From Acholeplasmataceae bacterium (GTDB lineage Bacteria; Bacillota_I; Bacilli_A; Acholeplasmatales; Acholeplasmataceae), in assembly GCA_018400755.1 (NCBI GenBank), contig JAGYLU010000007.1, positions 1-49,836 of the forward strand: a stretch of 49,836 bases of DNA, written 5' to 3'. The translations under genes and the position numbers were made by a program. How positions within the stretch are numbered: position 1 is the first letter of the stretch; each line of letters begins with the position of its first letter. Shown here piece after piece: positions 1-49,836 of this stretch. Under the pieces are notes generated by a model that did no database searches, had not been told where the DNA came from, and saw only the letters and a list, made by a program, of their open reading frames with translations.

Positions 1-537
1 TCAAGATGTTGGTTCATGTTTCAATGGTATGGCATACCGTTCATAGATCGGTGCCATCCGGCGATAAAGATCCCTGATCAGAACAAACATGACTGGTCCA
101 TTGAACATGGCAGCGAGCAATCTCAATGGCAGATTGGCAAGGGCGGTCTGGACGCTGTAATGGACCATCATCGCCAAGGTGTTGAAACCACTTGCCAGCA
201 AATATGAAATCACAATCGCCCACATCAGCCTCTCCGGTTGGACATGCTTTCTCATCAGGATTCCCGGTATCGCACCCCATGCGAGCGCAGCCAGTGCGAA
301 CAATGGCAGATAAGGGTATCCGGAGTTGATCACTCCAAAAAAATCACCGATGAATGCCATCATCATGCCGAAGATCGGACCCAGAAGAATGCTTCCCAAA
401 ACGATCGGAATGGCATAAAACGGAAATCCGAAGACCGGACTCATGGCAATCATCTTGAACATGATGTCGATCACGATCGACAAGGCTGTCAACACTGAGG
501 CCAACGCCAGTTTTTGTAATAACATCTGATGTTTCAT
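1..537 (-). CDS. folT: ECF transporter S component, folate-type (FolT)
   Basis: Predicted 178-residue integral membrane protein with about five or six hydrophobic segments, the size and shape of an energy-coupling-factor substrate-binding (S) subunit. It would bind folate and dock on the shared EcfA/A'/T module, which is not in this window. The glycine/proline-rich segment GSILLGPIFGMMMAFIGDF resembles the conserved loop of the FolT family. The decisive evidence is the THF riboswitch directly upstream. The start chosen is the ATG at 537, behind a GAGGAGG ribosome-binding site; an in-frame TTG 18 bases upstream overlaps that site and is unlikely. The gene is monocistronic as far as can be seen; the stop lies at the window edge. 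Confidence 0.82.
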   Translation of the reverse strand: MKHQMLLQKLALASVLTALSIVIDIMFKMIAMSPVFGFPFYAIPIVLGSILLGPIFGMMMAFIGDFFGVINSGYPYLPLFALAALAWGAIPGILMRKHVQPERLMWAIVISYLLASGFNTLAMMVHYSVQTALANLPLRLLAAMFNGPVMFVLIRDLYRRMAPIYERYAIPLKHEPTS

Positions 538-578
538 CAAAAAAGACCTCCTCAATCAGAGACCCACCATAATCGCTT

Positions 579-667
579 ACAGCGGACAGTCCGGAAAACC
601 GCCACTTTCGTGTTCGTTCTGCCCGACATCCTTGAGACAGACACTTAACGCTTTCCGGCCACTCTGC
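579..667 (-). ncRNA. Tetrahydrofolate (THF) riboswitch
   Basis: The transcript strand carries the hallmark blocks of the THF riboswitch in the right order: CGUUAAGUGU, then GGAUGUCG, then ACGAA, then a CAC-GAAA-GUG hairpin leading into GGCGG. CCGGAAA near the 5' end pairs with UUUCCGG near the 3' end, CUGUC pairs with GGCAG in the inner stem, and GCAG/CUGU can close the basal stem. The length of about 89 nt matches characterised examples. It lies between an extended -10 box and folT, about 40 bases before the start codon. No intrinsic terminator separates it from folT, so control is probably at translation initiation (inference). Confidence 0.9.
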
Positions 668-673
668 AGTTCC

Positions 674-679
674 ATTATA
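674..679 (-). promoter_or_regulatory. Extended -10 of the folT/THF riboswitch promoter
   Basis: On the minus strand TATAAT is preceded by TG one base upstream (TGTATAAT context), and the riboswitch begins about 7 bases downstream, as expected for the transcription start. No convincing -35 box is visible. Confidence 0.6.
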
Positions 680-711
680 CATGATGAAAGAGAAAAAGAA
701 CGCGATTGACA

Positions 712-1356
712 CTAAAGCGCGAAGTCAATCGGTTCCAGTCCCTCCTTTTCAAGATAGGCATTTGTCTTTGAAAATGGTTTCGACCCGAAAAATCCTCTGG
801 AGGCTGACAAAGGTGAGGGATGCACAGATGTCAACACGAGATGACGGAAATTTTTGATCAAAGGTCTGACCTTCTGGGCATGGGCACCCCAAAGAATGAA
901 GACCACCGGAGTCTCTTTATGAGCAATCAGACGGACCGCTTCTTCAGTGAACATCTCCCATCCATGATTCTGGTGGCTGAGCGGCTGATGAATCTCGACA
1001 GTGAGCACCCGGTTCAACAAAAGCACCCCTTGCCTGGCCCAACCGGAGAGGTTTCCGGTCTCCCTTTTGATACCAAGATCATCATGGAGTTCTTTATAGA
1101 TGTTCTTGAGGCTTGGCGGCCATGGCCCTTGCTCAACCGAAAATGAGAGACCATGCGCCTGTCCAAGATTGTGGTAAGGGTCCTGTCCGATGATGACAAC
1201 CTTGACCTCATCAAACGGTGTCAGTTTGAAGGCATTCATCCGATTGTCTTTGACCGGCAAGATTGTTTTTCGCGCATCTTCTGCTTTCAAAAACCGAATA
1301 AGATCCTGAAAATAGGGTTTCTTCAGTTCAGCAGCGATCATTTTATCCCAGGTCAT
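712..1356 (-). CDS. ung: Uracil-DNA glycosylase, family 1
   Basis: 214-residue protein that removes uracil from DNA as the first step of base excision repair in the cytoplasm. The water-activating motif GQDPYH is at residues 57-62 (catalytic Asp59), and the DNA-intercalation motif HPSPLSA lies near the C-terminus. Length is close to the usual 220-230 residues. The ATG at 1356 was chosen because a GAGGTG ribosome-binding site sits six bases upstream; the in-frame GTG three codons earlier is part of that site. It lies downstream of gap on the same strand but behind gap's terminator, so it probably has its own weak promoter or depends on read-through. Confidence 0.96.
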   Translation of the reverse strand: MTWDKMIAAELKKPYFQDLIRFLKAEDARKTILPVKDNRMNAFKLTPFDEVKVVIIGQDPYHNLGQAHGLSFSVEQGPWPPSLKNIYKELHDDLGIKRETGNLSGWARQGVLLLNRVLTVEIHQPLSHQNHGWEMFTEEAVRLIAHKETPVVFILWGAHAQKVRPLIKNFRHLVLTSVHPSPLSASRGFFGSKPFSKTNAYLEKEGLEPIDFAL

Positions 1357-1404
1357 GAATGGCACCTCGCTTTGTCCTGATTATACGTCACCTGGTGTCA
1401 AAAA

Positions 1405-1431
1405 CAAAAAAAAGACGAGGCGACCTCGTCT
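1405..1431 (-). terminator. Intrinsic terminator of gap
   Basis: Perfect 8-bp stem AGACGAGG/CCTCGTCT with a three-base loop, followed on the minus strand by a run of eight T. It lies immediately after the gap stop codon. Confidence 0.9.
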
Positions 1432-1438
1432 TTCATGT

Positions 1439-2452
1439 CTATTTGATCAGACTTGCAAGCTTGCTGACGGTCCTGACAAGCTGAGCGGTATAACTCATCT
1501 CATTGTCATACCACGCCATGACTTTGACCAACTGCTTGCCGTCGGCTTCGACGATCTGGGTGGTGTGGGCGTCATAGAGGGACCCATAGGTTGATCCGAT
1601 CACGTCACTTGAGACGATCGGGTCAGACACATAAGCCAGGCTTTCATTGGCAGCGGCTCGGAAAGCCTTGTCAATTTCCTCAAGTGTTGTTCTCTTTTCG
1701 AGTTCCACTGTCAGGTCAACGATTGACCCGGTGATGGTCGGCACTCTGAGGGCTGTGCCATCAAGTTTGCCTTTGAGCTTGGGAATGACGAGACCAATCG
1801 CCTTCGCAGCACCGGTTGAACTTGGCACGATGTTGTGAGACGCGTTACGTCCCCGTCTTGCCATGATGCCCTTCTTATGGGGCTGGTCAACGAGTGACTG
1901 GTCGGAAGTGAAAGCATGAATGGTTGTCATGAAGCCTTTGACAATCCCGAAGTTGTCATCGAGAACCTTGGCAACTGGTGCCAGACAGTTCGTTGTGCAT
2001 GATGCGCCTGAGAGAATGTCCTCAGTGCCATCGAGGGTGTTGTCATTGACATTGTAAACGATGGTCTTGACATCGCTTCCGGCAGGTGCGCTGATGACGA
2101 CTTTTTTCGCACCAGCTTCCAAATGCCATCCGGCCTTTTCAGAGTTTGTGAAGAACCCTGTGCATTCCAAAACGACATCGACGGAAAGGTCTTTCCAGGG
2201 AAGCAGTTTGGGATCTTTCTGAGCAAAAATTGGGATTCTCTTGCCATCGACGACCAAGACATCATTGTCATTTGAGACACCGTCTAGCTTGAAGGTCCCT
2301 TGGGCGGTATCATATTTCAAGAGGTATGCGAGTGTTTCCGCATCCGTCAAGTCATTGATCCCGACAACATCAAACTTCGGATCATCAGCCATCAGCCTGA
2401 AAGCAAGCCTTCCGATCCTTCCAAAACCATTGATTGCGACTTTAATAGCCAT
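1439..2452 (-). CDS. gap: Glyceraldehyde-3-phosphate dehydrogenase
   Basis: 337-residue phosphorylating GAPDH that converts glyceraldehyde-3-phosphate to 1,3-bisphosphoglycerate with NAD+ in glycolysis. The N-terminal nucleotide-binding signature [13 protein letters not shown] and the active-site signature SGASCTTNC (catalytic Cys152) are intact; length is standard. The start is preceded by AAGGAGG with a rather long 12-base spacing. It is monocistronic, with its own promoter and a strong terminator. A partial cre-like half site lies upstream of its promoter (see the 2494-2521 and 2544-2559 entries). The phosphoglycerate kinase and triosephosphate isomerase genes are elsewhere in the window, so the glycolytic genes are not in one operon. 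Confidence 0.98.
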
Positions 2453-2493
2453 TGTTTGAAAATTCCTCCTTGAATAGGTTTTTCATCAATCCC

Positions 2494-2521
2494 ATTGTAT
2501 CACGTTCCATAGAAATTACAA
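2494..2521 (-). promoter_or_regulatory. Promoter of gap
   Basis: On the minus strand TTGTAA (2516-2521) and TACAAT (2494-2499) are separated by 16 bases. The transcript would start about 35 bases upstream of the gap start codon. Confidence 0.6.
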
Positions 2522-2543
2522 AGTTGAAGAAATCAGGGAACAA

Positions 2544-2559
2544 ATGTAAACGTTTTTCC
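2544..2559. promoter_or_regulatory. Degenerate cre-like site between gap and the CYTH gene
   Basis: The sequence centred on AAACGTTT matches 13 of 16 positions of the Bacillus cre consensus WTGNNARCGNWWWCAW. It lies upstream of both divergent promoters (about position -55 for gap), where CcpA often activates rather than represses. Only one half-site is good, so this is weak. Confidence 0.3.
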
Positions 2560-2582
2560 TTTCTTTCAATTGATGATTTTGA

Positions 2583-2588
2583 TATAAT
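2583..2588 (+). promoter_or_regulatory. -10 box of the CYTH gene promoter
   Basis: TATAAT, with no clear -35 box; the start codon is about 49 bases downstream, behind a GAGGAGG ribosome-binding site. Confidence 0.5.
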
Positions 2589-2636
2589 ATATCATGCAGT
2601 GTGGTTTGACGATCGATTATCGAGGAGGAACCCTAC

Positions 2637-3188
2637 ATGCACAAGAACATTGAAATCGAATTCAAAACGGTGATTCCAGAAGATAAGTATCTAGAATTGC
2701 TTTCATTGTTTCAATTGGAAAACAATATCTTCAAACAGGTCAATCACTATTTCGATACGGATGATTTTGCGCTAAATGCACAACAAATTGTGCTGAGGAT
2801 CCGGCAGAAAAGCAGTACCCATTTCAAAGTCACACTGAAAAGTCAAAGCGAACAGGGTGCTTTCGAGAGTCATGTGCTGATCACGCCCGAACAAGCTCGA
2901 GACATGATTGATCACGGCTTCCACACCAAGGACTTCTTCTGTGACCATGATGACTTTGTGACTTTCAAAGTCAGTCTCGATGACTATCGTGTCAGCACGC
3001 CATATAAGTCAGGGACGTTGTTTCTTGACCGTTGCGAATATTGTGGAACCACTGATTTCGAAGTTGAATACGAAGTTGATAATTACGATGAAGGGCTCAT
3101 TATCTTCAAACAGTTCCTAGCAGAGCATCATATCGACTTTTTGCCTACAAAACGTAAAAGCGAACGCGCGTTCACTTGTAAAAGGTGA
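2637..3188 (+). CDS. CYTH-domain protein (YjbK-like tripolyphosphatase family)
   Basis: 183-residue soluble protein. The N-terminal EIEFK fits the ExExK signature of the CYTH superfamily, whose members hydrolyse triphosphates such as tripolyphosphate or nucleoside triphosphates in a beta-barrel tunnel with divalent metal. Further charged strand residues typical of the fold follow, including RIRQK, KVTLKSQ, DRCEY and FEVEYE. Length fits the bacterial YjbK group. The ATG is eight bases behind GAGGAGG. It is divergent from gap and apparently monocistronic, with a terminator overlapping its last codons. The physiological substrate cannot be read from sequence. Confidence 0.85.
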   Translation: MHKNIEIEFKTVIPEDKYLELLSLFQLENNIFKQVNHYFDTDDFALNAQQIVLRIRQKSSTHFKVTLKSQSEQGAFESHVLITPEQARDMIDHGFHTKDFFCDHDDFVTFKVSLDDYRVSTPYKSGTLFLDRCEYCGTTDFEVEYEVDNYDEGLIIFKQFLAEHHIDFLPTKRKSERAFTCKR

Positions 3189-3206
3189 CGCGTTTTCTCT
3201 TTTTTC
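3163..3206 (+). terminator. Terminator overlapping the CYTH gene end
   Basis: The arms AACGCG and CGCGTT, with an inner imperfect stem, form a hairpin across the stop codon, followed by a T-rich tail (TTTTCTCTTTTTT). Confidence 0.65.
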
Positions 3207-3226
3207 GCTCTTGACCCCTTGAGACA

Positions 3227-3255
3227 TTGACAAAATCGTTGATTAATCGTATACT
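3227..3255 (+). promoter_or_regulatory. Strong sigma-A-type promoter
   Basis: TTGACA (3227-3232), a 17-base spacer and TATACT (3250-3255). It drives the small membrane protein that starts at 3279. Confidence 0.85.
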
Positions 3256-3278
3256 ATGAAGTAATTTAGGAGGTTTCT

Positions 3279-3668
3279 ATGAAAGAACGCAATTTAGTGG
3301 TTTTTATCACTGCAGTCACTGTCACAATCCTCTTTTTCATCGGGATTCTGATCCGTACTCAGGCATGGTTTGTCAATTATGCCAACTTGTCTTTTCCCCA
3401 TTTTGTCCGCCTAATCCTCCCACTTGGCCTGATATGGCTCGGTTGGTTCTTCAAATCCAAAGGCTTTGTTCTCGCTGCAACCATTTTGCTTGCGGTCACT
3501 TGGCTTTGGCATTTTGATTGCGCAGGATACGTTTCGGGGGATATCTTTGTTCCAAGCAACTACACGGCCATCGTCAAAACAACATTTGTATTCGCGGCCA
3601 TCACACTTGCCGGCGCTATTCTGACCGGGTTTTTCGCCTACTACACAATGGAAAACAAACCCGAATGA
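3279..3668 (+). CDS. Small four-helix membrane protein, unknown
   Basis: 129 residues with four predicted membrane segments at about 7-25, 40-58, 63-80 and 100-122, and short polar loops. The N-terminus is basic (MKERN) and the C-terminus acidic. A near-consensus promoter and an AGGAGGT ribosome-binding site six bases before the ATG show it is a real, probably well-expressed gene. It has its own terminator, so it forms a single-gene unit. I do not recognise the family; a loop cysteine near residue 81 (HFDCAGYVSGD) is the only notable residue. Confidence 0.75.
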   Translation: MKERNLVVFITAVTVTILFFIGILIRTQAWFVNYANLSFPHFVRLILPLGLIWLGWFFKSKGFVLAATILLAVTWLWHFDCAGYVSGDIFVPSNYTAIVKTTFVFAAITLAGAILTGFFAYYTMENKPE

Positions 3669-3684
3669 GACTGTCTGTTCCAAG

Positions 3685-3714
3685 AAAGGACTCTTAAGGG
3701 AGTCCTTTTCTTTT
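3685..3714 (+). terminator. Intrinsic terminator
   Basis: Stem AAAGGACTC / GGAGTCCTTT (last pair G-C/G-T tolerant) with a five-base loop, followed by a T-rich run. Confidence 0.85.
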
Positions 3715-3791
3715 CATGTCAGAGAAGAGAATTCCTGGTGTGCATCAACATTGGAATCAACCATCACAATCAAAAATCACGAGGTGCCCCG

Positions 3792-4796
3792 ATGAGCCAT
3801 GACCTGCTTTCGACTTATATCGATGATGTTGTTAACCGTCTGCCTGACCATGAACAGGATGCAATCAGGGATGCCCTGCAAAAGACTTTTGAAACCATGC
3901 TCGCTGTTGATGCCCCAGTCGATGAGATCAAAGCCGCCATCGAACATATGGGTCCACCTTTCAAGGTGGCTTCCGACAACCTGTCATCCACTCATGTGTT
4001 GCTATCGCCTATCATGATCGAACCTTACCGTCTGGCCTTGAAAACGGTCACCGTCATTTTTGTCGTGGCTGCCCTTGCCATCGCCATTTTCGAAGGCTTC
4101 ATGGGGGCGTCACTGACCTCCTTGACAAATGCACTTTTTGGGGTTCTCGCCAAAGCCGTGACCCACGTCGTGGTTTCCTTCATACTCGCTTTCGGACTCG
4201 TCACTCTCACATATCTGATGATTGAAACGCTTGAACGTTGGTATGCCAAAGCCAGATGGAACGCCTCTGTCTATGAGACTGAGGAACACTTGTCTTCAAG
4301 ATATGGTCGCGATTTGCTTTTTGCCAAGATCACTGCCACGATCGCCCTCGGAGGCGGCATCATCATTCTCATCCTCGCCAAAGCCCGTACCCTCGGTTGG
4401 TATGACAACGGCAAGATGGTTGCCCGTCTCTTGAATCCCGATATCATCAGCCCTTATGTGCCTTTGTTGATGATCGCTTTCTTTCTCTACATCCTAAGTG
4501 ACGCTTTCAGAATCGCCCAGGACGTCCGTTCAAAACGTCTGGTTGTCTTTGACATTCTTGCCACATCCGTCTCCTTGACTTTCCTGCTCATGTTCCTCCA
4601 CCAAGAGAACATCATCAACCCTCAGTTTCTTGCCTATGTGGCCAACAGCCGGTCTGTCCATATCTCCGTTGTGATCAATCGTTACACCAGAGTCATCTGG
4701 TTTGTCACTCTCATGGCGATCACCCTTTCCATATGGCACTTGTGGCACCCCCTCAAGATGGTCTATGCCCATTTCAACAAAAAAAGACAGACGTGA
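3792..4796 (+). CDS. Membrane protein with HAAS/DUF1700-like N-terminal domain
   Basis: 334 residues. The first 65 or so (MSHDLLSTYIDDVVNRLPDH onward, ending in a LG.P-like AIEHMGPPFKVASDNL) look like the helical HAAS-type cytoplasmic domain found in Bacillota membrane regulators. Six hydrophobic segments follow. The start is the ATG at 3792 with GAGGTG six bases upstream; an earlier in-frame ATG lacks a ribosome-binding site. HAAS-type proteins are often paired with PadR regulators, but none is adjacent. Its stop codon lies inside the terminator of the convergent Spx-like gene. The function is not known; a sensing or signalling role is inference. Confidence 0.7.
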   Translation: MSHDLLSTYIDDVVNRLPDHEQDAIRDALQKTFETMLAVDAPVDEIKAAIEHMGPPFKVASDNLSSTHVLLSPIMIEPYRLALKTVTVIFVVAALAIAIFEGFMGASLTSLTNALFGVLAKAVTHVVVSFILAFGLVTLTYLMIETLERWYAKARWNASVYETEEHLSSRYGRDLLFAKITATIALGGGIIILILAKARTLGWYDNGKMVARLLNPDIISPYVPLLMIAFFLYILSDAFRIAQDVRSKRLVVFDILATSVSLTFLLMFLHQENIINPQFLAYVANSRSVHISVVINRYTRVIWFVTLMAITLSIWHLWHPLKMVYAHFNKKRQT

Positions 4797-4805
4797 TGTC
4801 TGTCT
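4779..4805 (-). terminator. Terminator of the Spx-like gene
   Basis: Perfect 8-bp stem AGACAGAC/GTCTGTCT with a five-base loop, and seven T on the minus strand. It overlaps the stop codon of the convergent membrane-protein gene. Confidence 0.85.
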
Positions 4806-4820
4806 CTTTGTCAAGGGTGT

Positions 4821-5288
4821 TTATCCGTTGGTGTGACTGCGGTTCTCACGGATTTCAGCGAAATACCGTTTGAGGGCCGTCTGATAGTCACAATTCTCGC
4901 CGGTTGGGCAATCGGTGCACATGATGAGTTCGCGTAGGCGACGGGGAATAAAAACCCTGATTTCTTCATCATTGTAACCGACCTGCATCTTTTCGCCATC
5001 GATCATGATCGGGCGTTTGAGAACACTCGGGTTGTCGATAATAAACGTCTTGAGTTCACTGACTCTCATGTCTTCAACGTCAAGCGACTGTTCCTTGAAG
5101 ATTTTTGAACGGGTTGAGATGATATCCTCAAAACCGTTTTCCGCGTTCTCGAGCATCCGGTCGATGTCCTCGACGGTGATGCGCTGATTGAACAGGTTCT
5201 TCTCTTCATAAGGGATTTTGTGATCTTCCAGCCACTTTTTCGCTTTTCGACAAGATGAGCAACTTGGGGTCGTGAATATCGTGATCAT
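4821..5288 (-). CDS. spx: Spx/ArsC-family regulator with C-terminal cysteine cluster
   Basis: 155 residues. It has a thioredoxin-like ArsC fold with the Spx redox switch CxxC at Cys10-Cys13 (PSCSSCRKAKKWL), KRPIMID at 91-97 with Arg92, and the Spx-type FIPRRLRE. Spx binds the RNA polymerase alpha C-terminal domain and redirects transcription under thiol stress. Spx is normally about 131 residues; this one has roughly 25 extra residues containing Cys124-x2-Cys127-x5-Cys133, which is unusual. AAGGAGG precedes the ATG. It is monocistronic with a good promoter and terminator. An arsenate-reductase-like role is less likely because of the CxxC. Confidence 0.82.
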   Translation of the reverse strand: MITIFTTPSCSSCRKAKKWLEDHKIPYEEKNLFNQRITVEDIDRMLENAENGFEDIISTRSKIFKEQSLDVEDMRVSELKTFIIDNPSVLKRPIMIDGEKMQVGYNDEEIRVFIPRRLRELIMCTDCPTGENCDYQTALKRYFAEIRENRSHTNG

Positions 5289-5367
5289 TGTTATCCTCCT
5301 TCTTGGCGCATAGGTATTATCCTATAGCATCTAGTGTTGACGTCAGATCTTATCCATCTGCCGGTTC

Positions 5368-5396
5368 ATTATATAATTGTATGCGACTTAATTCAA
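5368..5396 (-). promoter_or_regulatory. Promoter of the Spx-like gene
   Basis: On the minus strand TTGAAT (5391-5396), a 17-base spacer and TATAAT (5368-5373). Confidence 0.75.
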
Positions 5397-5402
5397 TAGT
5401 TT

Positions 5403-5418
5403 ATGTGAGATTTATCAC
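5403..5418. promoter_or_regulatory. CRP/FNR-type palindrome upstream of pepF
   Basis: TGTGA, six bases, TCACG closely matches the classical CRP-class operator TGTGAN6TCACA. It lies about 60 bases upstream of the pepF -10 box and just upstream of the divergent Spx-like gene's -35 box. No CRP-family regulator is encoded in the window, so this may be chance. Confidence 0.25.
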
Positions 5419-5468
5419 GTTTTCACATATTTGACGGCAGATGGTTTCATTCCATCGTCAACCTTTGT

Positions 5469-5474
5469 TATACT
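5469..5474 (+). promoter_or_regulatory. Extended -10 of pepF
   Basis: TGTTATACT (TG, one base, TATACT) about 32 bases before the start codon; the -35 region is weak. Confidence 0.5.
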
Positions 5475-5505
5475 TGAAATCGAAGACACGAAAGGACGTG
5501 ACATC

Positions 5506-7272
5506 ATGTCAACTTGGAACTTATCCCAGTTTTACACCAATGAGACTGACTGGCAGCGTGATTTGGACGCACTTCCAGCCCTGATTGACAAACTCGCGGC
5601 GTTTGAAGGAACACTCTCGGACCCCGAACAGTTCAATCTCTTCCATGAGACCGAGGAATCGGTAACCAAGGCATTCTATCGCCTTTTTGGCTATATTCAT
5701 CTGAAAAGCGATCTGAACCTGAAGGACCAGGAGACCTCTGCAAAAAACCAGAAAGTGCTTCTGCTCTTGTCCGAATTGAACCAAAAGACATCCTTTGTCG
5801 CACCGGAACTGATCAAGATCGGGAAAGACAACGTGATGGCCATGGTCAACCAGAATGATTTTTTGAAGACGTATGCTTTCCCGATGGAAAAACTCTTTTT
5901 CCAACAAAAACACGTCCTCGATGCCCGTTCAGAACAACTGTTGTCTCATTTCGGACCGATGCGTTCGATTCCGACATCGCTCTATCAGGCACTCGCCATC
6001 GTTGATGCTGAGGATGAGGATGTCACATTATCGAGTGGTGAGACCGTCACCGTCACCCAAAGCAACTTCAGAAGCCTCTTGCCGACCCTATCGGACCCTG
6101 AAGACCGCAAGAAAGTCTTTGAAGCCGCCTTCAAGCGCTACAAAGACAACAAAGCGGCATTTGCCAGTACCTACAACCTGGTCCTCCAACAGCTTAGGGC
6201 CAACGTCAAATCAAGAGGCTATGCCTCCGCTTTGGATGCTGCCTTGTTCAGAAACAACATTCCGACATCGGTCTTCCATCATCTGAAAGATGTCGCATAT
6301 GAGAACACAGCACCGGTCAAGCGTTACATCGCCCTCCGCAAGAAACACTTGAACCTAGAGACCTATCATACCTATGACCGTTTTTTGAAACTGGCGAAAG
6401 ATGACACCGAATACAGCTACGAGGATGCCAAGAATCTCTTCTTTGAATCAATTGCCGGGATGGATGAGACGTTTGTCATGAAACAGAAAGATGCTGTTTC
6501 TGATGGCTTTGTCGATGCCTACCCTGCCACTGGCAAACGGACCGGAGCCTATTCATCTGGTCTCTACGGATTCCATCCCCATATCCTTCTCAACCATGAC
6601 AAGACCCTCGATGCCGTCTTCACCCTCGCTCACGAGGCCGGACACAGCGCTCATACCCTCTTCTCAAGCTCAAAACAGCCTATGGCCACCGCTGATTACA
6701 CCATCTTCGTCGCTGAGATCGCATCAACCTTCAACGAACATGTCCTCTTGGACCATCTATTGAAGCAAGCCAAGACCAAAGCCCAGAAGATCGCGCTCCT
6801 TGAAAAGGCGATTGATGGCATCATGGCGACCTTCTATCGCCAGACCTTGTTCGCGACCTACGAGTTCCGTGCCAACGAACTCGTTGAAAAAGGCATTCCG
6901 ATCAACGACAACACCCTTTCTGAGATCATGATCGATCTCTATCAGCATTTCTATGACATCGATATCAAATCCGAAATCTACAAACCTTATGTCTGGGCTT
7001 ACATCCCCCATCTCTTCCACACCCCATTTTATGTCTATCAGTACGCAACCAGTTACGCCGCTTCCTTGAAAATCCATGCCAATGTCACCAAAGGCACAGA
7101 AGGCGCGATGGAGAACTATCTCGGATTGCTCAAATCCGGTGGAAATGACTATCCCGTGGCCCAAGCTGCCAAAGCGGGTGCCGACCTGACTGACAAGAAC
7201 ACCTTCATGGCCGTCATCAACCGCTTTGAATCGTTGATCGACGAACTTGAGAAAACCTTGGAATCAGCATAG
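5506..7272 (+). CDS. pepF: Oligoendopeptidase F (M3 family)
   Basis: 588-residue cytoplasmic zinc metallopeptidase that cuts oligopeptides of roughly 7-17 residues, completing the breakdown of peptides imported by Opp (the opp operon is also in this window). The M3 zinc motif HEAGH is at residues 376-380, within FTLAHEAGHSAHTLF, and the downstream FVAEIASTFNE supplies the third metal ligand. Length matches the family (about 600). The ATG at 5506 follows AAAGGACG; an upstream in-frame ATG would extend through the promoter and was rejected. It is a single-gene unit, followed by the trpS T-box. Confidence 0.95.
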   Translation: MSTWNLSQFYTNETDWQRDLDALPALIDKLAAFEGTLSDPEQFNLFHETEESVTKAFYRLFGYIHLKSDLNLKDQETSAKNQKVLLLLSELNQKTSFVAPELIKIGKDNVMAMVNQNDFLKTYAFPMEKLFFQQKHVLDARSEQLLSHFGPMRSIPTSLYQALAIVDAEDEDVTLSSGETVTVTQSNFRSLLPTLSDPEDRKKVFEAAFKRYKDNKAAFASTYNLVLQQLRANVKSRGYASALDAALFRNNIPTSVFHHLKDVAYENTAPVKRYIALRKKHLNLETYHTYDRFLKLAKDDTEYSYEDAKNLFFESIAGMDETFVMKQKDAVSDGFVDAYPATGKRTGAYSSGLYGFHPHILLNHDKTLDAVFTLAHEAGHSAHTLFSSSKQPMATADYTIFVAEIASTFNEHVLLDHLLKQAKTKAQKIALLEKAIDGIMATFYRQTLFATYEFRANELVEKGIPINDNTLSEIMIDLYQHFYDIDIKSEIYKPYVWAYIPHLFHTPFYVYQYATSYAASLKIHANVTKGTEGAMENYLGLLKSGGNDYPVAQAAKAGADLTDKNTFMAVINRFESLIDELEKTLESA

Positions 7273-7310
7273 ACATCCCAACCCTTTTTTGATAAGATAG
7301 AATTGCGATG

Positions 7311-7515
7311 ACAAGGAAAGACATCCGTGAGACGTCTCATAGAGAGCCGGAATTGGTGGAAACCGGTGGCCGTCTGTGATGTCATGGGTCCTTTGAGCAC
7401 ACGTCAGCCGGCGTTAACGGCACAATCAAGCGCTGAAGCGGAAAAACCTCCACTTCGGAACTAAGGTGGCACCGCGCCAAAAAGGCGTCCTTAGACAACA
7501 AGGACGTCTTTTTTC
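7311..7515 (+). promoter_or_regulatory. T-box leader, tryptophan-specific
   Basis: The T-box sequence AACTAAGGTGGCACCGCG is at 7459-7476, followed by an intrinsic terminator (CGTCCTT/AAGGACG at 7486-7506, then a T run). In Stem I, GACATC pairs with GATGTC and the unpaired bases just after it contain TGG (7385-7387), the Trp specifier codon. Uncharged tRNA-Trp binding would favour the antiterminator and switch on trpS. Confidence 0.93.
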
Positions 7516-7530
7516 ATAGGAGGAACCATC

Positions 7531-8529
7531 ATGAAACGACTTGTATCAGGCATCAAGCCCACCGGATCACTCACCCTCGGCAACTATATCGGGGCCTTGC
7601 GGCAATTCGTCAAGCTTCAAGACGATCTTCTGGACACGGAGATGTTCATTTTTATCGCCGATCTTCACGCCATCACAACCCCTCAGGACAAGGCCCAGCT
7701 CAAAAAGAACATCAAGAGCATCGCAGCTCTCTATATCGCCTGTGGATTAGACCCTGATAAGGTCAATCTGTTCATCCAATCGGAAATCCCCCATCACGCC
7801 GAACTCGGATACGTCATGGAATCGACCGCTTATGTCGGAGAAATGGAACGGATGACCCAGTACAAGGACAAAAAACACAAGCAAACCCAAGGCATCCGCA
7901 CATCACTTTTGACCTATCCGGCATTGATGGCTGCCGACATCCTGCTCTATGACGCTGACATCGTACCGATTGGTGATGACCAGAAACAACATCTTGAACT
8001 GACCAGGACGCTCGCGGCCCGCTTCAACCAGATGTATGGTGACACGTTTGTCGTGCCTGAGGCGTTCTATCCCAAGACCGGTGCCCGAATCAAATCACTC
8101 ACGGAACCGGAGAAAAAGATGGAAAAGAGTGCTTTGAATCCGAAGTCTTACATCCTCTTGCTCGATGACATCAACACTGCCAAAAACAAAATCAGGAGTG
8201 CCGTGACCGATTCCGAGGCCATCATCCGTTACGATGTCAAAGAAAAACCCGGCATCAGCAATCTCATGACCATCTTCGCCTCTTTGTCTGATGTCTCCAT
8301 CAAAGACATCGAAGAACAATACAAGGACAGCGACTACAAAACCTTCAAGGAAGATCTCGCCACCCTGGTTGGACACACCCTGGAACCCATCCAAGCCCGC
8401 TATCACGCCCTGATGAAAGATCCTTCGCTTGACCAGACGCTTGATCTTGGAAGAGAGCGGGCACGGTTGATTGCCATGCGCAAGATGGCAAAAGTGTACA
8501 AACGACTCGGTCTCGGACGACAAAAGTGA
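7531..8529 (+). CDS. trpS: Tryptophanyl-tRNA synthetase
   Basis: 332-residue class Ic aminoacyl-tRNA synthetase that charges tRNA-Trp. The HIGH-equivalent TLGNYIG is at residues 15-21; the KMSKS-equivalent reads KMEKS at 196-200, with Glu in place of the usual Ser. The first and last Lys/Ser are kept, so it is probably active. Length is normal. The start is 8 bases after GGAGG and the Trp T-box is immediately upstream. It is monocistronic with a terminator at 8569-8593. Confidence 0.97.
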   Translation: MKRLVSGIKPTGSLTLGNYIGALRQFVKLQDDLLDTEMFIFIADLHAITTPQDKAQLKKNIKSIAALYIACGLDPDKVNLFIQSEIPHHAELGYVMESTAYVGEMERMTQYKDKKHKQTQGIRTSLLTYPALMAADILLYDADIVPIGDDQKQHLELTRTLAARFNQMYGDTFVVPEAFYPKTGARIKSLTEPEKKMEKSALNPKSYILLLDDINTAKNKIRSAVTDSEAIIRYDVKEKPGISNLMTIFASLSDVSIKDIEEQYKDSDYKTFKEDLATLVGHTLEPIQARYHALMKDPSLDQTLDLGRERARLIAMRKMAKVYKRLGLGRQK

Positions 8530-8554
8530 AAAAAGCCAAGAAAACTTTCTTGGC
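8529..8554 (-). terminator. Terminator of the tyrS-dagK unit
   Basis: Perfect stem GCCAAGAAA/TTTCTTGGC followed on the minus strand by TTTTTT. Confidence 0.8.
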
Positions 8555-8568
8555 CAGATGGATATGTG

Positions 8569-8593
8569 AAAAGATCCTTTTGGGTCTTTTTTT
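8569..8593 (+). terminator. Terminator of trpS
   Basis: Stem AAAAGATCC/GGGTCTTTT with a four-base loop and further T. It lies between the convergent trpS and dagK genes, next to the opposite-strand terminator. Confidence 0.75.
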
Positions 8594-8594
8594 C

Positions 8595-9437
8595 TTACTT
8601 GGCAGCCTTGACGTTCAATGTCGTCACCGGATAGATTGTATCCCCATCGATCTGGGCATATGTCCCATCATCGGTTGTGATGGTGATTTCTTTGCCGACA
8701 TAGGTCTTGACATACCGCTTGAAGATGGTATGTCTGCCCATGTAGATGGTCGGAAAAATGAGGGTCAAAAGCCATTTTGGGATGTCTTTGACGATGACCA
8801 CGTGGAGATGTTCGGGATGACGGTCGGCTTTGGGTGCGATTTTCATCCCGCCCCCAAAGTACGCCCCATGCATGATGGCGGCAAGCCAGATTTTCTCTTC
8901 TTGGTGAGACACACCATCGATGGTGATGGTCGCGCTGACGGGTTTGTATTTGACAAACCCTTCAAGGGTATGTCTGAAGTAGTTGAGTTTGTTCTTCTTC
9001 TTGGTTGAGGTGTTGACCAGATGACCGACATAACCGTCAAGACCGATCCCGGCCCCATTGATCGTCCGGCGGCTGACGCCATCAGTCGTCACCATCGGAA
9101 GGTCTTTCATCAGATGATTGATCCTGACATAGTGATCCTTGGTTTTGAGGCTTCTCACAAAATCATTGCCGGTCCCCGCCTTGATGACCATAATCGGTTG
9201 CGAGAAGGTCCGATCACAGATGACATCGGCGATCCGGGAGAGGGTTCCATCACCGCCTAAGATGATGATCCTGTCATCATCGGCACAGCCTTTGATGAAA
9301 GGTTCGACATCGTGGATCAGAAGCAGGTTCTCAAGCCGGACATCGCGTCCCTCTTTTTTCAGTTTGTGACTGACTTTCCTGACAAAAGCCTGGTCACGAC
9401 CATTGCGTGAGAGCGGATTGTATAAGATGATGTCCAT
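8595..9437 (-). CDS. Diacylglycerol/lipid kinase (DagK catalytic family)
   Basis: 280-residue soluble lipid kinase. The ATP-binding motif GGDGT is at residues 61-65, preceded by an N-terminal Rossmann-like half (MDIILYNPLSRNG); KAGTGNDFVRSL is the family's second conserved block. These enzymes phosphorylate diacylglycerol released by lipoteichoic acid or phospholipid turnover back to phosphatidate. The substrate is by family only. It starts after AAAGGTGA, three bases downstream of the tyrS stop codon, so it is co-transcribed with tyrS under the Tyr T-box. Confidence 0.88.
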   Translation of the reverse strand: MDIILYNPLSRNGRDQAFVRKVSHKLKKEGRDVRLENLLLIHDVEPFIKGCADDDRIIILGGDGTLSRIADVICDRTFSQPIMVIKAGTGNDFVRSLKTKDHYVRINHLMKDLPMVTTDGVSRRTINGAGIGLDGYVGHLVNTSTKKKNKLNYFRHTLEGFVKYKPVSATITIDGVSHQEEKIWLAAIMHGAYFGGGMKIAPKADRHPEHLHVVIVKDIPKWLLTLIFPTIYMGRHTIFKRYVKTYVGKEITITTDDGTYAQIDGDTIYPVTTLNVKAAK

Positions 9438-9440
9438 AGG

Positions 9441-10685
9441 TCACCTTTCAAAAACGCCAAGGGCGTATTTTTTCTTGCCACGTCTGATGACCACATAGGT
9501 ATCATGATAGGTTTGGCTTTGATCAACCACATGGTCGAAGGCATCGACCTTCTGGTCGTTGATGGCCACCGCCCCTTGGGTGATGAATGTCCGTGCCTCG
9601 CGGTTGGATTGGGCCAGGTTGCTTTCTACCAAGAGGTCAATGATTGCCTTCGAGCCCTTGATCCTGACGGTCTCAAGGGTTTGTTCAAGCATCTTGAAGG
9701 CTGATGAGTCCAGTGCTTCAAAACGACCTGAGAAGAGCGCGTCTGTGACGTCCATGGCGGTTTTGAGTGCGTCTTTGCCGTGCATGAAAGTCACGACCTC
9801 GGCTGCCAGGACTTTTTGAGCGGACCTTGCCTCGGGGTGATTCCTCATCTCTTCCATCAGACCTTCAATCGTTTTGTCGGTCCAAAAGAGTGAGCATTTT
9901 CAAGTCATTTAGGACATCACTGTCAATGTACATTGATTGAAATACTGATAGATCTCATAAGGATTCTGAGAGACGGGCGTTCAGCCACAAGGTGCCGATT
10001 CGCTTTTTCCAAACTTCGTGCCATCCGATTTGAGCAACAAAGGTGGACCCATGCCAACAGCGCGGGTGGTCATCCCCTGCCTTTCCCTGATCAGTTCCAG
10101 TCCGAGGTGATGTTTCCCATTGGTCAGAACTCCTGAATTGAAGTGCAGTCATAGGTCTTGTAGAGATGGAGAAAGTCAATCGACTGCAAGATCATATAGA
10201 AAATTCGGTATAGATATCCCAATCGCCAAGCGTTGCTGGACGGTATCCTTGGCCAGCATATAGTTGATGGAGAATAGCTTCCTCATAATCCTTAGAAGGT
10301 GGATCATGTCGATATCTTTCGTCCAGTCATAGTTGTTGACGAAGACGGTATGGTCAGGATCCAGATAATTTGAGAGTTGCCTCTTGATCCGTTTCGCGTT
10401 CTCCAAAGAAGCATCTAATGTGAGCAGTTTTCGTTCCGATGTCTGTCTGGGATCACCAATCAGACCGGTTGCCCCGCCGATCAGGGCAATCGCGCGGTGG
10501 CCATAGGATTGCAGCAACCGCATCCTCACAATTTGGACCAGATGCCCGACCGTCAGTGATTCACCAGTCGGGTCAAATCCACAATAAAAAGTCACTTTGC
10601 TGTTATCTAGCATGTCTCTGGCCTTGTCTTCATGACTGACATCCTTGATCATGTCCCGCCAGAGCAGTTCGTCGTATAATGCCAT
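9441..10685 (-). pseudogene. tyrS: Tyrosyl-tRNA synthetase, coding frame broken at many sites
   Basis: The first 160 or so codons are a clean TyrRS N-terminus (MALYDELLWRDMIKDV, the HIGH-equivalent TVGH, a tyrosine-pocket region). The last 139 codons are a clean anticodon-binding plus S4 domain (SNREARTFITQGAVAINDQK). Between 10210 and 9860 the reading frame changes at least eight times, although the protein can be followed piecewise through all three frames: [40 protein letters not shown] (KMSKS region), SDVLNDLKMLTLLDRQ. Total length (415 codons) is that of an intact TyrRS. The T-box and AAGGAGG are intact. This is either recent decay with a second TyrRS elsewhere or a patch of poor sequence; the even quality on both sides favours the latter. 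Confidence 0.85.
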
Positions 10686-10702
10686 ATGATGTTCCTCCTT
10701 CG

Positions 10703-10890
10703 ATAAAAGAAAATCGTCCAAAGTTGCCTAAGGACGAATGTGATTTCGCGGTACCACCTTAGTTCCGGTCAAAAAACCGGCACTCATTTGATCTTGCCCC
10801 ACCGGTGTATGTCACCTGTCCGCTTTCGCTTCATGTCACACCCTCATGAAGTCTCTTTGTTCGGTTTGCGGCTGGCTACTTGGATTCCGG
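10703..10890 (-). promoter_or_regulatory. T-box leader, tyrosine-specific
   Basis: AACTAAGGTGGTACCGCG is at 10747-10764 on the minus strand, followed by a terminator hairpin (CGTCC/GGACG, then TTTTCTTTT). Upstream, TAC at 10807-10809 followed by A occupies the specifier position in Stem I. It controls tyrS-dagK by uncharged tRNA-Tyr and lies just after ccpA. Confidence 0.88.
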
Positions 10891-10902
10891 ATCAATGGCG
10901 AT

Positions 10903-11898
10903 TCAGTTGGTTGTCTGCCGGTTCACAATGTAATGCGGCAAGACAATCCGGATGTTATCAACATCGTTTTGATTCATCAATTTGGTCAGAAGCCGCATTG
11001 AGACGGCACCTATATCATATACCGGGATATCGATTGATGTCAAGGTCGGACGGCTGAGAAGCGCATATTTGGTGTTTTGGAACCCGGCGACAGCAAGATC
11101 ATCAGGAACCCGGCGGCCGTTGTCACGGGCGATGTTCATGAATGAGACGGCAATCGAGTCCCGCACGCCAATCGCGGCATCGACTTTCTTGTCGGAGAAG
11201 AAGGTCGAAAAATGCTGGCGATTGATGTTTGTATCGCCGCTTGTCCTAAAGATCTTTGGTTCAAGACCAGCTTCTTCCATCGCCTTGGCATACCCTGATT
11301 CCTTTTTGTCATTGACGGAATAACGTCTGGCTGTGGAAAGCAGATAGACGTTTTTTCGTCCGTTATCGATCATCATCTTGGTGATTTCATAGCCGGCTTT
11401 CTCATAATCGATCGAGACCATCGGCACATCAACGTCATCAGAGACGACATTGGCGAAGACATAAGGGATACCGTTGGTGTTGAAGATCTTCTTGATCTCA
11501 GAGACCCGTTTCTCGTTGAGCTCATCATTCAGATAGAGCACGCCATCAACCTGTTCGGCGACGATGCCTTGCAAAGAATCCATGACATCCATGTCCTCAC
11601 GGATGGAAAAGATCTTGATCGAATAATTATAGTTATGGGCGATATCGCTGATCCCGCCAAGCATCTCCGAGACCGATGCCCTGGTGATGTCAGAAATGAC
11701 GACACCAACGGTAGTGGTCTTGCGGCTGGCAAGTCCGCGGGCAATGACATTCGGCCGATAACCGAGTTCTTTGATGACTTTGAGGACTCTGAGTCTGGTT
11801 TCTTCCTTGACCTTCTCAGGATTGTTCAAGACACGTGAGACAGTCGCCAGAGACACTCCAGCCGCGCCTGCCACGTCATAAATCGTTGCATTGCTCAT
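10903..11898 (-). CDS. ccpA: Catabolite control protein A (LacI family)
   Basis: 331-residue LacI-family regulator. It has an N-terminal helix-turn-helix (TIYDVAGAAGVSLATVSRVL), a hinge helix with GYRPNVIARGLASRKTTTVG nearly identical to Bacillus CcpA, and the CcpA-typical C-terminal YDIGAVSMRLLTKLMN. CcpA binds cre sites when complexed with HPr-Ser-P and represses or activates carbon-catabolite genes. An HPr-like gene with a conserved regulatory Ser lies at 21348-21593. The start is preceded by AAAGGAG, nine bases away. Its promoter contains a cre-like site, suggesting autoregulation. Confidence 0.93.
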   Translation of the reverse strand: MSNATIYDVAGAAGVSLATVSRVLNNPEKVKEETRLRVLKVIKELGYRPNVIARGLASRKTTTVGVVISDITRASVSEMLGGISDIAHNYNYSIKIFSIREDMDVMDSLQGIVAEQVDGVLYLNDELNEKRVSEIKKIFNTNGIPYVFANVVSDDVDVPMVSIDYEKAGYEITKMMIDNGRKNVYLLSTARRYSVNDKKESGYAKAMEEAGLEPKIFRTSGDTNINRQHFSTFFSDKKVDAAIGVRDSIAVSFMNIARDNGRRVPDDLAVAGFQNTKYALLSRPTLTSIDIPVYDIGAVSMRLLTKLMNQNDVDNIRIVLPHYIVNRQTTN

Positions 11899-11927
11899 AC
11901 ATGTTCACTCCTTTGATTTCCAGTTGC

Positions 11928-11956
11928 ATTATATCATATGATGTAAGTGCTTTCAA
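11928..11956 (-). promoter_or_regulatory. ccpA promoter with overlapping cre-like operator
   Basis: On the minus strand TTGAAA (11951-11956), a 17-base spacer and TATAAT (11928-11933). The 16-mer at 11941-11956, reading TTGAAAGCACTTACAT, matches WTGNNARCGNWWWCAW at 15 of 16 positions (the central CG is CA) and covers the -35 box, a position for repression. Confidence 0.75.
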
Positions 11957-11963
11957 CTGATTT

Positions 11964-11979
11964 ATGAAAATATTTTCAT
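11964..11979. repeat. Perfect 16-bp palindrome upstream of ccpA
   Basis: ATGAAAATATTTTCAT is a perfect inverted repeat. It resembles a LacI-family operator without the central CG and lies just upstream of the ccpA -35 box. Confidence 0.6.
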
Positions 11980-11987
11980 TCGCTTAC

Positions 11988-12017
11988 AAAAAAAAGAAGG
12001 AGCCATGGCTCCCTCTT
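11988..12017 (-). terminator. Terminator of the rpsP-rplS operon
   Basis: On the minus strand the stem GGGAGCC/GGCTCCT precedes TCTTTTTTTT. Confidence 0.85.
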
Positions 12018-12022
12018 TGGCC

Positions 12023-12379
12023 TTACCGTTTTTCCTTGATCCGGGACGCCTTGGCGGAAAGTGAACGGATATAGTTCAGCTTGGCGCGGCGTACTTTGCC
12101 GTGACGGGCAACTTCGATCTTTTCAATCGAAGGCGTATGGACCGGGAAGGTTCTTTCAACCCCGATGCCATAGGAAATCTTGCGGACAGTAAACGTCTCT
12201 GAGATGCCGCCGCCCTGACGCTTGATGCACAGGCCTTCAAACATCTGGATACGCTCACGAGCGCCTTCTTTGATCTTGACGTAAACCTTGAGGGTATCGC
12301 CAGGGGCGAACTGAGGAACGTCTTTCAAATACGATTTTGTGATCGCTTGGATCAGGTCTTGACCTTTGGGTCTTGCCAT
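12023..12379 (-). CDS. rplS: Ribosomal protein L19
   Basis: 118-residue 50S subunit protein at the interface with the 30S subunit. The family features [20 protein letters not shown] and [14 protein letters not shown] are intact and the length is normal. It is the last gene of the rpsP-khpA-rimM-trmD-rplS operon, separated from trmD by a 105-base spacer, and is followed by a strong terminator. The ribosome-binding site is a modest GAGTGAG. Confidence 0.98.
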
Positions 12380-12484
12380 AGTGGACTCACTCTCTTTCTT
12401 CCAATGTTCTTATCAATCAGACAGCGGACCATTGTGATTTTTTCTTTTTTTGATATCAGAGGTCGATGATGGGTTCAAGCCACT
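12380..12484 (-). other. trmD-rplS spacer, possible L19 leader
   Basis: A 105-base gap inside an otherwise tightly packed operon. In Bacillus an L19 autoregulatory leader occupies this place. Here I see AATGGTCCGCTGT and a T-rich tract but could not draw a convincing conserved fold, so the assignment rests on position only. Confidence 0.3.
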
Positions 12485-13216
12485 CTATTTAGTATCTTGA
12501 AGGTCATCCTTGAGGGCTTTGATCAGCTTATGGATGTCTTCATCGAACGTGCCCTTATCAAGCAGATCAGGGCGTTTGTTCAAGGTTGCCTTGACGGATT
12601 CGATCATCCGCCATTTGGCGATCTCCTGATGGTTTCCGGACAAGAGGACCTCGGGCACAGGTTTACCGTCAATCGTTTCCGGTTTGGTGTACTGCGGATA
12701 TTTGAGCAACCCGTTTTGCAGACTGTCATCGGCAGCGGAATCTTCGTGAAGCACACCGGGAACAAGTCTGATGATGGCATCCGCGACCACCATTGCGGGA
12801 ATCTCGCCGCCCGTCAGGACATAGTCACCGATGGACAGTTCAGCATCCACGAGATCGAGGACGCGGGCGTCAATGCCCTCGTAATGACCACATAAGAGGA
12901 TGATATGGGCGGACAGCGCCAAGGTGTTTGCCGTTTTCTGGGAAAACACTTGACCTTGGGGAGACATGAAGATGACTTTGGTGTCTGTCCTTCTGAGATG
13001 GTCAATCGCATCCTTGAAAGGCTGATAGGTCATCACCATGCCGGCACCGCCGCCATAAGGTGTGTCATCAACCTTGTGATGCTTGTTCGTCGAATAATCC
13101 CTGAGATTGTGGATATTGATCGTCACGAATCCGTGCATCCGCGCTTTCCTGATCATCGATGTCTCGATGAAAGGCAGGAAGAAATCAGGAAAAATCGTGA
13201 TGATGTCAATGGTCAT
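12485..13216 (-). CDS. trmD: tRNA (guanine-37-N1)-methyltransferase
   Basis: 243-residue SPOUT-class enzyme that methylates G37 of tRNAs reading CNN codons to prevent +1 frameshifting. The trefoil-knot motifs LLCGHYEGIDARV and SIGDYVLTGGEIPAMV and the N-terminal DIITIFPDFF are intact, and the length is normal. Its start overlaps the rimM stop by four bases, indicating translational coupling. Confidence 0.98.
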   Translation of the reverse strand: MTIDIITIFPDFFLPFIETSMIRKARMHGFVTINIHNLRDYSTNKHHKVDDTPYGGGAGMVMTYQPFKDAIDHLRRTDTKVIFMSPQGQVFSQKTANTLALSAHIILLCGHYEGIDARVLDLVDAELSIGDYVLTGGEIPAMVVADAIIRLVPGVLHEDSAADDSLQNGLLKYPQYTKPETIDGKPVPEVLLSGNHQEIAKWRMIESVKATLNKRPDLLDKGTFDEDIHKLIKALKDDLQDTK

Positions 13217-13704
13217 AACAATCCCTCAATCGGATGAATGATGACCTGTTCGTCATTGACATCGCCAATGAATGCTTTGACAAAGGGAATCAACGTCTTC
13301 TTGGCTCCGTTCATCACTTCAAGAAGATGACCCTGAGGCACTTCAATCAAAGCGGTGACGATACCAATCTCTTCGCCATCTTTGGTGAACGCTTTTTTAC
13401 CGATCAGATCGTCATAACGGAAGTCATCCGCTTCAAGATCCTCTTCCCGTCGTCCGGATGCGTAGAGTTCTTTTCCCTTGAGAAAAAGAACATCATTGAT
13501 ATTGTCATACCCTTCGAACTTGACGATCAGTTGTTGCTTGTGAGGACGGGCACGGGCAATCACAAACGATTGACTGACACCGTTTTCGATCACATAAACG
13601 GATGATCCCGGTCCAAACCGTTCAAAGTCAGACATGTTCGTGACTCTGACCTCACCGATGATCCCATGCGTATTGGTGATCTTTCCGACCAGATAGACGT
13701 CCAT
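13213..13704 (-). CDS. rimM: 16S rRNA processing protein RimM
   Basis: 163-residue 30S maturation factor that assists folding of the 16S 3' domain through S19. It has an N-terminal RimM barrel (GKITNTHGIIGEVRV) and a C-terminal PRC-barrel domain (LIGKKAFTKDGEEIGIV). Length is normal. It lies between khpA (two-base gap) and trmD (four-base overlap). Confidence 0.96.
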   Translation of the reverse strand: MDVYLVGKITNTHGIIGEVRVTNMSDFERFGPGSSVYVIENGVSQSFVIARARPHKQQLIVKFEGYDNINDVLFLKGKELYASGRREEDLEADDFRYDDLIGKKAFTKDGEEIGIVTALIEVPQGHLLEVMNGAKKTLIPFVKAFIGDVNDEQVIIHPIEGLL

Positions 13705-13706
13705 GA

Positions 13707-13955
13707 TCAGAAGGCGTCGATATTGAGCTGGACGCGTTTGCCCTCTTTCGAGGCGCCGGCATAGACGATGGTACGCATCGCGTTGGCGATCCGTCCGCCC
13801 TTGCCGATGACCCGGCCCAAATCACTTTCTTGAACCAGCAACTGAATGATGATGACATCATCATCCTCGGAAATGATTTTGACCAGAACGTCGTCGGGGT
13901 TCACAACCAATGGCATGATCATATTTTTGACAAGCTTTTCGAAATCAACAGCCAT
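13707..13955 (-). CDS. khpA: KH-domain RNA-binding protein KhpA
   Basis: 82-residue single KH domain with the GxxG loop in RVIGKGGRIANAMRTI. KhpA partners KhpB/Jag in Bacillota and influences cell division and small-RNA or mRNA binding. The ATG at 13955 is preceded by GGAGGGG; a slightly earlier in-frame ATG overlaps the end of rpsP and that ribosome-binding site, so it was rejected. The position between rpsP and rimM is typical. Confidence 0.94.
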   Translation of the reverse strand: MAVDFEKLVKNMIMPLVVNPDDVLVKIISEDDDVIIIQLLVQESDLGRVIGKGGRIANAMRTIVYAGASKEGKRVQLNIDAF

Positions 13956-13969
13956 GATGGTCCCCTCCA

Positions 13970-14212
13970 TTACTTCTTCAGGACATTGTACTTTCTGAGC
14001 AGGCTTTTGACAGTGTCCGTGGGTTGGGCACCGTTATCCAGCCATTTCAGAACTTTTTCAGCGTTGACATTGACGGCTTCATGCAAAGGATCATAGGTTC
14101 CGAGAATCTCAAGGAAACGACCATCTCTGGGGTGGCTGGATTCGCTTGCGACAACACGGTAGTATGGTTTCTTGTTTGAACCGAAACGCTGCAGACGCAG
14201 TTTAACTGCCAT
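13970..14212 (-). CDS. rpsP: Ribosomal protein S16
   Basis: 80-residue 30S assembly protein that starts with the family signature [20 protein letters not shown]. The start at 14212 follows AGAGAGTGA; an upstream in-frame ATG would run into the promoter. It is the first gene of the operon, 35 bases downstream of a good -10 box. The usual partner ffh is not upstream; ylbG is. Confidence 0.97.
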
Positions 14213-14246
14213 ACGTATCACTCTCTTTCTTTGTTGTATCGGGTTC

Positions 14247-14274
14247 ATTATATACGAAAACGCCAGTCTGTCAA
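14247..14274 (-). promoter_or_regulatory. Promoter of the rpsP operon
   Basis: On the minus strand TTGACA (14269-14274), a 16-base spacer and TATAAT (14247-14252). Confidence 0.85.
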
Positions 14275-14294
14275 GTCTTTTCACTTAACAGCAT

Positions 14295-14318
14295 GAAAAA
14301 ATCCGCATGTTTGCGGAT
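14295..14318 (-). terminator. Terminator of ylbF-ylbG
   Basis: Perfect stem ATCCGCA/TGCGGAT with a four-base loop and seven T on the minus strand; it touches the ylbG stop codon. Confidence 0.85.
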
Positions 14319-14548
14319 CATTCGAGGTTCAGAGTGGTGTCAAAGAGTTCGGAAGGTCCGAAGAATTTGAACCCTTTGATCCCTTTGAGTTGTTTTTTGA
14401 TGTTGTTTTCCTGATCAGCGTCACCATAGACAACCGCGTAATGCTGTTTCTTGGAAACATACGTGACGTCAACCGGTAATGATTCAAGTTTGTTCAGGAC
14501 GTGTTTGCCGTGATAGAAGACAACATACGCCATTCTGTTAACGGGCAT
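14318..14548 (-). CDS. ylbG: YlbG-family protein (DUF2129)
   Basis: 76 residues. The signature region VTYVSKKQHYAVVYGDADQE corresponds to the conserved HYVSKR..YVVLYCD.DQ block of YlbG. It is a small cytoplasmic protein of unknown activity usually found next to YlbF, as here. The ATG follows AAAGGAGG by seven bases, and the gene overlaps ylbF by 11 bases. Confidence 0.88.
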   Translation of the reverse strand: MPVNRMAYVVFYHGKHVLNKLESLPVDVTYVSKKQHYAVVYGDADQENNIKKQLKGIKGFKFFGPSELFDTTLNLE

Positions 14549-14930
14549 GGCACGATCCTCCTTTCATGGAGAGTCCAAGTGGCCCCGAGGTTGTGATATG
14601 AGGTGAGATCGCGCTGGCAAGATCTCTCAAAAAGTCATTCAAATCATTTTCAAAGACTTTTTCAAGGCCGATATAACGCTTGACCTCCTGAGATTCATAC
14701 AAGACTTTCTTTGTCTCGGTCAACGTCTTGACGGCTTCTTTGTAGTCCGGATGGTAAGTCCCACCATGGGCCATGATCTCCTCATAAACCTCACGAGCCT
14801 CACGAAAACGGATCAAAAGATCCTGATGTTTGTCCTTGATCTCGCAATCGAGCACTTTCATGTCCAAATATGCGGGATGTGCGAGAAAATCGTCTAAGAC
14901 ATCGTATGCCTTGATGATGATGTCGGTCAT
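14538..14930 (-). CDS. ylbF: YlbF/YmcA-family protein (RNase Y regulator)
   Basis: 130 residues, almost entirely helical and highly charged. It is of the YlbF/YmcA family, which in Bacillus forms the Y-complex (YlbF-YmcA-YaaT) that tunes RNase Y processing, sporulation and competence. The pairing with ylbG supports the YlbF identity. The C-terminal tail (GLSMKGGSCHAR) contains a single cysteine; Y-complex proteins carry Fe-S clusters on C-terminal cysteines, but one residue alone proves nothing. Confidence 0.82.
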   Translation of the reverse strand: MTDIIIKAYDVLDDFLAHPAYLDMKVLDCEIKDKHQDLLIRFREAREVYEEIMAHGGTYHPDYKEAVKTLTETKKVLYESQEVKRYIGLEKVFENDLNDFLRDLASAISPHITTSGPLGLSMKGGSCHAR

Positions 14931-15072
14931 AGGGTCTCTCCTTTGACGCCAAGAGGGTCTGATCTCAGTATATCATAATCATCATCAAAGGGTCAAAGCG
15001 ATCCTTTTGGCAAGCGTATCGCTTGGCCCATGAAGATTGTGTATGTCGATCACACATGGCTTTGAATTGTGC

Positions 15073-15078
15073 TATACT
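15073..15078 (+). promoter_or_regulatory. Extended -10 of def
   Basis: TGCTATACT context. With transcription starting near 15085 the leader would be only about 10 bases, which decides against an earlier def start codon. Confidence 0.55.
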
Positions 15079-15096
15079 ATGGATGAGGTGTTGATG

Positions 15097-15678
15097 ATGA
15101 TTTTAATGAAACATATCATAAGGGAAGGCCATAAGACACTTGAGACTGTCGCGTCCGAGGTCAGGCTTCCGTTGTCTTCCAAAGACAAGAAAACACTTAA
15201 AGAGATGCTTGAGTTCGTCAAGAACTCCCAGGATGAGACCATGGTTGAAACCTATGGACTGCGTCCGGCGGTCGGGATTGCTGCCCCACAGATCAACATC
15301 TCGAAACGGATGTTTGCTGTGCATGTCACCGATTTTGATGGCACACCCTACTCATATGCCCTGATCAATCCCGTTCTCAAAGCCAGGAGCAATGAGATCA
15401 TCTATCTGCCCGGAGGCGAAGGCTGTCTATCGGTCGATCGTGAGACCGAAGGTATCACACCACGATACAAATGGGTTGAGTTTGATGCGCTTTCATACGA
15501 CCCTGAAAACGACAAACTTTTTGAGGTGACATTACGGCTTGAAGGCTATATCGGGATCGTCTTCCAGCATGAGTTTGATCATATCAACGGCATTCTCTTC
15601 ACCATGAAACTGTTTGAGGCTTTGCCGTTTGCCAAACCGGCATTTGAAACCGAACAAGTCTTCGAAGCTACTTCATGA
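15097..15678 (+). CDS. def: Peptide deformylase
   Basis: 193-residue metalloenzyme that removes the N-formyl group from nascent proteins. The three motifs are present: VGIAAPQ (residues 59-65), EGCLS (108-112, metal-binding Cys) and QHEFDH (157-162, catalytic Glu and two His). The long N-terminus and the insertions fit type 2 enzymes of Gram-positives. The start is the ATG at 15097, six bases after GAGGTG; the ATG at 15094 is also possible. The 3' end overlaps the convergent TIM-barrel gene by 11 bases. Confidence 0.96.
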   Translation: MILMKHIIREGHKTLETVASEVRLPLSSKDKKTLKEMLEFVKNSQDETMVETYGLRPAVGIAAPQINISKRMFAVHVTDFDGTPYSYALINPVLKARSNEIIYLPGGEGCLSVDRETEGITPRYKWVEFDALSYDPENDKLFEVTLRLEGYIGIVFQHEFDHINGILFTMKLFEALPFAKPAFETEQVFEATS

Positions 15679-16576
15679 AGATGGTATTGAGCGCTCTGGC
15701 CTGATTGGCGAGGATATCCTCTTCTCTCACATCCTGATGTGACTGACCTTGATAAATAATGTGGGAAAGCTCCGCCATGACGGATGCTTTCTTTTTCTTT
15801 TCGCTTGAGAACAAGCGTTTGAAAAACGGTTTTTGAGCTTCTGTTTCTTTGGAATCTTGAAGATCAAAACGCGTATCGAGCACCAAGAGTCCCTGATATT
15901 TGTCGCGAAGCATCTTGCGAAAGATGATCAGCACATCAGTGTTGCCATATCCCAACAATTTTGGATGACCGCTGACGGTGCTATCGAGGGTCATCACCGC
16001 GACGATGTCGTTTCTGAGCAAGCGGTAAGCGGTCGTGGTTGATTCCTTGTTCAAAAGCAAGTGAACAGGATCATAGAGCACGCCCTCGATGGCTGAACCC
16101 ATCTGTTTCATGATGTAGGCATAACTGTTGGCTTTCATCGGTCCCACCGGTTTCAAGACCACTCTCCGACCATGTCTGGAAGCGGTCAAGATGAGCGGAT
16201 TGAGCCATGTCCTGATGGCTTGGAATTCCTTGATGACATCGTCATGACGCGGCAGTGGCACCAACACATAAGGGGCTTTGACAACATCCGAAAGTGACAA
16301 CACGTATTCAAGCGTCTTCATGTTGACCTGGGTGGCCTTGACATCATCCAAAGATGTGCTTTCGATCATCGGATCGATGATCGAAACCTTCATTTTCATG
16401 GCTTTGAGGACCTTGGCAAAGTTCTTGAACCGTTCTTCCGAGACCTCAACAAGCGGCTTGTTATGATCATATCTGAGGCCGATTGTCCTGATACCCAGCC
16501 GATCCGCGAGCTGTAATTGGTCTTCTAGCGATGTGGATTGTCTCAAATCCAGAAATCCTGTCATCGTCGGTTTCAT
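15668..16576 (-). CDS. TIM-barrel protein, xylose isomerase/AP-endonuclease-2-like
   Basis: 302 residues. Repeating strand-helix pattern (TIGLRYDHN, MKVSIIDPMI, APYVLVPLP, RRVVLKPVG, IEGVLYDPVHLLL, VAVMTLDSTV, GLLVLDTRF) typical of the sugar-isomerase-like TIM barrel. Some metal-ligand positions look replaced, so catalytic activity is uncertain. A basic linker (KRLFSSEKKKK) precedes the C-terminal helix. The start follows GGAGGG and overlaps the trmH stop by four bases, so it is translated from the thiI-trmH operon. The substrate is unknown. Confidence 0.6.
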   Translation of the reverse strand: MKPTMTGFLDLRQSTSLEDQLQLADRLGIRTIGLRYDHNKPLVEVSEERFKNFAKVLKAMKMKVSIIDPMIESTSLDDVKATQVNMKTLEYVLSLSDVVKAPYVLVPLPRHDDVIKEFQAIRTWLNPLILTASRHGRRVVLKPVGPMKANSYAYIMKQMGSAIEGVLYDPVHLLLNKESTTTAYRLLRNDIVAVMTLDSTVSGHPKLLGYGNTDVLIIFRKMLRDKYQGLLVLDTRFDLQDSKETEAQKPFFKRLFSSEKKKKASVMAELSHIIYQGQSHQDVREEDILANQARALNTIFMK

Positions 16577-17277
16577 GATTCCCTCCATTCATACATCAAC
16601 AAACTGCCAGCGACCGCGACATTCAAACTCTCAACCCGTTTGGTCTTGATTCCGACCATGCCGGAAGCCAGTTCCAAAAGCGCTTGATGGATACCATGTC
16701 CCTCATTGCCCATGATCAACGCCAAAGGTGGCGAAAAACGGTTTGCCTCACCACCGCCCGATGCACTCGCGATGATCGGATACCCTTGGGCTTTCAAGGC
16801 GGTCACCGCCTCAAGTGCTTGACGACGCTCGACAAAGACATCAAAGATGGCCCCTTGTGAGGCCCGGATGGTCTTCTCATTGTAGAGATCTGCGGTCTTG
16901 TTGCTCAAAATGACATGCAGAAAGCCAAACGCGCTCGCACTTCTGATCAGTGCTCCGACGTTCTCGGGGTCCTGGACATCATCTAGGATCAGGACCCGCT
17001 TTGAGACCACAGGTACAGATCGCTTTTCGCACAAGGCGATGATGTCATAAGGGGTCTCGGTTTGCTGCAAGGCCAAAAACAATGACGGTTCCAAACCCAA
17101 AGACCCGTTGCCATCGGTTGTCGTCACGGTTTCCAAGACGACGCCTGAGGCAATGGCTTTCTCGACCAGATGGGGGCCATAAACCAGAAAAAGCCCATGG
17201 GCGTCACGGTGTTTTTTGACCATCAGTTTCTTCAAGAGCTTATAAGTCTTATTGGCTGGGGATGTGATCACTGTCAT
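16573..17277 (-). CDS. TrmH/SpoU-family RNA 2'-O-methyltransferase
   Basis: 234-residue SPOUT methyltransferase. It has an N-terminal substrate-binding domain (KKHRDAHGLFLVYGPHLVEKA) and the SpoU motifs LDDVQDPENVGALIRSA, LIMGNEGHGI and ESLNVAVAGSLLMYEW. These enzymes methylate ribose in rRNA or tRNA; the target cannot be assigned. It overlaps the end of thiI by about 29 bases. Two consecutive ATGs follow AAGGAG; the second gives the better spacing. Confidence 0.9.
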   Translation of the reverse strand: MTVITSPANKTYKLLKKLMVKKHRDAHGLFLVYGPHLVEKAIASGVVLETVTTTDGNGSLGLEPSLFLALQQTETPYDIIALCEKRSVPVVSKRVLILDDVQDPENVGALIRSASAFGFLHVILSNKTADLYNEKTIRASQGAIFDVFVERRQALEAVTALKAQGYPIIASASGGGEANRFSPPLALIMGNEGHGIHQALLELASGMVGIKTKRVESLNVAVAGSLLMYEWRES

Positions 17278-18535
17278 CATTGGTCTCCTTGGTCGCCTCA
17301 AGTGCATCAGCAAGCGTCAGACCGGCATGCAAAAGGTCAAAGGACTGATCCTGATGCACGACAATGGTCCTAATGCCTGCCAAAGCGGTTTGGATGAGGG
17401 TCTGGCCATCAAAAAGTGTCTCATAGCGTCTGGCGTACATCGCCATCGGTTTGGTCGCTGGGGATTTGGGCACATAGACGCTACAACAATCCTCAAAAGG
17501 TCTGGTCGATATGTCAAAGGTATCAATCCGTCTGGCAATCGTGATGATATCGGTCTTATCATAGGTGGCCAGTGGTCTGATCACCGGATAACTCACGACC
17601 TCAGCGACTGCTTTCATGCTCTGGAGGGTCTGACTTGCCACCTGACCGACGGATTCGCCGTTGATCAGACAGAGCATACGTTCTTGTTTCGCGAACGCTT
17701 CCGTGATTCTGGCCATCATCCGTCTCATGATGACAATCCAATACGGTTTGGGAACCATGTCCAAAATCGCCTTATGGATGTCATAGAAAGGGACAAACCG
17801 GACCGTCATGGTCCCATCGGGACGGAAACGGGCGAGTTTGCGGGCCAAATCAATGACTTTCTGCGCACTTTCAAGTGGCGTCATCGGCGTTGACTCAAAA
17901 TGGAGCAATTCGATATCAATGCCTTGTTTCATCGCAAGATAGGCGGCCACCGGACTATCAATTCCACCGCTCATCATGACCACGCCACGACCGGCGATCC
18001 CAAGCGGGAAACCACCCATGGCTTTGGTTGATGCCAGAAAAACGTATGCCTCGTGTGTCCTGATCTCGATATGGAGTGTCACTTCGGGATGTTTGACATC
18101 GACCTCGACGTGTTTTTTGAGTTGCGGCAAAATCACTGCGGCAAAGGCGATTGAGATGTCTTGGCTTGTCATCGGATAGGTCTTGTCGACACGTTTGGTC
18201 TCAATCTTGAATCTGATCCCCTCGCGGTCAAGGTGCAAATCGAGCAACTTGATCGAAAGGTTGCAGACCGATGCCATGTCCGGTGTCGTCTTATGGATTT
18301 CGGAAAACGATTGAATCCCGGGGATTTCCATAAGTCTTCGTTCAACTTCTTCAAAATCATCATCCTGACACGTCAGATAAAGCCGGTTATGTTGGGCTTC
18401 GGTTCTGATGTCAAGACCTTGCATCTTGGTCCTGATATTCTGATGGATCTTTCTTAGAAATGATCCGATATTCCGACCTTTGAGGACCAAATCGCCCAGG
18501 CGGATCAATAGTAATCTATTCAATGTTATCACCAT
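17249..18535 (-). CDS. thiI: tRNA 4-thiouridylase ThiI
   Basis: About 428 residues. An N-terminal ferredoxin-like plus THUMP region is followed by a PP-loop ATPase domain with SGGIDSPVA at residues 189-197 and the catalytic-cysteine region EDCCSVYVPKSP (Cys350/351). There is no C-terminal rhodanese domain, as usual in Bacillota, so sulfur must come from a cysteine desulfurase. It makes s4U8 in tRNA and may feed thiazole synthesis. No ribosome-binding site is visible before the MMV start cluster, and a -10-like box abuts it, so the mRNA may be leaderless. Confidence 0.93.
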   Translation of the reverse strand: MVITLNRLLLIRLGDLVLKGRNIGSFLRKIHQNIRTKMQGLDIRTEAQHNRLYLTCQDDDFEEVERRLMEIPGIQSFSEIHKTTPDMASVCNLSIKLLDLHLDREGIRFKIETKRVDKTYPMTSQDISIAFAAVILPQLKKHVEVDVKHPEVTLHIEIRTHEAYVFLASTKAMGGFPLGIAGRGVVMMSGGIDSPVAAYLAMKQGIDIELLHFESTPMTPLESAQKVIDLARKLARFRPDGTMTVRFVPFYDIHKAILDMVPKPYWIVIMRRMMARITEAFAKQERMLCLINGESVGQVASQTLQSMKAVAEVVSYPVIRPLATYDKTDIITIARRIDTFDISTRPFEDCCSVYVPKSPATKPMAMYARRYETLFDGQTLIQTALAGIRTIVVHQDQSFDLLHAGLTLADALEATKETNDDSDHIPSQ

Positions 18536-18572
18536 CATATAGTTTACCATATATGATATACTTAAAGCGGTG

Positions 18573-19043
18573 ATGCACATGAAATTTGACGAAATGCTCA
18601 AAACTGCAACAGACATTCTTGAAAGCCAACCTCGGCCCATATCCGTTCTTTCCAATGCCGCAGCCTTCCTGATGGATATGCTTGATGACATCAATTGGGT
18701 CGGGTTTTATCTCTATGACGGGCAAAAACTCGTCGTCGGTCCATTCCAAGGCCATGTCGCCTGCTCGAGTATCGCCATCGGCAAGGGTGTGTGCGGCGAA
18801 GCCGCCCGTGATCTTGAAACCAAGGTCGTCCTGGATGTCCTCGCTTATGACAATCATATCGCCTGTGACGCGAACAGCCGTTCGGAAGTCGTCGTCCCTC
18901 TTTCAAAAGCGGGAAAGCTTTTTGGGGTGTTGGATTGTGATAGTCCTACTTTGGCACGCTTTGATCAAGATACAATCCATTTTTTGGAAGCCTTCGGGGC
19001 CTTGATCACCAAAATCATTGACTTTTCAGCCCCCCTCGTGTAA
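18573..19043 (+). CDS. msrC: Free methionine-(R)-sulfoxide reductase (GAF domain)
   Basis: 156-residue single GAF domain. The three fRMsr cysteines are Cys64, Cys74 and Cys98, with exactly the 10- and 24-residue spacing of the characterised enzyme (CSSIAIGKGVC, then HIACDANSRSEVVVPL). It reduces free Met-R-sulfoxide. A TATACT at 18557-18562 lies only about 10 bases before the start, implying a leaderless or very short-leader mRNA; GTG 18570 and ATG 18579 are alternative starts. It is divergent from thiI. Confidence 0.92.
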   Translation: MHMKFDEMLKTATDILESQPRPISVLSNAAAFLMDMLDDINWVGFYLYDGQKLVVGPFQGHVACSSIAIGKGVCGEAARDLETKVVLDVLAYDNHIACDANSRSEVVVPLSKAGKLFGVLDCDSPTLARFDQDTIHFLEAFGALITKIIDFSAPLV

Positions 19044-19046
19044 AAT
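19018..19046 (+). promoter_or_regulatory. Promoter of rpsD
   Basis: TTGACT (19018-19023), a 17-base spacer and TAAAAT (19041-19046). It overlaps the end of the fRMsr gene. Confidence 0.8.
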
Positions 19047-19052
19047 ACTTCA

Positions 19053-19200
19053 TGTCGGTCAAAAGCAGGCAACCGACGTCTAACCAGCTGATCCCTACCC
19101 AGTGGGAGCCCTTAGTACCCTTTCTGCTTGAGGCGAACAGAACATCGGGATCACGGCCAAGATGTCATTTGCGGGTTTTTGCCACCTAAATCAAAGGAGG
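19053..19200 (+). promoter_or_regulatory. Structured rpsD leader, candidate S4 autoregulatory site
   Basis: A long untranslated leader precedes rpsD. GTCGGT pairs with ACCGAC at the 5' end, TGATCCC with GGGATCA further in, and AAGCAG (in the loop of the first hairpin) can pair with CTGCTT, forming a pseudoknot-like arrangement. Firmicutes rpsD leaders bind S4 for feedback control; match to that class is inferred from position and this pairing. Confidence 0.5.
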
Positions 19201-19208
19201 ACAAAAAC

Positions 19209-19808
19209 ATGTCACGTTTCACAGGTTCAACATGGAAGATCTCACGCCGACTTGGCTATTCGATCTCCGAAACAGGCAAGGAACTCAAAAAGCGTCCCTA
19301 CGCCCCCGGGCAACACGGACAACGTCGGACCAAGATTTCCGGTTACGGCACTCAGCTTCAAGAGAAGCAAAAGGTTCGTTTCACCTATGGTGTCTCGGAA
19401 AAACAATTCAGAAAGACCTTCGACGAAGCCCGTAAGCTCAAGGGCAAACACGGCGAAAACTTCCTCAAACTGCTTGAATCACGTCTTGACAACGTCGTTT
19501 ACCGTCTCGGTCTTGCCAAGACAAGACAACAAGCACGTCAGCTCGTCAACCATGGTCATTTTCTTGTCGACGGCAAGAAAGTCGACATTCCCTCATATCG
19601 GATGACCCCTGGTCAAAAAGTGGTGCTCCGCGAGAAGTCAAGAGATTTGAAAGTGGTCAGCGAAGCGCTTGAAGGCCAATACGCCACCGTTGAATACGTC
19701 TCTTACGACAGTGAGACTGGTGTTGGAACATTTGTTCGTCTACCTGAACGCAATGAATTCCTTCAGGAAGTCAACGAACAACTCATCGTCGAATTCTATA
19801 GCAGATAA
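19209..19808 (+). CDS. rpsD: Ribosomal protein S4
   Basis: 199-residue primary 16S-binding protein. The family N-terminus ([19 protein letters not shown]) and the S4 RNA-binding domain ([20 protein letters not shown]) are intact. There are no N-terminal zinc cysteines, so it is the zinc-free form. The ATG is eight bases after AAAGGAGG. It is monocistronic with leader and terminator, as in Bacillus. Confidence 0.98.
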
Positions 19809-19813
19809 CATCA

Positions 19814-19838
19814 AGACGGCCATTCGGCCGTCTTTTTG
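19814..19838 (+). terminator. Terminator of rpsD
   Basis: Perfect stem AGACGGCC/GGCCGTCT with a four-base loop and a T run. Confidence 0.9.
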
Positions 19839-19873
19839 ATCCAAAAGAGACCATCATAAGGATGTGAGTCAGG

Positions 19874-20560
19874 ATGTGTGGACGTTTTACCATTGCCGTG
19901 TCATATGATGAGTTGAAATCCTATGTCTTGTCGACCTTTGGGATTGATGAGATGCGTTTTGAGGCTGATCTTCCCCGCTACAATGTCTGCCCGAGAGAAA
20001 ACATCATCGCTGTCATCAACGATGGCAATACCTACCGCATTGGGCAATTGCACTGGGGATTCATCCCCAAGGGATTTTCCATGTCATCCATTAGACCCAT
20101 CAATGCCAGATCGGAAACCGTGGCTGAAAAACCCATGTTCAAAGAGGCCATCAGACGTCATCGCTGTGTCATTCTGGCTGATGGTTTCTACGAATGGAAA
20201 AAAGACAACAAGCGGCGGATCCCTTATCGGTTCGTGATGAAAGAGACGTCACTCTTTGCGATGGCAGGTCTCTACAGCGTCCATAAGACAAATGATGGAA
20301 AAACAGAGAGTACGTCTTTGATCCTGACGACAACGGCCAATACCCTGATGGCAGACATCCACGAACGGATGCCGGTGATCCTTGATCAAAAAGACATCGT
20401 AACATGGCTTTCAAGGACGACCAAAGTTGAAGATCTCACGTTTTTGATGAGACCTTATAATCCATCAAAAATGGTGTTCTATCCAGTCACGCCTCAAGTC
20501 GGACACGCCGGTTTCAAAGATGTCAAAGCCATTGAAGACCTAAGAAAAAAAGACCTTTGA
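19874..20560 (+). CDS. SRAP protein (YedK/HMCES family)
   Basis: 228 residues. It begins MCGRF; after Met removal Cys2 forms the thiazolidine cross-link to abasic sites in single-stranded DNA. Conserved PINARSETV, RRCVILADGFYEWKK and DIHERMPVIL (catalytic His) are present. It shields and repairs abasic sites during replication. It starts 14 codons downstream of the rpsD terminator and is probably separately transcribed. A bidirectional terminator follows. Confidence 0.94.
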   Translation: MCGRFTIAVSYDELKSYVLSTFGIDEMRFEADLPRYNVCPRENIIAVINDGNTYRIGQLHWGFIPKGFSMSSIRPINARSETVAEKPMFKEAIRRHRCVILADGFYEWKKDNKRRIPYRFVMKETSLFAMAGLYSVHKTNDGKTESTSLILTTTANTLMADIHERMPVILDQKDIVTWLSRTTKVEDLTFLMRPYNPSKMVFYPVTPQVGHAGFKDVKAIEDLRKKDL

Positions 20561-20571
20561 GGTCTTTTTTA
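20547..20571. terminator. Bidirectional terminator between the SRAP gene and tpiA
   Basis: AAAGACC/GGTCTTT stem flanked by an A run on one side and a T run on the other; it serves both convergent genes. Confidence 0.8.
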
Positions 20572-20577
20572 TTGGCT

Positions 20578-21345
<768 letters not shown>

Positions 21346-21347
21346 GA

Positions 21348-21593
21348 TCAACCGAGAATCGATGACACGTCTTTGATCGCTTCTTCCGCACGTTGTCCGC
21401 GGGCGACAATACGTACGTTTTCGCCGTGAGGCACAGCGAGCGACATGAGTGCCAAAATAGATTTGAGGTCGACCACACGGTCGGCATAATGCAATTCGAT
21501 CTCAACTGCGTAACGGGAAGCTGTCTGAACGACTTTGGCCGCCAATGACGCATGCAGTCCGGTGGTGCTTTTGATGATGATTTGTTTTTCCAT
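21348..21593 (-). CDS. ptsH: HPr-like protein with altered active-site loop
   Basis: 81 residues with the HPr fold: TTGLHASLAAKVVQTAS around the active-site His14 and VVDLKSILALMSLAV containing the regulatory Ser45. In canonical HPr the histidine is followed by Ala-Arg-Pro; here it is Ala-Ser-Leu, so the Arg that stabilises the phosphohistidine is gone. The Ser that HPr kinase phosphorylates for CcpA binding is kept. Together this suggests a regulatory, Crh-like role more than PTS phosphotransfer (inference). No PTS enzymes are nearby. It sits in the glycolytic operon between the XRE/cupin gene and tpiA; the second ATG gives the best ribosome-binding-site spacing. Confidence 0.85.
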   Translation of the reverse strand: MEKQIIIKSTTGLHASLAAKVVQTASRYAVEIELHYADRVVDLKSILALMSLAVPHGENVRIVARGQRAEEAIKDVSSILG

Positions 21594-21614
21594 AGACATG
21601 TCCTTTCCTTTTCG

Positions 21615-22157
21615 TTAAAACATCGGTGGCGTACTGATCCACAAAATCTTGGCGCGGTGCTGTGTGTTGTTCAGAAGGAAGTGCTCCTTGTTGGCCAGAT
21701 AATAGAATGTCTCACCCTTGCGGATGATGTGGCGTTTACGGTTCAAGACGAGAACAACCTGTCCTTCAAGGACATAGCCGAACTCCTCCCCGGGATGAGG
21801 ATCATCGATTTCCGATTGTCCGCCCGGTTCAATCTCAATAATGATGGGTTCCATCTCATATTTCAGAGCATTTGGTACGATCCAGCTGATGGCGTGTTTG
21901 AGTTGTTCGTTTTCCTTGACGTAGAAATCCTCTTTTTTGAAGACGGCGTTCTGCTCGACTTCTTTGGTGAAGAACTCATGGATGTCCGTGCCAAGGACTT
22001 CTAGGATTGCGAACAACGTCTGCATCGATGGTGATGTGAGATTGTTCTCAAGCTGTGAGATGTACCCTTTGGTCAACTCAAGACGGTTCGCGAGTTCTTC
22101 TTGTGTCAGGTTGTTTCCCAGACGCAGAGCGCGGATTTTCTTACCGATGTTGACCAT
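21615..22157 (-). CDS. XRE-family regulator with cupin domain
   Basis: 180 residues. It has an N-terminal helix-turn-helix (IRALRLGNNLTQEELANRLE, TKGYISQLENNLTSPS) and a C-terminal cupin (HPGEEFGYVLEGQVVLVLN...GETFYY). In this architecture (PuuR-like) the cupin senses a small ligand and HTH binding changes. Its ATG overlaps the pgk stop by one base, so it is translated from the glycolytic operon. The ligand is unknown; the operon position suggests a metabolite of lower glycolysis or polyamine/amino-acid control. Confidence 0.88.
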   Translation of the reverse strand: MVNIGKKIRALRLGNNLTQEELANRLELTKGYISQLENNLTSPSMQTLFAILEVLGTDIHEFFTKEVEQNAVFKKEDFYVKENEQLKHAISWIVPNALKYEMEPIIIEIEPGGQSEIDDPHPGEEFGYVLEGQVVLVLNRKRHIIRKGETFYYLANKEHFLLNNTQHRAKILWISTPPMF

Positions 22158-23353
22158 TATCTCTCATCGACACACTGGATGCCGGGAAGCGTCTTGCCCT
22201 CGAAATACTCAAGAGACGCGCCCCCGCCAGTGGAGATGTGCGTGAAGTCATCTTCAAGACCGAATCCGATGACCGCAGCGGCGGAGTCACCACCGCCGAT
22301 GATCGTGGTTGCTGTTGATTTCATGGACGCGATGACGGTTGCGATGGTTTTGGTGCCTTCGGCGAACCGTTCAAACTCGAAAACACCGAGTGGTCCGTTC
22401 CAAATGACGGTCTTGGCTTCAAGAATGGCTTTCTTGAAGAGTTCACGGGTTTCAGGACCGATATCCATTCCCATCTCATCGGCAGGAATGCCATCGACGG
22501 GTCTGATGTTCTTCTCACTATCGGGATCGAATGTCTTCGCGGTGACAACATCGGTACCGAGCAGGATCTTGCCGCCTGCCAAATCCAGAAGCTCCTTGGC
22601 CAAATCGACCTTGTCGGCCTCAAGAAGGCTGGTGCCGACGTCATAACCGAGGGCTTTGAAGAATGTATAGGCCATACCGCCACCAATCAAGACCTTGTCA
22701 GCGACGTTGAGCAGGTTCTTGATGACATTGATCTTGTCTGAGACTTTTGCCCCACCAAGGATGGCGACCAATGGTCTTTCCGGTGCTTCAAGGGTACCAC
22801 CGATGAACCGGATCTCTTTTTCCAAGAGAAACCCAGCCACGGTTGTGCCGATGTTTGATGAAATCCCGACATTCGACGCATGCTCACGATGGGCAGTGCC
22901 GAACGCGTCATTGACAAAGACATCTCCAAGTGATGCCCAGTAGGCACCGAGCTCAGGATTGTTCTTGCTCTCTTTTTTTCCATCAAGATCTTCAAAACGG
23001 GTGTTCTCAAACATCAGAATGTCTCCGTCTTTCAGCTGATTGACTGCATCTTCAAGCGCTTTTCCACGGGTGACCGGGACAAAGGTGACATTTTTTTCAA
23101 GCAGCTCGCCAAGGCGGGTTGCGACCGGCTGAAGTGTGTTCTTTTCTTGATCGGAAGGCTCTTTGATCCGGCCAAGATGCGAAAAGACGATGGCGCGGCC
23201 CCCTTCATCGATGATGTGTCTCAAAGTGGGTAAGGCTTGCACGATCCGGTTCTCGTCAGTGATCACACCGTCCTTCATCGGGACGTTGAAATCGACCCTG
23301 ACAAGGACCTTTTTCCCTTTCAGGCTCAGATCCCTGATTGTTTTCTTTGCCAT
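22157..23353 (-). CDS. pgk: Phosphoglycerate kinase
   Basis: 398-residue two-domain kinase making ATP from 1,3-bisphosphoglycerate. [12 protein letters not shown], the substrate-binding SHLGR, and the C-terminal nucleotide loop GGGDSAAAV are intact. It is the first gene of an operon followed by xre/cupin, HPr-like and tpiA, with a GGAGGATG ribosome-binding site and an extended -10 promoter. Confidence 0.98.
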
Positions 23354-23402
23354 GTTTCATCCTCCTCCAATGGTGGTTGCATCGTTTTTTTTTGCCGTCC
23401 CC

Positions 23403-23408
23403 ATTATA
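23403..23408 (-). promoter_or_regulatory. Extended -10 of the pgk operon
   Basis: TGTTATAAT on the minus strand; the box overlaps the TAA stop of the upstream ComK-like gene. Confidence 0.65.
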
Positions 23409-23850
23409 ACATCAAATCAGGCCATTTACTACACGATACGCTATGAAAATGCTTTACTTTCACGTCTCTGATGGTCATAAGGGTATGAATACGCCTCTCA
23501 ATCTGAGCTTGTGAAAGAGATGACTCAAAACGCTGATTGCCAAGCATGGTGATGATCGTGAGGGTACTTGACGTCTTGATCCCGGTGATGGCTGCGACAT
23601 TGATCCAGACCGTATCGTGATTCCTGATGCGTCCCAAGGGGATCAATCCCAATTGCTCATGGATGTAGACAGGAATCTGATAACGGAAACCAAACTGCGC
23701 TTTCACCGCTTTCAAATAACCCTCATGCGTAAAAAGCCCATCCTCGCACAAGCGTTTCACAACGCTCAAGACGGACTTTTTGATGATTTTTTCACCTTCA
23801 GTTGATACAAGTAGAGACCCCAAAGGATCAGCTTTGATGATTGTGATCAT
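23404..23850 (-). CDS. ComK-like competence regulator (tentative)
   Basis: About 148 residues. The C-terminal half, IPVYIHEQLGLIPLGRIRN followed by WINVAAITGI and FESSLSQAQIERRIHTLM, follows the ComK pattern (LFP, W-I/V-N..HI, and a closing S.....Q..R...L). ComK is the master activator of DNA-uptake genes in Bacillus. The match is by pattern recognition, not alignment. The start at 23850 was chosen because an earlier ATG would overlap the malK terminator; no strong ribosome-binding site is visible. The gene lies between malK and pgk. Confidence 0.5.
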   Translation of the reverse strand: MITIIKADPLGSLLVSTEGEKIIKKSVLSVVKRLCEDGLFTHEGYLKAVKAQFGFRYQIPVYIHEQLGLIPLGRIRNHDTVWINVAAITGIKTSSTLTIITMLGNQRFESSLSQAQIERRIHTLMTIRDVKVKHFHSVSCSKWPDLML

Positions 23851-23862
23851 GTCTTGATAAAG

Positions 23863-23882
23863 AAAAAAGGCCCGAAGGCCTT
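23863..23882 (-). terminator. Terminator of the MalK/MsmX-type ATPase gene
   Basis: On the minus strand AAGGCC, a short loop with TTCG, GGCCTT, then TTTTCTTT. It lies immediately after the malK-like stop codon. Confidence 0.8.
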
Positions 23883-23885
23883 CAA

Positions 23886-25088
23886 TCATTCCTCGTTTTC
23901 AGGATCCAATGCCTCTTTCGCACTGTCAAGCTTTTGGGCTTTGAGCGCTTGAAGCGTGGTCTTGTTCATGCCAAGCTCATTTTCATCGATGACGAGCCGG
24001 AGTTCGGTCTCAGGATCGAAGAAATGGGATTTGTTCATGTCAAGGGCAAGCGTCATCTTGTCACCGATGCTGACACCTGAACGGGCGTTGACACTGGCAC
24101 AGATGTTGTCATTGTTGATCATGAAATAGATGTTGGTCTCAGAGCCAAGAAGCTCGGCGACATCAACGATGACGTCTAAGACAGCATTTGGATATGCGTC
24201 CATGACAATCTTCTCATCATGGATGTCCTCAGGACGGATACCTAGGATGATGTCCTTGTTCAACATCTTGTTGACCTTGATGATCTCAAGTTTGTCTTCG
24301 GGCACCTGGATCTTGTACTTGCCGGCCGCGAACAATCCGCTTGAGTCAACGCGTCCGCTGATGAAGTTCATCGGCGGTGTGCCAATGAATCCGGCAACAA
24401 ACAAGTTGTTCGGATGGTCATAGATGTCTTTTGGATTACCGACTTGCATGATGTATCCATCTCTCATGACGACGATGCGTGAGGCCATGGTCATGGCTTC
24501 GATCTGGTCATGGGTGACGTAGATGGTTGTCGTTTCAATCTTGTTATGCAGTTTGATGAGTTCTCCGCGCATCTGGACGCGCAGTTTGGCATCGAGGTTT
24601 GATAGTGGTTCATCCATGAGGAAGACCTTGGCGTTTCTGACGATGGCGCGGCCGAGTGCGACACGCTGTCTTTGACCACCGGAGAGGGCTTTGGGCTTAC
24701 GCTTCAAGTAAGGGACAAGACCAAGAATCTCAGCGGCTTCAGTGACTTTCTCATTGATGACATCTTTCGGGACTTTTCTGAGTTTGAGTCCGAAGGCCAT
24801 GTTGTCATAAACAGTCATATGCGGATAAAGGGCGTATGACTGGAAAACCATGGCGATGTTTCTGTCTTTCGGAGCCTTGTCATTGACGAGTTCATCATCA
24901 ATATAGAGTTCACCACTGGTGATTTCCTCAAGACCGGCGATCATGCGCAGGGTCGTTGACTTCCCACAACCAGAAGGTCCGACAAACACGATAAATTCCT
25001 TGTCTCTGATCTTCAGATTGAAGTCGAAGACGGCTTGAACACCATTGGGATAAACCTTGTTGATGTCTTTGAGCTGCAACGTTGCCAT
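23886..25088 (-). CDS. msmX: Carbohydrate ABC transporter ATPase (MalK/UgpC/MsmX type)
   Basis: 400 residues. An ABC domain has Walker A GPSGCGKST (37-45), the signature LSGGQRQRVALGRA, Walker B VFLMDEPLSNLDA and H-loop THD. It is followed by the OB-type regulatory domain characteristic of MalK/UgpC (ILGIRPEDIHDEKI). No permease or binding-protein genes are adjacent, so like Bacillus MsmX it may be a shared ATPase for several sugar importers. It is single-gene, with a terminator, and downstream of a palindromic operator and a PucR-type regulator gene. Confidence 0.88.
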   Translation of the reverse strand: MATLQLKDINKVYPNGVQAVFDFNLKIRDKEFIVFVGPSGCGKSTTLRMIAGLEEITSGELYIDDELVNDKAPKDRNIAMVFQSYALYPHMTVYDNMAFGLKLRKVPKDVINEKVTEAAEILGLVPYLKRKPKALSGGQRQRVALGRAIVRNAKVFLMDEPLSNLDAKLRVQMRGELIKLHNKIETTTIYVTHDQIEAMTMASRIVVMRDGYIMQVGNPKDIYDHPNNLFVAGFIGTPPMNFISGRVDSSGLFAAGKYKIQVPEDKLEIIKVNKMLNKDIILGIRPEDIHDEKIVMDAYPNAVLDVIVDVAELLGSETNIYFMINNDNICASVNARSGVSIGDKMTLALDMNKSHFFDPETELRLVIDENELGMNKTTLQALKAQKLDSAKEALDPENEE

Positions 25089-25123
25089 TTTTTTCTATTC
25101 CTTTCATATTCGTTATCATCTAT

Positions 25124-25129
25124 ATTGTA
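25124..25129 (-). promoter_or_regulatory. -10 box of the msmX-like gene
   Basis: TACAAT on the minus strand about 36 bases before the start codon. The -35 region (TGTGAA) is weak and directly downstream of the palindrome at 25152-25168, consistent with activation. Confidence 0.5.
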
Positions 25130-25151
25130 GCAGGTCACGCATGATTTTCAC

Positions 25152-25168
25152 ATGTGCACAGTGCACAT
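25152..25168. promoter_or_regulatory. 17-bp palindromic operator
   Basis: ATGTGCAC-A-GTGCACAT is a perfect inverted repeat between the PucR-type regulator gene and the msmX-like gene. It is centred about 43 bases upstream of the predicted msmX start, typical for an activator site; the neighbouring regulator is the obvious candidate ligand (inference). Confidence 0.65.
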
Positions 25169-25170
25169 AT

Positions 25171-25746
25171 TTATGACAGCAACTGATAGACCAGGTAAGC
25201 ATCGATGAATGTTTTCATGTCAAAACCGGTGGTCTCCTTGAACTTATCCAACCGTTGGATCAAGGTGTTACGGTGCACATAAAGCTTTCTGGCGGCGACC
25301 GTCGTGTTCATATCGGATTCAAGGTAGGTGATCACTGTGTCTTTCATCTGGGCGTCTTTCGCGTATTTCCTGAGCATGAACCTTGATGCTCTCGTGTCAT
25401 GTCTGGCCAAGGCTTCCTTCAAGATGATCCGGTCATCAAGACTGGGGTGTTTCTGAAAGTCAATGGTTTCCATGAGCTTTGTGACAAACAGACGGTGCTC
25501 TTCCATGAAATGCTCATCATCAAAGGCATGGGAGACATAGATCCGCAAGTCCGCGTAGGTGTCAGCCATCATGTTCAGAATGACATCGGAAAACGAGACA
25601 TCGGTCTCATGGGAAAAGTAGAGAATCAACATCCGACTGGCTGAGACCACCCGGTCAATGGTGATGAACTCAGAAAACAATGAGAGCACGGTCTGATCGT
25701 CGACCGGCATATCCTGTTTGCTTTCAATGATCACATATCTTTGCAT
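25171..25746 (-). CDS. PucR/CdaR-family regulator (C-terminal HTH)
   Basis: 191 residues. The C-terminal segment YLESDMNTTVAARKLYVHRN followed by TLIQRL, and the FKETTGFD motif, are the PucR-type HTH seen in CdaR and sugar-diacid regulators. The N-terminal 120 residues have no recognisable sensor domain and are shorter than in most family members. It is on the same strand as the msmX-like gene, ending just upstream of the palindromic operator. Confidence 0.8.
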   Translation of the reverse strand: MQRYVIIESKQDMPVDDQTVLSLFSEFITIDRVVSASRMLILYFSHETDVSFSDVILNMMADTYADLRIYVSHAFDDEHFMEEHRLFVTKLMETIDFQKHPSLDDRIILKEALARHDTRASRFMLRKYAKDAQMKDTVITYLESDMNTTVAARKLYVHRNTLIQRLDKFKETTGFDMKTFIDAYLVYQLLS

Positions 25747-25781
25747 CCTGTCATCCCTTTCCCTGTCTCTTTTTTTCGTGG

Positions 25782-25787
25782 TATAAT
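25782..25787 (+). promoter_or_regulatory. -10 box of the 25815 gene
   Basis: TATAAT about 28 bases before the start codon; the -35 region is weak. Confidence 0.5.
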
Positions 25788-25814
25788 AATGACACCATCC
25801 AAAGGAGACTGCCC

Positions 25815-26546
25815 ATGGATTTGAAAAAGATCAGGAACAAACAACGGTTTTATCTCATCTCAATCATCACGGTCATCACACTCTTGGTGCTATCGCTCAT
25901 TTTGATCTATTCACGACCATGGTCCTCAGACATCAAGATCACCCTCACGTTTTTGGTGGTCATCATCCTTCTGGTCGCGGCGCTATATTATAGTCCCCGC
26001 GTCTACTATGTCAACCAGATCGCTGCCTTCACCAAGCTCAAAACGCTTGCTGAAGGGCCTTTGAAGGCCAAATTCAATCCCTTGTCCGCCACGTTTTACC
26101 AGAGACTTCTGAAAAAGTCGTTCGTTGCCGGCATTGATTATGGACCGTTTGTCATCCTGAACCGTTACACCAAAGGCAGCGGACATCCTGCTACCAAAGA
26201 AGCGATGCTTGAGATCATCATCCTGATCAAGGATCCCTTGCACGATGTCGACAGTCCTCTGATCCAAAAAGCGATCAACCAGATTGAAGATGATTATCAG
26301 AAACAAAAGGTCAGATTCAAGAACTATGGCATCATCACCATCAAGTCCAAGCCTTCATGGACAGAAGAAGAGCAAAGAGAGATTGAAAACGTCACCTTTG
26401 ACCGTCAGGGCGCCTTCAAAATCGCGGTCGCCAGAGCGCTCTATGCCTCTGATGATGACAATCTCTATGTCCTTCACAGTCGTTTGTACGCCCCATCCAT
26501 TCAATACGATTATGTCATCAAACTTTTAATCGAATTGATCGCATAA
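25815..26546 (+). CDS. Membrane-anchored protein, unknown
   Basis: 243 residues. Two N-terminal membrane segments (about 12-31 and 40-58) precede a 180-residue soluble domain that is probably cytoplasmic. A basic N-terminus (MDLKKIRNKQR) supports an inside orientation. The start follows AAAGGAG. It is a single-gene unit with its own terminator. I do not recognise the soluble domain; nothing in the neighbours indicates its role. Confidence 0.7.
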   Translation: MDLKKIRNKQRFYLISIITVITLLVLSLILIYSRPWSSDIKITLTFLVVIILLVAALYYSPRVYYVNQIAAFTKLKTLAEGPLKAKFNPLSATFYQRLLKKSFVAGIDYGPFVILNRYTKGSGHPATKEAMLEIIILIKDPLHDVDSPLIQKAINQIEDDYQKQKVRFKNYGIITIKSKPSWTEEEQREIENVTFDRQGAFKIAVARALYASDDDNLYVLHSRLYAPSIQYDYVIKLLIELIA

Positions 26547-26569
26547 CAGGCATTGCCTGTTTTTTTTTA
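26545..26569 (+). terminator. Intrinsic terminator
   Basis: Stem AACAGGCA/TGCCTGTT followed by nine T; it lies at the junction with the convergent lipoprotein gene. Confidence 0.9.
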
Positions 26570-27334
26570 TCCTTCGTACTCCTCGATGAACGCACTGATC
26601 GCATCAAGCATCATCGCATAGGTGATGATGTCTTCCCCAATCAAGGCATGGTGTTGCATCCCGACCAACTGATGCATCAGATTGATGATCATCGCGCCGT
26701 CACCAAAGTCATCCGAAGGCAAATCAGTGGCCATGTAGGTCCTCTGATCCTCTTCGATGACGATATCCAAACCTGTGATCACACCCATGGTCATGGCATT
26801 TATGATCCCTGATTGGAACCCAATCAAAAGCACTGGCTCTCCTTGGATTGGTGGTACCTCAGCGAGCTCAATCGGCAAGAGGGGATTCACCATCGGTTTG
26901 ATCATCCTGATGGCACTGATACCAAGGGTATCTGACTCCTCACGGATGAAGCCGGTGAACTCACGCTCGAGATAATCATAGATACGGACGGTTTTTGTGT
27001 ATCCTTGCATGACATCAGTGACATGAAAAGCGGTCATGACATGCACATAAGCCGCTTCCTCATCAAATATGATCCCTGAGGCCAAACGCTCTTCAACGAA
27101 TTCCCGTTGTTCGTCATAGACGCTCACTTTGATCTTGACCGAAGACCGTGATGTCTCAAGGGTTGCGGTATTGATGAATGTCGCCAAATCCTCAAAATCA
27201 TCCAAGTTTCGGTCTTGATAGGCCTCATAATGATCTTTGATTTCTCTGAGCTCATCATCGACCAACAGTGTCTCACACCCAGAAAGCATGATGACCATGA
27301 TGACAGATAAAAGGGTGATCAGACGTTTACGCAT
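26567..27334 (-). CDS. Trypsin-fold lipoprotein lacking catalytic residues
   Basis: 255 residues with a lipoprotein signal peptide (lipobox LSGC, Cys20). It aligns with the upstream neighbour throughout. TAFHVTDV keeps the His (His104), but the Asp segment (DTLGISAIR) and the Ser segment (FGDGAMII in place of GGSSGSLV) are changed, so it should not be a protease. It is a paralogue that may bind or regulate the active partner (inference). The start follows GGAGGTGAGG and overlaps the upstream gene by eight bases, giving an operon of two. Confidence 0.78.
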   Translation of the reverse strand: MRKRLITLLSVIMVIMLSGCETLLVDDELREIKDHYEAYQDRNLDDFEDLATFINTATLETSRSSVKIKVSVYDEQREFVEERLASGIIFDEEAAYVHVMTAFHVTDVMQGYTKTVRIYDYLEREFTGFIREESDTLGISAIRMIKPMVNPLLPIELAEVPPIQGEPVLLIGFQSGIINAMTMGVITGLDIVIEEDQRTYMATDLPSDDFGDGAMIINLMHQLVGMQHHALIGEDIITYAMMLDAISAFIEEYEG

Positions 27335-28124
27335 CTTCCTCACCTCCACCCATGATCTCATGAAGGATCAAAAACTCCATCACTTTCTCGATCGGAACCG
27401 CATAACTCCGGGTAAAATCGGATCCTTCCCTGGTCCCCGCAAAGAGAATACCAATCAATTCAAATGTCCGATTGACCACCAGGCTACCGCTTGAACCGCC
27501 CTTGACTGGGGCATCCATCGTGACAACATCAAATCCGATATCAACGATATCGGTATTCGACTGAGACAATTCGATGGGCAGATAATCAACCACATCACCG
27601 AGGGTGATGGCATTGATCTGTCGGGCCGGATAACCGATGATGGCGATCTGATCGCCAATCATCGCATTGGTCTGAGCGAACGTGATCAGTCTCAATCCCA
27701 CATCCGTCTTGGGAAAACGGATGACCGCAAGATCATAAAGCCGGTCAGAGGCAATCACTGTGGCGGTATAGACATTGCCTTGATAGTCATGGACCCTGAT
27801 GAAATGGGTTGTGCCTTCCTCGACATAGACAACATGGTTGTTTGTCAGTGCATAATAATGGGTCTCATCTTCCATGAAGACGACCCCGGATCCGGTGCTT
27901 GAGTCTTGACTCGCTCCGACATAGTTGAACACGAGCACAGCTGAACGAAGGACCTCACCTGAAAGCCTATTCACATAAGTCGCTTCCTCAAGATAGGTCT
28001 GATACCCATCGGTCACGATGTCCTTGTGTGTTTGTTCGAGTCTCTCGATGGTCGCTTCACTGTCACATCCAAAAAGCGTTAAAACCATCAAAATCCCCAT
28101 CCAAAGCATGATTGTTTTTTTCAT
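27327..28124 (-). CDS. Trypsin-like serine protease lipoprotein
   Basis: 265 residues. Signal peptide with lipobox LFGC (Cys20), followed by a chymotrypsin-fold domain with an intact triad: His97 (ALTNNHVV), Asp131 (YDLAVIRF) and Ser212 (KGGSSGSLV). There is no PDZ domain, so it is a minimal DegP/HtrA-like protease anchored on the outer face of the membrane, probably for cleaning up or processing surface proteins. It is the first gene of a two-gene operon with its inactive paralogue. Confidence 0.87.
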   Translation of the reverse strand: MKKTIMLWMGILMVLTLFGCDSEATIERLEQTHKDIVTDGYQTYLEEATYVNRLSGEVLRSAVLVFNYVGASQDSSTGSGVVFMEDETHYYALTNNHVVYVEEGTTHFIRVHDYQGNVYTATVIASDRLYDLAVIRFPKTDVGLRLITFAQTNAMIGDQIAIIGYPARQINAITLGDVVDYLPIELSQSNTDIVDIGFDVVTMDAPVKGGSSGSLVVNRTFELIGILFAGTREGSDFTRSYAVPIEKVMEFLILHEIMGGGEEDA

Positions 28125-28156
28125 ATGATCAAACTCCTTAGAACTATTCTACCATG

Positions 28157-28187
28157 CAAAAAAGATATTCGGAAGGTCCGAATATCC
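28157..28187 (-). terminator. Terminator of the suf operon
   Basis: Long stem GATATTCGGA/TCCGAATATC with a short loop and seven T on the minus strand. Confidence 0.9.
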
Positions 28188-28197
28188 ATTTGATCGA

Positions 28198-29607
28198 TCA
28201 TCCGATTGATCCTTCCATCTCGAGCTTGATCAATTGGTTCAGTTCGATGGCATACTCCATCGGCAACTCCTTGGCAAAAGGCTCAATGAAGCCCATGACA
28301 ATCATTTCCGTTGCTTCTTCTTCAGTCAGGCCCCGACTCATCAGATAGAAGAGTTGTTCCTCACTGATCTTGGAGACTGTGGCCTCGTGTTCAAGAAAGA
28401 CATCAGCATTTCTGACAACATTGGTGGGGATGGTGTCGGAAAACGACATGTCATCAAGGATGATGGTGTCGCATTCAACATGGGCTTTCGCCCCTTTGGC
28501 ATTTTTCCCAAAATCAACCTTGCCGCGGTAATTGACGGAACCACCGCCCCTAGAGATAGACTTAGAGATGATGGTTGAGGTCGTATTGGGCGCGACATGG
28601 ATCATTTTCGCGCCGGCATCCTGGATCTGGCCAGCACCCGCAAATGCGATTGAGATGGTGGTGCCCTTGGCTCTCTCACCGAGCAGGACGCAGGAAGGGT
28701 ATTTCATGTTGACGCGGCTGCCGATGTTGCCATCAATCCATTCCATATGGCCGTTTTCGTAGACGTAAGCCCGTTTTGTCACCAGGTTGATGACATTGTT
28801 GGACCAATTCTGGATGGTCGTATAACGGCATGTCGCGTCTTTTTCAACGATGATCTCAACGATTGCCGCATGTAGGGAATCTCTTGAATAGACAGGTGCT
28901 GTGCATCCTTCGACATAGTTCACATAGGCACCTTCATCAACGATGATGAGGGTTCTTTCGAATTGGCCCATCTGGTCGGAGTTGATCCGGAAATAGGACT
29001 GAAGCGGCTTATCGACGTGAACGCCTTTGGGGACATAGATAAATGATCCGCCACTCCAGACCGCGCTGTTCAAGGCGGCATAGCGGTTGTCATCGGCAGC
29101 GATCACGGTTCCAAAGTACTTCTTGACCAATTCCGGGTATTCACGAAGAGCCGTGTCGGTGTCAACATAGATGACACCGAGCGCTTCGAGCTCTTTCAAG
29201 GTGTTATGGTAGACAACCTCGCTTTCAAACTGGGTTGAGACACCAGCGAGAAAATTACGCTCAGCCTCAGGAATCCCCAGTTTCTCGAAGGTATCCTTGA
29301 TCTCAACCGGGACATCATCCCAGTTGTTTTCAGCCCGATCGGTCGCCCTGATGAAATAGGTCAGATGTTCGAAATCGATAAACGACAAATCCGGTCCCCA
29401 GGAAGGGTCTTTGATGGTATTGAAGTGTTTGTAACTCTCTAACCGGTAATCAAGCATCCACGCGGGTTCGTTCTTGTGCTCGCTGATCGCTTTGATCACG
29501 TCTTCGTTTAGTCCCTGACCGGTATTGTAAAGACTTTTTGATTCGGTATGGAATCCGTATTTGTAATCGCCAACAATGGCGTCAATCTTCTTCTTGTTGT
29601 CGTCCAT
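28198..29607 (-). CDS. sufB: Fe-S cluster scaffold SufB
   Basis: 469-residue beta-helix scaffold subunit of the SUF system. SufB-specific blocks include [26 protein letters not shown] (cysteine near the cluster assembly path) and [13 protein letters not shown]-like repeats, with the C-terminal [14 protein letters not shown]. The ATG at 29607 follows GAGGAGGAAGAG; upstream in-frame codons belong to the sufU overlap. It is the last gene of sufCDSUB. Confidence 0.97.
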
Positions 29608-30049
29608 GGTTCTCTTCCTCCTCATGGTTGTTCTTGATCCCGAGCTCAGCCGCTTTCCAAGCCAGCGTCGCACATTTGATGCGGGCTGGAAACTGAGAAA
29701 CGCCCTGATAGGCAAGGACGTCGCCTTTCAAGATCTCAGAATTGTATGGCATGCCCTTGATCATCTCATAGAACTCGTGGATGGTGCTCATGGCGTCGGT
29801 GGTCTTCTTGCCTTTCAAGGTCTCACTCATGATGCTCGCACTTGAGCAGCAAATCGAGCATCCGGTACCTTGATGCCTGATGTCATCAACGATTCCATCC
29901 AAAAGATGGATCTGGACCGTCATCTCATCGCCACAGGACGGATTGGTCAGATGCACCGTCATATAGGATGGATTGGAAACAAGACCCTTGTTTCTAGGCG
30001 TCTTGTAGTGGTCCATAATCACTTGTCTGTAGAGTTGTTCAATGTTCAT
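29582..30049 (-). CDS. sufU: SufU sulfurtransferase
   Basis: 155 residues. The zinc/sulfur-acceptor residues are Cys39 and Asp41 (NPSCGDE), Cys64 ([10 protein letters not shown]) and Cys126 (RIKCATLAW). SufU accepts persulfide from SufS via zinc-ligand exchange. The charged tail ([11 protein letters not shown]) overlaps the start of sufB by 26 bases. The gene order sufS-sufU-sufB is the usual Gram-positive one. Confidence 0.96.
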
Positions 30050-30057
30050 GGCAGCTC

Positions 30058-31260
30058 CTAAAATTGATTGAAGAAATCGCGGGTTTTGATGATGCCGCTG
30101 ATCAGTGCGTCACAATCCTCTATGGTGTTATAGACATGCATGGAGGCGCGGATGGTCGAATTGACCCCTAGGAATCTTGAGACCAGATGGGCACAATGAT
30201 GACCTGAACGGACTCCGATCTTGAACTGATCGAGCATTGTCGACGCATCATGGGGATGGATGCCATCGATGTTGAACGTGACGACGGGGTTTTCAGCGGT
30301 GGCGTTATAGATGGTCAGACCCTCAATCTTTTTCATACCTGCCAAGAGATATTGGTGGAGACCTTCGGTGTGCTCGTGGATGGTCGGAAGAGAGAGACCG
30401 TTGATGTAACGGATGGCGGCCGCGAGTCCGATGACACCGGCGATGTTTGGCGTTCCCGCTTCAAATCTGAGCGGCAAGGCCTTGTATGTGGCGTGATCCT
30501 TGAAGACCTCATCGGCCATCTCACCACCGAATTCCACCGGTGACAACGCTTCAAGCCTTGTCTTTTTGCCGTAGAGCACGCCAATCCCGGTCGGGGCGAA
30601 CATCTTGTGTCCGGAAAACGCCAGGAAATCAACATCAAGATCCTTGACATCCACGGCCATATGCGGAACAGACTGGGCGGCATCAAGAATGACGATCGCA
30701 TTTTTTGTTCTGGCCAGGCGGGTGATCTCTTTGATTGGTGTCATATACCCCATGACGTTTGAGACATGGGTGAGAGCGACGATCGCTGTCTTGTCTGTTA
30801 GGACGCGTTCAAACTCAGAGACGGTGATCCGTCCCTCAGAAGTCAATGGGACATAGACCAGGGATGCTTGCCTTCTTTTGGCAACCTCCATCCAGGGCAA
30901 GAGCGAGGAATGGTGTTCGAGTTCGGATGTGATGATCTCATCACCTGGTTGGATGGTCTGTTCCAAAGCCCGGGCGATGATATTCAAAGACATGGTCGCG
31001 CCTCTGGTGAAGATGATCTCTTCGGGAAGTGCGCCAATAAAAGATGCCACCTCAAGTCGGGATGCCTCATAGAGTTCAGTGGTCTCATAGGCCAGATGAT
31101 AAGCGCCCCGATGGGCATTCACACCGAGATCGGTGTAATAACGCATGCCTTCATCGATGGCAGTCTGGACTTTTAGAGCGGAGGCGGCCGAGTCGAAGTA
31201 GATTAGGTCAGGATGTTTGTCGTAGACTGGAAAATCCTTGCGTATGTGTTTGATATCCAT
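30058..31260 (-). CDS. sufS: Cysteine desulfurase SufS
   Basis: 400-residue PLP enzyme of the group II desulfurases. The PLP lysine is Lys219 (SGHKMFAPTG) and the persulfide-carrying Cys356 is in RSGHHCAHL. It takes sulfur from cysteine and passes it to SufU. Its ATG overlaps the sufD stop by one base. It could also serve ThiI, which lacks a rhodanese domain. Confidence 0.97.
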   Translation of the reverse strand: MDIKHIRKDFPVYDKHPDLIYFDSAASALKVQTAIDEGMRYYTDLGVNAHRGAYHLAYETTELYEASRLEVASFIGALPEEIIFTRGATMSLNIIARALEQTIQPGDEIITSELEHHSSLLPWMEVAKRRQASLVYVPLTSEGRITVSEFERVLTDKTAIVALTHVSNVMGYMTPIKEITRLARTKNAIVILDAAQSVPHMAVDVKDLDVDFLAFSGHKMFAPTGIGVLYGKKTRLEALSPVEFGGEMADEVFKDHATYKALPLRFEAGTPNIAGVIGLAAAIRYINGLSLPTIHEHTEGLHQYLLAGMKKIEGLTIYNATAENPVVTFNIDGIHPHDASTMLDQFKIGVRSGHHCAHLVSRFLGVNSTIRASMHVYNTIEDCDALISGIIKTRDFFNQF

Positions 31261-32129
31261 CAGATCCTTTGGTTGACAATCGCCACAAACCGTTCGCGGA
31301 TGGCGGCATCATCGATATCATTGATAACCGGATTCAAGAATCCGTTGATCACGAGTCGCTCAGCCTCTTGGTTGGTAAGACCACGGCTCTTGAGATAGAA
31401 GAGGGCGTCCTCATCGATCTTACCAATGGTCGCACCGTGGCCGGCTTTGACATCATACTCATCAATCAGCAAAATTGGATTGACCTCAACCCGGGCCTGA
31501 TCGGACATGATGATGCCCTTGAGGGTCTGGAAAGCATTGGCTTGTTTCATACCTTTTTCAATCTTTTCCACCCCGTTCAGGGTTATGCTTCCAGATTGAT
31601 TCGCAATCCCGATATTGGTCATATCACCAAACGTGTGCTTTGCCTTATGGGTGATCAGAACATCGATCACTTGGTTGTGTCCGGCACTTGAGACAGCGAC
31701 CGACCGTAGTTTGGTCTCAGCCCCTTCCTCAAGCAGGTTGACAGATAGTGAGGCTTTGAGCTGATCACTAGCGAACGCGCCAATCAGATCAAGATGGGCG
31801 TCACGTTGGCCTGAGAACACATGGGCCAAGTGAGCCTTTCCAGTGATCTCACTGACCAGAAGGTATTTGATCCTGGTATTGGCCTGGGCGAGAAGGTCAA
31901 ACTCAAAACGGTCTTCATCTTTGGCATCCATCCTGATCTCAAGGATGACTTTGACATCACTGCCTTGGCCGACGTTGATCTTGAAAGCGGATGTCATCGG
32001 ATCAGTGACTAAGATGACCAAAGGATCTGCAAGCACCAAGTTTCCTTTGATAGACAGAACGCCGTTGTCAAACGTCAGATGGGGCGGCAGTTTCGTGACA
32101 ACGGTATCCCCTTTGAACCGGATGGTCAT
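31260..32129 (-). CDS. sufD: SUF complex subunit SufD
   Basis: 289-residue partner of SufB and SufC. The C-terminal core (VKAGHGATIGKIDEDALFYL onward, SRGLTNQEAERLVINGF) is SufD-like, with the His/Gly loop. It is clearly shorter than usual SufD (about 420), missing N-terminal and mid beta-helix sequence. The stop and start overlap with sufS and sufC indicates tight coupling. Confidence 0.92.
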   Translation of the reverse strand: MTIRFKGDTVVTKLPPHLTFDNGVLSIKGNLVLADPLVILVTDPMTSAFKINVGQGSDVKVILEIRMDAKDEDRFEFDLLAQANTRIKYLLVSEITGKAHLAHVFSGQRDAHLDLIGAFASDQLKASLSVNLLEEGAETKLRSVAVSSAGHNQVIDVLITHKAKHTFGDMTNIGIANQSGSITLNGVEKIEKGMKQANAFQTLKGIIMSDQARVEVNPILLIDEYDVKAGHGATIGKIDEDALFYLKSRGLTNQEAERLVINGFLNPVINDIDDAAIRERFVAIVNQRI

Positions 32130-32902
32130 CAGTGGGTCTCCGGCGCGGAATCAAAGTCAATGCCAAGATCCGTTTTGATCCACTCATAACCGCCCTGATC
32201 GATTTTTTCGATCAGTTCCTGTCCGCCGGAAAGAACGATCGCACCATCAATCATGATGTGGACAACTGTCGGTTTGATGTGGTCAAGGATCCGTTGATAA
32301 TGTGTGATCAGAATGCAGCCAAAAGCATCATCAACGAGATCAACCACATTCTCGCCAACAATCTTCAAGGCATCGATATCAAGTCCTGAGTCAATTTCAT
32401 CTAGAATCGCGAACTTTGGACGCAAGGTCTTGAGCTGAAGGATCTCATTGCGCTTGCGTTCGCCCCCGGAAAAGCCTTCATTCAGATAACGATGCGCCAG
32501 ATCAGGGCGCATCTTCAACTCAGCCACGGTCTTCTCATAAGCCATCGCGAATTCAATCAGTCCGATATCTTTCCCGCTGATCGCCTTTTTGGCTTGACGC
32601 ATGAAATCAGCGTTGGTCACACCTGGTACCTCAGCGGGATATTGCATCGCTAGGAACAGACCGGCACGGGCCCGTTCATCGACTTCTAATTCAAGCAGAT
32701 CAATATCATCGAGCATCGCTTTCCCTTGGGTCACAGTATATTTGGGGTGTCCCATCAAAGCACTGGCAAGCGTTGACTTGCCGGTTCCATTGGGTCCCAT
32801 GATGGCGTGGATCTCACCGGAATTGACGGTCAGATTGACGCCTTTTAGGATTTCCTTGCCTTCAATTGATACATGAAGGTCTTCAATCACAAGTTTTGCC
32901 AT
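32129..32902 (-). CDS. sufC: Fe-S assembly ATPase SufC
   Basis: 257-residue ABC-type ATPase. It has Walker A GPNGTGKST (36-44), the SufC-typical signature FSGGERKRNEILQ, and LDEIDSGLDIDAL. It powers conformational change of SufB-SufD. It is the first gene of sufCDSUB. The ATG at 32902 follows AAGGAGGA; a longer upstream extension has no ribosome-binding site and runs through the promoter. Confidence 0.97.
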   Translation of the reverse strand: MAKLVIEDLHVSIEGKEILKGVNLTVNSGEIHAIMGPNGTGKSTLASALMGHPKYTVTQGKAMLDDIDLLELEVDERARAGLFLAMQYPAEVPGVTNADFMRQAKKAISGKDIGLIEFAMAYEKTVAELKMRPDLAHRYLNEGFSGGERKRNEILQLKTLRPKFAILDEIDSGLDIDALKIVGENVVDLVDDAFGCILITHYQRILDHIKPTVVHIMIDGAIVLSGGQELIEKIDQGGYEWIKTDLGIDFDSAPETH

Positions 32903-32922
32903 AGTGTCCTCCTTGTTGAACA

Positions 32923-32939
32923 GTATTATTATATAATAC
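32923..32939. promoter_or_regulatory. suf promoter -10 inside an inverted repeat
   Basis: GTATTAT-TAT-ATAATAC is a perfect inverted repeat overlapping the minus-strand TATAAT (32928-32933) of the suf operon. It could be an operator for an iron- or redox-responsive repressor; it does not match PerR or Fur boxes well. Confidence 0.5.
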
Positions 32940-32989
32940 CCGCCCAACAAAAGCCAAAGATGTGCTAAATGCGGGTATCCTTTGTCGTC

Positions 32990-33020
32990 GATTGTTTGGG
33001 AAACGTTTTCAAAGACAATC
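32990..33020. promoter_or_regulatory. cre-like site in a larger inverted repeat, upstream of suf
   Basis: At 32997-33012 a sequence centred on GAAACGTTTTC matches 15 of 16 cre consensus positions on the plus strand. It is framed by GATTGT (32990-32995) and ACAATC (33015-33020). It lies about 95 bases upstream of sufC. Confidence 0.45.
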
Positions 33021-33061
33021 CAGCCCTTTAATGATGAACATTTATTCATCTTATGTTAAAA

Positions 33062-33110
33062 TGAGAGTGCGGTTAAGACCCCTTTTATGGATCTGATCAC
33101 CGCACTCTCA
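33062..33110. other. Long perfect hairpin of unknown function
   Basis: TGAGAGTGCGGT (33062-33073) and ACCGCACTCTCA (33099-33110) form a perfect 12-bp stem; the 25-base loop can pair again (AGACC with GGATCT). T-rich sequence follows on both strands. No adjacent gene ends here. It lies in a 350-base gene-free gap between the suf and opp operons. Confidence 0.65.
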
Positions 33111-33194
33111 CATTTTTCTCCCCCTTTATAAAGGGCCTGCCCGGCCCGGATGAAAAGAACGCCATCCCTTTTCCTTCCTCCAGGGCAAACAACC

Positions 33195-33220
33195 AAAAAG
33201 GCCTTTATAAGGCCTTTTTT
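33195..33220. terminator. Bidirectional hairpin terminator
   Basis: AAAAAGGCCTT/AAGGCCTTTTTT on both strands; it would act as a second terminator for the opp operon or as a terminator for any plus-strand transcript from the suf-opp gap. Confidence 0.7.
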
Positions 33221-33225
33221 GTATG

Positions 33226-33250
33226 AAAAAGCCATCCCGGAGGATGGCTT
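33226..33250 (-). terminator. Terminator of the opp operon
   Basis: On the minus strand AAGCCATCCT/GGATGGCTT with a small loop, then TTTTT. Confidence 0.85.
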
Positions 33251-33256
33251 CTTTGT

Positions 33257-34714
33257 TCACTTATCAGCAAACCGTTTTTTCAAAGCTTCCAACTCATCTT
33301 GTGATGCCAAAACATAGTGACCATTTTCAAACTCAACGAATGAAGGTTGGTTCTCAGCCGTGTAGTCATGGTCGCGCATCGGATTGTATGAGAAACGCTG
33401 ACGCGTCTTCTCGAAATCAGGATCCGGTTGGGGAATGGCAGACAAGAGCGATCTGGTGTAAGGATGAAGGGGATGACGGAAGACGTCTTCCGCGTCACCA
33501 AGTTCAACCATCTTGCCATAATACATGACGCCAATCCGATCAGAGAAGAACTTGACGACGGAGAGGTCATGGGCGATAAACAGGATGGTGAGGTTCAGTT
33601 TCTCACGTAAATCCCTGAGCAAGTTGATGACCTGGGCCTGGATGGAAACATCCAAAGCGGAGATCGGTTCATCTGCAATCAGAAGTTCCGGATTGACAAC
33701 AAGGGCTCGGGCAATCCCGATTCTTTGGCGTTGTCCACCGGAGAATTCATGAGGATATCTGAAGGAGTGTTCCGGTGTCAGACCAACGATGTTCAACGCA
33801 TTGAAGACTTTTTCATCGATTTCAGCAGGATCATTGATCCCTGAGATCCGAAGGCCTTCAGCAATGATTTCGCGGACGGTCATTCTTGGATTGAGTGATG
33901 AGATCGGATCCTGGAAAATCATCTGGATCTTCTTCATTGTCTCGTAAGTCTCACCCTTGAACTTGTTATCGGCAAGAATCGCCTTGATCTGGGCTTTCTC
34001 CTGTGCGATATCTATTTTAAGTTTGTCCTTGATGGCCTGCACTTTGGCCTTGGCCTCATCAGTCAAGGTATCTTTCTTCATGACCTTTTTCAGTTCAGAA
34101 AGTCTGACATCCCTTTTTGACTTGATGTCACGAACCGTCATGTCGTATTCCGCTTTGGCAGAGGTGATCTGATCAATGGCGGATTGTTTGGTCTTGACAA
34201 TATCGGCGGTCAGTTGTTCGCTCTTAGCCTGATTCTCAGGCACTTTCTTCAAACCTTTAAGCTTTGACTTCAGAAGAAAGAGCTGATCTTCGCTGGCTGC
34301 GGCGATGCGTGCTTTGGTCATTTCAAAGGTGTATCTGGCGCTCTCAATTTGGTTTTTCGCATCATCTCTGACTTCGAAAAACTTCAACTTTTCAGGCTGG
34401 AATGCCAAGATATCACGATTGGCCTGATCCTTAAGGGCTTTGATCTTGTTTTGTTGACGTTCGACACCGCCACCGATCCGTTTGCCTTTGAAGAAAACCT
34501 CACCATCGGTTGCATCATAAAGCTTGATGATTGAACGTCCAGTGGTCGTTTTACCACAGCCGGACTCACCAACCATACCAAAGACTTCGCCTTCGAAAAT
34601 ATCGAATGAGATGTTGTCTACAGCACGAACCACGAGTTTGTTCTTTCCGCGTCCGGATTGAAAGTACTGCTTGAGATTTTTGACTTCTAGAACCTTTTGC
34701 TTGTGTTCACTCAT
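33257..34714 (-). CDS. oppF: Oligopeptide ABC transporter ATPase OppF with coiled-coil insertion
   Basis: 485 residues instead of the usual 310-330. Walker [10 protein letters not shown] is at 49-57, then a Lys/Glu/Ala-rich coiled-coil-like insertion occupies about residues 82-258. Canonical sequence resumes with [20 protein letters not shown] (Q-loop Gln268), signature [16 protein letters not shown] and Walker [13 protein letters not shown]. The C-terminal OppF/Dpp domain ([19 protein letters not shown]) is present. It is the last gene of the opp operon, with a four-base overlap with oppD. Large insertions in Opp ATPases occur in some Mollicutes; the role here is unknown. Confidence 0.95.
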
Positions 34715-35853
34715 TTGGCGGCAGCCTCCCTTTCCTTGGCTTTCGTCAAGCTTCTCTTAATACGCTTGACAAGTCCGATTGGCATGTCGACTTTCGGGGC
34801 ATCCGGATGTTCAAGCCACGTCGCCGCGTAATGCGTCTCTGAGACTTTGAACATTGGTGGTCGGGCTTCAAAATCAATTTCAAGAGCGTATCGGTTACGG
34901 GCTGCGAATGCATCGCCTTTGGGCGGAAAATGCATATCCGGAGGTGTTCCGGGGATGACGAAGAGTGATTCTTCGCTCTTATCGGCCTCAAGGTCCGGCA
35001 TGGCCGAGAGGAGAGACCATGTGTACGGGTGTCTGGGGTCGTAGAAAATTTCCCGGGATTCGCCATATTCGACGATCTTGCCAGCATACATGACAGCAAC
35101 CCTGTCAGCCATATTGGCAACAACACCGAGGTCATGCGTGATGAAAATAACGGAGAGATTCCGTTCTTTCTTGATCCGGTTGATCAGTTCGAGAATTTGG
35201 GCTTGCGTGGTCACATCAAGCGCCGTGGTTGGTTCGTCGCAAATCAGGATCTCCGCGTTATTGGCAAGGGCGATCGCGATGACAATCCGCTGCCGCATAC
35301 CGCCAGAAAACTGAAACGGATACTGTGTGAACCGTTTTTCCGGTTCCGGAATACCCACTTCACGCATGAGTTCAAGGGCGCGTTCCTTGGCTTCTTCCTT
35401 GTCAACACCCAGTTTCAGATAAAGGGCTTCGGAAATTTGCTTTCCGACTCTCATGATCGGATTCAGTGATGACATCGGATCTTGGAAGATCATCGAGATC
35501 TTCGTGCCTCTGAGCTGATGGAAATCATCTTCGGGAATGGTCATCAAATCGATCACGGCTTGTGATTCCTCAGCCTTGTCTTCGGATTCGAGCATTTCCT
35601 GGAATTTGCGGAGCTTTCTGACATCGCTGCTGTGGTAGTAGATCTGACCACCGGCATGGATGGAGTTTCCGGCAAGAATACCAATGATCGCTCTTGAGGT
35701 CACACTCTTACCAGAACCTGATTCACCAACAATCGCGAGTGTTTCACCGCGGTAAAGGTCAAAGGATACTTCACGAACCGCCTTCAAGATCCCCTGTTGG
35801 GTTCTGAAGTTGATGGAAAGGTCGCGTACTTCAAGAATTTTGTCTTGTGCCAT
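34711..35853 (-). CDS. oppD: Oligopeptide ABC transporter ATPase OppD
   Basis: 380 residues. Walker A GESGSGKSV is at 43-51, followed by a small insertion of about 35 residues before the Q-loop (SMIFQDPMSSLNP). The signature FSGGMRQRIVIAIAL, Walker B ILICDEPTTALD and C-terminal peptide-transporter domain (GTPPDMHFPPKGDAFAARN) are intact. It pairs with OppF to power import. It overlaps oppC by one base and oppF by four. Confidence 0.96.
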   Translation of the reverse strand: MAQDKILEVRDLSINFRTQQGILKAVREVSFDLYRGETLAIVGESGSGKSVTSRAIIGILAGNSIHAGGQIYYHSSDVRKLRKFQEMLESEDKAEESQAVIDLMTIPEDDFHQLRGTKISMIFQDPMSSLNPIMRVGKQISEALYLKLGVDKEEAKERALELMREVGIPEPEKRFTQYPFQFSGGMRQRIVIAIALANNAEILICDEPTTALDVTTQAQILELINRIKKERNLSVIFITHDLGVVANMADRVAVMYAGKIVEYGESREIFYDPRHPYTWSLLSAMPDLEADKSEESLFVIPGTPPDMHFPPKGDAFAARNRYALEIDFEARPPMFKVSETHYAATWLEHPDAPKVDMPIGLVKRIKRSLTKAKEREAAAK

Positions 35854-37226
35854 TATTCCTCAACTCCTCTCAATGACGGATTGAACGCATCTCTGAGGCC
35901 GTTACCAAAAAGGTTGAACGACAACATCAATAGAGAGACGAACAGGGCTGGATAGAAGACCAGGAAGCCGAGACTTGTTTCGACTTTCAGCCTGGCTTGC
36001 GCATCGGCAAGCATACGGCCAACGCTGGTGACGTTTCCGTAGTTGATGATTCCAAGGTAAGCAAATGTTGATTCCGTGAAAATAACCGACGGAATATAGA
36101 GCACGAAACTGGTGATCAGGGTTCCGACCGCATTTGGTAGAATGTGTCGGCTCATGATCCTGAAGTCAGTCGCGCCTAGGGTTCTTGCTGCAAGCACGTA
36201 TTCACGGCTCTTGTAACGATAGAACTCTCGCCTGGTGACCGAGGATATCCCGAGCCATCCCGTGAGCGTAAAGGCGATGATGACCACCCCGATACTGCTA
36301 CCATACCTTAGAATCAAGAGAGTGATCAGGGCCAGGAAGGGAATCCCAGCGATAATTTCACTGATACGTTCAATCGCGAGGTCAACAGTGCCACCAAAAT
36401 AGCCCGAAATCGAGCCAATCGTGACACCAATCATGATGTTGATTGAAGAGACCGAAAGCGCGACCAGAAGGGAGATACGGGCACCGCTCCAAAGCACGTT
36501 GAACCAGTCACGGCCTCTGCCATCAGCACCAAACCAATACTCAGGAACAGTGTCATAGAGTTCATCAAGGAAGACAAAATAGTTGACTCTGATCCGGTGT
36601 GTCTGGCCTTCGACGAGATTGCCATCGGCATCTGTCCAAATCCGATTTTCTTCAAGTAGGATCTCGATGCCTTTTTCTTCTTCGATGTCATAAATCTTTT
36701 GGAGGGTTTCGGTCGAGACACTCATGAGCGTTGAACTGATCATGTAATTGACGTAATTGTAGAAATCAACCTCAACCGCATAGGTCCCATCAGGATTCCT
36801 AGTGACATCGTCAAGATCGGTATAAAGAATCTTCCCGAACATTTCGACGTTCTCAGGGTCTTCAAGCGGTCTCAAATCAAGTTCGATGGACGAACGGACA
36901 ATGTTACGGTGACCGTTGAACATACTGATCCAACTGAGGGCATTGATTTTTGGTGGAAGTTCCCCGTAGCTGACGAGCTTTTGGGCTTGTGTGACATGTT
37001 CCTTGTAAAGACTGTCATTTTTGATGAACGGACCGATAATGGCCATGAAAATCAAAAACATCAAAACACTTCCTGCAACAACCGATGCCTTGTTCTTCTT
37101 GAATCTGATCCAGGCATCTTTAAAGTAGCCGATTGGTTTTGTCTGGAAGACTTCATCAAATCTCAGATTGTCGCGGTTGGCAAGAACGAGCTTGCTCTTA
37201 TCGACGGTGTTATGGTCTTGGTTCAT
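35853..37226 (-). CDS. oppC: Oligopeptide permease OppC with large external loop
   Basis: 457 residues, against about 300 usually. After the first membrane segment (about 48-66) an extracellular region of about 165 residues precedes the canonical FGADGRGRDWFNVLWSGARI. Five more membrane segments follow, with the EAA loop (EYVLAARTLGATDFRIMSRH). The insertion is polar and acidic. It may contact the very large OppA (inference). It overlaps oppB by four bases. Confidence 0.93.
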   Translation of the reverse strand: MNQDHNTVDKSKLVLANRDNLRFDEVFQTKPIGYFKDAWIRFKKNKASVVAGSVLMFLIFMAIIGPFIKNDSLYKEHVTQAQKLVSYGELPPKINALSWISMFNGHRNIVRSSIELDLRPLEDPENVEMFGKILYTDLDDVTRNPDGTYAVEVDFYNYVNYMISSTLMSVSTETLQKIYDIEEEKGIEILLEENRIWTDADGNLVEGQTHRIRVNYFVFLDELYDTVPEYWFGADGRGRDWFNVLWSGARISLLVALSVSSINIMIGVTIGSISGYFGGTVDLAIERISEIIAGIPFLALITLLILRYGSSIGVVIIAFTLTGWLGISSVTRREFYRYKSREYVLAARTLGATDFRIMSRHILPNAVGTLITSFVLYIPSVIFTESTFAYLGIINYGNVTSVGRMLADAQARLKVETSLGFLVFYPALFVSLLMLSFNLFGNGLRDAFNPSLRGVEE

Positions 37227-38200
37227 CGCTTGCCAGCCCCCATTCTGATTCTCGGGTCAATCACGCCGTAGGAAAGGTCAATCACGAGTGTGGCGGAGAG
37301 TCCGATCAATGTGTAAAACATGATGAGTGCCATGATGACCGGATAATCCGGTCTGGTTCCAGCAGTTGAGGTGAATGCCTCAAGATAAAGGGTTCCAATG
37401 CCAAAGACCGCGAAAATACGTTCGGTCACGATCGCACCAGATAGAATTCCGACAAGTCCTCCAATCAGTCCCGGAGCAATCGGAACCATGGCGTTCCGGA
37501 TACCGTGTCTGATGGTGGCCTGACGGCGGTTGAGTCCTTTCGTACGACATAGCAGCATGAATTCAGATGTGAGAACTTCGGTCAGCTCAGCACGTGAAAG
37601 ACGTGCGAGTCCCGCGACACCACCAATCGTCAACATCAATATGGGCAGGATATAGCTTGCCAATCCCAGCCATATATCATTTGAGAAGTCACTTCCCCGT
37701 GCGACTTTCCAGGGGACCCAATTCAGTTTGAATGCAAAGTAATACTGCAGCAGAACACCGACGACAAAACTCGGAACGGAGATAAAGATCATGACTCCGG
37801 TCGAGATGATGTGGTCGGTCATTTTATTCTTCTTGAGCGCAGCCCATATGCCGAGACTGATCCCGATTGGAATCGATAAGAAATATGGGATGATGTTAAT
37901 CCGGATGCTGACAATCAGGCGCTCACCGATCATCTGTGTGACTTCACGTGGCTCACGTAAAGAATAACCAAGGCTCCTATACTCAAAGATGTTGTTGATC
38001 CAACGGAAAAACTGTTCAATGATTGGGCCTTTCCCAATCCCGTCACGTTCGAGCAGCATTTGCAAGATTGCGGGATCAAGATCCGGATTGGCTTCGATGC
38101 GGGCATCAGGCATCATACGTACAAACGCGAACACCATAAAGATGATGATGACCGTTGTGACAATCATGAGTCCGATGCGCTTGATAATATAATTTGTCAT
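37223..38200 (-). CDS. oppB: Oligopeptide permease OppB
   Basis: 325 residues, six membrane segments and an EAA loop (FMLLCRTKGLNRRQATIRHG). The N-terminal MTNYIIKRIGLMIVTTVIII and C-terminal VIDPRIRMGAGKR are family-typical. The start at 38200 follows GGAG; an earlier in-frame ATG lies in the spacer hairpin region. It is separated from oppA by 120 bases with a strong hairpin. Confidence 0.95.
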   Translation of the reverse strand: MTNYIIKRIGLMIVTTVIIIFMVFAFVRMMPDARIEANPDLDPAILQMLLERDGIGKGPIIEQFFRWINNIFEYRSLGYSLREPREVTQMIGERLIVSIRINIIPYFLSIPIGISLGIWAALKKNKMTDHIISTGVMIFISVPSFVVGVLLQYYFAFKLNWVPWKVARGSDFSNDIWLGLASYILPILMLTIGGVAGLARLSRAELTEVLTSEFMLLCRTKGLNRRQATIRHGIRNAMVPIAPGLIGGLVGILSGAIVTERIFAVFGIGTLYLEAFTSTAGTRPDYPVIMALIMFYTLIGLSATLVIDLSYGVIDPRIRMGAGKR

Positions 38201-38223
38201 GTGGTATGCTCCAATCCTCTTTC

Positions 38224-38266
38224 GACACAAACAACCCTAATGGGGAACCCACCAGGGTTGTGTGTC
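38224..38266 (-). terminator. Hairpin between oppA and oppB (attenuator or mRNA stabiliser)
   Basis: GACACACAACCCT and AGGGTTGTTTGTGTC form a long stem on the minus strand with no T run afterwards. Such a hairpin commonly protects oppA mRNA and reduces expression of the permease genes. Confidence 0.55.
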
Positions 38267-38320
38267 ATATTGTCATTCAATACAGTACGATAGGTACTGC
38301 GTTCGAGCGTTTATCGGTGG

Positions 38321-40810
38321 TTATTCTTTGATGAACATGTACTTGAGGCCGCCCCATCCCATGCGTGCATGGTATGCGTTTGCTTCAAATACGACGCGTT
38401 CTGAATACATCGTGGATGACACGACGGTGAAGAGCGGAATCGCGATCATCTGATCCATCAGTTCTGTTTCGAGAGCTGCGGTGATGTTGTCGAAGTCGAC
38501 ATCGCGTCCATCATAAACGTCATAGTCAAGGGTGCCATAGTAGATTTCAAAGATGAGTTGATCATAGGTTCCGGTGAAGATATCACCAGTGAACGCTGCG
38601 AGGAAGTCTTCGAAATCATCAATATAGCCTTGCTGTGTTTCAGTCGGTTCAGCAACTGCATTCAGTTCATCAAGCCAAGCTTGGACTGCAACCTTACCAT
38701 AACCGAGGTCAACTTCGAGAATGGCATCGCCGGTATCAAAGCCAACTTCGAGCATATAGCCGCCGCCAGCAACGCTTGAGTAAACCTGCAACATGCCAGG
38801 TGCCCAGAATGTAAGACCCTGCCAACCGCCGAATGTGAGGTCGAAGTTACCAGTATCCCAGATACCTGTGCCAGTTGCTGTAAGGGTTGTGCCCGCAACT
38901 GCAGTCTTCACGAGATCGAACTTCTCACCGAAGATGGCTTCCATGGTTGCTTCTGTCCAGTTTGCCATTGTATGGTTGGTTTCAGCATCAGCGAAGACGA
39001 ATTCGATTTCAACAACATCGCCATCATTGTAGTGACCGTCAGCAACTGCCTGAGCATACGCTTGATCAAAGAGCTGCTTGGCAAGGACTGGGTTGTAACC
39101 ATAGGTTTCCGGTGAGTAAGGTGCGAGAACGCCCTGGCCGGCTTCTGATGCGCGGTATGAGAATGGGCTCTGTTCGCTTGAGTAGTAGACTGGTCCAAGG
39201 AAACTATGTGTTGGTTCACCAGGTGAACGAACGTCAGTGACGAATGTTTCACGGTCAACTGCATAATAGAGTGCCTGTCTGAACTCAATGTACTGCATGA
39301 TTGGTGTATCATTTGAAGGATCGCCATCTCTCATTCTGTCAAGGCTGAATGCGAAACGGAAGAATGTTGTAACCGGTGAGAGCTTCAAGAATTCACTGTT
39401 CTTGTAAGTCTGGTAGTATTCACCACTGACACCAGCGATGTCAAGACGTCCCTGACGGAACTCATTGACAGCAACACTTTGGTCATTGATGACATCGTAA
39501 CGAACATACTTGATCCGATAGTTTTCAGCATCATAATGATCGTCATTTCTTTCGAAGACAAAGTAGCCGTCATCGACCCATTCAATCAGTTTGTATGTGC
39601 CATAGGAGACAAGCGGGTTGTCGATGGTGCCGTATGTTGTACGAGCGCCGCCTTCAATCTTGCCGTCTTCATAAGCTTGGGGATGAACAACACCAGTGAT
39701 ACCTGAAGATAGGCTGGTCATGACTTGCCATTGGCTCTTCTTGGCTGAAAGAGTGACGACGAATGTGTAATCATCTTCAACTGCGAAACCAACTTCTGAC
39801 CATGCGACTGGAATCGCATCTTCATACGTGAAGACACCACCAACGGGGATACCGTCTTCATCGACGACTGCGAAGTTACCTTCAGCATCCGCATAAGCCG
39901 GAAGCGCACCAGCATAGCTGTCAGCTACCAATTCAGCACTGGCAACCGGAACTGCGACACCGTCGAGTGTCCAACCTTCATAAGGCGCGATCAATGTGCC
40001 GTCTTCTGAGAGTTGGAAAGCATTACCAGCTTCGTCTTCAACGACGAATCCGTCAACACCATAGCCAGCAGAGAACCAGTTTTCGACATAAGCGATCTGG
40101 TCATCCGGTCCAACAAGACGTGAGTAGTCGCTTGACTGGTCGATGTAATAAAGCGGCCAAGTCGGCTGTCCGATGACTGTGCCAAAATATGAATTTTCGC
40201 GGGTGTAGACAACACCTTCGACTTCATACTTTTCATAGCCAAGTTCATCAAGGTCCGGAGTGAGCTGAGAGAAGTACTTCTGACCATTGACAAGCGGGAG
40301 TGAGTCCTGAGCATAAAGCTCGGTTGCTCTCGCATTTAGAAGTGTCGGGTCAAGAAGTTGGCTCCAAGAGTAGTCAAAGGTATGGGCATCAATTGCGGTG
40401 CCGTCTTCGAACTCAAGGTCCTGTCTCAGAGTGATACGCCAAGTGAGGCCGTCACCATTGACATCTTCCGGATAAGCAGCGGCCATTGCCGGGAAGTAAT
40501 TGAACGGAAGATCTGCTGTGTTGGTGAAGTCGCCTTCCTCTTCAGCAAGTCCCATTTCAATCGCTGTTGCCCAGTCGTAGTCGCCTGAATAAAGCGAGTC
40601 TGTGATGAACCCGTAGAGATCACTTGCGTTGGCAAGTGTTTCTGAGTAAGGGTTCAAATTGTCGACGGACCCAAGATATGTGTAATAGGTCGCATCTTCA
40701 TCAATGACAACTACATCGTCATCGTCATCATCGACAGGAGCTTCGCCGATACAAGCACTGACAGTAAATAGTGCCAGTAATACTAGCAAGAAACTGAAAA
40801 ATTTTTTCAT
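38321..40810 (-). CDS. oppA: Oligopeptide-binding lipoprotein OppA
   Basis: 829 residues with a lipoprotein signal (lipobox VSAC, Cys20), then an acidic run (six Asp) as a tether. The SBP family 5 fold follows (NLNPYSETLANASDLYGFIT, the TWRITLRQDLEFEDGTAIDA-like region, IEFRQALYYAVDRETFV). It is much larger than ordinary OppA (about 540), with extra acidic sequence in the N-terminal half, resembling large Mollicute OppA. It captures peptides at the cell surface. First gene of oppABCDF, with its own promoter and an upstream cre site. Confidence 0.93.
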   Translation of the reverse strand: MKKFFSFLLVLLALFTVSACIGEAPVDDDDDDVVVIDEDATYYTYLGSVDNLNPYSETLANASDLYGFITDSLYSGDYDWATAIEMGLAEEEGDFTNTADLPFNYFPAMAAAYPEDVNGDGLTWRITLRQDLEFEDGTAIDAHTFDYSWSQLLDPTLLNARATELYAQDSLPLVNGQKYFSQLTPDLDELGYEKYEVEGVVYTRENSYFGTVIGQPTWPLYYIDQSSDYSRLVGPDDQIAYVENWFSAGYGVDGFVVEDEAGNAFQLSEDGTLIAPYEGWTLDGVAVPVASAELVADSYAGALPAYADAEGNFAVVDEDGIPVGGVFTYEDAIPVAWSEVGFAVEDDYTFVVTLSAKKSQWQVMTSLSSGITGVVHPQAYEDGKIEGGARTTYGTIDNPLVSYGTYKLIEWVDDGYFVFERNDDHYDAENYRIKYVRYDVINDQSVAVNEFRQGRLDIAGVSGEYYQTYKNSEFLKLSPVTTFFRFAFSLDRMRDGDPSNDTPIMQYIEFRQALYYAVDRETFVTDVRSPGEPTHSFLGPVYYSSEQSPFSYRASEAGQGVLAPYSPETYGYNPVLAKQLFDQAYAQAVADGHYNDGDVVEIEFVFADAETNHTMANWTEATMEAIFGEKFDLVKTAVAGTTLTATGTGIWDTGNFDLTFGGWQGLTFWAPGMLQVYSSVAGGGYMLEVGFDTGDAILEVDLGYGKVAVQAWLDELNAVAEPTETQQGYIDDFEDFLAAFTGDIFTGTYDQLIFEIYYGTLDYDVYDGRDVDFDNITAALETELMDQMIAIPLFTVVSSTMYSERVVFEANAYHARMGWGGLKYMFIKE

Positions 40811-40846
40811 TTCTATTTCCTCTCTCCTTTTTTTAGGTTTGAAGAA

Positions 40847-40875
40847 ATTTTACTACAAACGGACGTTTTTGTCAA
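40847..40875 (-). promoter_or_regulatory. Promoter of oppA
   Basis: On the minus strand TTGACA (40870-40875), a 17-base spacer and TAAAAT (40847-40852). Confidence 0.88.
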
Positions 40876-40897
40876 CATTCGACGCCTTTTTTCAATT

Positions 40898-40913
40898 TTG
40901 AATGCGTTTTCAA
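40898..40913 (-). promoter_or_regulatory. cre site upstream of oppA
   Basis: On the minus strand TTGAAAACGCATTCAA matches WTGNNARCGNWWWCAW at all 16 positions. It is centred about 64 bases upstream of the predicted oppA start, a spacing seen for CcpA-activated genes. Confidence 0.7.
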
Positions 40914-41061
40914 GTCTGAAGCCCTGAAAAAGATGTCAATTAGGCCGTCAAAGGGCTTTTTCAAGGCTTTTTTGATGACCGGAAAATGGGCTTTGTGATA
41001 TACTTTAAATGCCGTGCCTTTTTATGGTCCTTCGGTTTTGCTGCAAAGGAGGGTTCCTGCC

Positions 41062-41313
41062 ATGCGAAAAATCATAAGAAATGACTTTCTTTTGTTCACT
41101 GTTGTCGGCTTGATGATTGGGGTCGTCTTCTTCATCGGATCACTCCTATATAGCCAAAATTTCACCCTCGTCGGCTATATCGATGCGGGAACGCTCAGCG
41201 CTTTGTTGCTGTTCGCCTTGGGCTGGTTCATGCTCATCTCGAATGAAGGGACTCTCGATATCCTGATCTACGGTGTCAGGCATTCTCAAAAGCGATTGTC
41301 GGAAAGCGGATGA
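41062..41313 (+). CDS. DUF3899-like membrane protein, N-terminal part
   Basis: 83 residues with two membrane segments (about 10-30 and 40-59) and a basic end (YGVRHSQKRLSESG). The pattern matches the first part of DUF3899 proteins. The ATG follows AAAGGAGG. Its stop TGA overlaps the ATG of the next small reading frame (ATGA), which supplies what looks like the third membrane segment, so one ancestral gene may be split. Function unknown. Confidence 0.6.
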   Translation: MRKIIRNDFLLFTVVGLMIGVVFFIGSLLYSQNFTLVGYIDAGTLSALLLFALGWFMLISNEGTLDILIYGVRHSQKRLSESG

Positions 41314-41441
41314 AACAATCTTATTTCGACTACACCACTGGCAAGACGAGAATCTCCAAGGGGACATTCCTGGGTTTCTGGATGTCCGCCCTGATCTACT
41401 TCATACCAACCTTGGTGATGGTCATCATCCATTACAACTAA
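41310..41441 (+). CDS. Small membrane ORF, probable C-terminal part of the DUF3899-like protein
   Basis: 43 residues (MKQSYFDYTTGKTRISKGTF then a hydrophobic stretch to IIHYN), one membrane segment. It starts in an ATGA overlap with the preceding gene. DUF3899 proteins normally continue after the basic loop into such a third segment, so this may be the same protein after a frameshift, or a coupled second subunit. Confidence 0.5.
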   Translation: MKQSYFDYTTGKTRISKGTFLGFWMSALIYFIPTLVMVIIHYN

Positions 41442-41444
41442 ACG

Positions 41445-41482
41445 AAAAAGCAGATTGGCCGTCATGGCTGATCTGCTTTTTT
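41445..41482. terminator. Bidirectional terminator
   Basis: AAAAGCAGAT/ATCTGCTTTT with a T run on both strands, between the DUF3899-like unit and the S41 gene. Confidence 0.85.
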
Positions 41483-41504
41483 GTTGTTGCTTGTTCAGAA
41501 TCGA

Positions 41505-43679
41505 TTATTCGCCAGCGTTGTGGGTATTGATGACGGTGATCAGTTCATCATCGTCATAGACATTGGTCATTTCATAATCGACTTCAACGCCACCTTCGAC
41601 GGATGTGTAGACATAACCATCGATCTCATTGCCGGTTCTGGTGCTGATGACGTTGTTGGTGCTGATGATCCAAGCGGTACCGACTGGCGTGATGACGATA
41701 CCAATCGATGAGGCGCCACCACTGGACTTCTGACCGAGGATGGTGGCAAAGCCACCTTCTTTGGCCATCGCAGCCATCAGATTGGCAGCACTGAAGGTCA
41801 CTGAGGATGTGGTGATGAACCAGTTGTAATCGTAGGCAACATAGTCACTTTCGATGTAATAGGTGACAGCTGAGTTGTCAGCCGGATTCTGGGAATGATA
41901 CTGGAAGGTCTCTTCGGTCATGTATCCGAAGATCCTGAAGACGGCGCCGACGTTACCACCGGTATTGTAAGCAAGGTCGATCACGACGTTTTCAACGGTT
42001 GCCGGGAAACTGTCAAGCACGCGCTTGACGGCATCAGGGGTGTTGACATCGAAACCTTCAAGGTAGATGATGCCGGTCTTGCCGTCATCGATGACGCGGG
42101 ATTCCGGAATCGCATCAAGGGATCCGAACTTGGCTTCAAGAAGATCCTGAACCGCCCATAGGCCCTGATAGAAGGCTTGGACCCGTGGTCCGAGCTGTGA
42201 GAGGCTGGTGAGCGGAATGTCATAGGTCGGCTGGGCGAAGTAGCCGGGGAAGGCATGTGACGTATGAAGATCGTCAAGGCCATTGGCAATCGCAAAGAGG
42301 GTTTCATACATACGGGCCGTGGTGCGGACAATCAGTTCGTCAGCAAACGGTTCGATGACATCATAATAGGTTTCAACCCCACGTTCTTCCTTCAGACCAT
42401 AGAAATAGTCAAGGGCAAGCGCGAGGAAGTGATAGTTTGCTTCCTTGAACGCACGGGATGGGGATGTGCCATTGAAGGATGAGGTCTTGATCTCATTGAT
42501 GACCGTCTGGTCATCACGGCTGAAGGTGTCAAAACCAACCAAGGCGTCACCATTGTAGTAGACGTCATAATAGGCACCACCGACGAAGAGCAGGTTCGCA
42601 ACATGAACCGGCATCAGGTATTCGCCGTTTTCAATGACGAGGTCGATGCGGTAGTTGTTAAGGTCGATCGTGACACTTTCGGCATCCACTTCATCAGCAT
42701 CAACATAGTTGAGTCCTTCGCCAAATTCGGTTTCGGTCGATGAGATGTAATACTCAAAGAATGAGAAGGTGTTGACGGTGAAGGTGTTGGCAGCGAAATC
42801 GATCACAGCCGATAGGTCTTCTGTGACCATGGTGCCGTCATAGTCTTCATACTCAACGGTGTAGGAAACGGTCAAAACGTCACCATCATAGGTGAAGTCA
42901 ATGATGTCGGTATCGAGCGCACCATCGATCATCGTGATGAATGTTTCAACATCAACGTAAGGCACATCGGTATTGTCAACGAAGTAAACAGCGACTTCCG
43001 CGACATCAGCGACAATGTACTCTTCTGAGGTTGAGGTAAAGGGCAGCAGTTCGAAATCGGTAACAACCGATTCAACACGCGGATCAATTGTGACATCATA
43101 GGTGAAAGTTGTTTGATAATCACCATTTGTGGCACTGACTTGCATGGAGACGACCACTGGATCATCACCAATGGCAGGGGCGATCACGTAACCACGTGGG
43201 GTGATGACACCCGCATCACCGGTTGTCCACGCGAAGGATGTGCCGTTTTCTCCTGATGTCGGGAAGGCATCACCAGGGTTCCATGAGATGGCGGCGATAT
43301 CAAGATTGGCATTGTCCTCATCGGTGGTGTCGGGGATGTACTCGCCGACTACGGTGACCGTGATGGTCTTGGTCCTGGTGTTTCCGGATTCATCGGTGAC
43401 GGTATAGGTCACGTCATAGGTTCCGGCCGTTTGAAGATCAAGCGCTGAGGTATCTACGCTCAGATCAGCGGTGACGTCACCGTCAACGCGGTCAAAGGCG
43501 GTCGCACCTTCTAAGAAATCAGGCAGTTCACTGCCGATCACATACTCGAAATCCTCAACACCACTGATGACCGGCGCGATTCGGTCGAGGCTTGGATCAT
43601 AATCCTCGCAGGCCGCGAGAACGAGCACGCTGGCGGTGATCAGGAAGATGAAAGCGATACGTTTGAACATATGTCTCAT
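41505..43679 (-). CDS. S41-family protease lipoprotein with Ig-like domains
   Basis: 724 residues. Lipobox LAAC (Cys24) is followed by a bacterial Ig-like domain (DUF5011-type: GTYDVTYTVTDESGNTRTKT) at about 36-111, a second atypical Ig-like domain (about 125-198), and a C-terminal S41 peptidase domain. The catalytic Ser lies in TTSSVTFSAANL and the Lys in LGQKSSGGASS. There is no PDZ domain. It would act at the cell surface on proteins or long peptides, possibly feeding Opp (inference). Monocistronic, with its own promoter. Confidence 0.85.
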   Translation of the reverse strand: MRHMFKRIAFIFLITASVLVLAACEDYDPSLDRIAPVISGVEDFEYVIGSELPDFLEGATAFDRVDGDVTADLSVDTSALDLQTAGTYDVTYTVTDESGNTRTKTITVTVVGEYIPDTTDEDNANLDIAAISWNPGDAFPTSGENGTSFAWTTGDAGVITPRGYVIAPAIGDDPVVVSMQVSATNGDYQTTFTYDVTIDPRVESVVTDFELLPFTSTSEEYIVADVAEVAVYFVDNTDVPYVDVETFITMIDGALDTDIIDFTYDGDVLTVSYTVEYEDYDGTMVTEDLSAVIDFAANTFTVNTFSFFEYYISSTETEFGEGLNYVDADEVDAESVTIDLNNYRIDLVIENGEYLMPVHVANLLFVGGAYYDVYYNGDALVGFDTFSRDDQTVINEIKTSSFNGTSPSRAFKEANYHFLALALDYFYGLKEERGVETYYDVIEPFADELIVRTTARMYETLFAIANGLDDLHTSHAFPGYFAQPTYDIPLTSLSQLGPRVQAFYQGLWAVQDLLEAKFGSLDAIPESRVIDDGKTGIIYLEGFDVNTPDAVKRVLDSFPATVENVVIDLAYNTGGNVGAVFRIFGYMTEETFQYHSQNPADNSAVTYYIESDYVAYDYNWFITTSSVTFSAANLMAAMAKEGGFATILGQKSSGGASSIGIVITPVGTAWIISTNNVISTRTGNEIDGYVYTSVEGGVEVDYEMTNVYDDDELITVINTHNAGE

Positions 43680-43714
43680 AAAATGAATTTCCTCCTTGGA
43701 TTGGGCTTGCTTCT

Positions 43715-43742
43715 ATTTTACTTTTTTTTTTGCTTTTGTCAA
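43715..43742 (-). promoter_or_regulatory. Promoter of the S41 lipoprotein gene
   Basis: On the minus strand TTGACA (43737-43742), a 16-base spacer and TAAAAT (43715-43720). Confidence 0.8.
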
Positions 43743-43770
43743 ACAAAAGAATGATGTGTTATCGGGATGA

Positions 43771-43795
43771 AAAAAAGGCGGTTGACCGCCTTTTT
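43771..43795 (-). terminator. Terminator of nifJ
   Basis: AAAGGCGG/CCGCCTTT stem with a four-base loop and seven T on the minus strand. Confidence 0.9.
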
Positions 43796-43815
43796 GACAC
43801 CTTTGTTCCAATGGG

Positions 43816-46800
43816 TTATTCGTCTTCCTGGAGCGAGAAGTCCATTGCGAGATAACGCTGATAGGTCTTCCAACGACGCTTGGCATCGTTTTGGTTGTTG
43901 TTCAGGAGTTCGGCCGCATGATCAGGGTTGATCTGGGCAAGGGCCGCATAACGTGATTCGGAGAGCAGATAGTCGTGGTACTTGTCCCAAACCGGTTTGC
44001 GGGAATCAATCTGAAGCGGATTCTTGCCTTCATCCTCACGACGAGGGTCAAATCTGAATGTCGGCCAATAGCCACATTCGGTCGCAAGCTTCGCCTGGGC
44101 GAAGGAATTGGTGAGACCACCCTTGATGCCGTGTTCGATACAAGGCGCATAAGCGATGATGATCGAAGGTCCTTCATAACTTTCGGCTTCCTTGAATGCT
44201 TTCAAAACCTGGGCACTGGACGCACCATGGGAAATCTGGGCAACATAGACATGACCGTAGGACATCGCCATCAATGCGAGATCCTTCTTCTTGGTCGGTT
44301 TTCCGGACGCGGTGAACTTCGCAATCGAGCCTTTGGGAGCTGATTTCGAGCTTTGTCCTCCGGTGTTGGAGTAAACTTCGGTATCTAGGACCAGGATATT
44401 GACATCTTCCTGGTTGGCGATGACGTGGTCGATCCCACCATAACCGATGTCATAAGCCCAACCGTCACCACCCATGATCCACTGCGAGATCTTGACAAAG
44501 TAATCTTTGAGTGAGAGCAGTTCCTTGGCGTACGGGGCGTCGATCTTTTCAAGTTCGGCGACCATCAGCTTTTGGAGTTCCCTGGTCTTCAAAGCGCTCT
44601 TGCGGTGTTCAATCCATGACTCGGAATGAGCCTTGAGTGCCTCTGGCATCTCTTCCATGTGATCAATCAACAGGGTCTGGATCCGGTCTCTCATGGTTTC
44701 ATAGGCAATTCGCATACCAAAGCCAAATTCAGCATTATCCTCGAAGAGTGAGTTGGCCCATGCGGGTCCAAAACCTTCGGGGTTTGTGGTATAGGGGGTG
44801 GCTGGGAATGAACCACCATAGATGGACGTACAACCGGTGGCGTTGGCAAACACCATATGGTCTCCAAAGAGCTGGGTCAAGGCCTTGATGTAGGAGGTTT
44901 CCCCACAACCGGCACAGGCGCCGCTGAATTCAAAGAGTGGTTGTTTGAAGCTCAGGTTCTTCGGTGTGTCCGTGCCCATATCCTTATAGGTCACTTCATT
45001 GAAGAAGTAATCAGCGGTTTGTTGTGAGCCAATGGAAAGCTGTTCGCCAATCGGGGTCATGACAAGCGATTTCTCCTTGGTTGGACAGACCTGGACGCAG
45101 ACGCCGCACTCCGTACAATCAAGAGTTGAGATCTGGATCGCAAACTTATAACCTTCCATGCCCTTGCCTTTGGCATCGAGGAACTTCGTACCCTCGGGGG
45201 CATTGGCGACTTCATTCTCATCAACCAGGAATGAACGGATGACCGCATGCGGACATGCGAAGACGCAGTTGTTACACTGGATACAATTTTCTTCTTTCCA
45301 CATTGGAACAAAGTTTGCGATACCGCGTTTTTCGTAAGCGGTTGATCCTGCTTCCATATGGGCATCTTCGTATCCGAGGAATGCGCTGACCGGAAGTGAG
45401 TCACCTTCGATGGCGTTGACGATATCGGCGATCTTCCTGACAAAATCAGGCCGTGTGTCGCGGAAATCAGTCTCATCCTCGAGCGTTGCCCATGCGGGAT
45501 CGACATCCACCTTGACAAGATGCTTGTATCCGGCGTCGATGGCTTCACTATTCATCTGAAGAATGGCCTCGCCCTTACGACCATAGGTCTTCTTGGCGTA
45601 TTCCTTCATGTACATGTTCGCCTGATCAGCGGACATGAGGTATTCATTCAATTTGAAGAATGCGGACTGCATGATGGTGTTGATCCGTCTTCCAAGACCA
45701 ATCTCATAAGCAAGATCCATCGCATTGATGATGTAGAATTTCGCATTCTTCTGTGCCAACTGGCGTTTGACCTTGTTTGGAAGCAAGGTTTCAATCTCTT
45801 CTTTTGGCACAGCCGTGTTCAAGAGGAATGTTCCACCATGACGAAGCCCTTTGAGCATGTCATACTTCGAGAGATATGTGTCAGTTGAACATGAGACGAA
45901 ATGGGGATAGTTCACAAGGTAAGTCGAACGGATCGGCTTCTTGGAGAAACGGACGTGCATCCGGGTGACACCGCCAGCCTTCTTCGAGTCATAGGATGAA
46001 TAAGCCTGGGAGAAAAGATCGGTGTGATCGCCGACAATCTTCGTGATGTTCTTGGTCGCGCCGACTGTCCCATCGGAGCCTAGTCCGAAGAAGAGAAGCT
46101 CAGTGGCATCCTTATCTTCGATATCAAGGCCTGTCTTCACGGTCAAAGAGGTGTGTGAGACATCATCATTGATTCCCACTGAGAAGCTGTCTTTTTGTTC
46201 CCCGGCGAGGTTTTCATAGACGGCATGGATCATCGGAGGTGTTGTATCCTTTGATGAGAGACCATAGCGTCCACCAATGATGACAGGACGGTCCTCATGG
46301 TTGTAGTAAATTGATTTGACGTCCAGATAAAGCGGTTCTCCGACACTGCCCGGTTCAATGGTCCGGTCCAGAACAGCGATCCGTTTGACGGTCTTAGGCA
46401 TCGCCTTCATGAAATATTCAGCCGAGAACGGACGATAGAGGTAGACCGCGAGCAAACCGACTTTCTTGCCTTGCTGGTTCAGATAATCAACGGTTTCCTT
46501 TGCGGAATCGACGACCGAACCCATGGCAATGATCACATCAGTCGCTTCTTTGTCGCCATAGAAGACGAACGGCGCATACTCACGACCGGTGACCTTCGAG
46601 ATCTCAGCCATATAGTCGTTGACGATGTCTGGAACCTTGTCATAATGGGATGCCTGAAGCACCCTGGTCTGGAAATAGACGTCATCACTTTGCGCGGTGC
46701 CTCTGGTGACAGGATGCGCAGGGTTCAAGCCCTTTGCACGGAACTGTTTTACGGCTTCGCGGTCAAGGAGACGGTCAAAGACATCATAATCGATCACTTC

Positions 46801-47355
46801 AATCGAATTGACTTCGTGTGATGTTCTGAAGCCATCAAAGAAATGGACAAACGGAATGCTGCTCTTGATGGCAGCCAAATGGGCGACACCACCGAGATCC
46901 ATCGTTGCCTGGACCGAGGATGATGCGATCATCGCGAATCCGGTCTGACGGGCGGCCATGACGTCCTGATGGTCACCAAAGATCGAAAGCGCTTGGGCGG
47001 CCAGACTGCGGGCCGCGACGTGAATGACGCCCGGAAGCAGTTGTCCGGCAATCTTGTACATGTTTGGAACCTTCAGAAGAAGTCCCTGTGATGCGGTGTA
47101 TGTCGTTGTGAGAACACCCATCTGCAATGAGCCATGAACCGTTCCCGCGGCCCCTGCCTCACTTTGCATCTCAATGATTTTCACTGGCATGCCGAATAGA
47201 TTCTTTTTGCCTTGTGAAGCCCATAAGTCGACGTATTGCGCCATGGGCGAGGATGGTGTGATCGGGTAAATCCCGGCCACTTCGGTAAATGCGTACGAGC
47301 AATAAGCCGCCGCTTCGTTACCATCCATCGAATGGATCTGTTTTGCTGCAACCAT
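43816..47355 (-). CDS. nifJ: Pyruvate:ferredoxin (flavodoxin) oxidoreductase
   Basis: 1179-residue single-chain PFOR converting pyruvate and CoA to acetyl-CoA, CO2 and reduced ferredoxin. The N-terminal domain starts with YPITPSSPMAQ (pyruvate binding). Two [4Fe-4S] motifs are present (CIQCNNCVFACPHA; CTECGVCVQVCPTKEK), and the TPP domain has ACAGCGE (proximal cluster), GGDGWAYDIGYGG and EVYSNTGGQSSK. Oxygen-sensitive, and it indicates fermentative anaerobic metabolism. It follows bcp by 21 bases and shares its promoter; its clusters presumably come from SUF. Confidence 0.98.
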   Translation of the reverse strand: MVAAKQIHSMDGNEAAAYCSYAFTEVAGIYPITPSSPMAQYVDLWASQGKKNLFGMPVKIIEMQSEAGAAGTVHGSLQMGVLTTTYTASQGLLLKVPNMYKIAGQLLPGVIHVAARSLAAQALSIFGDHQDVMAARQTGFAMIASSSVQATMDLGGVAHLAAIKSSIPFVHFFDGFRTSHEVNSIEVIDYDVFDRLLDREAVKQFRAKGLNPAHPVTRGTAQSDDVYFQTRVLQASHYDKVPDIVNDYMAEISKVTGREYAPFVFYGDKEATDVIIAMGSVVDSAKETVDYLNQQGKKVGLLAVYLYRPFSAEYFMKAMPKTVKRIAVLDRTIEPGSVGEPLYLDVKSIYYNHEDRPVIIGGRYGLSSKDTTPPMIHAVYENLAGEQKDSFSVGINDDVSHTSLTVKTGLDIEDKDATELLFFGLGSDGTVGATKNITKIVGDHTDLFSQAYSSYDSKKAGGVTRMHVRFSKKPIRSTYLVNYPHFVSCSTDTYLSKYDMLKGLRHGGTFLLNTAVPKEEIETLLPNKVKRQLAQKNAKFYIINAMDLAYEIGLGRRINTIMQSAFFKLNEYLMSADQANMYMKEYAKKTYGRKGEAILQMNSEAIDAGYKHLVKVDVDPAWATLEDETDFRDTRPDFVRKIADIVNAIEGDSLPVSAFLGYEDAHMEAGSTAYEKRGIANFVPMWKEENCIQCNNCVFACPHAVIRSFLVDENEVANAPEGTKFLDAKGKGMEGYKFAIQISTLDCTECGVCVQVCPTKEKSLVMTPIGEQLSIGSQQTADYFFNEVTYKDMGTDTPKNLSFKQPLFEFSGACAGCGETSYIKALTQLFGDHMVFANATGCTSIYGGSFPATPYTTNPEGFGPAWANSLFEDNAEFGFGMRIAYETMRDRIQTLLIDHMEEMPEALKAHSESWIEHRKSALKTRELQKLMVAELEKIDAPYAKELLSLKDYFVKISQWIMGGDGWAYDIGYGGIDHVIANQEDVNILVLDTEVYSNTGGQSSKSAPKGSIAKFTASGKPTKKKDLALMAMSYGHVYVAQISHGASSAQVLKAFKEAESYEGPSIIIAYAPCIEHGIKGGLTNSFAQAKLATECGYWPTFRFDPRREDEGKNPLQIDSRKPVWDKYHDYLLSESRYAALAQINPDHAAELLNNNQNDAKRRWKTYQRYLAMDFSLQEDE

Positions 47356-47376
47356 GTTGATAACTCCCTTCTTTTC

Positions 47377-47838
47377 CTATATCGTTTGTAGTGCTTTGAT
47401 AATATCAGATGCGTTTGAAGCTGGTGATGCTTTTTCAAACACATGTGTGATGACACCTTGCTCATCCAAAACAAAGGTTGAGCGGCTCATCCCCATATAT
47501 GCCTTGCCATACATCTTCTTTTCAACCCACGTGCCAAACTGGTTGGCGACCATGAGGTCCTCATCGGAGAGAAGAATGAACGGCAAATCATATTTCTTGG
47601 CAAATTTCAAATGACTCTCGGGCGAATCCTTGCTGATCCCGATCACGACGACATCGCTGCCTTTGAAGGCATCATAAGCGTCTCTGAAGGCACACGCCTG
47701 CGTTGTACATCCGGGTGTGTCGTCCTTCGGATAAAAATACAAAACGACTTTGCGCCCGGCATAGTCGGAGAGTCTGTGCATGACCTGATGGGCATCAGGC
47801 AACTGAAAATCCTTGACTTTTGTCCCAACGTTAAGCAT
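47377..47838 (-). CDS. bcp: Thiol peroxidase Bcp (peroxiredoxin Q)
   Basis: 153 residues. The peroxidatic and resolving cysteines are in TPGCTTQACAFRD, five residues apart as in atypical 2-Cys Bcp. It reduces hydrogen and organic peroxides with thioredoxin. The ATG at 47838 follows AGGAGG; ten upstream in-frame codons precede the ribosome-binding site. It is first in a two-gene unit with the oxygen-sensitive PFOR, a sensible protective pairing (inference). Confidence 0.94.
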   Translation of the reverse strand: MLNVGTKVKDFQLPDAHQVMHRLSDYAGRKVVLYFYPKDDTPGCTTQACAFRDAYDAFKGSDVVVIGISKDSPESHLKFAKKYDLPFILLSDEDLMVANQFGTWVEKKMYGKAYMGMSRSTFVLDEQGVITHVFEKASPASNASDIIKALQTI

Positions 47839-47876
47839 CTTTGGCCTCCTAAATCGCATACGTCTCAATCATTGTT

Positions 47877-47882
47877 ATTATA
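47877..47882 (-). promoter_or_regulatory. Extended -10 of bcp-nifJ
   Basis: TGTTATAAT on the minus strand about 40 bases before the bcp start; a poor TTATTG serves as -35. Confidence 0.65.
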
Positions 47883-47911
47883 ACACGTTTGCGGCAACAA
47901 TAACACCCATA

Positions 47912-47969
47912 TTTCATGAATTTTCATACCATTTTCATTGTTTGAAATGTTTCTATTTCATCATTTCAT
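47912..47969. repeat. Phased TTTCAT repeats upstream of bcp-nifJ
   Basis: TTTCAT occurs at 47912, 47922, 47933, 47956 and 47964, with an inverted TGAAAT at 47943. The first four elements are about 10-11 bases apart, one helical turn. The array begins about 30 bases upstream of the -10 box. Confidence 0.6.
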
Positions 47970-47994
47970 CACGCTCAATATGAAACCATCAACT

Positions 47995-48020
47995 AAAAAA
48001 GACCTCCGTTTCCGGAAGTC
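47995..48020 (-). terminator. Terminator of the AraC/GyrI-like unit
   Basis: GACTTCCG/CGGAGGTC stem (with G-T pairs) and six T on the minus strand. Confidence 0.75.
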
Positions 48021-48059
48021 AGCCTGATGATTCTTAGATGCGAAGAACACGTGACAAAC

Positions 48060-48548
48060 TCAACGTTCGATCGGGATATATATGTCTGTGATACTCTTGT
48101 CCTGTGCGTTTCTTGGTGGTTTGGTGATGTACATCTCGAATGGGGCATGGTCTCTTGGTTTTTCCTGACTCTTGAGCACATACTCATGAACCATGTATGT
48201 CCATGCCTCTCCATATTCGGTCCGTTTGAGTTCAAATCGACCGACCGCGTATGTGCCCTTGATGTCCATGATGGTGATCTCATCGTCATCAATGTTGTTG
48301 ATTGACTCAGAAATGCTCATCGCCACACTTGTCCGCAGGTTCTTTTGAGCGGTCATAAAGGGATTGTCATGATAGATTGTCATGACTTTGGTCTGATCTT
48401 CCACGATCATATTGTGTTTTTGGGCATAACTCAGCAGTCTTTGGTATAATGCCTGACTGTTTTTCCTGAATTCAAGATATGTTCCTTTGAATCTAAGATA
48501 CATCACCCGCAAATCAATTGTCTGAATTGTGATATCCGGTTTGTTCAT
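48060..48548 (-). CDS. GyrI-like effector-binding domain protein
   Basis: 162 residues. It starts MNKPDITIQTIDLRVMYLRF, followed by a GTYLEFRKNSQALYQRLLSY-like segment, the SOUL/GyrI ligand-binding fold usually fused C-terminally to AraC-type HTHs. Here it is a separate reading frame directly after an HTH-only gene, starting at ATG 48548 behind GGAG (ATG 48569 is possible). Either a two-subunit regulator or a frameshifted fusion. The ligand is unknown, typically hydrophobic cationic compounds. Confidence 0.75.
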   Translation of the reverse strand: MNKPDITIQTIDLRVMYLRFKGTYLEFRKNSQALYQRLLSYAQKHNMIVEDQTKVMTIYHDNPFMTAQKNLRTSVAMSISESINNIDDDEITIMDIKGTYAVGRFELKRTEYGEAWTYMVHEYVLKSQEKPRDHAPFEMYITKPPRNAQDKSITDIYIPIER

Positions 48549-48573
48549 CTGATCATCTCCGATGTCCATCTTA

Positions 48574-48930
48574 TCATAGGGTTCCAGCCTGATTCTTGAC
48601 ATTTCTTGCTGATCTGAAAACCGAGGGTGACACCAGATAGTGCTTTTTGAAGGCACGGCAATACGCACTGGATTCACTATAGCCATACCTGAATGCGATA
48701 TCCGTCACGCTGATTCCGGGGTTTGTGATCAGAAGCATCGCCGATCGTTCAAGTTTGATCCGCGATATGAATCTATGAATCGTTTCATGCGAATACTTTC
48801 TGAAAATGCGATGAAAATGATATTTGGACATCCCGGCATGGAAAGCGATATCCGAAAGTGAGATCCAGTTCATAAGGTGGCTCTCGATATATTCTTCCGT
48901 TTCGTTGATGACTCTTTTTTGGGTACTCAT
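48574..48930 (-). CDS. AraC-family HTH protein (DNA-binding part only)
   Basis: 118 residues containing only the two AraC helix-turn-helix motifs (LSDIAFHAGMSKYHFHRIFR and ISVTDIAFRYGYSESSAYCR) ending SPSVFRSARN. The start at 48930 follows GGGGAG. AraC proteins with this HTH commonly continue into a GyrI-like effector domain, which here lies just downstream in a different frame. It would bind DNA near its own target, perhaps a neighbouring efflux or stress gene (not in this window). Confidence 0.82.
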   Translation of the reverse strand: MSTQKRVINETEEYIESHLMNWISLSDIAFHAGMSKYHFHRIFRKYSHETIHRFISRIKLERSAMLLITNPGISVTDIAFRYGYSESSAYCRAFKKHYLVSPSVFRSARNVKNQAGTL

Positions 48931-48979
48931 AAACTCGTCTCCCCTAAACAATCAAGTGATAGCAACTGATCAAAAGACA

Positions 48980-49633
48980 TCACAATCCAAGATCCAAAAA
49001 GCCCATCCATGATGGATAGGCCATAAGCATCTTGGCAAAATCAATACAAAACCGCGTATCCTTTTCACCAAGCACCCCCCGATCATATGAGTGCGTCTCA
49101 TTCATCTTGTTGATCTCAATAGACATTGTTTTCGGATGGGCCTGAGAGACAAGAGCGACAGAACGGTATCCGGCTTCATAGAACATCCTCGCCGCAATCG
49201 GTCCGACGCCATTGATGCGCACCAAGTCACATAAGCACCATAACGGGTCATCTGATGCTTGCTGATGGTTTTCATGATACTCATAAGAATTCATGATTCC
49301 CGATAATGCCAATTGTTTGATGTGATCGCCACTGATTCCAGGGAATTGTGACAATGGCACCGGTTTTTGGATCATACTGCCGATTTCACGTTTGAGAATG
49401 ACGAGATAATCTTGGGGAATTCGGGTAAACTCTTTCAATTCGGTCATTTTCGTCGTCGATGACAGACATTTTCTGAGTTGGTCAACATCAGAGATGCCAT
49501 ATGCCATGAGTTGATTAAAGTGCTCGTCAATATGATCCTTGAGGATTATTCTGCTTGGCAATAGATTCTGATTCTTCAACAAAGCCATGTAATCTGTCAT
49601 GGAAAGAAGCGACAGATTCAAATGATAAGACAT
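48980..49633 (-). CDS. Helix-hairpin-helix protein, DUF4332-like
   Basis: 217 residues. A central helical region includes QFPGISGDHIKQLALSGI; near the C-terminus LVRINGVGPIAARMFYEAGY is a helix-hairpin-helix with the GVG turn, as in DUF4332 and DNA-binding proteins. The start at 49633 follows AAGGAG. A terminator-like hairpin (GCCTATCCATC...GGATGGGC, then TTTTT) lies inside its last 14 codons. Likely DNA/RNA-binding or a sensor scaffold; function unknown. Confidence 0.65.
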   Translation of the reverse strand: MSYHLNLSLLSMTDYMALLKNQNLLPSRIILKDHIDEHFNQLMAYGISDVDQLRKCLSSTTKMTELKEFTRIPQDYLVILKREIGSMIQKPVPLSQFPGISGDHIKQLALSGIMNSYEYHENHQQASDDPLWCLCDLVRINGVGPIAARMFYEAGYRSVALVSQAHPKTMSIEINKMNETHSYDRGVLGEKDTRFCIDFAKMLMAYPSWMGFLDLGL

Positions 49634-49743
49634 TTGTTCATCTCCTTCAGCGGTATGCATTCTCTAAGAAAGCAGATATGAGTCACGATGCCACACCTTT
49701 TCTAACTCCATTATGCACGTATTTTGTTTTTTTTAAAGATGCT

Positions 49744-49836
49744 TCATACACGATTTTTTAAGATTTCGTTCTCAAGTTCCAGTTCCTTGATTCTTTTCTC
49801 AAGTGCTTTGATTTCTTTACGGTTGGTCTCTTTGCC
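49744..49836 (-). mobile_element. IS3-family transposase OrfA C-terminus (partial)
   Basis: The last 30 codons of an OrfA-type protein run off the window edge. The leucine zipper EIKALEKRIKELELENEILK is the hallmark of IS3-family OrfA. It stops at 49744-49746. No OrfB reading frame follows on the left, where the helix-hairpin-helix gene begins about 110 bases away, so the element is truncated. Confidence 0.85.

Follow-up and report, generated by a model that had tools for sequence, protein, structure and literature searches.

The 49,836-nucleotide window of an Acholeplasmataceae genome analysed here carries, between the genes for two glycolytic enzymes, a gene for a small HPr-like protein, here called V. 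The phosphotransfer histidine of this protein is present, the two residues that mark a carrier site are replaced, and the regulatory serine region is well conserved. The question raised by the locus is what an HPr of this kind does: does it still carry phosphate for the phosphotransferase system (PTS), or has it become a regulator addressed by HPr kinase (HprK)? The initial annotation favoured the second answer, suggesting that V could be a dedicated co-repressor of CcpA and not a PTS carrier.

The protein and its operon

V matches the Pfam PTS-HPr family (PF00381) with 82 bits (cut-off 23) and TIGR01003 with 76 bits (cut-off 47.9). The AlphaFold2 model, obtained from a 22-row alignment, has the HPr fold with a mean pLDDT of 90.7, and at E <= 0.001 Foldseek matches it in the PDB to chains of HPr and Crh only. 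The stop codon occupies 21350-21348. The start is likely the ATG at 21593, since orthologues begin with MEK and a purine-rich stretch resembling a ribosome-binding site lies about 8 nt upstream; a second in-frame ATG at 21599, six bases upstream, would give a protein of 83 residues.

His14 and Ser45 of V correspond to His15 and Ser46 of HPr, whose numbering is used hereafter. The carrier site, GLHASLAAK, reads His15-Ala16-Ser17-Leu18, with Ser in place of Arg17 and Leu in place of Pro18, so that HASL stands where a carrier has His15 followed by Ala-Arg-Pro. The regulatory region, DLKSILALMSL, keeps Lys45 and Ser46, and an HprK gene (L006) is present in the same genome; in both respects V resembles Crh. 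Both sites had been read correctly in the initial annotation, and its remark that the pattern is the opposite of that in Crh is literally right, as B. subtilis Crh reads GLQARPA.

The genes on the minus strand run in the order ugpC (named by eye), a ComK-like gene, pgk, a gene for an XRE-cupin regulator, V and tpiA (Table 1). V and tpiA are probably translationally coupled, judging from their spacing, and the palindrome beyond tpiA is likely the operon terminator. The ComK-like gene (23404-23889; PF06338, 28 bits), which lies between ugpC and pgk, has homologues at the corresponding position in many of the V loci.

Table 1. Coordinates in the window of V, its key codons and the neighbouring or related features
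Feature	Position	Strand	Basis or remark
HPr-like protein V, 81 aa	21348..21593	-	ORF, PTS-HPr profile and AlphaFold2 model
V His14 (= HPr His15) codon	21554-21552	-	
V Ser16/Leu17 (= HPr 17/18) codons	21548-21543	-	
V Ser45 (= HPr Ser46) codon	21461-21459	-	
tpiA	20578..21345	-	ATG 3 bp past V stop codon; downstream neighbour in 128/129 V loci
XRE-cupin transcription regulator	21615..22157	-	directly upstream of V
pgk, phosphoglycerate kinase	22157..23353	-	upstream partner of V in 129/129 loci
Palindrome with flanking A and T runs, 3' of tpiA	20546..20570		consensus match only
CcpA-type LacI-family regulator	10903..11898	-	best PDB match B. subtilis CcpA; HPr-Ser-P helix kept

The arrangement recurs in other genomes. 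V lies between pgk and tpiA at 128 of 129 loci, pgk alone being visible at the remaining one, while the XRE-cupin gene is seen directly upstream of V at 62 of the 129 and was not detected at the others. Among all the HPrs fetched, none apart from V is found near pgk or tpiA. This fixed place suggests that production of the V signal keeps pace with lower glycolysis, where the signal may act, and its invariance means that glycolysis is indicated as much as CcpA is. No description of an HPr between pgk and tpiA was found in the titles and abstract openings of the open-access papers searched.

Distribution, residue pattern and descent

The V set consists of 129 non-identical HPr sequences that were sorted by the pgk/tpiA neighbourhood alone, with 44 other HPrs for comparison. 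The V-type queries with which the sequences were gathered make the 129 a non-random draw; independence from the motif holds for the neighbourhood sorting only. The third HPr of the genome that contains the window (G000, contig C206) was missed by the seed HMM and stands outside the 44.

By hand count, 87 of 120 relatives have a V orthologue, with 46-100% identity. V is absent from the small genomes of genus g8, which are probably phytoplasmas. The named records of the group all belong to Acholeplasmatales: Acholeplasma laidlawii, A. oculi, A. granularum, Peloplasma and Anaeroplasmataceae. When 395 genomes of the class were searched, V turned up in four further families (f16, f24, f19 and f9); of the genomes so listed, 41 outside Acholeplasmatales supplied V loci.

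The residue pattern is very uniform. Among the 129 V sequences, position 15 is His in 120, Asp in seven and Asn in two; Arg17 occurs in three and Pro18 in none, while Lys45 is kept in 126 and Ser46 in 128. One V (G130) has Asn at position 46 despite the presence of HprK in its genome. The 44 other HPrs have His15 in all 44, Arg17 in 41, Pro18 in 42 and Ser46 in 42. V also has a signature of its own, with Thr11 in 98%, Leu48 in 100% and Ala54 in 99% of the sequences. Position 54, which is described as near His15 (PMC12445079), is Ala in Crh as well and Gly in 86% of the other HPrs. Since the same replacement is found across 129 non-identical sequences from the pgk/tpiA locus, the change of motif is neither a chance event nor a sequencing error.

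In a phylogeny of 85 sequences, a branch with 99/99 support separates 43 V representatives, together with two relatives encoded away from the locus (L053 and L074), from 37 other HPrs, one further HPr, B. subtilis HPr and Crh. The split remains at 98/96 when positions 15-18 and 46 and three reference rows are removed. Since B. subtilis Crh lies across this branch, V is on this evidence a distinct HPr clade that would have arisen separately and is not a Crh, as far as a tree of only about 80 columns with a weak inner order can tell. The two off-locus relatives (L053, 4691-4942, and L074, 4646-4906), with the motifs HASLC and HAKKC, represent additional paralogues within family f3. The clade as a whole combines a changed carrier site, a near-invariant regulatory serine and a conserved place in the glycolysis operon, and is wider than could be seen from the window.

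HprK, enzyme I and the other HPrs

Three HPr matches occur in the genome of origin (2.23 Mb in 239 contigs, 95% complete). Besides V, there is an ordinary HPr on contig C229, with the motifs GIHARPA and LKSIMG, and the third HPr on C206 (L005), which keeps His-Ile-Arg-Pro, has lost the Ser46 motif and adjoins a gene for enzyme I (EI). There are two EI genes, a methylglyoxal synthase gene and one HprK gene, whose product has both Pfam domains and an intact P-loop; it is followed by an lgt-like gene (by eye). The search for EI, a second ptsH and HPr kinase that the initial annotation had recommended has thus turned up all three, and the lack of an HprK gene, which it named as fatal to its proposal, is not what the genome displays. 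With this set of genes a division of labour is possible, and the ordinary and the EI-adjacent HPr provide PTS carriers besides V.

Two features next to these HPrs may be recorded here. The cluster at L005 (223-4832) reads nagA, HPr, EI, PRD antiterminator and EIIA, and may form a dedicated relay apart from HprK control. Just upstream of the ordinary HPr (L004, 8236-8604) is a gene for a membrane-anchored protein of 122 residues, which by eye resembles an EIIB(Glc) domain without its cysteine and has no Pfam match.

HprK accompanies V almost everywhere. Of 128 V genomes examined for it, 123 yielded HprK, among them, by hand count, all 66 V-bearing relatives that are at least 90% complete. The four among the 87 V-bearing relatives that yielded no HprK (83 did, likewise by hand count) are 82-88% complete, and the one exception among the 41 genomes outside Acholeplasmatales (40 have it) is 79% complete; an absence in this search is not firm, as the same family search gave no match in the B. 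subtilis control genome. HprK without V occurs in eight of the 33 V-less relatives. V is a candidate HprK partner in Acholeplasmatales. According to a 2016 survey of Mollicutes, nearly all members apart from phytoplasmas keep HprK, and no transcription factor is universally associated with it (PMC5138195).

Of the 87 V-bearing relatives, 83 yielded EI. Eight genomes (G204, G210, G269, G304, G327, G182, G339 and G239) have HprK and a single PF00381 match, which is V, and no PF02896 match of EI size, EI being distinguished from PPDK by the length of the frame and the span of the match. In these genomes V is the only visible candidate for an HPr-type substrate of HprK. Position 15 of V is Asp or Asn in seven of the eight; the V of G204 keeps both His15 and Arg17. 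G251 displays a clean split, in which V has Asp15 and Ser46 and the EI-adjacent HPr has His15 and Arg46.

The EI-like proteins of families f3 and f5 include short, diverged forms of about 500 residues with 25-30% identity (L313-L322, L324 and L325). In genus g23 of f3 the EI-like genes adjoin PHP-like and AbrB-like genes (by eye) and not sugar PTS genes, and no canonical HPr was found in their flanks. The EI-like protein of G082 is split over two frames.

Proposed role and known systems

The residue pattern, the clade, the gene order and the co-occurrence of partner genes make it reasonably likely that V is a Crh-like HPr paralogue of the glycolysis operon, a seryl-phosphorylated regulator and not a general PTS phosphocarrier. 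HprK is activated by fructose-1,6-bisphosphate and modifies HPr on Ser46, and the HPr so modified is a poor EI substrate, acts with CcpA as co-repressor and is able to reduce the activity of GapA (PMC12445079). By the same route, high fructose-1,6-bisphosphate would lead HprK to phosphorylate Ser46 of V, and V in its Ser-P or unphosphorylated form would bind a partner in regulation, which may be CcpA, a glycolytic enzyme or both. This binding would adjust carbon metabolism, by analogy turning the fructose-1,6-bisphosphate level into a protein-protein signal. The loss of Arg17-Pro18 and the change of Gly54 to Ala would remodel the His15 face that is used by EI and the EIIs, so that phosphotransfer by V is expected to be weak or absent.

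A direct form of such an action would be modulation of a triose-phosphate enzyme (TpiA, Pgk or GapA) or of methylglyoxal synthase (MgsA), which is a tentative possibility. There are precedents on both sides: HPr-S46-P inhibits B. subtilis GapA by up to 35% (PMC12445079), and Crh, which is phosphorylated on serine by HprK, inhibits MgsA in its unphosphorylated form (PMC9631020). The pgk-V-tpiA order and the tight spacing of V and tpiA in the window fit this idea, but a position in an operon does not by itself reveal which enzyme is the target. MgsA can be rejected as a general target, because no MgsA match was found in any f3 genome, though V is kept there.

A partnership between V-Ser-P and CcpA as a dedicated co-repressor, the version put forward in the initial annotation, is somewhat unlikely. 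The CcpA that it saw in the window is indeed a LacI-family regulator whose closest solved structure is CcpA, although its score of 289 bits falls short of the TIGR01481 cut-off (442). The regulator keeps the YDIGAV-MRLLTK helix with which B. megaterium CcpA binds HPr-Ser-P. In an alignment of 29 Acholeplasmatales orthologues, from 102 genomes with a match, helix 295-307 (B. megaterium numbering), including Asp296, Val300, Arg303 and Lys307, is identical in all 29; Asp275 is replaced by Gln in every one of them, and Asp99 is variable. In B. subtilis CcpA, the contact with Ser46-P is made by Arg304 (PMC4591507), and streptococcal CcpA requires V301 in order to bind HPr-Ser-P (PMC8359418); these residues appear to be positions 303 and 300 of the B. 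megaterium protein. Judged from this helix, CcpA of the order can bind a Ser-P HPr. However, an ordinary HPr would maintain the helix just as well, so that its conservation does not discriminate between the two partners. The loss of Arg17, a residue through which HPr contacts CcpA, could weaken docking. In E. coli, the same HPr residue takes part in docking to another regulator, MtlR (PMC6763467). A search with the cre-like pattern WTGNAANCGNWNNCAW, one mismatch allowed, gave no site in the pgk operon (20578-25746), and cre control of this operon is rejected. In the V-only families, the fetched flanks contain no CcpA-like ORF. Hence the claim of a regulator in place of a carrier is borne out by Ser46 in 128 and Pro18 in none of the 129 sequences and by the eight genomes with V and HprK and no EI-size match; as to the co-repressor part, CcpA and its helix are there, but nothing ties V, rather than the ordinary HPr, to them.

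The window as a whole has 21 cre-like matches against 10 expected in shuffles, among them sites at 40898-40913, upstream of an oligopeptide-binding-type gene, and at 11941-11989, upstream of ccpA. Five genomes, G005, G018 and G029 (genus g4) and G073 and G077 (family f2), have a CcpA-type regulator and no HPr was found in them; HprK and EI were likewise not found in the first three. CcpA in these genomes may act without a Ser-P HPr.

The idea that V is still a phosphocarrier, or an EI-dependent sensor whose His15 is slowly phosphorylated by EI and which reports phosphoenolpyruvate together with fructose-1,6-bisphosphate, is quite unlikely. Since His15 is kept in 120 of the 129 sequences, some residual function of this residue is likely in most V lineages, and a slow or special phosphorylation of it is possible. 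On the tree His15 has been lost three times, mainly where EI was not found: EI is missing for six of the seven His-less representatives and for five of the 36 His-bearing ones (Fisher p 0.0005), but there are only two or three independent pairs, and a paired sign test is not significant. Such co-loss can be read as use of V-His15 by EI where EI exists. In addition, an EI-like protein in which the active-site His motif is present occurs in four genomes (G087, G091, G097 and G104) where the V-based queries detect no HPr other than V and the EI flanks gave none. Against a carrier role, however, Arg17 and Pro18, nearly universal in the other HPrs, are replaced in V; both other HPrs of the genome of origin have Arg and Pro, and the gene for one of them adjoins an EI gene; and V persists where neither an EI-size protein nor another HPr was found. 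A view of V as a paralogue in decay that has no specific role, which the loss of carrier-site residues might suggest, is highly improbable in view of the near-invariant Ser46, the conserved operon place, the new Thr11/Leu48/Ala54 signature and the 60-93% identity among the V proteins of the order, excepting that of G092 and one off-locus relative.

As a Crh-like regulator, V would represent a second, independent route by which the carrier site of an HPr was lost and the HprK serine kept, now inside the glycolysis operon. Genomes with HprK and V alone would make it possible to examine what purpose HprK signalling serves when there is no PTS. A bolder extension, which is rather unlikely, is that V and HprK form a PTS-independent pair sensing fructose-1,6-bisphosphate, free of EI and ordinary HPr and feeding back on the Pgk-TpiA step, and that this pair is the sole HPr system left in some lineages (f19 and f9).

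Among the known systems, Crh of B. subtilis (PDB 1MO1, 1K1C and 1ZVV) shares with V the HPr fold, the Ser46 region, a remodelled His15 face, Ala54 and Leu50, and both are companions of HprK beside a separate ordinary HPr. Crh differs in having Gln15 and keeping Arg17-Pro18 (QARP), whereas V mostly keeps His15 and loses Arg17-Pro18; V also forms a separate clade and lies in the pgk-tpiA context, while the crh gene lies in the context yvcJ-yvcK-whiA. HPr (PtsH) itself shares the PF00381/TIGR01003 profiles, His15, Ser46 and the fold, B. subtilis HPr having HARP and Ser46, but V lacks Arg17-Pro18, has Ala54, lies in a glycolysis operon and coexists with other HPrs in the same genome. The Ser46-less HPr of L005 is, like V, a specialized HPr paralogue and is its mirror image within one genome, with His-Ile-Arg-Pro kept and the Ser46 motif lost.
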